A stretch of 39,990 nt of DNA from an uncultured Chitinophagaceae bacterium (lineage in GTDB: Bacteria; Bacteroidota; Bacteroidia; Chitinophagales; Chitinophagaceae). The notes beneath the pieces were generated by a model. That model was not told the DNA's origin. It ran no database searches and saw only the letters and a program-made list of their open reading frames with translations. A program made the translations under genes and the position numbers. This document shows positions 1-39,990 of this stretch, in pieces; position 1 is the stretch's first letter, and each line of letters starts with the position of its first letter. Location: assembly GCA_903881425.1 (NCBI GenBank), contig CAIRTF010000162.1, positions 1-39,990 on the forward strand. Reading direction: 5' to 3'.

Positions 1-715
1 ATGGAATTAATATTCTCGGAATATCACTTCTCACTTGAGCTTCTCCGGAAAAAGGATTGTAATAGCCTGTGAAACCAAAATAATTTCCGAACGAACTGAA
101 TAAACTTTTTTTAATAGAATGATTTTTATACCTCAGGAAATTAAATTGATCAGAAACAATTTGATAATCATTCGCTGCTTCCCTGAATATTTTATCAAAT
201 GATTTTTGAGGAATGAGTGTATCCTTTATCTGTCGTCTGCAAGCATTTACTTTATCAATAATTTTATTGGTTAATTCAAACACATCTTCTTTACAATATT
301 GCTGTTTAGTTAATTGCAGTTGATATTGAATACCGGCACGATCATAATTCAAACCCCATAAAAAATTAAAACAGATATATATCCAGCTCAACAGATACAA
401 TAATTTTAAACAGCGTTTTCCAAAATACAACCAACTCCATTTTTTTTGAAATAGGGCAATTGACAATGTAATAAGTTTCCATAATATGATGATGGTGACA
501 GCTATGTAAATAATATCTCCTAAACTAAAATCTACCCAACCCGTTAAATTCCTCAAAACACGAGAAATCATTATATATGCTCCGGTGCTGTAATTTTTTT
601 CTATCCACATTGGTGAAGAACTCATCCATTCAATAGCCAAAATCAGCAAAACAGGAATGCCCCATTTCAGCCAAAAAGCCCATTGATATTGTGTTTTATC
701 GTTCTTTTCTAACAT
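1..715 (-). CDS. DUF3810 family membrane protein (C-terminus beyond window edge)
   Basis: The frame opens with ATG at 715 (MLEKNDKTQYQWAFWLKWG) and stays open to the left edge, giving 238 codons, so the C-terminal part is missing. Three hydrophobic helices can be seen: near residues 17-27, around 65-85, and around 95-115. A soluble part follows with the segment NYFGFTGYYNPFSGEAQ, a motif I recognise from DUF3810 proteins of Bacteroidota. Some annotations describe this family as a membrane-bound metallopeptidase-like protein, but the usual HExxH motif would lie beyond the edge, so no activity can be claimed. It is divergent from the yceD gene, with a 97-bp shared upstream region. Family assignment is fairly secure; function is unknown. 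Confidence 0.75.
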   Translation of the reverse strand, partial: MLEKNDKTQYQWAFWLKWGIPVLLILAIEWMSSSPMWIEKNYSTGAYIMISRVLRNLTGWVDFSLGDIIYIAVTIIILWKLITLSIALFQKKWSWLYFGKRCLKLLYLLSWIYICFNFLWGLNYDRAGIQYQLQLTKQQYCKEDVFELTNKIIDKVNACRRQIKDTLIPQKSFDKIFREAANDYQIVSDQFNFLRYKNHSIKKSLFSSFGNYFGFTGYYNPFSGEAQVRSDIPRILIP

Positions 716-761
716 ATATTGCTGTAAATAAGCCAACAATCGCTAATAAACCAATTTTCTC

Positions 762-792
762 TTTGCTGTTCCATCTTCCTGTTGTACCTTTG
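762..792 (+). promoter_or_regulatory. Bacteroidota-type promoter for yceD-rpmF
   Basis: TTTG at 762-765 and TACCTTTG at 785-792 are separated by 19 bp. This matches the -33/-7 pattern (TTTG and TAnnTTTG) of the Bacteroidota primary sigma factor. The predicted transcript starts near 798-800, leaving a leader of about 15 nt before the ATG at 813. Confidence 0.7.
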
Positions 793-812
793 CCCACCCT
801 AAAAATCGAGAC

Positions 813-1355
813 ATGAGCCACCGCAGGGAATTTGAAATAGCGTTTGTAGGATTAAAGCCGGGTGTTCATGTATACGAATATAGGTTGGAAGATAAGTTCT
901 TTACACATTATGGAGAGCAGGATTTCAGTAATTGTTTAGCAAATGTGAAACTGAGTCTGGATAAAAAGAACGCATTTATGCAATTGCGTTTTGATATTGA
1001 CGGACAAGTAGATGTTCATTGCGACAGATGTGGTAATCCACTCACCAAGCAATTATGGGAAGAATTCAATCTCATTGTAAAAATGGTCGACAATCCTGAG
1101 GAGATGAATGACCAGGAAGAAGATCCTGATATTTATTATATCAGTCGCGGAGAAAGTCATTTACATATTGCAGATTGGTTATACGAATTCATCAACTTAA
1201 GTATTCCCATGCAAAATGTTTGCGGGGAAGATGCTAAAGGAAAATCGCTTTGCAATCAGGACGTGATAGAGAAATTAAAGAAGATGGAAGACGCCGTAAG
1301 AAAAGATTCAAACCCTTTATGGCAGGGTTTGGGAAAGTTTAAAGATTTAGAATAA
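813..1355 (+). CDS. yceD: YceD family (DUF177) rRNA-accumulation protein
   Basis: This 180-residue protein precedes the L32 gene, which is the conserved position of YceD (DUF177), a protein implicated in 23S rRNA accumulation in bacteria and chloroplasts. It has a CxxC pair at C70/C73 (CDRCGNPL) and a second pair at C137 and C147, which could together bind a metal; that is inference. A stretch rich in acidic residues lies around residues 94-106 (NPEEMNDQEEDPD). The gap to rpmF is 29 bp with no terminator, so the two are probably co-transcribed from the promoter at 762-792. Length and context fit the family well. Confidence 0.85.
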   Translation: MSHRREFEIAFVGLKPGVHVYEYRLEDKFFTHYGEQDFSNCLANVKLSLDKKNAFMQLRFDIDGQVDVHCDRCGNPLTKQLWEEFNLIVKMVDNPEEMNDQEEDPDIYYISRGESHLHIADWLYEFINLSIPMQNVCGEDAKGKSLCNQDVIEKLKKMEDAVRKDSNPLWQGLGKFKDLE

Positions 1356-1384
1356 AAATTTTTTGATATTATAAATTTCGAGTT

Positions 1385-1579
1385 ATGCCTAATCCAAAAC
1401 GCAGACATTCTCAGCAAAGAAGTGCTAAAAGAAGAACACATTATAAAGCTGAAGAAGTAACATTAACAAAAGACAGTGCAACAGGTGAAACACATGTTCG
1501 TCATCGTGCACATGTTAGTGAAGGTAAATTGTACTATAAGGGAAAATTGGTTGCTGAAAAAGCACCATTAAAAGCATAA
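1385..1579 (+). CDS. rpmF: 50S ribosomal protein L32 (cysteine-free form)
   Basis: 64 residues starting MPNPKRRHSQQRSAKRRTH, the conserved basic N-terminus of bacterial L32 that threads into the large subunit. Many L32 proteins carry four cysteines forming a zinc ribbon. This one has none: the positions are replaced by a polar stretch (residues 28-50) before the terminal YYKGKLVAEKA. It is therefore the zinc-independent (C-minus) type. It follows yceD by 29 bp, the usual YceD-L32 order, and plsX lies 97 bp downstream behind a hairpin, an arrangement also common in other phyla (rpmF-plsX). Confidence 0.95.
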   Translation: MPNPKRRHSQQRSAKRRTHYKAEEVTLTKDSATGETHVRHRAHVSEGKLYYKGKLVAEKAPLKA

Positions 1580-1599
1580 GAGTTGTTGTTATAGGTGAT

Positions 1600-1642
1600 A
1601 AGTTATAAGTGGTAAGTTTTTTACCGCATTTACTTATAACTT
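1600..1642. repeat. Inverted repeat / hairpin between rpmF and plsX
   Basis: AAGTTATAAGT (1600-1610) is the exact reverse complement of ACTTATAACTT (1632-1642). Inside it GGTAA (1611-1615) pairs with TTACC (1621-1625) around a GTTTT loop, with a six-base bulge (1626-1631) on the right arm. The flank continues with related words (TTAGTACTTA, AAACTTAATACTTAAA). It could be an rpmF terminator or processing hairpin, or a copy of a dispersed intergenic repeat. No T-tract follows the full stem. Confidence 0.6.
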
Positions 1643-1676
1643 AGTACTTAAAACTTAATACTTAAACCTGCCGTAC

Positions 1677-2621
1677 ATGAATATTGGAATTGACATGATG
1701 GGTGGAGACTTTGCTCCGTTAGAAGCGGTGAAAGGTTTACAACTATTTCTCAACCAACATTCTGGTGCGGCAATTATATTTTGTATAGGCGATGAAGCAA
1801 AAGTTAACCCATTGTTGGATGAATATGGTTTACGCTCATCTGTTCAACTCATTCATGCGCTGGAAGTAATTGGTTACAATGAACATCCCACCAAAGCATT
1901 AAAAGAAAAACAAAAAAGTTCCATTGCCATTGGTTTTTATTTATTGGCAAGCGGAAAGATTGATGCATTCATCAGCGCAGGAAACACAGGTGCCATGCTG
2001 GTTGGCGCCATGTTTACTATTAAAGCGATTGAAGGAATATTACGACCAACCATTGCTACTATTATCCCCAAATTAAATGGCGGTACAGGGTTATTATTAG
2101 ATGTTGGCTTGAATGCAGATTGCAAACCCGAACAATTAAATCAATTCGCTACACTTGGAAATTTATACGCACAAAATATTTTAAACATTCCAAAACCTAA
2201 AGTTGGATTGATGAATGTGGGTGAAGAAGAAGGCAAAGGAAATATATTAGCACAAGCCACTTATCCCCTGCTGAAAGAAAATGATCAAGTGAATTTTATT
2301 GGCAATGTTGAAGGAAGAGATTTATTTAATGATAAAGTCGATGTAATTGTTTGCGATGGATTTACCGGCAATATTATTTTAAAAATGGCGGAAAGTATTT
2401 ATGATGTGGCAGAAAAAAGAAATGTTCAGCAAGATCCATACTTTAACCGCTTTCATTACGAGAATTATGGCGGCACGCCGGTACTTGGTGTTGCAAAGCC
2501 TGTTATCATTGGACATGGAATCAGCAATGCCACTGCATTTAAGAACATGATACTTCTTGCACAAAAAATGATCGAGACCGATTTATGCGGTAAGATGAAA
2601 GAAAAATTTGCATCTATCTAA
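1677..2621 (+). CDS. plsX: Phosphate acyltransferase PlsX
   Basis: PlsX converts acyl-ACP and phosphate to acyl-phosphate, the acyl donor used by PlsY (encoded at 26355-27014) to start phospholipid synthesis. Family blocks are visible in order: IGIDMMGGDFAP (residues 3-14), SAGNTGAMLVGA (about 100-111), LLLDVGLNADCKPEQL (about 138-153), GLMNVGEEEGKGN (about 177-189), DVIVCDGFTGNIILKM (about 222-237) and IIGHGISNA near the C-terminus. At 314 residues it is slightly shorter than many homologues but has all the expected blocks. The start is the ATG directly before the conserved N-terminus. In many genomes fabH follows plsX; here it does not. Confidence 0.95.
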   Translation: MNIGIDMMGGDFAPLEAVKGLQLFLNQHSGAAIIFCIGDEAKVNPLLDEYGLRSSVQLIHALEVIGYNEHPTKALKEKQKSSIAIGFYLLASGKIDAFISAGNTGAMLVGAMFTIKAIEGILRPTIATIIPKLNGGTGLLLDVGLNADCKPEQLNQFATLGNLYAQNILNIPKPKVGLMNVGEEEGKGNILAQATYPLLKENDQVNFIGNVEGRDLFNDKVDVIVCDGFTGNIILKMAESIYDVAEKRNVQQDPYFNRFHYENYGGTPVLGVAKPVIIGHGISNATAFKNMILLAQKMIETDLCGKMKEKFASI

Positions 2622-2672
2622 AATTATTTTCGTCTTTCTTTTTTATTTTTAATTAGATCAATACTGAGCAAA

Positions 2673-3035
2673 ATGAAATTTGAAAAACTTGTACCCAGCC
2701 TATTTTATTCAAATTTAAAAGATAGTCTAACATTATTTATTGACTGCTTAGAATTTAAAATTACGCATGCAGAATTTGAGTCAACTTCCCCCTATTATGT
2801 TGCGGAAAAAGATGGATTAGGCATACTTGTTTTTCAAAATCAAGAATATGCTGAAATACATAAACCTGAATATAGGATTGTAACAAATAATATTGAAGAA
2901 GTGTATACGAAAGTGGAAACAACTCATCCGGAATTATTACATCCTAATTTAAATAAGATTACTCTTCGTCCTTGGGGTGCAAAAGAATTTGCCATTTTAG
3001 ATGGTCAAGCAGGTATTATATTTCAGCAATGGTAA
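2673..3035 (+). CDS. VOC-fold protein (glyoxalase/bleomycin-resistance-like)
   Basis: This 120-residue single-domain protein has the layout of bleomycin-resistance-type VOC proteins: a start reading VPSLFYSNLKDSLTLFIDCL, a central strand around YVAEKDGLGILVFQNQ, and the C-terminal block LRPWGAKEFAILDGQAGIIFQQW, where RPWG-x-KEF-x-I-D-x-x-G is typical of the binding-protein branch. The metal and ligand residues of true glyoxalases are not evident, so it may bind a small molecule without catalysis. It lies 51 bp after plsX on the same strand and could be read through from it. Substrate is unknown. Confidence 0.75.
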   Translation: MKFEKLVPSLFYSNLKDSLTLFIDCLEFKITHAEFESTSPYYVAEKDGLGILVFQNQEYAEIHKPEYRIVTNNIEEVYTKVETTHPELLHPNLNKITLRPWGAKEFAILDGQAGIIFQQW

Positions 3036-3061
3036 ATATTCTGTTGTACCATTAAGAACTG

Positions 3062-3124
3062 GACGCACAAGTGTGCGACGCAACAATTGATGCCATGAAA
3101 TACCAAAGCTGGCTTCATAATTTC
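3062..3124 (+). repeat. Dispersed intergenic element, copy A
   Basis: The core GACGCAACAATTGATGCC (3077-3094) is preceded by the small palindrome CGCACA-AG-TGTGCG (3064-3077) and followed by AGCTGGCTTCATAAT near 3108-3122. It aligns by eye with copies at 9412-9474 and, on the other strand, at 14379-14447. It lies 5' of cbs and is oriented toward it. Confidence 0.5.
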
Positions 3125-3157
3125 TTCAACTAACAACTGTAAGCATTTTTAAAAATG

Positions 3158-3165
3158 TACATTTG
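3158..3165 (+). promoter_or_regulatory. -7 promoter box of cystathionine beta-synthase gene
   Basis: TACATTTG matches TAnnTTTG exactly. It ends 17 bp before the ATG at 3183, so the leader would be about 10 nt. No clear TTTG -33 box is seen at the usual distance. Confidence 0.5.
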
Positions 3166-3182
3166 CAGAAATCTTTTTTTGC

Positions 3183-4541
3183 ATGGACATTAAGAATAAT
3201 ATTCTCGAAACAATTGGCAATACGCCACTCATTAAATTAAATAAAATCACAAAAGATCTTCCATGCACTGTGTTGGCGAAAGTGGATTACTTTAATCCGG
3301 GTAATTCTATAAAAGATAGAATGGCATTGAAGATGGTGGAAGTGGCCGAACAAGAAGGTAAATTAAAACCCGGCGGTACTATTATTGAATGTACCAGTGG
3401 CAATACCGGAATGGGCTTGGCTTTAGCTGCATGCGTTAAAGGTTATAAATGCATTTTTGTTACAACCGATAAACAAAGTAAAGAGAAAGCAGATATTTTG
3501 AAAGCAGTGGGTGCAGAAGTAATTGTTTGCCCTACGAATGTATTACCGGAAGATCCAATGAGTTATTATAGTGTAGCAAAACGTTTGGCATTGGAAGTGC
3601 CGAATAGTTTTCATATGAATCAATATGATAACTTGGCAAACAGATTAGCACATTATGAATCAACAGGACCGGAAATTTGGAAACAAACAGATGGAAAAAT
3701 TACACACTTAGTTTGCACCGCAGGAACCGGTGGAACCATTACCGGCACTGCCATGTATTTGAAAGAAAAAAATCCGAACATACAAGTTTGGGCAATTGAT
3801 GTATATGGAAGTTTATTAACGCATTATTTTGAAACAGGTGAAATTGATATGAGTTATGTGCATCCTTATATCAGCGAAGGATTTGGTGAAGATTTTGTTC
3901 CGAAGAATTATGATATGAATGTGATTGATGCTTTTGAACAGGTAACAGATAAAGATGGTGCAGTAATGGCCAGACGTATTGCTAAAGAAGAAGGATTATT
4001 TTGCGGATATAGTGCGGGTAGTTGTTTGCAGGGATTGATGCAATTAAAAAGTAAACTAAAGAATGATGATGTGGTGGTTTGCATTTTTCATGATCATGGC
4101 AGCAGATATGTTGGGAAAATTTATAACGATCAATGGATGATGGAACGTGGATTCTTGGATGTCAAAACATTCAAAGACATTGTTAGTGGCAGAGCAGGAA
4201 AAAAATTAGTAACGGTTGATACAACGCAAACTGTTGCCGACGCTGTGGCATTAATGAAAAAATATGATATAGAACAAATTCCGGTGATGAAAGAAAATAA
4301 TGTAGTTGGATCGGTAAGTGAGAATGGATTATTTATCAAAGTATTCAACAACCCCGATATAAAAAACGAAACTGTTGAAAGTTTGATGGAGCATCCATTT
4401 CCTGTTGTTGATTATTTAACACCCGTTGAAAAAATTGGCAACTTAATTAATAAAGAGAATGGAGCTGTATTGGCTAAAGATGAAAAAGGCGATTATCAGA
4501 TTGTTACCAAATATGATGTCATACAAAGTTTAGCGAAGTAA
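3183..4541 (+). CDS. cbs: Cystathionine beta-synthase (PLP domain plus CBS pair)
   Basis: A fold-type II PLP enzyme of 452 residues that condenses serine (or O-acetylserine) with homocysteine or sulfide. The catalytic part has ETIGNTPLIKL at residues 9-19, the Schiff-base lysine in NSIKDR (K44), the phosphate/substrate loop TSGNTG (71-76) and the glycine loop TAGTGGT near 180-186. The segment IDVYGSLL resembles CBS rather than simple CysK enzymes. A linker leads to two CBS motifs from about residue 335 to 452 (VTVDTTQTVADAVALMKKYDIEQIPVM and a second half ending QIVTKYDVIQSLAK). CBS pairs in this family are regulatory, often binding adenosyl compounds. No gamma-lyase partner is adjacent. It converges with the next gene, with 10 bp between the stops. 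Confidence 0.9.
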   Translation: MDIKNNILETIGNTPLIKLNKITKDLPCTVLAKVDYFNPGNSIKDRMALKMVEVAEQEGKLKPGGTIIECTSGNTGMGLALAACVKGYKCIFVTTDKQSKEKADILKAVGAEVIVCPTNVLPEDPMSYYSVAKRLALEVPNSFHMNQYDNLANRLAHYESTGPEIWKQTDGKITHLVCTAGTGGTITGTAMYLKEKNPNIQVWAIDVYGSLLTHYFETGEIDMSYVHPYISEGFGEDFVPKNYDMNVIDAFEQVTDKDGAVMARRIAKEEGLFCGYSAGSCLQGLMQLKSKLKNDDVVVCIFHDHGSRYVGKIYNDQWMMERGFLDVKTFKDIVSGRAGKKLVTVDTTQTVADAVALMKKYDIEQIPVMKENNVVGSVSENGLFIKVFNNPDIKNETVESLMEHPFPVVDYLTPVEKIGNLINKENGAVLAKDEKGDYQIVTKYDVIQSLAK

Positions 4542-4551
4542 AAATTATTTA

Positions 4552-5736
4552 TTACGAGATAGAAGAACTGCAAAAAACTTTATAATCTTTCTGGACTTTT
4601 TTTGAATAAGATTTTGCAAAAGACAATAATGCATTTCTCCATTGCTTGTGATTGTTGGCTAATTCAATTAATTCATCTGCAGTGGAAGATTTTTTTCTAC
4701 CAGAACTGCGCAATTGCCCGGATGCTGCCACTTCTGCCATGGTTTGCAAAATTGTTTCCAACTTATTTAATTTTCCTTTGCACAATACAAGATCCATTTT
4801 ATCGGCAGTAGGTTGTAATTGTTTCAACACAAAATATTTTTGTTCAAACAAAACCGGTTTAATGAAAGCAGGAGAAACATGCTGTACCATTTTCTGAATG
4901 TCCACTACCCTTTCTGCTTCATTGTTCCATTTAGGTTGTTTTAATTTGATGTACGGAATTAATGATGAAGTTTTAGCTTGTTTCATATCAACCAATACAT
5001 AATTTTTGTCTTTTCTTTTTTGCAATAACATTACATACCGTGGAATACCAATACTGCCGGTGCCTGCTATTCTGTAAGCAGTATCAATAAAATTATATTT
5101 CTTAGGATGATGTTGCTTTGACCATTCTTCAAAAAATTGCTGAATGGCTTTCTTTTTCTCCTCATTCAATGCAAATGCTCTTTTATTATCAATCAATAAT
5201 TGCAAAGAGCCTTTTTTTATGATGGTTCTTTCCTTAATTAAAGTTTTATTCGTTCTTGCACTAACCTGATCAATCAATTGCTTTAAAATCCCTTTCGCAG
5301 TTGGTCTTTCTACTACGATTGACTTTCCTTTTTGCAAAATAGTAATGTAAGTATCTAAGAAATTGTTAGCGATAATATCTGCCTTTGCTGATGTTAATTT
5401 CAAATCTATCGCAGCCAAATAAATACTGGTAACTGTTCTTGCGATTTCCCAGGTAGCAGGTGCTAAAATAGCTTCATCAAAATCATTCATATCAAAATAA
5501 ACCAGGCCATTATCACCTTTATATGTACCATAATTCTCTAAATGCAAGTCGCCGCAAACCCATGCCTTGCTTACATCCTGCCAATTCAGTTCTTTAATAA
5601 AATCTTCATAAAACAAATGGCAAGTACCTCTGAAAAACCGAAAAGCACTATGCGACATGGCTTTATATTTTAATGCCAGATAATTCGGATCCCGATCTGC
5701 ATTAAAATTTTTAATTCGCTCAATTACATTGTTCAT
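4552..5736 (-). CDS. DUF2252 family protein (kinase-like fold)
   Basis: This 394-residue protein shows the DUF2252 signatures FRFFRGTCHLFYEDF (about residues 32-46), WVCGDLHLENYGTY (about 59-72) and VYFDMNDFDEA (about 79-89). The GDLHLEN and DMNDFD segments resemble the catalytic HGDLHxxN and metal-binding DxD loops of aminoglycoside phosphotransferase-like kinases, so a small-molecule kinase role is possible but unproven. The ATG at 5736 lies just before the conserved region. A near-consensus -7 box (TATCTTTC on the minus strand, 5755-5762) sits upstream. It is divergent from the aldolase gene. Confidence 0.8.
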   Translation of the reverse strand: MNNVIERIKNFNADRDPNYLALKYKAMSHSAFRFFRGTCHLFYEDFIKELNWQDVSKAWVCGDLHLENYGTYKGDNGLVYFDMNDFDEAILAPATWEIARTVTSIYLAAIDLKLTSAKADIIANNFLDTYITILQKGKSIVVERPTAKGILKQLIDQVSARTNKTLIKERTIIKKGSLQLLIDNKRAFALNEEKKKAIQQFFEEWSKQHHPKKYNFIDTAYRIAGTGSIGIPRYVMLLQKRKDKNYVLVDMKQAKTSSLIPYIKLKQPKWNNEAERVVDIQKMVQHVSPAFIKPVLFEQKYFVLKQLQPTADKMDLVLCKGKLNKLETILQTMAEVAASGQLRSSGRKKSSTADELIELANNHKQWRNALLSFAKSYSKKVQKDYKVFCSSSIS

Positions 5737-5858
5737 ACCATCAACTTTGGTATTGAAAGATAATGCATATTCAAAAAATTATCGTGTATAACTTATTATC
5801 AAAAGCGAGTTATCATTTCCTGACAGAATTGTATATTGCAGTGTTTAAAAAAACTAAC

Positions 5859-6926
5859 ATGAAAAAATACAGAGCCGGCGTATTATTCGGCAAGGAATTA
5901 GAAGCATTGTATAACGATGCAAAAGAAAATCAATTTGCATTACCAGCTGTAAATACAATAGGCACCAATACCATTAATGCCGTATTGGAAACGGCAGCAA
6001 AAGTTAATTCACCTGTTATCATACAATTTTCTAACGGCGGCGCTCAATTTATTGCAGGCAAAGGAATGCCGAATGATAATTTGCAAGGAAATATTTTAGG
6101 AGGCATCTCCGGTGCATTGCATATTCATAATGTAGCAAAAGCTTATGGTGTACCGGTTGTATTGCATACCGATCATGCAGCAAAAAAATGGTTGCCTTGG
6201 GTAAGCGGTTTGATTGATGCAGGCGAACAATTTTATAAAGAAAAAGGTCAGCCTTTATTCAGTTCACATATGTTAGATCTTTCAGAAGAACCTATTGAAG
6301 AGAATATTCATACATCTGTTGAATTTTATAAACGTATGGCACCATTAGGAATGAGTATTGAAATTGAATTAGGTGTTACAGGTGGTGAAGAAGATGGTGT
6401 TGATAACAGCGGTGTAGAGAATGATAAATTATATACACAACCACAACATGTTGCTTATTCCTATACCGAATTAAGTAAAGTAGGAAATTTATTTACTGTT
6501 GCTGCTGCATTTGGCAATGTGCATGGTGTTTATAAACCGGGCAATGTTGAATTAAAACCGGAAATTTTACATAACAGCCAAGTATATATTGAGAAAGAAT
6601 TAAAGACCGGACCAAAACCTGTATACTTTGTATTCCATGGTGGTAGCGGCTCTCCGCAGAATCAAATTCGTGAAGCAATTGGCTATGGTGCTATAAAAAT
6701 GAATATTGATACAGATCTGCAATGGGCTTTCTGGGAAGGTATCCATCAATTCTATAAAAAGAATGAAGGTTATTTACAAGGACAGTTAGGTAATCCTGAA
6801 GGCGATGATAAACCAAATAAAAAATATTATGATCCCCGTGTCTGGTTACGCAAAGCAGAAGAAAATTTCAGCAAAAGATTAGAAGTTGCATTTGAAGATT
6901 TGAATTGCATCAACCGCAACGCATAA
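5859..6926 (+). CDS. fbaA: Class II fructose-bisphosphate aldolase
   Basis: This zinc-dependent aldolase cleaves fructose 1,6-bisphosphate to dihydroxyacetone phosphate and glyceraldehyde 3-phosphate. The motifs match the long (E. coli FbaA-like) class II type: LHTDHAAKKWLPW with a zinc-ligand His, GVTGGEEDGVD, AFGNVHGVYKPGNVEL, FVFHGGSGS, and the phosphate-binding GAIKMNIDTDLQWAFW. The frame is open from an ATG at 5763, but I chose the ATG at 5859 because family homology starts there (MKKYRAGVLFGKELEAL). The upstream 32 residues are unlike any aldolase N-terminus. The result is 355 residues, close to E. coli FbaA. A strong terminator follows at 6948. Confidence 0.93.
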   Translation: MKKYRAGVLFGKELEALYNDAKENQFALPAVNTIGTNTINAVLETAAKVNSPVIIQFSNGGAQFIAGKGMPNDNLQGNILGGISGALHIHNVAKAYGVPVVLHTDHAAKKWLPWVSGLIDAGEQFYKEKGQPLFSSHMLDLSEEPIEENIHTSVEFYKRMAPLGMSIEIELGVTGGEEDGVDNSGVENDKLYTQPQHVAYSYTELSKVGNLFTVAAAFGNVHGVYKPGNVELKPEILHNSQVYIEKELKTGPKPVYFVFHGGSGSPQNQIREAIGYGAIKMNIDTDLQWAFWEGIHQFYKKNEGYLQGQLGNPEGDDKPNKKYYDPRVWLRKAEENFSKRLEVAFEDLNCINRNA

Positions 6927-6947
6927 TTTTATTGACAACATTTTATC

Positions 6948-6978
6948 AGAGGTAAGAAAAATTTCTTACCTCTTTTTA
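6948..6978 (+). terminator. Intrinsic terminator of fbaA
   Basis: AGAGGTAAGAAA (6948-6959) pairs perfectly with TTTCTTACCTCT (6962-6973), followed by TTTTAT. Confidence 0.85.
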
Positions 6979-7010
6979 TTGCGTGTACCTTTATTAACTC
7001 AGCGATTGCA

Positions 7011-8348
7011 GTGAAAAAATATATTCAGTACTATATTATTCTTCTTTTATTTTCTTGTGCAAAAGATTATAGCATAGAAAATGTGCAACATGCAAAAGGC
7101 TCTTTACAAAGTGATCTAACCAATTATTGTTTACCAAAAACCGTTGTTGGGAATTATATTGTCAATCAATTAATCAACGACAGTAATTTTATTCAAGTTA
7201 CAGTTAATGTTACAAGAACAGGGCTTTATACCATTGTAACTGATACCATCAGTGGTTATTATTTTAGAGCAAGCGGCAGTTTTTCTGCAACAGGAATTAC
7301 ACAAGTTAAAATAGCAGCAATTGGAAAGCCGGTTGCTATTGGCACTGATAATTTTAAGATGAGTTTTGATACAAGTGTTTGCTATGTCCAAATAAATGTT
7401 CTGCCAGTACCCGGCACAACACCTTCTGTTTATACATTGCATGGCTCACCTACAAGTTGCATGAACTATAGCTTATACGGCATCTATGCAAAAAATATTC
7501 CGATGAATGATTCAAATAAAATTTCTATTGAATTAAATGTAACAACAACGGGAACCTATGCTATTTCAACAGATACGATTAATGGTTACTATTTTTCAGG
7601 ATCAGGATATTTATCAACTACAGGAACTCAATCAGTCAACTTAAAAGCATATGGCACGCCTCAAAAGGCATCTATTGATTTTTTTACTGTGCACGCTCTC
7701 TTATCAACATGTACTTTTAAAGATACTGTTGCTACACCATTGCTTATCACAGGTACAGATTACTTTCCACTAAATAAAAATAATTATTGGAACTATGATT
7801 TTTTAAATAACCTGCCGGATACTTTTTCAAGAGCTATTACTGACACTATAAGAATCAATGGGAATCAATATTTCGTTTTACTGGAAACCCCTTCACATGG
7901 AACTGCTGAGCAATACTTTTTTAGAAAAACTGATACTATGTATTATGAATACGGAGCAGTAGATAAATACACCAATGCTTTGCATTTTAATCCCGTAATA
8001 AATGGTGAGATTGGGATTTTAAAACCCGGAATTGCAACCGGTGATACATGGACATCTGCAGTTTATTCGGGCCCTGCAACTATTAGCAATCAAGTCATTA
8101 TTTTCAGATACTTTTTTACCTGTAAAGATGCCAATGCAGTTGTTCAATTAAATGGAAATACTTTCGCCAACGTTTATAAGATTAACGTGCAGCCTCAATT
8201 AAGATCTGCATTATCTTATCCATTTGCGAACACAAGTGACCAAGTTGATATTTATTATGCAAAAGGTGTGGGTGTCATTTATATAAGAAAAATTGCTAGT
8301 GGCTATTCATTTCAGGAATTATCAATCAGGAATTGGTTAGTGAATTAG
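7011..8348 (+). CDS. Secreted lipoprotein with an internal tandem duplication
   Basis: I do not recognise the family. The start is GTG at 7011, supported by the signal peptide it exposes: MKKYIQYYIILLLFSC has a lipobox LFSC with the lipidated cysteine at C16. Two homologous units follow. C40 to C124 and C150 to C234 each span exactly 84 residues, and the motif TGxYxIxTDTIxGYYFxxSG occurs at about 70 and again at about 180, a period of 110. The C-terminal part (from about residue 247, YFPLNKNNYWNYDF) resembles a domain seen in many secreted Bacteroidota proteins of unknown function. A near -7 box (TACCTTTA, 6986-6993) lies upstream. It is probably an outer-membrane-anchored, beta-rich protein; no enzyme motif is seen. 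Confidence 0.75.
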   Translation: MKKYIQYYIILLLFSCAKDYSIENVQHAKGSLQSDLTNYCLPKTVVGNYIVNQLINDSNFIQVTVNVTRTGLYTIVTDTISGYYFRASGSFSATGITQVKIAAIGKPVAIGTDNFKMSFDTSVCYVQINVLPVPGTTPSVYTLHGSPTSCMNYSLYGIYAKNIPMNDSNKISIELNVTTTGTYAISTDTINGYYFSGSGYLSTTGTQSVNLKAYGTPQKASIDFFTVHALLSTCTFKDTVATPLLITGTDYFPLNKNNYWNYDFLNNLPDTFSRAITDTIRINGNQYFVLLETPSHGTAEQYFFRKTDTMYYEYGAVDKYTNALHFNPVINGEIGILKPGIATGDTWTSAVYSGPATISNQVIIFRYFFTCKDANAVVQLNGNTFANVYKINVQPQLRSALSYPFANTSDQVDIYYAKGVGVIYIRKIASGYSFQELSIRNWLVN

Positions 8349-8438
8349 ATAAAATTAAAGTATAAGTAAGTAATATTGATGGTAATCAGTGCTGCTTATT
8401 TCTTAAATTTCACATGTACTTCCTATCACTAAACACCT

Positions 8439-8446
8439 TATTTTTG
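8439..8446 (+). promoter_or_regulatory. -7 promoter box of accD
   Basis: TATTTTTG matches TAnnTTTG and ends 27 bp before the ATG at 8474. No clear -33 TTTG is seen at the usual spacing. Confidence 0.45.
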
Positions 8447-8473
8447 TTCTCTTCAATACTCAATTGAGAGCTT

Positions 8474-9397
8474 ATGAAAAAAGAACGCGAAGAAGATCTG
8501 GAGCTTAATTTGACCGGCGAAGAAACAACATCGGAAAGCGGTGAAGTAAAACCGAAATGGTATAAACGTATTCGCAAAGGTATTACTACCTCTACTACCG
8601 ATAAGAGAGAAACACCTGAGGGTTTATGGAGCAAATGCCCGGAGTGTAATTATATCTGCACTACTACCGAATTAAAAGAGAATTTATTTGTCTGCCCAAA
8701 ATGCAATCACCACCATCGCATTGGAAGCAATGAATATTATGATTTTTTATTTGATGGCGAAGAATATATTGAGCTGTTTGATAACATTATCAGTAAAGAC
8801 TTTTTAAATTTTACGGATTTAAAAAATTATCAAAAGAGATTGGATGAAATTCATACAAAAACTGACCTGAAAGATTCGATGCGTATAGCCACAGGAAAAG
8901 TAAATGGCGAAGGCCTTGTAATAGCCTGTATGGATTTTGAATTTATTGGCGGGAGTTTAGGAAGTGTAATGGGAGAAAAATTCAGCAGAGCAGTTGATTA
9001 TTGTATTGAACATAAATTACCCTATTTAGTCATCTCCAAAAGTGGTGGTGCAAGAATGATGGAAAGTGCATTTAGTTTAATGCAATTAGCAAAAACAAGC
9101 GGTAAACTTTCGCAATTAAGCGACGCTAAATTGCCTTATATTTCTTTGTTAACAGATCCAACATTTGGAGGTATCTCTGCAAGCTTTGGTATGTTGGGCG
9201 ATTTGAATATTGCGGAACCCGGCGCTTTGATTGGGTTTGCAGGCCCTCGTGTAATTAAAGAAACCATTAAAAAAGATTTGCCCGAAGGATTTCAACGCAG
9301 TGAATTCTTATTGGAGCACGGTTTCTTAGATTTTATTGTTGACAGAAAACTTTTAAAAAATAAATTACATGATTTAATTGTGTTGTTTAGAAATTAA
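8474..9397 (+). CDS. accD: Acetyl-CoA carboxylase carboxyltransferase subunit beta
   Basis: AccD works with AccA to carboxylate acetyl-CoA to malonyl-CoA, the first committed step of fatty acid synthesis. After an acidic N-terminal extension of about 25 residues ([20 protein letters not shown]), a four-cysteine zinc ribbon is visible (C55/C58 in CPEC, C74/C77 in CPKC). The crotonase-like carboxyltransferase core follows, with [15 protein letters not shown] and [17 protein letters not shown], whose glycine-rich turns form the oxyanion holes, then [18 protein letters not shown]. Length (307) is normal. No accA is nearby. It is followed by a repeat element and a terminator that overlaps the smpB start region. 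Confidence 0.95.
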
Positions 9398-9411
9398 ATG
9401 CTGAATATTAA

Positions 9412-9474
9412 TATGCAGCCGAAGTGAGTGACACAACAAAGATGCCATTATTAGTGCTGCTGATAACATAATCG
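9412..9474 (+). repeat. Dispersed intergenic element, copy B
   Basis: AAGTGAGTGACACAACAAAG (9422-9441) followed by ATGCC, then TGCTGATAACATAAT, aligns with AAGTGTGCGACGCAACAATT, GATGCC and GGCTTCATAAT of copy A at 3062-3124. It lies in the accD-smpB spacer, oriented toward smpB. Confidence 0.5.
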
Positions 9475-9475
9475 T

Positions 9476-9483
9476 TACTTTTG
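9476..9483 (+). promoter_or_regulatory. -7 promoter box of smpB, overlapping the accD terminator
   Basis: TACTTTTG matches TAnnTTTG. A start site about 7 nt downstream (near 9488-9491) would fall inside the hairpin at 9485-9501, giving smpB a leader of roughly 20 nt that lacks the complete stem. Confidence 0.5.
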
Positions 9484-9484
9484 T

Positions 9485-9508
9485 CCCGCTTTAACTGCGG
9501 GATTTTTT
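9485..9508 (+). terminator. Terminator hairpin abutting the smpB start codon
   Basis: CCCGC (9485-9489) pairs with GCGGG (9497-9501) and is followed by ATTTTTT (9502-9508). The next base is the A of the smpB ATG. It would end transcripts arriving from accD. Confidence 0.6.
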
Positions 9509-9949
9509 ATGGCAAGTGAAATGAATAACAGACAAGCTTATTACAATTATCACATAGAAGATAAATATGTGGCAGGCATTGTTTTGTTGGGAACAGAAGT
9601 AAAAAGTATTCGTGATGGCAAAGTAAGTTTTAATGATGCATTTTGTTTGTTTGAGGATCATGAATTATGGTTACGCGGATTATATATCGCTGAATATGCC
9701 ATGGGCACTACTAATAATCATATTGCAGTGCATGACAGAAAATTATTGTTGAATAAAAGAGAGTTAAGTAAGTTAGAAGCAAAGATGAAAGAGCGTGGCT
9801 TTACCATTATTCCATTAAAAGTTTTTTTGAATGAAAAGAATTTAGTGAAAGTAGAAATAGGTTTAGCGAGAGGAAAGAAAATACATGATAAAAGAGAATC
9901 TATTAAATCAAGAGATACAGAACGAGAGATCAAACGTTACTTGAAATGA
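9509..9949 (+). CDS. smpB: SsrA-binding protein SmpB
   Basis: SmpB binds tmRNA and carries it into stalled ribosomes for trans-translation. The 146 residues show NRQAYYNYHIEDKYVAGIVL, LLGTEVKSIRDGKVSFNDAF (the conserved tmRNA-binding barrel strand), LLLNKRELSKL, and the basic C-terminal tail GLARGKKIHDKRESIKSRD that reads the empty mRNA channel. Two starts are possible, ATG at 9509 and ATG at 9521. The second would leave slightly more room after the T-tract of the terminator, and homology starts at about NNRQAYY, so either is acceptable. The tmRNA gene itself is not in the window. Confidence 0.94.
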   Translation: MASEMNNRQAYYNYHIEDKYVAGIVLLGTEVKSIRDGKVSFNDAFCLFEDHELWLRGLYIAEYAMGTTNNHIAVHDRKLLLNKRELSKLEAKMKERGFTIIPLKVFLNEKNLVKVEIGLARGKKIHDKRESIKSRDTEREIKRYLK

Positions 9950-9956
9950 TATTAAA

Positions 9957-9964
9957 TAGTTTTG
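9957..9964 (+). promoter_or_regulatory. -7 promoter box for the small secreted peptide gene
   Basis: TAGTTTTG matches TAnnTTTG. A start near 9971 gives a leader of about 70 nt to the ATG at 10041. No -33 box was recognised. Confidence 0.35.
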
Positions 9965-10040
9965 CATTGCATTAACAATCTCATTGCTTCTTTCATAGTC
10001 TATTAATTAAACACATTCATTAACGCAAAAATTTACAACT

Positions 10041-10214
10041 ATGAAAAAGTTTATACTCTTGTTGGTGTTGATAGTGTCAACAGTTACAATTACATCTGCT
10101 GCAAGCCTTAATCATTTTGACAGAGATGATTACAGGCATTTTAAACGTTTTGAAAGAAGACATGAACGTTTTGAGCGTTGCGAGCATCACAGATATGAAC
10201 GCAGGCATTGGTAA
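10041..10214 (+). CDS. Small secreted His/Arg-rich peptide (57 residues)
   Basis: This short gene encodes a 57-residue product of unknown family. It starts MKKFILLLVLIVSTVTITSA, a typical signal peptide with probable cleavage after SAA (residues 19-21). The mature part of about 36 residues is dominated by His, Arg, Phe and Glu, with repeated R-x-x-R/H-F-E-R words (HFKRFERRHERFERCEHH) and one cysteine (C47). It could bind metal or anionic surfaces; that is inference. Support for a real gene: an ATG followed by a clean signal sequence, a -7 box upstream, and a strong terminator 5 bp after the stop. It has no partner on its strand. Confidence 0.7.
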   Translation: MKKFILLLVLIVSTVTITSAASLNHFDRDDYRHFKRFERRHERFERCEHHRYERRHW

Positions 10215-10218
10215 TTTT

Positions 10219-10257
10219 AAATAAAAGAGCTCATAATAATTGTGAGCTCTTTTATTT
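10219..10257. terminator. Bidirectional terminator between convergent genes
   Basis: AAATAAAAGAGCTCA (10219-10233) and TGAGCTCTTTTATTT (10243-10257) form a perfect 15-bp stem with A/T tracts on both sides. It serves the small peptide gene on the plus strand and the membrane protein gene on the minus strand. The stem overlaps the first two bases of the latter's stop codon (10256-10258). Confidence 0.85.
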
Positions 10258-10729
10258 AATCGCTGTATCTTTTTTTCTTTTCAGGTTTATAGTCCAATTG
10301 TTCTATTAAAGATTCTGCTGAAGGATTCTTATTTAACAGAATAGCAATTCGTAATAATACCAATAATAAGACAATGGAAGTCATCAACTCTCCTGCTGTA
10401 ATCCAATAACCCCACCAACTATATACTGCTGCTTTTTGCGGATTACTCGATTCATAAATAATTTCAATTACTTTATTTTCCGTTAGCTCTCTTAAAATAT
10501 AGCGTGCATCAAAAGAATACACCTCCTTTCCAATTGTAAATACGGCATTAGGAATTGATTGTTGATTGGCACTATCTGCTCGCCAATGAATAGTGGCAGT
10601 AGTTATTTCTCCGTCAAAATAATCCGGCTGACGCGAGAATAAAATATAAGTGCTAAAAACTATGAGATATAATATGACAACTGTTTTGTACAAGAAAAAT
10701 ATTTTAATAAAAAAGGACTGAACGTACAT
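10256..10729 (-). CDS. Two-helix membrane protein, DUF3592-like
   Basis: 157 residues with a hydrophobic helix near residues 10-32 and another near 112-132, enclosing an exported domain of about 75 residues. That domain contains ATIHWRADSANQQSIPNAVF and YESSNPQKAAVYSW, the latter resembling the YxPxNPxxAxV segment of DUF3592 proteins. The C-terminal tail is charged (YKPEKKKRYSD) and would be cytoplasmic. It lies 42 bp downstream of smc on the same strand and may share its transcript. The family call is tentative; function is unknown. Confidence 0.6.
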   Translation of the reverse strand: MYVQSFFIKIFFLYKTVVILYLIVFSTYILFSRQPDYFDGEITTATIHWRADSANQQSIPNAVFTIGKEVYSFDARYILRELTENKVIEIIYESSNPQKAAVYSWWGYWITAGELMTSIVLLLVLLRIAILLNKNPSAESLIEQLDYKPEKKKRYSD

Positions 10730-10771
10730 TCAATCCTCTAATAATAATTCAATCAATTTTAATAATAGCTA

Positions 10772-13700
10772 TTAATTCAAACTTCTGAAATCAACAGGTA
10801 CCAATCTACTTACACCCGGCTCCTGCATGGTAACACCATAGATCACATCCACAGCGCTCATTGTCATTTTATTGTGCGTAACAATAATGAATTGTGAGTT
10901 CTCGCTGAATTGCTTGATCATGTTCGTGAATTTACCAACGTTGGCATCATCCAAAGGTGCATCTACTTCATCCAGAATACAGAATGGTGCCGGCTTAATT
11001 AAATAAATTGCAAACAATAAAGCCGTTGCAGTTAATGTTTTCTCACCCCCACTCAACTGAGAGATAGATGACGGACGTTTACCTTTTGGCTTTGCAACAA
11101 TATCAATCCCTGTCTCAGCAAGGTTTTCAGGGTTTTCCAAAATCATGTCGGCCGTATCTTCTTCTGTAAACAATGCTTTAAATACCTTTTGGAAATTTTC
11201 TCTGAATTTATTGAATGTTTCTAAGAACTGTTGATTGGCTGTAGCTTCAACTTCCTGAATGGTTTGTAACAAACTTTCTTTTGCACTAACCAAGTCATTC
11301 TTTTGTTCTAAAATAAACTCATAGCGTTTTTTCATTTCAGTGAAAGCTTCAATGGCTGTCGGATTCACCTCACCCATATTTTCCAGCCGCTTTCTCATTC
11401 TATCACTCGTAGCCTGCAATTCTTCCAAACTAGTTTCAGTAACTCTTGGCTGATCTAATATTTCATCTAATTCAATCTTAAATTCTACACTTAATCTTTC
11501 CTTCATCCCTGCTAATTGCAATTTTAATTCATTGAGCTTATCTTTTATCTCACTCAACAAATGCTCGATCATTTCTTTACTCTTCACTTTCAAACGTAAT
11601 TCACTTTCTTTTTCCTGCAAGGCGTTCCGCAGATTATAATAGGCCTGATCTGCTTTATTTAATTTTTCTTCTTCTGCTTCTTTTTTATGTAATAACTCCA
11701 ATAATTGTTCTTCGCTGCTAATCAATGCATGCTCACTTTCTACTATGTTAGCAGAAGCTTCTGTTAATTGAGATGAATTATTTTGAATTTGTAAGTGTAA
11801 ATCGCTTAATTGATTTTGTTTGAAATCCAATTCCTGTTGAATAGCAACAATTTTACTTTGTTGTTTAGTCAATTGAAGATTGATCTCGTTGTATTGATTA
11901 GAAGCTGTATTGTAATCTTCTTCTGCCAATTGATAATCTTGTTCAACTGTTTTAAGAGATTCTGTTGTTTGAGTTAATTTCTCATTCAATACAGTTAATT
12001 CTTCCCTTGTAGAAGCGATACCAGCATGTTCATCTTGTAAACGCAACTCAATCTCTTCTAATCTTTGTTGTGCATTTTGCTGGGCATGTTGCAAATTCTC
12101 GATTCTGTTTTTGGCAGCAAAGACTTGATTAATTAATTGATTGATTTCATTCTCTGTTTGCTTGATCGCATTTTCTTTTAGTTGCTCATTAAAGCCAATT
12201 ACTTCATTATGTTTGAATTGAATGTCTGCTTTTAATGCATTCACTATTAGCTCTTGAGATACAATCTCTTCATGTAATTTTTCTAAGTTCTTTGCACGTC
12301 CGATTTTTTTTCCTTCAAACAAACCAACACTGCCACCGGTCAATGTATACTTTCCTCTTACATATTTACCATGCTTTTCTAACACAACAGCATCACCTGA
12401 ATTTTCTACCACTTCGTCATTCTCAGCAATAAAAACCTTACCCAGTAGGTATTCGGCAAGCTTTTGATATTGTCTATCTACCTCCACTACATCCAATGCT
12501 TTGGTGGTGTTATTGGGTTGCTCAATAATATTATTGATATCATTGAACTTATCCAACATAAAGAAATTCGCTTTCCCTTTTTTATGTTCGTCCAATAAAT
12601 TAACCGCTTGTAAACCCTCTTGTAAATTATTCACCACATAATAATTTAAATAAGGTTCCAATACGTTTTCAACGGCAGTTCTGAATTCTTCTTTTACATA
12701 AATAATATCGGATAAAATGGGTGCAGATGAATTCCAGTTCTGATTATTGTGTAAAAATTTTACACTTTCAGGATAACCTTCCATTGAATCAATCAAACTC
12801 TTCAACAGATCATGTTCATTTTTCTTGGCATCTAATTTCCTGCTTTCATCAGCCAATTGATTGCGCAATCCTTCCAATTGAGATTGTGTTTCTAAAATAT
12901 GTTCTTTGGTTCTTTCGTGATGTTCCTGTAATTGCTGTAAATCAACTCTTCTTGTTTCTAACGCAGCTTCTTTTTCATTCAACTCATTTTGCAGTTGCGA
13001 TAGCTGTTGTTCTCTGTTTTGTTTTTCATCCTGTAATTGAAAAGATGTTCTTTGTAAATTTTGAATGGAAGTATCTGCAACTGCTACTTTCTTTTCTGCG
13101 TCAAACTGACCGCGTTGAATTTGCTGATATTGACCTCTTAACGCATCAACAGTATTTCTTTTTTCATCAAAAATTCTTCGTTTATCTTCAACCTGCAATT
13201 TAGAACTATCCAATTGTAATTGCATTTCTTGCAATCTGTTTTCTTCTTCACAGATTTGTTGCTGACTGAATTGAATGGAATCTTCAATACCTTTTAACTG
13301 GCCTTCTGCTTTTTGTAAAAAGTCTTTAAGATTGGTTTCCTTTTCTTTTAGGTAATGAAGTTTTTGAGTAGCCAGATTTTTATCGTTCTCTTTAGAGCGT
13401 AAGTGTTGTAAGAGATCATTGAATTCATGCTGCATACTTTGCAATGCTCTTTCTTGCTCAATGAATCCAACTTTTTCTTGTTCAATATTGGCTTCTTCAA
13501 CAGCAATCTCAGCTTCTAATTGAATTCTTTTATTTGTTTCAATTTCTTGTTGCTCATTTAATTCCTTGTACGAAATATTAAATCCTTCTAATGCAGCTTT
13601 CGCTAATTCAACAGCAATCTCTTTGTATTCTTTTTTGATCTCATAATATTTTTCCGCTTTCTTGGCTTGATTTTCTAATGCTTTTAATTGATTGTTTATT

Positions 13701-14290
13701 TCAAACAATAAATCTTCAATACGAGCTAAATCTTGCTCAGTAGCATCTAATTTATTCTTTGCTTCTTTTTTTCTTGTTTTATAAATAGTAATACCAGCAG
13801 CTTGTTCTAACATTCTGCGGCGACTGTTCTCTTTATCTTTAATGATATCATCCACCATTCCCAATTCAATGATGGCATAACTATCATTACTGACACCGGT
13901 ATCTAAAAATAAATTATGAATGTCTTTTAAACGACAACTCACATCATTCAAACGATATTCACTCTCCCCATTTTTATAAAAACGACGAGTAACTGTTACC
14001 GTACTAAATTCTGTTGGTAATAAATTCTTAGTGTTTTCAAAAGTCAAACTAACTTCTGCCAACCCACTTGGACTTCTTGTTTTGGAACCATTAAATACCA
14101 GCGCTTCCAAATTTTCACTTCTTAAAGCAGATATTTTTTGTTCGCCAATAACCCAACGAATACTGTCAATGATATTGCTCTTGCCGCAACCATTCGGACC
14201 AATAATTCCGGTAATACCTTCATCAAAACTTACAATAGTCTTATCAGCAAAGCTTTTGAACCCTTTTATTTCTAAACTCTTTAAACGCAC
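10772..14290 (-). CDS. smc: Chromosome segregation protein SMC
   Basis: SMC forms the condensin ring that organises and segregates the chromosome, normally with ScpA and ScpB (not in this window). Starting from the GTG at 14290 the protein has 1172 residues and begins RLKSLEIKGFKSFADKT, the conserved SMC N-terminus. An ATG at 14320 would add ten residues absent from homologues, so I prefer the GTG. Walker A is GPNGCGKSN (about 31-39), two long coiled coils flank a hinge around residues 500-660 (GYPESVKFL to GKYTLTGGSVGLFEG), the ABC signature is LSGGEKTLTATALL, and Walker B is FCILDEVDAPLDD. All catalytic elements are intact. Confidence 0.95.
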   Translation of the reverse strand: MRLKSLEIKGFKSFADKTIVSFDEGITGIIGPNGCGKSNIIDSIRWVIGEQKISALRSENLEALVFNGSKTRSPSGLAEVSLTFENTKNLLPTEFSTVTVTRRFYKNGESEYRLNDVSCRLKDIHNLFLDTGVSNDSYAIIELGMVDDIIKDKENSRRRMLEQAAGITIYKTRKKEAKNKLDATEQDLARIEDLLFEINNQLKALENQAKKAEKYYEIKKEYKEIAVELAKAALEGFNISYKELNEQQEIETNKRIQLEAEIAVEEANIEQEKVGFIEQERALQSMQHEFNDLLQHLRSKENDKNLATQKLHYLKEKETNLKDFLQKAEGQLKGIEDSIQFSQQQICEEENRLQEMQLQLDSSKLQVEDKRRIFDEKRNTVDALRGQYQQIQRGQFDAEKKVAVADTSIQNLQRTSFQLQDEKQNREQQLSQLQNELNEKEAALETRRVDLQQLQEHHERTKEHILETQSQLEGLRNQLADESRKLDAKKNEHDLLKSLIDSMEGYPESVKFLHNNQNWNSSAPILSDIIYVKEEFRTAVENVLEPYLNYYVVNNLQEGLQAVNLLDEHKKGKANFFMLDKFNDINNIIEQPNNTTKALDVVEVDRQYQKLAEYLLGKVFIAENDEVVENSGDAVVLEKHGKYVRGKYTLTGGSVGLFEGKKIGRAKNLEKLHEEIVSQELIVNALKADIQFKHNEVIGFNEQLKENAIKQTENEINQLINQVFAAKNRIENLQHAQQNAQQRLEEIELRLQDEHAGIASTREELTVLNEKLTQTTESLKTVEQDYQLAEEDYNTASNQYNEINLQLTKQQSKIVAIQQELDFKQNQLSDLHLQIQNNSSQLTEASANIVESEHALISSEEQLLELLHKKEAEEEKLNKADQAYYNLRNALQEKESELRLKVKSKEMIEHLLSEIKDKLNELKLQLAGMKERLSVEFKIELDEILDQPRVTETSLEELQATSDRMRKRLENMGEVNPTAIEAFTEMKKRYEFILEQKNDLVSAKESLLQTIQEVEATANQQFLETFNKFRENFQKVFKALFTEEDTADMILENPENLAETGIDIVAKPKGKRPSSISQLSGGEKTLTATALLFAIYLIKPAPFCILDEVDAPLDDANVGKFTNMIKQFSENSQFIIVTHNKMTMSAVDVIYGVTMQEPGVSRLVPVDFRSLN

Positions 14291-14378
14291 TTTATAAACA
14301 ATTTTTGTACCTGCGAACATAGCTAAAAAGCCGCATAAACACTATTGTTTGCTGTTGTATGTGAATAAGTAGTGATTA

Positions 14379-14447
14379 AATTAATGAACCCAACTTTTAT
14401 ACTTTATCAGTCTTTGTTGCGCCAGCACCGAATTTATTTCGGTGTTG
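14379..14447 (-). repeat. Dispersed intergenic element, copy C
   Basis: On the minus strand GGCGCAACAAAGACTGATAA is followed by AGTTGGGTTCATTAATTT, matching the core and the AGCTGGCTTCATAATTT tail of copy A. Its 5' part holds the hairpin CACCGAA-loop-TTCGGTG (14426-14444). It lies upstream of smc and points toward it. Confidence 0.5.
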
Positions 14448-14493
14448 CATACTTGTACTACAGAATCTTAATTCAACTTATTTTGCAAAAGCA

Positions 14494-15126
14494 ATGACCA
14501 ATAAAGATTATTATCAAATATTAAAAGTACATCCATCGGCTTCGCAGGATGCTATTAAAAAAGCGTATCGAAAATTAGCTTTGCAATATCATCCCGATAA
14601 AACCAATGACACATTAGCTATTGCTTATTATACCGATATTAAAGAAGCGTATGAAATTTTATCAGATACAGAAAAAAGAAGGCAATATCATTACGCTAAA
14701 TTTTACACTAATTATGATGAAGCCATCATTGTAACACCACAATCAATTTTGGAGCAAGTAAAAAAATTACAAAAATCATTATACACAATCAATCAATATC
14801 AAATTGATTTTGACATCTTATCATTTCAAATCAATCAGATTTTATTGCCGCACAATATTTTAATTTTAAAAGAATTAAATGATAATCAAATCAATCAGGC
14901 AATTACATCCTCCACATTGGATTGTCTAAAATACTTACCTTATAAATACATTCATCAATCAATAAAATACTTGATGGAATTGAATTACAGCAATGCACCT
15001 GTAATAAGCGAGATAGAAAAATTCAAACAACAAAAAAGGATCTCAGGTTATTGGGGAAAATATAAGATTGCCTTTGCTATTGCATTAGCGATCTTAATTT
15101 GTATGATGATGTATCAATTAATTTAA
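14494..15126 (+). CDS. J-domain protein with C-terminal membrane anchor
   Basis: A 210-residue protein with an N-terminal J domain: DYYQILKVHPSASQDAIKKA (residues 5-24), the HPD tripeptide at 33-35 that stimulates DnaK ATPase, and IKEAYEILSDTEKRRQYHY. The G/F region, zinc centre and substrate domains of true DnaJ are absent. The middle part has no recognised domain. A single hydrophobic helix at the C-terminus (about 190-209, KIAFAIALAILICMMMYQLI) would tether it to the inner membrane, with the J domain in the cytoplasm. It would recruit DnaK to the membrane; the client is unknown. The stop overlaps that of the convergent DUF4197 gene by a few bases. Confidence 0.85.
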   Translation: MTNKDYYQILKVHPSASQDAIKKAYRKLALQYHPDKTNDTLAIAYYTDIKEAYEILSDTEKRRQYHYAKFYTNYDEAIIVTPQSILEQVKKLQKSLYTINQYQIDFDILSFQINQILLPHNILILKELNDNQINQAITSSTLDCLKYLPYKYIHQSIKYLMELNYSNAPVISEIEKFKQQKRISGYWGKYKIAFAIALAILICMMMYQLI

Positions 15127-15833
15127 TTCTTACCAAATACTTTCTTTAATAGATCAGTGGTTTGTGCCACCGGATTTTTGCGAATATTTTTTTCTTCCTG
15201 TGCTACCTGATAAAAAATGCCCGTCAACGCACGTTCAGTTACATAAGCATCGAGATCGGTATTTACTTTTTTTACAAAAGGAATTTTATTATAAATTGAG
15301 AAAACAGTATTCCAATATTTGGTTGCATCGGTTTTACCCAATGATTGTTGAATGATTGGTTTAAATGCAATAGTCAATTGATCATTTGTTTTTGCGTGCA
15401 GGTAACTGGTTGCAGCAGTATCATTACCTTTTAAAATATTGGCTGCATCCTGAATACTCATTTGCTTAATGGCATTTACAAAAACAGGTGCAGCGCTTTT
15501 AGCTGCATCTTCTGCCGCACGATTCATAGAAAGAATGGCATCGTCTACTTGTTTGCCCAAACCCATATCCCGCAGGGTTTTCTCAGCTTTCACTGCTTCA
15601 GGAGGCATTAATATTTTAACAGCTGCATTTTTAAAAAAGCCATCCGTAGCAGATAATTGCTGCGTACCTTTTTTAACCCCCGCATTCAATGCTTCTTTGA
15701 GTCCGTTAGCAATATCATCTTTACCTAAAACAGCACCATTTTTATTGATTACTTTATTCAATAAGTCATTAACATTTTGTGCATTTACTGAAAAACTAAA
15801 AAACACAACTACTGCTATCAAAACAATTTTCAT
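15123..15833 (-). CDS. DUF4197 family exported protein
   Basis: 236 residues starting with a signal peptide (MKIVLIAVVVFFSFSVNAQ, cleavage probably after NAQ or before it). The remainder matches DUF4197: LKEALNAGVKKGTQQLSATD, AVKILMPPEAVKAEKTLRDM, ILSMNRAAEDAAKSAAPVF, YLHAKTNDQLTIAFKPIIQQ and a C-terminal block ALTGIFYQVAQEEKNIRKNP. It is predicted all-helical and periplasmic. Function is unknown for the family. It is convergent with the J-domain gene and upstream of the sus-type operon's terminator. Confidence 0.85.
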   Translation of the reverse strand: MKIVLIAVVVFFSFSVNAQNVNDLLNKVINKNGAVLGKDDIANGLKEALNAGVKKGTQQLSATDGFFKNAAVKILMPPEAVKAEKTLRDMGLGKQVDDAILSMNRAAEDAAKSAAPVFVNAIKQMSIQDAANILKGNDTAATSYLHAKTNDQLTIAFKPIIQQSLGKTDATKYWNTVFSIYNKIPFVKKVNTDLDAYVTERALTGIFYQVAQEEKNIRKNPVAQTTDLLKKVFGKN

Positions 15834-15897
15834 AATAAAAATTTAAAGAATAAAAATAAAGTAAGACAGCCCATTAAAAAGTTAAATATATATAAAC

Positions 15898-15926
15898 AAA
15901 AAGGCTGCCATAAATAGCAGCCTTTT
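15898..15926 (-). terminator. Terminator of the susCD-DUF4397 operon
   Basis: AAAAGGCTGC (15899-15908) and GCAGCCTTTT (15917-15926) form a 10-bp stem. On the minus strand the stem is followed by a T-rich run (TTTTTGTTT). It sits 20 bp beyond the stop of the DUF4397 gene. Confidence 0.85.
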
Positions 15927-15945
15927 ATAAAAAGAATAATTCTAA

Positions 15946-16767
15946 TTATTGATTTGCCATGAATAATAATTTCTTGGCTTTTGTTCCACTTGCCAAAGTT
16001 GCATCACCAATGTAATATAAAGTATAATTACGATTTAATGGAGTGATTGCTAATTTAGCCAATACCACTCTTGAACTTAATGGCACAGTTGAAGCAGCAT
16101 TTCTGGTAACATATAAAGTATCAGCCACACCAATATTAGTATTGAATGAAGTGAACTTTGTTACACCACTCGGTGCAATATTTGACATGATTACCGTATT
16201 TCTTGAATAAGAAAATATATCCATGTTTTTTGATACAGAAGCGCCCAATGGAGTAGCAGAATCGCTGTATACTGCATTAATGAAACGGAGGTTATAGTAA
16301 CCGGCCAATACAGGGTTTAATGTATCTTTTGTTACGATTTGCGCAGCAGCATTGGTTGAATTGATAGAATCAGTTATTACCCAAGTGTAATAGCTACTGT
16401 TTCCAAAAGCTGTGGTATACTGAGCGATGGTTAATGAATCAACATTATTGATTCCATTAACTGATAATCTTATTTGTTGAACACCTGCAGTTAATCCTAT
16501 ATAACCGTAGTTAGAACTGGTAGAAGGAAATACACCACCATAGGTTAAAAAAGGAGAATTCACTTTATTATTATTGATATAAATATTAAATGAATCCGGC
16601 TTTGCAAAAGTATTTCTGAAATAAGGAGACGCATGAATTATTTTGAAATAACTCATGTTACCATTATCCGTTTGATAAGTAGCAACATATGAGCCATCTC
16701 TTTTACAAGATGCAATCAGCATCGTAGAAACGGCAACTATAATGATATATAAAATATTTTTTTTCAT
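15946..16767 (-). CDS. DUF4397 domain lipoprotein, third gene of sus-type operon
   Basis: 273 residues with a lipoprotein signal: a hydrophobic stretch then LIAS-C (cysteine at residue 21), followed by K and R. Two DUF4397-like halves are visible: YFKIIHASPYFRNTFAKPDS with FNIYINNNKVN, and YYNLRFINAVYSDSATPLGA with MDIFSYSRNTV, both showing the xxRxxHAS/xxRFINA strand followed by a D-x-Y/F-x segment. It is an extracytoplasmic beta-rich protein anchored by lipid, possibly surface-exposed. It lies 24 bp after the SusD-like gene and is evidently co-transcribed, so it probably acts as an accessory surface lipoprotein of this transporter. Ligand unknown. Confidence 0.82.
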   Translation of the reverse strand: MKKNILYIIIVAVSTMLIASCKRDGSYVATYQTDNGNMSYFKIIHASPYFRNTFAKPDSFNIYINNNKVNSPFLTYGGVFPSTSSNYGYIGLTAGVQQIRLSVNGINNVDSLTIAQYTTAFGNSSYYTWVITDSINSTNAAAQIVTKDTLNPVLAGYYNLRFINAVYSDSATPLGASVSKNMDIFSYSRNTVIMSNIAPSGVTKFTSFNTNIGVADTLYVTRNAASTVPLSSRVVLAKLAITPLNRNYTLYYIGDATLASGTKAKKLLFMANQ

Positions 16768-16791
16768 CCTGTTATCATTTTAGAGTTAATA

Positions 16792-18495
16792 TTATTTAAG
16801 TGAGAACCAACATTCTTTTGTATGATAATCAGGTACCTGAGAGCCGGCACCATCTAATGCACCTACAACTTGCAAAGATGGAATATCATACAAGAATTCT
16901 GAATTGTATCTTGGTCTGCATCTGTACACATACTTACCATTGTTGTTAGAAAATAAATTTCCGGGTGGTGGCGGTGTAAAATCAGCATAGACTTGTTTTG
17001 AGGTTGCAGGGTCTATATCTGTATAATGATAACGTCTCATATCAGTAAATGTTTCCTGAACACCCCACGCATATAAAGCAATATATTTCTGCAACATAAT
17101 ATGTGTTAAAGTTAATCCGCTTGCAGATGCCGGTACCACAGCTGTATTAGCTAAGTAAGCTGCCTTAGCGGCCGGTGTAATTAAGTTGGCAGTTGGAACT
17201 GCAGTACTATAATTATTCAGCAACATATCAAAATTTAAACTAATCGCATTTGTATAAGCTTTTAAAGCACTTGCAGCATCTCCTTTTCGTAAATATGCTT
17301 CGGCCAATACTAATTGCATTTCGGATGCAGTCATGATTGGAAATTCAGCTTCATTTCTAAATATATAACGACAAAATGTACCTGTTGATTGGTTGGCCGG
17401 AGATGCAGTTGTTGCAAATGAACTTCCCCAGAAATTGTTTGGTTGATCATTTGTTGCTAATCCTGAAGCACCATTCCAAACAGTAATACCTTTATAAGTA
17501 CCATTTGGATTTGGTTGAATTAAATAAGGTGCTCTTGGATCTGTTACTCCGTTAAAAGCAGTTGAATTTAATCCGGTTAATAAATTAGCAATATAATTTG
17601 ATTGACGAATTGTACCAACATTACCTCTAAATGGACCAAAGTAATTATTTGAACCTGATAAACCACCTGCTGCAAATTTACAAGTTGCATTATCTGCATT
17701 AGATGTCATTGCTAAGCTGGCGTATTTAATTACTGAATCAGCTGAGTAAGTTGATTTATTACTGATATAAGCGTAAGAGCGTGCTAAAATTCCGTAAACA
17801 AATTTCTTCCATTTGTTTACATCGCCACCATAAAAATATGCATCCCCAATTGCAAAGTTAGCAGGACTAACAGCTCCGTCAGTTCTACTTAAATTGGCAA
17901 TCGCATCATAACATGCTTTACGACAAGAATCATAAGCTAATGATTGTGGGTCGTAATCAAATTGTTGACGACTAGCATCGAATGCCTCTTTTACAATGAT
18001 AGCGTCTGCATATTCATTAGCAAGACCTAACCAACCCCAAGCTCTTAAAGCTCTGCCGGCCCCAACATAATCCCATTTTTGTTCACCTGCAGCCCATTGA
18101 ACCATTCTGTTCAAATTAGCGCCTTGACCAAAATAAAATGCAGCCCAGAAAGAACCTAAGTTATCACTCGCACCAACTGTTCCACCCATATTATCATAGT
18201 TAGATTGATTGGCAGAGGTTGTTGAAATTGGAGAGTTGGTTGTTGAAAATGAACCCCAATATTGAATATAACGTCCAATTAAAAGGGCATCACCTGCAAT
18301 ACCATACGCACTACCTGAAGCAGCAGAACTACCAATGATACTACCAATTAAACTTGGTAGTAAGGTTTCCGGTTCAACTTGAGTAGGTGCATTTGGATTC
18401 GCATAAGAATCGTCTAATTTTTTCTGACAAGAGGTTACAGCCAAAACGCTGATTACACCCAGTGAGAGAAAGTATTTTAAAAATTTATTTTTCAT
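16792..18495 (-). CDS. SusD-like outer-membrane lipoprotein
   Basis: The SusD partner binds the substrate at the cell surface and closes over the SusC channel. The 567-residue product has a lipoprotein signal with lipobox VTSC (cysteine near residue 23) followed by QKKLDDSYANPNAPTQVEPE, a start typical of the SusD-like_2 group. The body is helical with TPR-like segments such as WDYVGAGRALRAWGWLGLAN and MQLVLAEAYLRKGDAASALK, the latter highly conserved in the family. The C-terminal block has MLQKYIALYAWGVQETFTDM followed by RRYHYTDIDP. It follows the SusC gene by 38 bp. No glycoside hydrolase is adjacent, so the ligand cannot be named. Confidence 0.93.
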   Translation of the reverse strand: MKNKFLKYFLSLGVISVLAVTSCQKKLDDSYANPNAPTQVEPETLLPSLIGSIIGSSAASGSAYGIAGDALLIGRYIQYWGSFSTTNSPISTTSANQSNYDNMGGTVGASDNLGSFWAAFYFGQGANLNRMVQWAAGEQKWDYVGAGRALRAWGWLGLANEYADAIIVKEAFDASRQQFDYDPQSLAYDSCRKACYDAIANLSRTDGAVSPANFAIGDAYFYGGDVNKWKKFVYGILARSYAYISNKSTYSADSVIKYASLAMTSNADNATCKFAAGGLSGSNNYFGPFRGNVGTIRQSNYIANLLTGLNSTAFNGVTDPRAPYLIQPNPNGTYKGITVWNGASGLATNDQPNNFWGSSFATTASPANQSTGTFCRYIFRNEAEFPIMTASEMQLVLAEAYLRKGDAASALKAYTNAISLNFDMLLNNYSTAVPTANLITPAAKAAYLANTAVVPASASGLTLTHIMLQKYIALYAWGVQETFTDMRRYHYTDIDPATSKQVYADFTPPPPGNLFSNNNGKYVYRCRPRYNSEFLYDIPSLQVVGALDGAGSQVPDYHTKECWFSLK

Positions 18496-18533
18496 ATTAA
18501 AAAAATTTGAATTGATGATTATGATATTAACGA

Positions 18534-21500
18534 TTAAAAATTAGCACGTAATCCAAAATTCAAGCCCAAAGGTGTTGGCAAATTACCATAATCGAACCCG
18601 AAACCACCTACACCTTTTGATAACGCCGTGTTACCATTAGTTGCTGGATCAGCACCTTTATAATTCGTAATCAAAATCAAATCGTTTCCTGTTACAAAAA
18701 CACTTAGCGATTTCAAGCCCTGAATTCTGCGTATTACTTTTGGATTGAACATATAACTTAATGTTACATCTCTTAATCTTAACCAATTCACATTATGTTG
18801 TATAAATTCTTCCTCAGGCATGCTTGAATAGTAAGAGTTTAAGTAATAAGGAGTAATGGCAATGGTATTAACAGTTGGTCTTGCCGTATTTTGTAAACCA
18901 TCTTGCAAAACACCTTTTACTACTCTTGGAGTCATTCTGTCTGCAGTTCTCGCAGCTTTACCAATGTAAGTAAGGTATTCTTCAGTACCATCAAATATGT
19001 CTCCACCAACTTTCAAATCCCATAAGAAACTTAAATTCCAGTTTTTATATCTGATAGAATTCAATGTTCCTAAAGTGAAAGCCGGAGTTCTGTCACCACG
19101 GATTAAGAAATTCGCATCAACAACTGGTAACCCTGTTGTTGGGCTTATCAAGATATCTCCATTAGTATTTCTGGCATAACCATAACCTGTAATGGTACCT
19201 GTTGAATTTCCTCTATACAAACCACCTCTGGCATTACCGTATAACCAAGTATCGGCAATATATAATTCACCTGCAATAGAGGCCGGTAATGCAAGCACTT
19301 TACTCCACATGTGGTTGAAATTGAAACGAATATTCCAATCAACATTTTTACTTCTTACCGGTGCAACATCTAATGAAAGTTCTATACCTTGGTTACGAGT
19401 AGTAGCGGCATTTTGAGTGTTTAAAACAAAGCCTGTTGCATAACTGGCACGGTAACCTGACATGATTTGATTGTAAGCCAAAGTATTGTAATAAGCAGCG
19501 TCAATAGACACTCTGTTATTGAACATTTTAATTTCAGCCCCAATTTCATGAGTATGCTGTAATTCAGGTGATAAGTTAGGATTGTTATTATAGAATCCAT
19601 ATGAATTAGCTGCACCTACTGCACTTGCAAAGTTTGCACCAAAAACAGATTGGTTTAAATACGGATCAGGCATTCTTGCAGTGCTTGCCAATGAAGTACG
19701 CAGTTTAGCATAATTTATAATATTGCCTCGTTTTAAGCCGGGGAATATATCCGTTAAAATCACACTTAAACTACCGGCAGGATAATTGAAGTTTCTGTAT
19801 TGTGCGGCAAATAGTGATGATCCTTCAAAACGATGACTATAATTTAGGAAGATAACATTTTTAAACCCGATAGATACTTCGCCGAAATAGGCAATATTCC
19901 TGATGTCTTGATAATTCGGTTGACCATAAGCATTTCTATTCAGGCGAATTCTTGTATTAAGTGTAGTAATGGTGCTATCATATAAAGACCCTACTACATT
20001 ATTGAAATTACCATTATTTACTACCACACCTTTTTTATACATACCAACACCAGTAATAGAATCTACAAGACCGGTACCATAAACTGCCCACATTTCTGTT
20101 TTAAGATCTTGCCACATTGTTCCGGCCATTGCACGCACAGAGAATGCACCGAATTTTTTATTGGCAGTTAAAGTAATGGTATGATTGTATCCATAATAAT
20201 TTCTCCAATAATTATCTAATGCACCACGCTGAGAAGCTGATGAAGTTGCTGATTCCGGATGAGTATATATATAACCAACAGTATTATAAGTATCATAACC
20301 AAACCTGCCATTCAACATTAACCATGGTCTTAATGCAACATTAACACCCAATGTAGCTACCCATCTGTTAGTAACGTCCTGACTATGATTCATATTGGCA
20401 TTAAAGAAAGGATTATCAATACCTTCACCGGTTGGTGTTGTTAAATAAGCGCCTTTTCTCTGACCATTTCCATCCAAATAGATACTGGCATTGTTATCAA
20501 TGGGCCATGCATACAGATCTAACAGGTATCCGCCTGCACTTCTTAATGGTCTGTCAACTGTTGTTTTCGTATAACTTATTGAAGGGGTTAACTCAATTGA
20601 CTTACCCAATTTAGTATTATTGGTAACTCTAAGTGAATATTTTTCAGAGCTGTTACGAAGAACAACCCCATCAGCTTTTGCATAAGTTCCTGACACACGA
20701 AAACTGGAAATTTTATTCCCGAAATCAGCACCTAAATTATGTGTTTGTGTGAAGCCGGTTCTAAAAAAGTTATCGGCATTATGATAGTTCTTAGTATCAG
20801 AAGGATAAGCCGGACCAAAATAGTTGAATGAATTCGTTGCGGCAACACCGTTACCACCCGGACTATATCTATCAGTTACATCCGGGAAACGAGTAATACT
20901 TTGGAAACGGAAACTATTATCATAATTCACATTTACTTTTCCACCATCTACAGCTTTTGCTTTTTTGGTAGTAATAACAATTGCACCAGAACTTGCCTGG
21001 CTACCATATAAGGCAGTTGCTTCCGGTCCTTTTAATACAGTTACAGATTCGATATCATTTGGATTGATATCTGCAATTCTGTTTGTATAATCATTACTTC
21101 TATTAGGTCTATCAGAAGCTAATCCTAATTGAGAGCCTCCATTAGAAGTTTCATCTTGTGTTGAGTTATCTAAGATGATACCATCTACAACAAATAAAGG
21201 TTGATTGCTCAACATCAAAGAGTTGAAACCTCTTAATACAATTTGAGAAGACGCTCCAGCCATACCGGTTGTCGGTGTAATGGTAAGACCCGCTACTCTA
21301 CCTTGCAAGCTATTTAAGAAGTTTTCACGTTGAGTTTCTTGAATGTCTTTTCCGGTAACTTTTTGTACCGAATAACCTAATTCACGTGGCTTTCTTTTAA
21401 TGTCCATCGCTACAACAACTTCTTCTAATTCGTTTGTTTGACTTTTCAAAGAAATATTGACGCTACCACCTGAAACAGTTACTTTTTGAGTTTCATATCC

Positions 21501-21737
21501 CACATAAGTAACGGTTAATACCTGCCCACTTGATGCTTTAATGGTAAAAGCACCCTTGTCATTTGATTGAGCAACAGTATTTGTTCCGGTAACTTTAATA
21601 GTAACACCCGCCAATGGTGTTTTTTTGTCAGCGTCTTGTATCGTTCCAGACACTGTTTGGCTTTGGCCATGAGAAGGCAAAGAGAATATGAAAAGCAGCA
21701 TGGCAACCACTTTCATCATTGAGGCGATTTTTCTCAT
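18534..21737 (-). CDS. SusC/RagA family TonB-linked outer-membrane transporter
   Basis: A TonB-dependent channel of 1067 residues that imports the ligand bound by the SusD partner. I start at ATG 21737. A longer frame begins only at TTG 21767 and adds ten residues before the signal peptide (MRKIASMMKVVAMLLFIFSL, cleavage near HGQ/SQ). Next comes a carboxypeptidase-regulatory-like domain (TVSGTIQDADKKTPLAGVTI), then the SusC-type plug with ELEEVVVAMD as TonB box region, LQGRVAGLTI, QIVLRGFNSLMLSNQPLFVV, and ESVTVLKGPEATALYGSQAS with SGAIVITTKK. The barrel ends FGLRANF, with the terminal aromatic needed for BAM insertion. First gene of a three-gene operon. Confidence 0.95.
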   Translation of the reverse strand: MRKIASMMKVVAMLLFIFSLPSHGQSQTVSGTIQDADKKTPLAGVTIKVTGTNTVAQSNDKGAFTIKASSGQVLTVTYVGYETQKVTVSGGSVNISLKSQTNELEEVVVAMDIKRKPRELGYSVQKVTGKDIQETQRENFLNSLQGRVAGLTITPTTGMAGASSQIVLRGFNSLMLSNQPLFVVDGIILDNSTQDETSNGGSQLGLASDRPNRSNDYTNRIADINPNDIESVTVLKGPEATALYGSQASSGAIVITTKKAKAVDGGKVNVNYDNSFRFQSITRFPDVTDRYSPGGNGVAATNSFNYFGPAYPSDTKNYHNADNFFRTGFTQTHNLGADFGNKISSFRVSGTYAKADGVVLRNSSEKYSLRVTNNTKLGKSIELTPSISYTKTTVDRPLRSAGGYLLDLYAWPIDNNASIYLDGNGQRKGAYLTTPTGEGIDNPFFNANMNHSQDVTNRWVATLGVNVALRPWLMLNGRFGYDTYNTVGYIYTHPESATSSASQRGALDNYWRNYYGYNHTITLTANKKFGAFSVRAMAGTMWQDLKTEMWAVYGTGLVDSITGVGMYKKGVVVNNGNFNNVVGSLYDSTITTLNTRIRLNRNAYGQPNYQDIRNIAYFGEVSIGFKNVIFLNYSHRFEGSSLFAAQYRNFNYPAGSLSVILTDIFPGLKRGNIINYAKLRTSLASTARMPDPYLNQSVFGANFASAVGAANSYGFYNNNPNLSPELQHTHEIGAEIKMFNNRVSIDAAYYNTLAYNQIMSGYRASYATGFVLNTQNAATTRNQGIELSLDVAPVRSKNVDWNIRFNFNHMWSKVLALPASIAGELYIADTWLYGNARGGLYRGNSTGTITGYGYARNTNGDILISPTTGLPVVDANFLIRGDRTPAFTLGTLNSIRYKNWNLSFLWDLKVGGDIFDGTEEYLTYIGKAARTADRMTPRVVKGVLQDGLQNTARPTVNTIAITPYYLNSYYSSMPEEEFIQHNVNWLRLRDVTLSYMFNPKVIRRIQGLKSLSVFVTGNDLILITNYKGADPATNGNTALSKGVGGFGFDYGNLPTPLGLNFGLRANF

Positions 21738-22034
21738 AACAAGTTTTGTTTTTTGGTAAGTGGTCAAAATAATTTAATCATTTAAGGTTAAATAATTATT
21801 CTAAGGATAGAAAGATTTTATAAAGCTTAATAAAGCAAAAATTCCCGCAAAAAAACGCAAAAAAGAAATTCTCAATGCGAAATATCGAAAATTAAAGCAC
21901 TGTTAAACTTTTTCAAACACATAGATACGAATTTATTTCAGTATAAAAAAAGTATTTCCATAGAAAAAAATAACTTGCTTAAAAAGTTCAAAAAAAACTG
22001 CAAAAAGAAGCAGCATATCAAAAAAATATTTGTC
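21738..22034 (-). other. Upstream region of the susC operon (297 bp)
   Basis: No gene was found in this A/T-rich spacer. Near susC the minus strand reads TTATTTTG (about 21762-21769), one base off the TAnnTTTG box, a candidate promoter. At the deoR side there is a weak terminator. The remainder is runs of A/T with no convincing long inverted repeat that could be named as the operator of the adjacent DeoR regulator. Confidence 0.4.
21990..22013 (-). terminator. Weak terminator of the DeoR-family gene
   Basis: On the minus strand CTGC and GCAG (22010-22013 and 21998-22001) form a short stem followed by eight T residues. The stem is only 4-5 bp. Confidence 0.35.
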
Positions 22035-22781
22035 TTACAGCAACTTTATACCTTTTTGACGATATGCATCCAATTCCTTATCCAAAGGATCTAATTCTGT
22101 AATCAAAGTATCAATCACTTCCGTTCTGCATACTTGCAAACGCTGAACTGTATTGAGTTTTTCGGAGATAGCCAAAGAAACTGTTCTTTGCGCACACTTA
22201 ATCATAGCCCTTTTTACTTCAATAACCTCCCATTCCAGATCAGTAATTCCTTTTTCTGCATCAATACTATTGGTTCCTAAAAAACAAAGATCAGCTTTGA
22301 TCTCACTTAATCTTTGTACTACTTCCGCACCAATAGATATCTGTGCGCTTTTCAATAATTTATTACCAATGAAAATAACTTCACTGTTGGGATGATTTAA
22401 TAATTCCAATGCAGTTGGTACACTTACCGTGATGAATGTTGCATTCAACTCTTCCGGTAACATTTTCACCATTTCAATAATGGTAGTGCCACCGGATAAA
22501 ATAACAAACATCCCATCTTTAATCATCCCAACTGCTTTTTGTGCAATGATTCTTTTTTCCGGCCTTAAATAAATATCGCTGTTCTGTAAAGTAAAATGAA
22601 ATGATTTGGATAATGCACCACCATGCACTTTGGTTAATTTTCCTTCTTCATGTAATTCCTGCAAATCGCGCCGCACCGTATCTTCAGAAACACTTAATTG
22701 CGAACTCAAATCGGAAGAGAGTACTTTATTATGGATATTGATCTGTTGAAGAATATACGCCTGTCTTTCCTTCTTTAGCAT
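22035..22781 (-). CDS. DeoR/GlpR-family transcription regulator
   Basis: 248 residues. The N-terminal winged helix reads KKERQAYILQQINIHNKVLS then SSQLSVSEDTVRRDLQELHE and KLTKVHGGA, the canonical DeoR signature. The C-terminal sensor (about 75-235) has the sugar-phosphate-binding loop LSGGTTIIEMVKMLP and IGAEVVQRLSEIKADLCFLG followed by TNSIDAEKGITDLEWEV. DeoR repressors usually respond to a phosphorylated sugar or nucleoside intermediate. It is on the same strand as, and directly upstream of, the susCD-type operon, so it may control it; that is inference from position. A near -7 box (AATATTTG, minus strand, 22812-22819) lies upstream. Confidence 0.9.
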   Translation of the reverse strand: MLKKERQAYILQQINIHNKVLSSDLSSQLSVSEDTVRRDLQELHEEGKLTKVHGGALSKSFHFTLQNSDIYLRPEKRIIAQKAVGMIKDGMFVILSGGTTIIEMVKMLPEELNATFITVSVPTALELLNHPNSEVIFIGNKLLKSAQISIGAEVVQRLSEIKADLCFLGTNSIDAEKGITDLEWEVIEVKRAMIKCAQRTVSLAISEKLNTVQRLQVCRTEVIDTLITELDPLDKELDAYRQKGIKLL

Positions 22782-23101
22782 ATTAGTTTATTTTGGCAGG
22801 CAACTAAACTACAAATATTTTTTTCATTAGCGACTGATTTATTTATCGGCTTACCCAAAACAACCTCAAAGCGCATAAGGCAGAAATCATACAAAACATG
22901 GATCACTTATTTTACTAAGAAAAAGGATTTGTAGCCACCTTACTATTATTTCAGTATTATCTTGTTGCAGGATTCTTCGAGTGTTCTTCGTAAGCCTTCG
23001 AATAAATCAGCAAAGAGGTAATAAGCAAACAGGAAGAAATCACGAAGAAATAGATAAACTAAGCATGTTTTAAATTTAAATTTCGATATTCGCTTTCCGC
23101 A
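22782..23101. other. 320-bp divergent spacer between deoR-type gene and dnaG
   Basis: No gene, tRNA or clear repeat was found. It must carry the promoters of both flanking genes. On the minus strand a near-consensus -7 box lies at 22812-22819. On the plus side the segment before dnaG (TTTAAATTTAAATTTCGATA, about 23070-23089) is A/T-rich without an exact TAnnTTTG. The word CTTCG recurs around 22976-23000, which may be chance. Confidence 0.4.
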
Positions 23102-25033
23102 ATGATTACTCCGCAAACCATAGAGCAAATAAAAAATCGCATTGATATCATCGATGTGATTGGCGAATATGTTAAACTCAAAAAACGCGGATCGAATTAT
23201 TTGGGACTTTGTCCTTTTCATAACGAGAAAACTCCTTCATTCACTGTTTCTCCCGCCAAAGAATTATATAAATGTTTCGGATGCGGCAAAAGCGGCAATA
23301 CCATTACTTTTTTAATGGAACATGACAAGATGAGTTATGTAGAAGCATTGAAATTTTTAGCGAACAGATATAATATTGAGATTGAAGAAACTGAATCTAC
23401 ACCGGAACAAAAAATAGTTCAACAAGCGGCAGACAGTTTATACATCATCAACAATTTTGCTACTAAAATTTTTGATGAAAAATTATTTGATTCTGAAGAA
23501 GGACAAAGCATTGCACTCAGTTATTTAAAAGAAAGGGGTTTCAGAGAAGAGGTTATCAAAAAATTTCAGATCGGTTATAATCCCAATCAAAAAAATGAAT
23601 TAGCCAATGCTTTAATTCAACATCAATTCAATAAAGATTTTTTATTGAAAAGCGGATTGGTTGCCTTAAGAAATGAAAATGAATTAGTAGATAATTATCG
23701 TGGCCGTATCATCTTTCCTATTCATAACAATTCCGGAAAAATCATTGGCTTCGGTGCAAGAATTATTGGCAAGAATGATAAAGCACCCAAATACATCAAC
23801 ACGCCTGAAAATGAAATTTATATAAAGAGTAAAGTATTGTATGGGTCTTATTTTGCAAGATTGGCGATTGATAAAGCAGATGAATGTTTATTAGTGGAAG
23901 GTTATACTGATGTGGTAAGTTTACATCAGGCAGGTATTGAAAATGTGGTGGCCAGTGGCGGAACGTCGCTTACGATTGATCAACTTAGATTAATAAAAAA
24001 ATATTCTAACAACCTGACCATTATTTATGATGGCGATGCAGCAGGTGTAAAAGCTGCTTTACGCGGATTAGATATGGCTTTGGAAGAAAGCCTGAATGTG
24101 AAGCTGGTATTGATTCCTGATAAAGAAGACCCTGACAGCTATGTAAATAAAGTAGGTGCCACTGCATTTAAAGAATTCATTGCAGTAAATAAAAAAGACT
24201 TCATCATTTTTCAATTGGAAGTGATGTTGAAAGAAGCAGGTAATGATGTTACAAGTAAAAGCAATGTGGTCAATCAAATTGCAGAAACATTAAGTAAAAT
24301 AAATAAGGCAGAAGATTTTACCAAGCAACAAGATTATATCAAACAATGTTCTGTGCTGTTAAAAATTGATGAGACCGGATTAACCAATCTTGTTAATAAA
24401 TATAAGAGAGATAAGATCGTAAAAGATGAAAAGAAATTACCTTTTGAAGAAGCAGATTATTTTCATCAGCAGTCAAAACAACCCGAAGATGTTTTAGATG
24501 AAAATGTTTTTTTATTAAATCAAGACGAAGCACACGAAAGAAATGTGATGCGTGTTTTATTAGAAAATGGCTTGAAGAATTGGGATGATCAAAAAACAAT
24601 GGCGCAATATATTTTTGAAGAACTGGAAGCATTTCACTTTGAAAATACACAATTAGAAAACTTATATAACACTTACAGGAAGCAATATGAACAGGGCTTA
24701 CAGCCTGATGCTAAAAGTTTTTTATATAATGATGATGAAAACATCAGAAGTTTAGTAGTCAGTATTACTATGTTTCCGCATGAACTAAGTCTGAAATGGG
24801 ATGAAGTATTGGAAGGTATGCATATTACCAATAGAGACACATCGCAACAAGATGTTTTAATGAGTGTAAATTATTTTAAACTGAAGAAAATAAAAAAGAT
24901 GTTTGAAGAAAATCAACGCGATATGGAACATGCCGACTTTGATGAGCAAATGCGTTTGATTGAAATACATAAAAACTTAAAAGAAATAGAAAAAGAAATC
25001 ACCAGACAATTGGGTACAGTTATTATGAAATAG
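23102..25033 (+). CDS. dnaG: DNA primase
   Basis: DnaG makes RNA primers at the replication fork. The 643 residues show the CHC2-type zinc finger (C37, H40, C58, C61 in LCPFHNEKTPSFTVSP and YKCFGCGKSGN), the RNA polymerase domain with YLKERGFREEVIKKFQIGYN and GRIIFPIHNNSGKIIGFGAR, and the Toprim core: LLVEGYTDVVSLHQAGIENV, then IIYDGDAAGVKAALRGLDMA and DKEDPDSYV, which carry the metal-binding acidic residues. The C-terminal part (about 440-643) is the helicase-interacting region and is weakly conserved, as usual. The last 11 bases overlap the 3' end of the convergent CYTH gene. Confidence 0.95.
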   Translation: MITPQTIEQIKNRIDIIDVIGEYVKLKKRGSNYLGLCPFHNEKTPSFTVSPAKELYKCFGCGKSGNTITFLMEHDKMSYVEALKFLANRYNIEIEETESTPEQKIVQQAADSLYIINNFATKIFDEKLFDSEEGQSIALSYLKERGFREEVIKKFQIGYNPNQKNELANALIQHQFNKDFLLKSGLVALRNENELVDNYRGRIIFPIHNNSGKIIGFGARIIGKNDKAPKYINTPENEIYIKSKVLYGSYFARLAIDKADECLLVEGYTDVVSLHQAGIENVVASGGTSLTIDQLRLIKKYSNNLTIIYDGDAAGVKAALRGLDMALEESLNVKLVLIPDKEDPDSYVNKVGATAFKEFIAVNKKDFIIFQLEVMLKEAGNDVTSKSNVVNQIAETLSKINKAEDFTKQQDYIKQCSVLLKIDETGLTNLVNKYKRDKIVKDEKKLPFEEADYFHQQSKQPEDVLDENVFLLNQDEAHERNVMRVLLENGLKNWDDQKTMAQYIFEELEAFHFENTQLENLYNTYRKQYEQGLQPDAKSFLYNDDENIRSLVVSITMFPHELSLKWDEVLEGMHITNRDTSQQDVLMSVNYFKLKKIKKMFEENQRDMEHADFDEQMRLIEIHKNLKEIEKEITRQLGTVIMK

Positions 25034-25550
25034 TTTTCTGCAGCAACATATCACTATAACTATGATTAATCAAATCTTCTTTTTTAATTTCGAAAGCATC
25101 CATATAAAATTCACATTGCTGTTGTAAAGTTTCAACAGATTTATCAGGATAATTCTTATTGCCTGCTTCTATCTCCACAAAACTTCCCAACCCTGCTATT
25201 TCATCTAAATGAAATTTTACATTTTCAATAAAAAATATCTTTCGCTTCTTTTCAACAATCACTTTGATGCCAAGTACTTTTGCGAAAAAGTTTTCAGTCG
25301 ATTTTCCATCAGCAATATTTAATAAAGAAAAATCGGATTGCTTCGGACCATCCTGATCGGGTCTGTTATAAAAAATAAAATTATTTTCAATATTACCTTG
25401 ACGCAATTTCAATCTGCCCGAAGTAACATTGAAATAAGTATCTTTTTGATAATCAATACCGATGAATTGGGCATTGTGAGAAACTAAAAATGCTTCCACC
25501 TTTTCGGGATGAAAGCATTTTGCTTTTATTTCAACATTTATATAATTCAT
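25023..25550 (-). CDS. CYTH domain protein (class IV adenylate cyclase / triphosphatase-like)
   Basis: 175 residues forming one CYTH domain. The N-terminal strand reads NVEIKAKC (a variant of the ExExK motif), followed by DTYFNVTSGRLKLRQGN, where the RLKLR strand supplies basic residues to the triphosphate tunnel, and later VEKKRKIFFIENVKFHLDEI with GLGSFVEIEA. CYTH enzymes hydrolyse or cyclise triphosphate compounds such as thiamine triphosphate, inorganic triphosphate or ATP; the substrate cannot be told here. The start codon overlaps the stop of the upstream gene (TAATG at 25552-25548), which implies translational coupling with the YdeI-like protein. Confidence 0.85.
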   Translation of the reverse strand: MNYINVEIKAKCFHPEKVEAFLVSHNAQFIGIDYQKDTYFNVTSGRLKLRQGNIENNFIFYNRPDQDGPKQSDFSLLNIADGKSTENFFAKVLGIKVIVEKKRKIFFIENVKFHLDEIAGLGSFVEIEAGNKNYPDKSVETLQQQCEFYMDAFEIKKEDLINHSYSDMLLQKTIS

Positions 25551-26203
25551 TATTTCTCGGATGGATTCTTTTTTCCTGCCATTAATTTTTCTACCACAGC
25601 TTCTAATCTGCGCTGACGGGTTTCTTCTTTTTTTGCATCTTCAATCCAAACGATATATTCTTTTTGATTGCTGAATGAAAGTGATGTAAAAAATTCTTTC
25701 ACTTTTTTATGTTTAGTAAATGCTTTCTCTAATTCGGCAGGCGGCACAACCAAACGCTTTTCAAAATCGATACCTTTTATTTCAGTTTTTTTTTCAATTG
25801 CTTGATGATAGACTGTTTCTGATTTTTTAAACCGCATAGCACTCCATACATGATCCAATGCAACCAAACTTACTCCTTCGTAAGAATTCTGACTCAATAC
25901 ATCCCAACTGCAATCGCGGTTAAGATCACTAACGATTTTACTTGTCTGCTTCGGATAAGCGATCCACAACTTGCTTTCGCCATGTAAAGCAGGCAGTACA
26001 TCTTTCAGTACATTATTCAATTGATTTTGATTGACCGCAAAGACCAATGCAAAATCAACCTTTCTGCTTTTCAGTAAAGGCGTAATATTTTTTGCGTAAG
26101 ATAACTTGGCAAATTGTTTTTCTATAGATGACGGTAGCCCTTGTATTAATAAGTTCTTCTCGTCTTGTAAATGCAATTTTTCAAACAAACTTTGATTAGA
26201 CAT
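25550..26203 (-). CDS. DUF3052 / YdeI (OmdA) fusion protein
   Basis: 217 residues from the ATG at 26203. A longer frame from TTG at 26242 is excluded because the promoter box at 26240-26247 overlaps it. The N-terminal half (LLIQGLPSSIEKQFAKL, VDFALVFAVNQNQL, GESKLWIAYPKQTSKIVSDL) looks like DUF3052. The C-terminal half (LVVPPAELEKAFTKHKKVKE, FFTSLSFSNQKEYIVWIEDA, then KKEETRQRRLEAVVEKLMAG) is the OmdA/YdeI domain, annotated in databases as bacteriocin-protection or OmpD-associated. The fused architecture suggests the two act together, but no biochemical role is established. The gene is coupled to the CYTH gene by a TAATG overlap. Confidence 0.75.
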   Translation of the reverse strand: MSNQSLFEKLHLQDEKNLLIQGLPSSIEKQFAKLSYAKNITPLLKSRKVDFALVFAVNQNQLNNVLKDVLPALHGESKLWIAYPKQTSKIVSDLNRDCSWDVLSQNSYEGVSLVALDHVWSAMRFKKSETVYHQAIEKKTEIKGIDFEKRLVVPPAELEKAFTKHKKVKEFFTSLSFSNQKEYIVWIEDAKKEETRQRRLEAVVEKLMAGKKNPSEK

Positions 26204-26239
26204 GCCTAAAAAGAATTTCAGGTGATGTAATTGGGAGGG

Positions 26240-26271
26240 CAAAGGTAGAAAATATAAAGAAGTATTGCAAA
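26240..26271 (-). promoter_or_regulatory. Promoter of the YdeI-like/CYTH operon
   Basis: On the minus strand TTTG (26271-26268) and TACCTTTG (26247-26240) are separated by 20 bp, a full match to the Bacteroidota pattern. The start site would be near 26233, 30 nt before the ATG at 26203. Confidence 0.7.
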
Positions 26272-26321
26272 CAAAAGCGCATCTAATTTGTAAAAATGAT
26301 AAAATTTATGTTGAATGATGT

Positions 26322-26334
26322 CTGCTCAGAGCAG
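26322..26334. repeat. 13-bp palindrome between plsY and the YdeI-like operon
   Basis: CTGCTC-A-GAGCAG is a perfect inverted repeat around one central base, about 50 bp upstream of the YdeI-like promoter and 21 bp past the plsY stop. It has no T-tract, so it looks more like a protein-binding site than a terminator. Confidence 0.4.
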
Positions 26335-26354
26335 TATTCGTGTTGTAAGTAGTA

Positions 26355-27014
26355 TCAATTAGAGCGTTTTCTGCCTCGACGTCTGTCTCTATATTTCAAA
26401 ATAGGCACTTTACTTTCTGTACCTTTTAAAATACGTGTAATATTTTTTTGATGTGTTAGCACAATCATCAAAGCAACGATTATAGCAAAAATTCGATAGA
26501 GCGGTTCCTTCTCATTAAAAATAAAAAGAATAAATACCATAAATGAAATACCTGCCAATATTGAACTAAGCGAAACGAATCTGGTAAGATATAGAACCAA
26601 CAAAAAAACTGCTACACAGCAAACAGCCACAACCGGTTGAATGGCAATGGCCATTCCAAATAAAGTAGCCACGCCTTTACCGCCTTTAAACCCGGCCCAA
26701 ATTGGAAAAACATGACCCAGTACTGCAGCCAATCCTAAACCGATCATAAAATTGGTTCGATGCAATTCACTGGTTGGTAATACATAATGCGGAAGAAAAA
26801 TATACAGGGAAGTTGCGCATATACCTTTGATTACATCAACACTCATTACTATAGTACCCCACTTTTTCCCGAGTACACGATATGTATTGGTGGCGCCGGC
26901 ATTTCCGCTGCCATAATCACGAATATCAATTCCAAAAAATCTCTTGCTAACCCATACAGCTGTTGGAACAGATCCGATCAAATAAGCCACAATTATGAGC
27001 AATAATTCATTCAT
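26355..27014 (-). CDS. plsY: Glycerol-3-phosphate acyltransferase PlsY
   Basis: This membrane enzyme transfers the acyl group from acyl-phosphate (made by PlsX) to glycerol 3-phosphate, giving lysophosphatidate. From the ATG at 27014 it has 219 residues and begins with the first helix NELLLIIVAYLIGSVPTAVW. The three conserved loops are GSGNAGATNTYRVLGKKWG, GHVFPIWAGFKGGKGVATLF and the region near the end before LTHQKNITRILKGTESK. An upstream ATG at 27065 is rejected because a -7 box (27037-27044) lies between the two starts. The C-terminus is strongly basic (KYRDRRRGRKRSN). Length and topology are normal. Confidence 0.94.
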   Translation of the reverse strand: MNELLLIIVAYLIGSVPTAVWVSKRFFGIDIRDYGSGNAGATNTYRVLGKKWGTIVMSVDVIKGICATSLYIFLPHYVLPTSELHRTNFMIGLGLAAVLGHVFPIWAGFKGGKGVATLFGMAIAIQPVVAVCCVAVFLLVLYLTRFVSLSSILAGISFMVFILFIFNEKEPLYRIFAIIVALMIVLTHQKNITRILKGTESKVPILKYRDRRRGRKRSN

Positions 27015-27036
27015 TGGGTGTTGAAGTTTGGGATTG

Positions 27037-27044
27037 CAAAGATA
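27037..27044 (-). promoter_or_regulatory. -7 promoter box of plsY (decides its start)
   Basis: On the minus strand TATCTTTG matches TAnnTTTG. Transcription would begin near 27030, downstream of the alternative ATG at 27065 and about 16 nt before the ATG at 27014. Confidence 0.6.
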
Positions 27045-27088
27045 ATAACCAATCCCGTAATTCATAATTTCTTAACAAAGAGATGTAT

Positions 27089-27901
27089 TTAGCGCGTAAA
27101 TTCCAAAGCAATCCAGCCATTTTTTTCCACTATTTTCTCAAATCTAAGCCCAAATTTTCCACATGATTCCCTGATTTCAGTTTCATCTTCTTTTAATAAC
27201 CCACTTAACAATAAGGACCCTCCAACAATCAGATTATCAACTAAATAAGTTATATTATCTAAAATAATATTTCGATTAATATTAGCAATAATTACCTGAA
27301 ATGGTTGGTTTAAATTGGCGGATTCGCCTTTTTTGATTTCAATGTTTTGGCAGTTGTTTTTTAGCAAATTTTCACCGGCATTTTCAATACACCAATCATC
27401 ATTATCTATGGCAATAATTTTTGATGCGTTTAGCTTTTCGGCAAGTATGGCTAAAATACCGGTGCCTGTTCCAAAGTCTAATACAGTCTTATTAGTAAAA
27501 TCGATTCCCTTCATTAATTGCATCATCATAAAAGTAGTAGCATGATGGCCCGTTCCGAAACTCATTTTTGGAGTAATAATTATTTCATGTAAAACATTCT
27601 CAATAGGTTGATGAAAATCTGCCCTCACGCCTACAAAATCATCTACACTAATCGGCTCAAAGTTTGATTCCCAAAGCTGATTCCAGTTTTGATATGGAAT
27701 AATGGATGAGGAATATTTGAAATGATATTTTTCAGATAAAGCTTGAATGAATACTTTATCAAATTCATCTTCTTTGATAAATGCTTTTAATGAGGCTGTT
27801 GATTCTTCAAACCCATCATAACCACATAATGATAATTCAGCAATAATCATATCAAGGATTTCAACATCGGCTGAAAGAATAATTAACTCTGCATAATTCA
27901 T
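27089..27901 (-). CDS. prmA: Ribosomal protein L11 methyltransferase
   Basis: PrmA trimethylates ribosomal protein L11 using S-adenosylmethionine. The 270 residues have an N-terminal L11-recognition domain, then the linker WNQLWESNFEPISVDDFVGV and the strongly conserved ITPKMSFGTGHHATTFMMMQ. The SAM fold follows: VLDFGTGTGILAILAEKLNA (motif I), IIAIDNDDWCIENAGENL, and the catalytic IIANINRNIIL, where the family has N-I/P-x. The gene is in the same direction as pnp, separated from it by a terminator, and 74 bp upstream of plsY. Confidence 0.94.
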   Translation of the reverse strand: MNYAELIILSADVEILDMIIAELSLCGYDGFEESTASLKAFIKEDEFDKVFIQALSEKYHFKYSSSIIPYQNWNQLWESNFEPISVDDFVGVRADFHQPIENVLHEIIITPKMSFGTGHHATTFMMMQLMKGIDFTNKTVLDFGTGTGILAILAEKLNASKIIAIDNDDWCIENAGENLLKNNCQNIEIKKGESANLNQPFQVIIANINRNIILDNITYLVDNLIVGGSLLLSGLLKEDETEIRESCGKFGLRFEKIVEKNGWIALEFTR

Positions 27902-27919
27902 ATCATTACTTTAAAAGTA

Positions 27920-27945
27920 AATCCCCTCGAACAAGCGAAGGGATT
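27920..27945 (-). terminator. Terminator of pnp
   Basis: On the minus strand AATCCCTTCG (27945-27936) pairs with CGAGGGGATT (27929-27920) with one T-G pair, followed by TACTTTT. It sits just downstream of the pnp stop. Confidence 0.75.
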
Positions 27946-27952
27946 TTATTAT

Positions 27953-30109
27953 TTATTGATTTTCATTTTGAGGCGGGGCATCTTGTCTGCCTTCCGGTCT
28001 TGGCATCAATGCTTTTCTACTCAATTTAAATTTACCTGTTTTATGATCAATGCCAATCAATTTCACTTTTACTTTATCTCCTTCTTTGAAGATACCATCC
28101 ATTGTTTCTAAGCGCTTCCAACTGATTTCACTGATATGTAATAAACCTTCTTTCTTTGGAAGGAATTCAACAAAAGCACCAAATTCTTTAATGCCTTTTA
28201 CAGTTGCTTCATACACTGAACCAACTTCCGGAACAGCTACCAATCCTTTCACCCAAGCCAATGCTTTTTCCAATCCTTCTTTTACAGGAGAGAAAATACT
28301 TACTTCACCATAATTACCAATTTCTTCTATATTAATAGTCGTTCCGGTTTCGCGTTGAATTTCCTGAATCACTTTACCACCTGGTCCGATCACCGCACCG
28401 ATAAATTCTTTATCAATGAATAATTTTTCCATTCTTGGTGTATGCGGTTTCACTTCAGGTCTTGCTTCAGCAATACATTCATACATCGCATTCAAAATAT
28501 GTAAGCGACCTTTTCTGGCTTGTTCCAGAGCCTCACGCATTACTTCCATGCTTAATCCATCCACTTTAATATCCATCTGCACACCGCAAATACCATCGCG
28601 TGTTCCGGTAACTTTAAAATCCATATCACCCAAATGATCTTCATCGCCCAATATATCTGTAAGAATTGCGTATTTACCATCGTCTGCTCTGGTAATTAAT
28701 CCCATTGCAACACCACTCACATGTTTTTGAATAGGCACACCGGCATCCATCAATGCTAATGACCCTGCGCAAACTGTTGCCATTGATGAAGAACCATTGC
28801 TTTCTAAAATATCACTCACAATTCTCGTTGTATAAGCATATTCGCTACCAGGCATCATTTGTTTTAATGAACGCATAGCTAAATTACCATGACCAACTTC
28901 TCTGCGGCCTACACCACGCATCATTTTTACTTCACCTGTTGAAAATGGAGGAAAATTATAATGCAAGATGAATTTAGAATAATCTGATTTTGCTGCACTT
29001 TCAATTAATAATTGATCTAATGCAGTACCTAATGTTACGGTGGTTAATGATTGTGTTTCACCACGAGTAAATAATGCAGAACCATGCGGAGCAGGCAGAG
29101 GTTCTATTTCCATAGCTAATGGACGAACCTCATCTAATTTTCTTCCATCCAAACGAGTGCGATCATCCAATATCATATTACGCACTACTTCCCATTTCAG
29201 ATCTTCGTAATATTTTTTAGTTAATTTCTTTTCAAGGTCTGTTGCTTCTTCACCTAAACTTGCAATCAACTCATCTTTTAATTTACTGTAAGCATCTGTA
29301 CGTTCATTTTTTGCAGAAGCGCTTTTAGAAATTTCGTACACTCTATCTTTTGCAAAAGCATATACTTTTTGTTGAACAGCTTCGTCTTGTGGCGGCTTCT
29401 TGTAATCTCTTTTTGCAGTTACGCCTTTTTTATTTCTTAATTCTTCCTGTGCTTTAATTTGAACACGAATGGCATCATGTGCTAACTGCAATGCATTAAT
29501 CAAATCTTCCTCAGAACATTCTTTTGCTTCTCCTTCTACCATCATCAAATTCTTTTCGGTAGCAGCAATGATGAATTCCATTTCACATTTTTCCAATTCG
29601 CTGCGTGTTGGATTAACAATAAAATTGCCATCCACTCTTGCTATTCTTACTTCACTGATAATTTCTTTAACAGGAATATCCGATACTGCTAAGGCAGATG
29701 ATGCAGCCAAACAGGCTAAAGCATCCGGCATTACTTCAGGATCGCTGGAAACCAAGCTGATCAATACTTGTACATCACATAAATAATCTTCCGGAAACAA
29801 TGGACGCAAAGCACGATCTATCAAACGACTGGTTAATATTTCATAATCATTCAATCTTGCTTCTCTCTTAAAGAAAGAACCCGGAATACGACCGGCAGAA
29901 GCAAATTTTTCCTGATAATCTACACTTAATGGAAAGAAATCTTGTCCTTCTTTTGGTTCTTTATTAGCAACAACAGTTGCCAATAAAATACAATTACCCT
30001 GACGAACAGTAACAGCACCATCGGCCTGACGAGCCAATTTACCTGTTTCGATGAATACTTCAGCACCATTAGGCAGCTTGAAGCTTACTTGTATTGGTTG
30101 TGATAACAT
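27953..30109 (-). CDS. pnp: Polyribonucleotide nucleotidyltransferase (PNPase)
   Basis: PNPase degrades RNA 3' to 5' using phosphate and takes part in mRNA turnover. From the ATG at 30109 it has 718 residues; the frame is open to 30157, but the extra 16 residues do not match the family. Domains in order: first RNase PH domain with FFPLSVDYQEKFASAGRIPG, helical linker, second RNase PH domain with LFTRGETQSLTTVTLGTALD and MDAGVPIQKHVSGVAMGLIT (catalytic acidic residues in the DILGDEDHLGDMDFK region), a KH domain with GPGGKVIQEIQRETG, and a C-terminal S1 domain (GAFVEFLPKKEGLLHISEIS). It follows rpsO, the classical rpsO-pnp order, though a terminator lies between. Confidence 0.96.
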   Translation of the reverse strand: MLSQPIQVSFKLPNGAEVFIETGKLARQADGAVTVRQGNCILLATVVANKEPKEGQDFFPLSVDYQEKFASAGRIPGSFFKREARLNDYEILTSRLIDRALRPLFPEDYLCDVQVLISLVSSDPEVMPDALACLAASSALAVSDIPVKEIISEVRIARVDGNFIVNPTRSELEKCEMEFIIAATEKNLMMVEGEAKECSEEDLINALQLAHDAIRVQIKAQEELRNKKGVTAKRDYKKPPQDEAVQQKVYAFAKDRVYEISKSASAKNERTDAYSKLKDELIASLGEEATDLEKKLTKKYYEDLKWEVVRNMILDDRTRLDGRKLDEVRPLAMEIEPLPAPHGSALFTRGETQSLTTVTLGTALDQLLIESAAKSDYSKFILHYNFPPFSTGEVKMMRGVGRREVGHGNLAMRSLKQMMPGSEYAYTTRIVSDILESNGSSSMATVCAGSLALMDAGVPIQKHVSGVAMGLITRADDGKYAILTDILGDEDHLGDMDFKVTGTRDGICGVQMDIKVDGLSMEVMREALEQARKGRLHILNAMYECIAEARPEVKPHTPRMEKLFIDKEFIGAVIGPGGKVIQEIQRETGTTINIEEIGNYGEVSIFSPVKEGLEKALAWVKGLVAVPEVGSVYEATVKGIKEFGAFVEFLPKKEGLLHISEISWKRLETMDGIFKEGDKVKVKLIGIDHKTGKFKLSRKALMPRPEGRQDAPPQNENQ

Positions 30110-30201
30110 TTTTAATAAATGATTGTGAATGAGATTTGAGGAGCAATCATTCCTCAACTAATTCTGTGATTAATGTTTTTGCAGAAACGAACTGATAACA
30201 T

Positions 30202-30241
30202 AAAAATTCCCAACCGTATAAAGATTCAGTTGGGAATTTTT
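30202..30241 (-). terminator. Terminator between rpsO and pnp
   Basis: AAAAATTCCCAAC (30202-30214) and GTTGGGAATTTTT (30229-30241) form a perfect 13-bp stem. Read on the minus strand it is followed by a T run. It should end most rpsO transcripts before pnp. Confidence 0.85.
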
Positions 30242-30260
30242 TATATCATATTCAATAAAA

Positions 30261-30530
30261 TTATTTTCTGAGGCCTAATTTTTCAATCAAAGCACGGTAG
30301 CCTGTCAAATTTGTTTTTTGCAAATAAGTCAGCAATCTTTTACGCTGACCAACCAATTGCATCAAACCTCTGTGCGTTGAAAAATCTTTTCCATTAGCTT
30401 GTAAATGACCGCTAATGTGGGCAATACGCTCTGTTAATAAGGCAATCTGACCTTCAATAGAGCCTGTGTTAGTGGCTTTGCCACCGAATTCTGCGAAAAT
30501 GGTTGATTTTTTTTCTTTTGTTATTGGCAT
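30261..30530 (-). CDS. rpsO: 30S ribosomal protein S15
   Basis: S15 binds 16S rRNA early in small-subunit assembly. From the ATG at 30530 the protein has 89 residues, exactly the usual size. A frame from TTG at 30557 would add nine residues not found in homologues. Conserved blocks are [40 protein letters not shown] and [20 protein letters not shown]. In E. coli S15 represses its own mRNA through the leader; here the leader would be about 47 nt, and no pseudoknot was evaluated. Confidence 0.97.
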
Positions 30531-30583
30531 CTCAATTTCTTTTTTTAAAGCATCCAAAAATTTACATCTTTAATTTGTGGGTG

Positions 30584-30591
30584 CAAAAGTA
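30584..30591 (-). promoter_or_regulatory. -7 promoter box of rpsO
   Basis: On the minus strand TACTTTTG matches TAnnTTTG. It is back to back with the glycosyltransferase promoter at 30642-30649. Confidence 0.55.
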
Positions 30592-30641
30592 GGGAATTTC
30601 GGATAAATAAGTAAGAATTACAGGAAGAATTTTTATACTGA

Positions 30642-30649
30642 TATATTTG
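30642..30649 (+). promoter_or_regulatory. -7 promoter box of plus-strand glycosyltransferase genes
   Basis: TATATTTG matches TAnnTTTG. The start site would be near 30656, which excludes the TTG at 30647 as a start codon and favours the GTG at 30671. Confidence 0.5.
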
Positions 30650-30670
30650 CCAAATCTCAATCTAAAAGCA

Positions 30671-31774
30671 GTGCCTAAACTGATTTTTACAGTAACCAAT
30701 GACCTGAATTACGATCAACGAATGCAAAGAATCTGTTATTCGTTATCAAAAAACGGATATCAAGTTATTTTGGTGGGTCGGAAATTAAAGACTTCTCTCC
30801 CATTAAATCAATCTACATTTCATCAAAAAAGATTGAGTTGTTTTTTTGCGAAAGGACCATTTTTTTATGTTGAATTTAATTTTCGTTTATTTTTTTATTT
30901 ACTGTATACAAAGTTTGATATTGTTTGTGCGATTGATATAGACACTATTATTCCCTGTTATGCAGCATCCTTCTTAAAACAACAGAAAAGAGTGTATGAT
31001 GCGCATGAATTATTCTCGGAACAAAAAGAAATAATTCGCAGAAAAAATATCCATGCAGTTTGGTCAATGCTCGAAAAATGGATCATCCCCCAATTTAAGA
31101 ACGGTTATACAGTTAATCAATCAATCAAAAATGAATTCAACAAAAGATTTGGAGTTGATTATTTTGTAATTAGAAATCTTCCTTTAAAAATTTCGACTGT
31201 TCAAATTCAAAATGCGAATGTTGATGAAGAACGTTTTATCTTATATCAAGGTGCTGTGAATGAAGGCCGATGCTTTGAAACATTGATTCCTGCTATGAAA
31301 AATATTGATTGCAAATTAGTAATCTGTGGTACCGGAAATTTTTATTATCAATTAATTCAACTCATCAAAGACAATGATGTAGGAGATAAAGTAGAACTAA
31401 AAGGAAATTTATTGCCTGAAGAATTACATCAATTAACGCCTACTGCAACAATTGGATTAACTTTCTTTGAATCAACCGGACTGAATCAAATTTATTCTTT
31501 GTCCAATCGTTTCTTTGATTATATCATGGCAGAGATTCCTCAAGTTTGTGTTGCCTTTCCAGAATACAAAAGGATTAATGATGAATTCAATATCGCAATG
31601 TTGATCGATAACACAACAGTTGACACTGTCAGTCTGGCAATAAACAATTTGCTGAGTGATACTGTTATAAGAGAAGAAATGATTGACAATTGCAGAAAAG
31701 CAAAAGAAATTCTTAACTGGGAAAATGAAGAAATTAAACTATTAAACTTTTGGAAAAACATTTGCACATCATAG
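30671..31774 (+). CDS. GT4-type glycosyltransferase
   Basis: A GT-B fold glycosyltransferase of 367 residues from the GTG at 30671. This start yields PKLIFTVTNDLNYDQRMQRI, the N-terminus expected for this group; an upstream TTG at 30647 lies inside the promoter box. The donor-binding half has RFILYQGAVNEGRCFETLIP, LVICGTGNFYYQLIQL, LKGNLLPEELHQLTPTATIG and the Glu-bearing ESTGLNQIYSLSNRFFDYIM, matching the GT4 layout. No membrane helix is seen. It overlaps the next gene by 25 bp, so the two are coupled. It probably adds a sugar to the surface polysaccharide made by the neighbouring locus; donor and acceptor are unknown. Confidence 0.85.
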   Translation: MPKLIFTVTNDLNYDQRMQRICYSLSKNGYQVILVGRKLKTSLPLNQSTFHQKRLSCFFAKGPFFYVEFNFRLFFYLLYTKFDIVCAIDIDTIIPCYAASFLKQQKRVYDAHELFSEQKEIIRRKNIHAVWSMLEKWIIPQFKNGYTVNQSIKNEFNKRFGVDYFVIRNLPLKISTVQIQNANVDEERFILYQGAVNEGRCFETLIPAMKNIDCKLVICGTGNFYYQLIQLIKDNDVGDKVELKGNLLPEELHQLTPTATIGLTFFESTGLNQIYSLSNRFFDYIMAEIPQVCVAFPEYKRINDEFNIAMLIDNTTVDTVSLAINNLLSDTVIREEMIDNCRKAKEILNWENEEIKLLNFWKNICTS

Positions 31775-32880
31775 ATTTTACTGTTCCTTTTCCCGTTGAT
31801 TTTGGAGGAGTGATTGATCTGTTTTGGAAATTACCTTCTTTACAGAATGAAGGTGTGAAAATTCATTTGCATTGTTTCAAAAATGGGAGATCCGAACAAA
31901 CTGAATTAAATAAATATTGTGCTTCGGTTAATTACTATGAGAGAAATGAGGGACATAAAGCAATCTCCGCCAAACTCCCTTACATCGTTGCTTCCAGGAA
32001 GAATGAAACATTGCTTCAAAATTTATTGAATGATGAATATCCCATTTTAATGGATGGCGTTCATTCAACTTATTTATTGAATGATGAAAGATTTTTACAT
32101 CGCAGGAAGTTTGTTCGCATACACAATGTAGAACATCAATATTACCATCAATTAGCACAATCAAGTTCTTCTTTTTTTAAAAAGATTTATTATTCAAGAG
32201 AAGAAAAATTATTGAATCAATACGAGCGATCCATTGTAACAAGAGCCAATGCTTTTTGGGGTGTTACTAATAAAGACGTAAATTATTATCGGAACGAATT
32301 GAATTGCAAAACAATTGATTACCTGCCAGTGTATTTACCCAATTATTGGGGATTGAATTGTTTAGAAGGCAAAGGCAATTATTGTTTATATCATGGCGAC
32401 TTAAGTGTTGATACGAATGATAAAGCTGCTAAATGGTTATTGAAAAAAATATTTTCTCAATTAGAAATTCCATTTGTAATTGCCGGAAAAAATCCTTCCA
32501 AAGAATTAGAACATTTAGCACACCAACATTTGCACACCTGCATAGTGGCTAATCCGGGTGAGAAAGAAATACAGGATATGATCGGTAAAGCACACATCAA
32601 TATTCTTCCATCATTCAGCAATACCGGAATTAAATTAAAATTATTGAATGCACTTTATAATGGTAAGCATTGCGTAACAAATGCTGCAACTTGTGAGGGA
32701 AGTGATGTTGAAGAACTTTGTGTGATTACTGATAGTGAAGAAGAAATGAAGACAAAAATTGTTGATTTATATAATCAACCTTTTAGCAAAGAAGATGGAG
32801 AGAAAAGAAAGAAAATATTATCTGAACAATTCAGCAATGAAGCAAATGCGAAACAACAAGTGAAGTGGATATGGGGATAA
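31750..32880 (+). CDS. Putative glycosyltransferase
   Basis: 376 residues from the TTG at 31750, with an alternative TTG at 31762. No ATG or GTG fits near the conserved start HLHIIDFTVPFPVDFGGVID, which is the family N-terminus. The C-terminal half has a donor-site layout (NYCLYHGDLSVDTNDKAAKW, FVIAGKNPSKELEHLA, HINILPSFSNTGIKLKLLNA, LYNGKHCVTNAATCEGS), like GT4/Gtf enzymes of Bacteroidota polysaccharide loci. It begins 25 bp inside the preceding gene, so its uncommon start may be served by coupled translation. It ends 2 bp from the convergent CpsB remnant. Confidence 0.8.
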   Translation: MEKHLHIIDFTVPFPVDFGGVIDLFWKLPSLQNEGVKIHLHCFKNGRSEQTELNKYCASVNYYERNEGHKAISAKLPYIVASRKNETLLQNLLNDEYPILMDGVHSTYLLNDERFLHRRKFVRIHNVEHQYYHQLAQSSSSFFKKIYYSREEKLLNQYERSIVTRANAFWGVTNKDVNYYRNELNCKTIDYLPVYLPNYWGLNCLEGKGNYCLYHGDLSVDTNDKAAKWLLKKIFSQLEIPFVIAGKNPSKELEHLAHQHLHTCIVANPGEKEIQDMIGKAHINILPSFSNTGIKLKLLNALYNGKHCVTNAATCEGSDVEELCVITDSEEEMKTKIVDLYNQPFSKEDGEKRKKILSEQFSNEANAKQQVKWIWG

Positions 32881-32882
32881 AC

Positions 32883-33293
32883 TTATAGTGTAGCATTCAG
32901 CAGTGGTGCATCTTTCAACATCTTATAAAAATCTTTCTGCTTGGCAAATGCCTGTAATGAATTTAAATGATTTTGATGATGCATATCTGTTCCCACAAAA
33001 TCAATCATCTCATTTTTCAATAATTTTTTAGCAATCTTTTTTACACTGCCTCCGTAATAACCAGCAAGCGATAAAATATTCAACTGAAATAAGCACCCTC
33101 TTTCTTTCAGTTCAGTATAAAAATTAAAATTGGAGTGATAGTAAGAATATCTTTCAGGATGCGCCAATATGGGTTGTAATCCCAATAATTTTAAATCAAA
33201 GATTACTTGCTGTAAATAAGGCGATGAAGCCATGTAAGACATTTCAATTAATATATAATTATCACCAAAACATAGCAACTGATCACCTCTTTT
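32883..33293 (-). pseudogene. 3' fragment of a CpsB/YwqE-like PHP phosphatase
   Basis: The frame encodes only the C-terminal half (about 136 residues) of a CpsB/CapC-type tyrosine phosphatase, which is normally about 245-255 residues. The retained blocks are GDQLLCFGDNYILIEMSYM, LQPILAHPERYSYY (HPERY motif) and FQLNILSLAGYYGG with MIDFVGTDMHH. The N-terminal metal-binding H-x-H and ID-D-G motifs are absent. No ATG stands at the break; translation could only start from TTG 33278. Upstream the sequence changes into a DegT aminotransferase in another frame. An intact enzyme would dephosphorylate the Wzc-type kinase encoded at the right edge; this fragment should be inactive. Confidence 0.8.
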
Positions 33294-33763
33294 AGCTGAA
33301 TTCCTTTCGCAATAAATTTATTTTTTATTGAAGGTCTGTTCACCAATTCATTAATCACTTTATAATCACAAGGCCATCCTGCAAAATCAACAGGTATAAT
33401 AGCTTTTGTTTTTTCGGTGATGGCAGCTTCAATTTTATCTACATCAATATTAAAATCTTCTCCCACATCAACCATGATTACTTTAGCTCCAATATGCATT
33501 GCGGCTAATGCGGTTGCACAATATGTATATGCAGGAACAATCACTTCATCGCCTCTTGTAATACCATACCAATGCAATACCAACATCATGGCAGATGTGG
33601 CAGAATTAACGCCCAGTGCAGCTTCTACGCCAACATATTTACACACTTCCTCTTCCAACGCTTTTACTTTCGGACCGGTAGTGATCCAACCGCTACGTAA
33701 TGAATCTAATACTTCATTCTCTACATCTGTATCATTATAAGGCGGCGAAAATGGAATGATCAT
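33248..33763 (-). pseudogene. 5' fragment of a second DegT/DnrJ-family aminotransferase
   Basis: Residues 1-155 match the N-terminal part of a DegT/DnrJ/EryC1/StrS sugar aminotransferase: IPFSPPYNDTDVENEVLDSL, GWITTGPKVKALEEEV, GVNSATSAMMLVLHWYGITR, GDEVIVPAYTYCATALAAMH and IIPVDFAGWPCDYKVINELV. The match stops at about 33298-33300, and the last 15 residues (QLKEVISCYVLVIIIY) are the CpsB sequence read in the wrong frame. About 230 residues are lost, including the PLP-binding lysine and the catalytic aspartate, so it cannot be active. It follows the GT2 gene at 33772 by 8 bp and was clearly once part of the operon. Confidence 0.85.
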
Positions 33764-33771
33764 GAATAAAT

Positions 33772-34761
33772 TTATTTTTTAGAAACAAAGCCTCTCAATG
33801 TTCCCCAACCATAACTGAAGTGGAATCCAAAGAATATAAACGGCAAAAATATTTTTCTATTGTCATTATCTTCACTCATTGATAAAGCAGCAACAATCAT
33901 CCCTGCCAATAAATGCAGGGCGATGATAAATCCAAATACTGAAATCAAGTAAAAAGTGTTCTTGAAAAGAATTTCTACAATACCAACTATCAAACAAGCA
34001 AATAACGACAATACAAAAACAAATGGAACAAAATGGTGAATGCGCATACTCCTTTTATGCATAAAAAAACTTTTGGCATTCCAGAAACCACCACGATATC
34101 CATACTTGAATAATTTATTTAAATCTGCAGGGGGACGATAGAAACATTTTGTCTTCCATGTACAATATAATTGATGACCGGCATCAATCAATCGCTGATT
34201 CATATCGTTGTCCTGATTGCGTTCCAGCATTTCATTATAACCGCCAATATCCAATAATGCTTGCTTTTTGAAAACAGGAAAATTAACTGAGTGAACATAT
34301 CCTTCTCGCATTACACGAAACGAATTTCCTGAAACACCAAAACTACTAAGCATTGCCCACTCGCATAATTTTGCTTGAGTTGTTGAATAAGCAGATTGCG
34401 TAATGACCCTGCCAGAGCAACCAACAGAATTGGTTGCAATCAAATCATCATAGCAAGCTTGTAAATAATTTTTATCATATGCACTGTGTGCGCCTAATAT
34501 TGCTACATACTCTCCTTTGGCTTCCTTTAACCCAATATTAAATGCGAATGGTGTTTTACGTTTTGGATTATCAATCAATCTTACATTCGGAAATTTTTCA
34601 GTATACTCTCTAATGATGTTTCTTGTTTTATCTGTACTCATTCCATCACACAATAAAATTTCAATATCAAATGAATGATGTTCCTGTTGCAAAAAACTTT
34701 CAATAGTTTGCTGAATATATTTTTCTTCGTTAAAAACCGGACTGATAATAGAAAGAATCAT
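33772..34761 (-). CDS. GT2 glycosyltransferase with C-terminal membrane helices
   Basis: 329 residues. The GT-A domain reads LSIISPVFNEEKYIQQTIES, LLCDGMSTDKTRNIIREY (nucleotide-binding D), FNIGLKEAKGEYVAILGAHS, and the acceptor-side block LERNQDNDMNQRLIDAGHQL (ED-like general base region). It resembles ExoA-type enzymes that extend lipid-linked repeat units at the inner membrane. Two or three hydrophobic helices near residues 240-315 anchor it. The ATG overlaps the stop of the upstream aminotransferase (ATGA at 34761-34758), so it belongs to that operon. The linkage it makes is unknown. Confidence 0.88.
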   Translation of the reverse strand: MILSIISPVFNEEKYIQQTIESFLQQEHHSFDIEILLCDGMSTDKTRNIIREYTEKFPNVRLIDNPKRKTPFAFNIGLKEAKGEYVAILGAHSAYDKNYLQACYDDLIATNSVGCSGRVITQSAYSTTQAKLCEWAMLSSFGVSGNSFRVMREGYVHSVNFPVFKKQALLDIGGYNEMLERNQDNDMNQRLIDAGHQLYCTWKTKCFYRPPADLNKLFKYGYRGGFWNAKSFFMHKRSMRIHHFVPFVFVLSLFACLIVGIVEILFKNTFYLISVFGFIIALHLLAGMIVAALSMSEDNDNRKIFLPFIFFGFHFSYGWGTLRGFVSKK

Positions 34762-35864
34762 TTTGAATAAAATGCTTTAATAGTTTCAGCCACATAATTC
34801 ATTTGAGTTTCTGTCAACTCCGGAAACATAGGCAGGGAAAGGATTTCATCTTTATATTGATTGGAAACAGGAAAATCATTCTCGGTATAATGCAAATATT
34901 TATACGCTTCCATTATGGGCAATGGAACAGGATAATGAATAGCCGTTTCAATTCCATTTTCTTTTAAATATTTCGCTAATGCGTCACGTTGTTTTGCTCT
35001 GATGACATACAAATGATAAGTATGCTTTGTATTAGGGCGAAGTTTTGGAGTGATCACTTCATCAATTCCACTTAAAATTTTTGTATAATAAGCTGCATTC
35101 GAAATTCTTTTGTTTGTCCACTCAACTAAATGAGGAAGTTTAGCAGAAAGAATTGCTGCCTGCAATCCATCTAATCTTGAATTGATGCCTTCAATTTGAT
35201 GTTGATGTTTAATTAATGCGCCATGTCTTGCATACATTCTACATGTCTCAGCCAAAGCATCATCATTGGTAATAATGCAACCTGCATCTCCGTAAGCACC
35301 TAAATTTTTTCCGGGATAAAAACTAAAAGATGCGGCAATACCTCTTAATCCTGCTCTTATATTATTGTATTCGCTTAAATGCGATTGTGCACAATCTTCA
35401 ATTAAGAATAATTGATGCTTATCGCAAATGGATTTAATCGTTTCTATGTCACACATCTGCCCTTGCAAATGCACAGGCATGATGGCTTTTGTTTTAGCAG
35501 TGATTTTTGCTTCAATTAATTTTTCATTGATGGAATAATACTCAGCATCAATATCCACAAATACAGGCGTGGCACCGGTTTGAGAAATAGTTTCACTGCT
35601 GCTGATCCAACTATTGGCAACCGTAATCACTTCATCGCCTTTGCCAATGCCCAACATCTTCATAATAATATACAATGAATCAGTTCCGTTTGCACAACTA
35701 ATGCAATGCTTCACACCATATAATGTTGCAAAATCTTTTTCAAATTGATTCACATATTTACCGCCAATAAAAGCTGTTTCAGTAATTACATTTTCGATAG
35801 CTGTATCAATTTGCTTTTTGATGGATTGATATTGCAATTTCAAATCAACAAAAGGAACATTCAT
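34758..35864 (-). CDS. DegT/DnrJ-family aminotransferase, WbpE-like
   Basis: A PLP-dependent nucleotide-sugar aminotransferase of 368 residues. The N-terminus MNVPFVDLKLQYQSIKKQID is typical. The Schiff-base lysine is K186 in SFYPGKNLGAYGDAG, the pyridine-binding aspartate is D157 in LIEDCAQSH, and CANGTDSL (57-64) binds phosphate. With the adjacent Gfo/Idh dehydrogenase and hexapeptide acetyltransferase it forms the WbpB-WbpE-WbpD set, which oxidises C3, transaminates it and acetylates the amine to give a 2,3-diacetamido uronic acid nucleotide. FdtB-type transfer on dTDP-keto-fucose is an alternative. It lies 15 bp after the acetyltransferase. Confidence 0.88.
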   Translation of the reverse strand: MNVPFVDLKLQYQSIKKQIDTAIENVITETAFIGGKYVNQFEKDFATLYGVKHCISCANGTDSLYIIMKMLGIGKGDEVITVANSWISSSETISQTGATPVFVDIDAEYYSINEKLIEAKITAKTKAIMPVHLQGQMCDIETIKSICDKHQLFLIEDCAQSHLSEYNNIRAGLRGIAASFSFYPGKNLGAYGDAGCIITNDDALAETCRMYARHGALIKHQHQIEGINSRLDGLQAAILSAKLPHLVEWTNKRISNAAYYTKILSGIDEVITPKLRPNTKHTYHLYVIRAKQRDALAKYLKENGIETAIHYPVPLPIMEAYKYLHYTENDFPVSNQYKDEILSLPMFPELTETQMNYVAETIKAFYSK

Positions 35865-35879
35865 TATTTATAATTTCTA

Positions 35880-36347
35880 TTAAAGTGATTTTATTTTTTT
35901 TGCAGGATTACCTGCATACACACCCGTCTCTGTAATATTCTTTGTAACTACTGCACCTGCACCAATAACAACGTGGTCGCATATTTCAACAGGAAGAATT
36001 GTTGCATTACTGCCAATAGAAACATGATCACCGATTTTTGTTTGCTTCCATAAATTCTTATCACCGCCTGCAGGTCCACCCTTAGAGAACAAGTCATTAA
36101 TGAACATCACACCATGACCAATAAAACAATGATTACCGATGGTAACCAATTCGCAAATAAATGTGTGTGATTGAATTTTACAATGCTCACCTATCACTAC
36201 ATCTTTTTGTATTTCTGTAAATGGACCAACAAAAGTATTAGCACCAATTTTACATTCATATAAATTACATGGCTCTACCACTTTTACATTTTCGCCAAAA
36301 TCAACATTACGAATGGCTATTTTAAATATTTCAGGTTGATTAGACAT
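35880..36347 (-). CDS. Hexapeptide-repeat acetyltransferase, WbpD-like
   Basis: 155 residues made almost wholly of left-handed beta-helix hexapeptide turns (CKIGANTFVGPFTEIQKDVV, IGEHCKIQSHTFICELVTIG, NHCFIGHGVMFIND, IGSNATILPVEICDHVVIG). It ends AGAVVTKNITETGVYAGNPA, the usual cap of sugar N-acetyltransferases. The order HTFICE...GHGVMFIND matches WbpD-type enzymes that acetylate the 3-amino group of a UDP-2-acetamido-3-amino uronate. The ATG shares one base with the stop of the upstream dehydrogenase (TAATG), indicating tight coupling. Assignment as an acetyltransferase is secure; the exact sugar is inferred. Confidence 0.88.
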   Translation of the reverse strand: MSNQPEIFKIAIRNVDFGENVKVVEPCNLYECKIGANTFVGPFTEIQKDVVIGEHCKIQSHTFICELVTIGNHCFIGHGVMFINDLFSKGGPAGGDKNLWKQTKIGDHVSIGSNATILPVEICDHVVIGAGAVVTKNITETGVYAGNPAKKIKSL

Positions 36348-37363
36348 TATGCATTTAGTTGTTTGGCTGATTGATAAATCTTATCAATGATCTCAACAGT
36401 CTTTAATCCTTCAAAAGAATTGGTAGAGATAGAAGTACCGTTTTGCAATACATCAATTAAGTTTTGATATACTTTATCGTGATTGCTCATCGAACCAACA
36501 TAGGTTCCGTAATTATTGGCTGTATTGCCTTTCGGCAGATCTTTGAATTCAAAATTTTCAATAGACTGATATTCGAGTTCATTCAAATATTGCCCGCCAA
36601 TTTTCACAGTTCCTTTTTCTGCAAATATGGTAAGAGATCCTTCCATATTTTTCTTATAACTGTTTACCGTATAATTGATAGTACCAATAGCACCGCTTTG
36701 AAATTCTAATGCAATAGCACCGGTATCCTCAAAATCAATGATTCCTTGATGAGAAAAGTTTGCTGTTAACGCATATGCTCGTTTCACATCACCAATCATC
36801 CAATACAACAAATCAATGAAATGACTGAACTGTGTAAACAATGTCCCACCATCCATATCTTTTGTTCCCTTCCATGAATTCTCGTAATAATCTTTATTAC
36901 GATTCCAGAAACAACTTAATTGAATGCTGTAAATTTTTCCAAGAATACCTTTATCAATGGCTTCTTTCACCGCAGCTACAGGAGGATTAAAACGGTTTTG
37001 TTTAATGGCAAACAATCTTTTATTAGCATGTTCTGCCGCTTTGATCATTTCACCACAATCGTAAACCGTTAATGCCATTGGTTTTTCAACCAATACATGA
37101 TAACCGGCTTTTAGTGCAGCAATCGCATGGGTTGCATGCAAACCATTGGGCGAACATATAGAAACAACATCAACCGTTTTTTCATTTGACAATAATTCTT
37201 CAGCTGTTGAATATTGTTTTGCATGATATTTTTCTGCTAGTGCTGTTGCTTTACCAGAAACAATATCACACACTGCAACCAATTCACCATAATTATTGAT
37301 ATGCTCAGCATGCCGTTGTGCTATTCTACCGCATCCAATAATTGCAAATTTTATTTTACTCAT
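36347..37363 (-). CDS. Gfo/Idh/MocA dehydrogenase, WbpB-like
   Basis: 338 residues from the ATG at 37363, which gives MSKIKFAIIGCGRIAQRHAE, a Rossmann fold with GxGxxxxxH. A frame from TTG at 37396 would overlap the upstream gene but adds an unrelated dodecapeptide. The EKP motif (HVLVEKPMALTVYDCGEMI) and the C-terminal substrate domain (DMDGGTLFTQFSHFIDLLYW) are present. WbpB-type enzymes oxidise C3 of UDP-GlcNAc uronate, providing the keto group for the neighbouring aminotransferase. The UDP-sugar 6-dehydrogenase (WbpA) expected before it is not in this window. Confidence 0.88.
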   Translation of the reverse strand: MSKIKFAIIGCGRIAQRHAEHINNYGELVAVCDIVSGKATALAEKYHAKQYSTAEELLSNEKTVDVVSICSPNGLHATHAIAALKAGYHVLVEKPMALTVYDCGEMIKAAEHANKRLFAIKQNRFNPPVAAVKEAIDKGILGKIYSIQLSCFWNRNKDYYENSWKGTKDMDGGTLFTQFSHFIDLLYWMIGDVKRAYALTANFSHQGIIDFEDTGAIALEFQSGAIGTINYTVNSYKKNMEGSLTIFAEKGTVKIGGQYLNELEYQSIENFEFKDLPKGNTANNYGTYVGSMSNHDKVYQNLIDVLQNGTSISTNSFEGLKTVEIIDKIYQSAKQLNA

Positions 37364-37392
37364 TTCCACTTTGTTTTTAGATAAAGAGAAGA

Positions 37393-38241
37393 TCAATCAA
37401 CTCTAAATTGATCTCTTTGATCTTCAACATATTTTTTAATTAATGACTTGGTCTTAAAATAATCTCTTGTTCTTTTTGCAAAGCCTTTTGTTTGATTGAA
37501 TAATTGCTTTACATCACTCTTCATTCCATTTAAACCACTCTGATATTGTTTGGATGGCAAGCCGGTTGTTAGCATAAAAGCAACTTCTTCTTTAGCTCGC
37601 CTGTTCAAAATTTGCTTTTGCGTTAACTTTTTATGATACAAATAAAACAAAGGAATATTTGCTTTAATCTTATATCCTGCTTTTAACACTTGATATGACC
37701 AAATCTTATCCTCACTATAAAAAGTTTTTTCGTCGTATTTATAATATTCCCAAACAGATTTTCTAATAAACGCACAACTATTTACTGTACCATATAACCA
37801 AATTTTTTGGATATCTAAATCTTCTTCATCATAACTTAATATTGCAGGCTTGTTTAAAAATGCATTCATTGCTTTTGATGGACTATCTGCCGTTACAAAT
37901 TTTAATCCTGCAATTTTATCATCATCAAAATGTTCAACTGCTTTTTGTAAAAAATTATCACTCAATAAAAAAACATGAGAACTTAAAATCAAAATAAATT
38001 GACCGCTACAATGCTCTATTCCAAAATTAAGCGCCTTACCATAAGTAAATTCTTTTCGTGGCAATATTTCCACCCTGCAACCATAACATTTTGCTATTTC
38101 CAATGAGTTATCATCACTTTCGTTATCAACAACAATAATTTCAATTTCAAAATCTACTTGTTGAGATCGCAATGCCTTTAAGCAAACATTCAGTTCATTT
38201 GCTTCATTCAGATTTCTAATTAAAATTGAAATAAGTATCAT
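37393..38241 (-). CDS. GT2 glycosyltransferase, rhamnosyltransferase-like
   Basis: 282 residues with a single GT-A domain: ISILIRNLNEANELNVCLKA, IEIIVVDNESDDNSLEIAKC (nucleotide-binding VDNxS), LPRKEFTYGKALNFGIEHCS and FILILSSHVFLLSDNFLQKA. No membrane helix is evident, and the C-terminus is basic and probably membrane-peripheral. The block FTYGKALNFGIE is common in rhamnosyltransferase-type enzymes, but the donor cannot be set from sequence. It begins after a 246-bp stretch holding gene remnants and is followed by the WbpB-like gene 29 bp later. Confidence 0.85.
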   Translation of the reverse strand: MILISILIRNLNEANELNVCLKALRSQQVDFEIEIIVVDNESDDNSLEIAKCYGCRVEILPRKEFTYGKALNFGIEHCSGQFILILSSHVFLLSDNFLQKAVEHFDDDKIAGLKFVTADSPSKAMNAFLNKPAILSYDEEDLDIQKIWLYGTVNSCAFIRKSVWEYYKYDEKTFYSEDKIWSYQVLKAGYKIKANIPLFYLYHKKLTQKQILNRRAKEEVAFMLTTGLPSKQYQSGLNGMKSDVKQLFNQTKGFAKRTRDYFKTKSLIKKYVEDQRDQFRVD

Positions 38242-38287
38242 ATTCTAAATAACTGCAGTGACCTGAAAAAGTATTAATACAGCAAAA

Positions 38288-38371
38288 TTATTTAACCTTA
38301 ATTAATTTAGACTTTGGATGAAATATGTAAAACCAAACTCCTGCAATAACTCCTTTAATTTCTTGTTTCAT
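38288..38371 (-). pseudogene. Short open frame of 27 residues, likely remnant
   Basis: It reads MKQEIKGVIAGVWFYIFHPK followed by SKLIKVK and a stop. It starts 2 bp after the stop of the Gfo/Idh remnant, the spacing of an ordinary operon junction. I do not recognise it with confidence. The HPKS-KLIK part could be the beginning of a hexapeptide acyltransferase, cut short. It may be non-coding. Confidence 0.3.
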
Positions 38372-38373
38372 GG

Positions 38374-38481
38374 TTATTTTCCTGATCGTGATACAATAGA
38401 AATATTCTTGTATCCAAGAGAAAGCATATTGCTCAGATGCCTTTTACCAATAGAACCCAAGCCAACTAATAGAATATTCAA
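38374..38481 (-). pseudogene. N-terminal remnant of a Gfo/Idh-type oxidoreductase
   Basis: A 35-residue frame begins with TTG at 38481, 7 bp after the upxY stop, and reads LNILLVGLGSIGKRHLSNML followed by SLGYKNISIVSRSGK and a stop. The GLGSIGKRHLSN segment is the Rossmann NAD-binding fingerprint of Gfo/Idh/MocA dehydrogenases, which are normally about 330 residues. All else is missing. It is therefore the 5' end of a deleted gene that once stood second to upxY. Confidence 0.7.
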
Positions 38482-38487
38482 CTAAAC

Positions 38488-38994
38488 TTATTTTATTGGA
38501 GAAAGATATTCAACAGGGAATTCAACGACCATCACTTGACCTAAACTTTGTAATTCAACATATACTTTTTTCTTACCGCCACGAATTACTTTTCCCTGAT
38601 TATCCATAAACACACCATGATTCACACGAACTTTACTATCTGTTTTAAATCCTTCGATAGAAATGATTTCAATTTTTGCATCTTCTTCCGATAAATATTT
38701 CTTGATCATTTCTATCTCTTCATTTCTGATCACCGCGGGCTTTCCTAAATAATGTACAAAATTCAATACCCCATCTGTCATTAAAACTTTCAATCTTTCT
38801 TCTTCATTGATATTGACAAAAACATAAGATTTAAAAAGGGGGTCTTCAATTATTTTTTTTCTATCGCTCCATTGTCTTTCTACTTTTTGCAAAGGACACC
38901 AGCTATTGATACTTTTCCGAATCAAAACCGAATCTACTTTTTTCTCCCATCTGGGCTTTGTATAAATTGCATACCATTTTCTTTCCATTTCCAT
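38488..38994 (-). CDS. UpxY-family transcription antiterminator (NusG paralogue)
   Basis: 168 residues of NusG architecture. The NGN domain reads KWYAIYTKPRWEKKVDSVLI, INSWCPLQKVERQWSDRKKI, PLFKSYVFVNINEEERLKVL and GVLNFVHYLGKPAVIRNEEI. The C-terminal KOW-like domain has VRVNHGVFMDNQGKVIRGG and KKKVYVELQSLGQVMVVEFP. In Bacteroides, UpxY proteins promote full-length transcription of their own capsule operon. Here it precedes the sugar genes and follows the Wzc-type kinase. A second start, ATG at 38988, also fits (homologues often begin MEKKWYAIYT). It has its own -7 box at 39019-39026. Confidence 0.9.
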   Translation of the reverse strand: MEMERKWYAIYTKPRWEKKVDSVLIRKSINSWCPLQKVERQWSDRKKIIEDPLFKSYVFVNINEEERLKVLMTDGVLNFVHYLGKPAVIRNEEIEMIKKYLSEEDAKIEIISIEGFKTDSKVRVNHGVFMDNQGKVIRGGKKKVYVELQSLGQVMVVEFPVEYLSPIK

Positions 38995-39018
38995 ATTCTA
39001 TCATTCATTTTTTGCCTT

Positions 39019-39026
39019 CAAATATA
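39019..39026 (-). promoter_or_regulatory. -7 promoter box of upxY and the sugar operon
   Basis: On the minus strand TATATTTG matches TAnnTTTG, 24 bp before the ATG at 38994. It would let the UpxY operon be transcribed independently of the upstream kinase gene. No clear -33 TTTG is seen. Confidence 0.5.
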
Positions 39027-39101
39027 CAGCTTCGCCATGTCACTCACATAATGAGGTAGTAATTTTTCATCAGCCAATATTTTTTCAAAGGCTATTAAAA
39101 A

Positions 39102-39990
39102 TTAAGCCTGTTGTTTATTAAAAATGGAAAAAGCTTTTTGTAAGAAGTTTTTCCTTTTTTCATTTAAATAATAACTGTAGCTGTAGCCAAATCCAAAGCT
39201 GTAACCATAACTTCCATCCTTTTTAATACCATTCACCACAACACCCATATGCTTGAATTTTTTATCCTTATATAATTTTTCGATATAAGGCAGAATTGCT
39301 TTTAATGTAAATCTGTGACGAACTACAAACAATGTTAAATCAGCAAATTTTTCCAACAGTAATGCATCCGTAACCAATCCCACGGGTGCAGTATCTATAA
39401 TAATATAATCGAAATGATTTCGTAAATACTCAAATAATGAAATGGTTTTTTGATTCATTAAAAGTTCTGCGGGGTTTGCCGGAACCGGACCGGAAGTAAT
39501 GATAGAAGTATTATTCAATGCAGGCAATACTTGAATAATATTTTCGATATCTTCTTCGCCGGCTATATAACTTGACAATCCCTTATCATTAGAAATATTG
39601 AGTGTTTTAGCCATTCGCGGATTGCGCAAATCGAATTCAAGAATAATCGTTTTAGCACCGGTAACATTTAACGAATTGGCCAGATTGATGGATACAAAAC
39701 TTTTTCCTTCGCCACTTACAAAAGAAGATAGCATAATGGTTTTTAATTGCCTGCCGGGTACTACATAATGCAAATTGGTTCTTAATAACCGGAATTGTTC
39801 AGAAATAGGATTTCTGCTGCGTGTATCAACAATCACTCCTTTTTTCCATTTTTGATATGACAACTCTCCTACTATCTGAACGGATGTGGCTGTTTCAATT
39901 TCGTTTTTATCAGATATTTTGTTATTCAAGAAATCACTCAAAAACATAATACCCGAAGGAATTAATATGCCTAATAAAATTGCTAATAAT
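39102..39990 (-). CDS. Wzc-type polysaccharide co-polymerase / BY-kinase (N-terminus beyond edge)
   Basis: The frame is open through the right edge. The first visible residues (LLAILLGILIPSGIMFLSDF) are the second transmembrane helix of a Wzz-type domain, so this is the C-terminal part of a full-length Wzc, not a free kinase. The BY-kinase follows: ISEQFRLLRTNLHYV, Walker A SFVSGEGKSFVSINLANS, Walker A' IILEFDLRNPR, and Walker B DYIIIDTAPVGLVTDA. The tail has a tyrosine cluster (YGYSFGFGYSYSYY), the usual autophosphorylation site. The kinase controls chain length and export of the capsule. Its expected CpsB-type phosphatase survives only as a fragment at 32883-33293. Confidence 0.92.
   Translation of the reverse strand, partial: LLAILLGILIPSGIMFLSDFLNNKISDKNEIETATSVQIVGELSYQKWKKGVIVDTRSRNPISEQFRLLRTNLHYVVPGRQLKTIMLSSFVSGEGKSFVSINLANSLNVTGAKTIILEFDLRNPRMAKTLNISNDKGLSSYIAGEEDIENIIQVLPALNNTSIITSGPVPANPAELLMNQKTISLFEYLRNHFDYIIIDTAPVGLVTDALLLEKFADLTLFVVRHRFTLKAILPYIEKLYKDKKFKHMGVVVNGIKKDGSYGYSFGFGYSYSYYLNEKRKNFLQKAFSIFNKQQA

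Follow-up and report, generated by a model that had tools for sequence, protein, structure and literature searches.

A probable recent deletion joining remnants of an aminotransferase and a CpsB-like phosphatase gene in a polysaccharide locus of an uncultured Chitinophagaceae bacterium

In an uncultured member of the Chitinophagaceae, a locus for a capsule-type polysaccharide has, in all probability, undergone a recent illegitimate deletion (that is, one with short or no homology) of ~3.83 kb, as deduced by comparing its sequence with those of its relatives. The deletion would leave the first ~156 codons of a UDP-sugar aminotransferase gene joined, in a different frame, to the final ~136 codons of a gene for a CpsB-like phosphatase, and the same event would take out a phosphoglycosyltransferase and a PglF-like dehydratase. 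With comparable confidence, we infer that this is a real deletion, present in the cells and dominant in the sampled population.

The DNA under study, referred to here as the window, is an entire contig of 39,990 bases (C162, CAIRTF010000162.1), which belongs to a draft assembly (G000) of 2.75 Mb in 217 contigs, rated 99.4% complete. The relatives compared were found by sequence and are metagenome-assembled genomes (MAGs) of uncultured Chitinophagaceae, among which G001, with its locus L066, is of the same genus. The family-wide comparison of the junction covered 394 Chitinophagaceae genomes, one genome per species.

The junction and its two remnants

On the minus strand of the window, a DegT sequence starts at 33763 and runs to ~33295, where the frame switches and the sequence goes on as the C-terminal half of a CpsB/YwqE phosphatase (from ~33293 to 32886). 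In blastn comparisons with G001, the alignment of the DegT part reaches 33295 (86% nucleotide identity) and that of the CpsB part begins at 33293 (79%), which places the junction at 33293-33295, opposite positions 5649 and 1817 of L066, respectively. The out-of-frame join had originally been predicted at 33298-33300, only a few bases away from the measured break.

The first remnant (33295-33763, minus strand) is the N-terminal part of a DegT/PseC/ArnB-like sugar aminotransferase, comprising ~156 of 405 amino acids and showing 89% amino-acid and 86% nucleotide identity with the intact 405-aa gene of G001. Its open reading frame (ORF; 33763-33248, minus strand) matches positions 4-138 out of 360 of the Pfam family DegT_DnrJ_EryC1 (PF01041; E 3e-45), corresponding to the N-terminal third. 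Since the DegT and CpsB pieces lie in different frames, this ORF adds a few foreign codons in an out-of-frame tail (33248-33294, minus strand, from the ORF listing) and stops at 33248. The motif of the PLP lysine, SFHAVKNLTTAEGG, lies beyond the break in the intact gene, and the DegT sequence of the window, which has neither this motif nor the C-terminal domain, does not classify as an aminotransferase.

The second remnant (32883-33293, minus strand) is the C-terminal part of a CpsB/YwqE-like tyrosine phosphatase of the PHP family, with ~136 of 244 amino acids and 83% amino-acid identity with residues 106-244 of the G001 protein. Its ORF (33278-32883, minus strand) matches positions 102-200 out of 234 of CpsB_CapC (PF19567; E 9e-26), the C-terminal half of the family. 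In Cps4B, three metals are bound by His5, His7, Asp14, His42, Glu80, Glu108, His136, Asp199 and His201 (PMC2777267). The remnant retains the equivalents of the last four of these residues and has lost those of the other five, among them the HxH motif, His42 and Glu80, leaving the three-metal ligand set incomplete. With five of the nine metal ligands missing, activity of the remnant is very unlikely, judging from its sequence. The loss of essential parts from both proteins, as originally proposed, is borne out. For annotators, the ORFs at 32883-33763 are best read as remnants and not as functioning enzymes.

Intact loci in related genomes and the size of the loss

A 700-base query over the junction matches G001 as two pieces, on one contig, on the same strand and in the same order: window positions 33700-33295 correspond to G001 6054-5649, and positions 33293-33001 to G001 1817-1525. 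The two pieces are colinear and separated by a gap of 3,831 bp, which comprises the last 749 bp of the DegT gene, two middle genes and the first 324 bp of the CpsB gene (244 aa when intact). A single deletion removing about 700 bp of DegT, about 350 bp of CpsB and any genes lying between them had been anticipated from the window itself, with sizes close to those measured, and alignment with close relatives has now located the intact DegT and CpsB genes and two genes between them. These encode a Bac_transf phosphoglycosyltransferase of 200 aa and a Polysacc_synt_2 (PglF/FlaA1-like) dehydratase of 657 aa, both missing from the window. The order DegT, phosphoglycosyltransferase, dehydratase and CpsB, with all four genes intact, occurs in G001, G025, G014 and two additional MAG contigs (L088 and L090). 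G025 also gives a two-piece match to the junction query, G014 has the DegT and CpsB genes in the same order with similar spacing, and in two other genomes (G224 and G076) a short query over the junction splits into two halves whose matches lie ~3.8 kb apart.

Next to the DegT remnant lies an intact family 2 glycosyltransferase gene (33772-34761, minus strand), whose product is 84.8% identical over its full length to that of L066 6126-7115, the same neighbour in G001. It is followed by a second, intact DegT aminotransferase gene (34758-35864, minus strand), which was considered as a spare copy and rejected, as its product is a distant paralogue (~27% identical to the first DegT protein) with an orthologue of its own in G001. 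Farther along, at 37366-38487, homology to both G001 and G025 breaks off at the start of a Gfo/Idh oxidoreductase gene and is lacking upstream of it. The interval between this gene and that of an UpxY-type antiterminator holds a single glycosyltransferase gene in the window, against six or more genes in G001, one of them for a Wzy_C polymerase/ligase. Neither wzx nor wzy was seen in this part of the sequence; the assembly encodes one PF13440 flippase-like protein on another contig (C64). At the right edge, the C-terminal part of a Wzc-type tyrosine autokinase (39102-39989, minus strand) shows both the autokinase domain (TIGR01007, 146.7 bits against a cut-off of 108) and a Tyr-rich tail, DGSYGYSFGFGYSYSYYLNEK. 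The contig ends inside this gene, so that the remaining export genes fall out of view.

A real deletion or a product of assembly

A first question is whether the missing genes sit on another contig of the same bin, and neither DNA nor protein searches found them there. The G001 DNA that is missing from the window (3.86 kb) has no counterpart in the nucleotide search of the assembly except for a 45-bp match, an informative absence, as the same type of search picks up homologues at the G001 level where they are present. At the protein level, the dehydratase gives weak, general SDR matches only (E 1e-5 or worse), the CpsB search returns the remnant alone, with no second CpsB in the assembly, and the phosphoglycosyltransferase search returns one distant Bac_transf protein, 41% identical. 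The latter (22269-22823 of contig C201, L101) is the sole remaining phosphoglycosyltransferase of this family above the Pfam cut-off in the assembly, and may prime another glycan.

The main rival to a real deletion, which we regard as unlikely, is an assembly artefact or a minority haplotype, where the population would be mainly intact and the contig would follow a chimeric or rare path. The assembly is, after all, a draft in 217 contigs. However, a misjoin by a k-mer assembler requires a long exact overlap, and the break-point sequences in the relatives, AAAGGAATTCAGC on the DegT side and AAAAGAGG on the CpsB side, have at most a few bases in common. A misjoin at a repeat was likewise rejected, as repeat searches within 500-600 bp, on the window side and on the G001 CpsB side, turned up none at the junction. 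Base composition takes no step. Moreover, the two halves of the window are colinear pieces of a single locus of the same genus and do not come from two organisms, and none of the other contigs, in an assembly rated 99.4% complete, carries the middle part in intact form. A chimeric assembly, already offered as the alternative in the original prediction, becomes less likely when each side of the join has a colinear match in the same genus and no long sequence is shared at the join itself.

Neither the junction nor the fused arrangement was found in any other of the 394 genomes of the family, where an intact fused architecture, which would speak against decay, had been looked for; viral contigs, searched for the exact junction, gave no match, as expected. 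A junction confined to the window is what a mutation of this genome alone would produce, and an artefact of this assembly alone would produce it just as well.

Age of the deletion

Neither remnant has a frameshift or an internal stop. In comparisons with G001, dN/dS is ~0.04 for the CpsB remnant and 0.08 for the DegT remnant, against 0.08-0.13 for three intact neighbours, all of them rough values with dS near saturation. When G025 is taken as the outgroup, amino-acid changes are shared out between the window and G001 branches as 7:7 for CpsB and 5:8 for DegT, and this comparison gives no sign of an older decay with relaxed selection. By this rough measure, the sequences indicate that both pieces have been under functional-gene evolution for almost the whole period since they diverged from G001. 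Open frames together with a divergence like that of functional genes point to a recent loss, although remnants of such recent appearance would also result from an artefact or a minority haplotype, with the genes in the cells still whole.

Another rival is a functional fused or recoded gene, where the DegT N-terminus and the CpsB C-terminus would be joined by frameshifting and serve a new role; both pieces do have open frames, but their frames differ, essential catalytic parts are missing from each half, the fusion is absent from the other genomes searched in the family, and selection on the remnants looks like a history shared with intact genes, the window branch being neither more changed nor more conserved than expected, all of which leaves this reading hardly credible.

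Functional consequences

Judged by protein family and closest solved structures, the trio affected by the deletion (dehydratase, aminotransferase and phosphoglycosyltransferase) would make a UDP-sugar of the 4-amino-4,6-dideoxy-GlcNAc type and load it onto the lipid carrier. If the deletion is real, the loss of the dehydratase and the aminotransferase probably prevents synthesis of the UDP-sugar, and that of the phosphoglycosyltransferase probably keeps the capsule-type glycan from being started. From its gene content, the glycan of the window locus is likely no longer initiated.

The loss of CpsB had been proposed to remove the phosphatase opposing the Wzc-type kinase, and so to lock or alter capsule regulation. 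The reasoning is fair, and both the absence of a second CpsB from the assembly and the nature of the right-edge protein, a BY-kinase with a Tyr-rich tail, add to it. However, the phosphoglycosyltransferase is lost as well, along with the sole close dehydratase, so that the loss of the phosphatase is probably a second effect, subordinate to that of priming.

A more speculative proposal, to which we give a low probability, is that of a capsule-off allele which phages, for instance, have selected and which shares its natural population with alleles that are still intact; if true, the window would record the ongoing loss of a surface glycan in an uncultured lineage. The deletion, if real, offers one clean and recent case of loss of surface-polysaccharide priming in uncultured Chitinophagaceae, an ordinary subject whose general picture it leaves unaltered.

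Comparison with known systems

By family, the intact trio of the relatives has the same three activities as the UDP-diNAcBac-type priming system of Campylobacter (PglF-PglE-PglC), and likewise resembles EpsC-EpsN-EpsL of Bacillus subtilis (pathway in PMC10653937). The closest solved structures are WlaL (5bju) for the dehydratase, ArnB (6ewj) for the DegT aminotransferase and the diNAcBac-1-P transferase (8e37) for the phosphoglycosyltransferase, which is of the small type. In contrast to these systems, the window has neither dehydratase nor phosphoglycosyltransferase and its aminotransferase is cut. In the case of the PHP-family tyrosine phosphatases CpsB, Cps4B and YwqE (PMC2777267), an alignment of the intact protein of the relatives with YwqE and Cps4B extends over the metal-ligand motifs, whereas the window copy differs in having the C-terminal half only. 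Finally, the loss of capsule by mutation of priming genes, such as wcaJ of Klebsiella, has been shown experimentally in relation to phage (PMC7784688), and phage-driven loss of capsule is known in that genus. The window would have in common with wcaJ mutants the loss of the capsule-initiating transferase, but its case is read from DNA only, and the link with phages belongs to Klebsiella.
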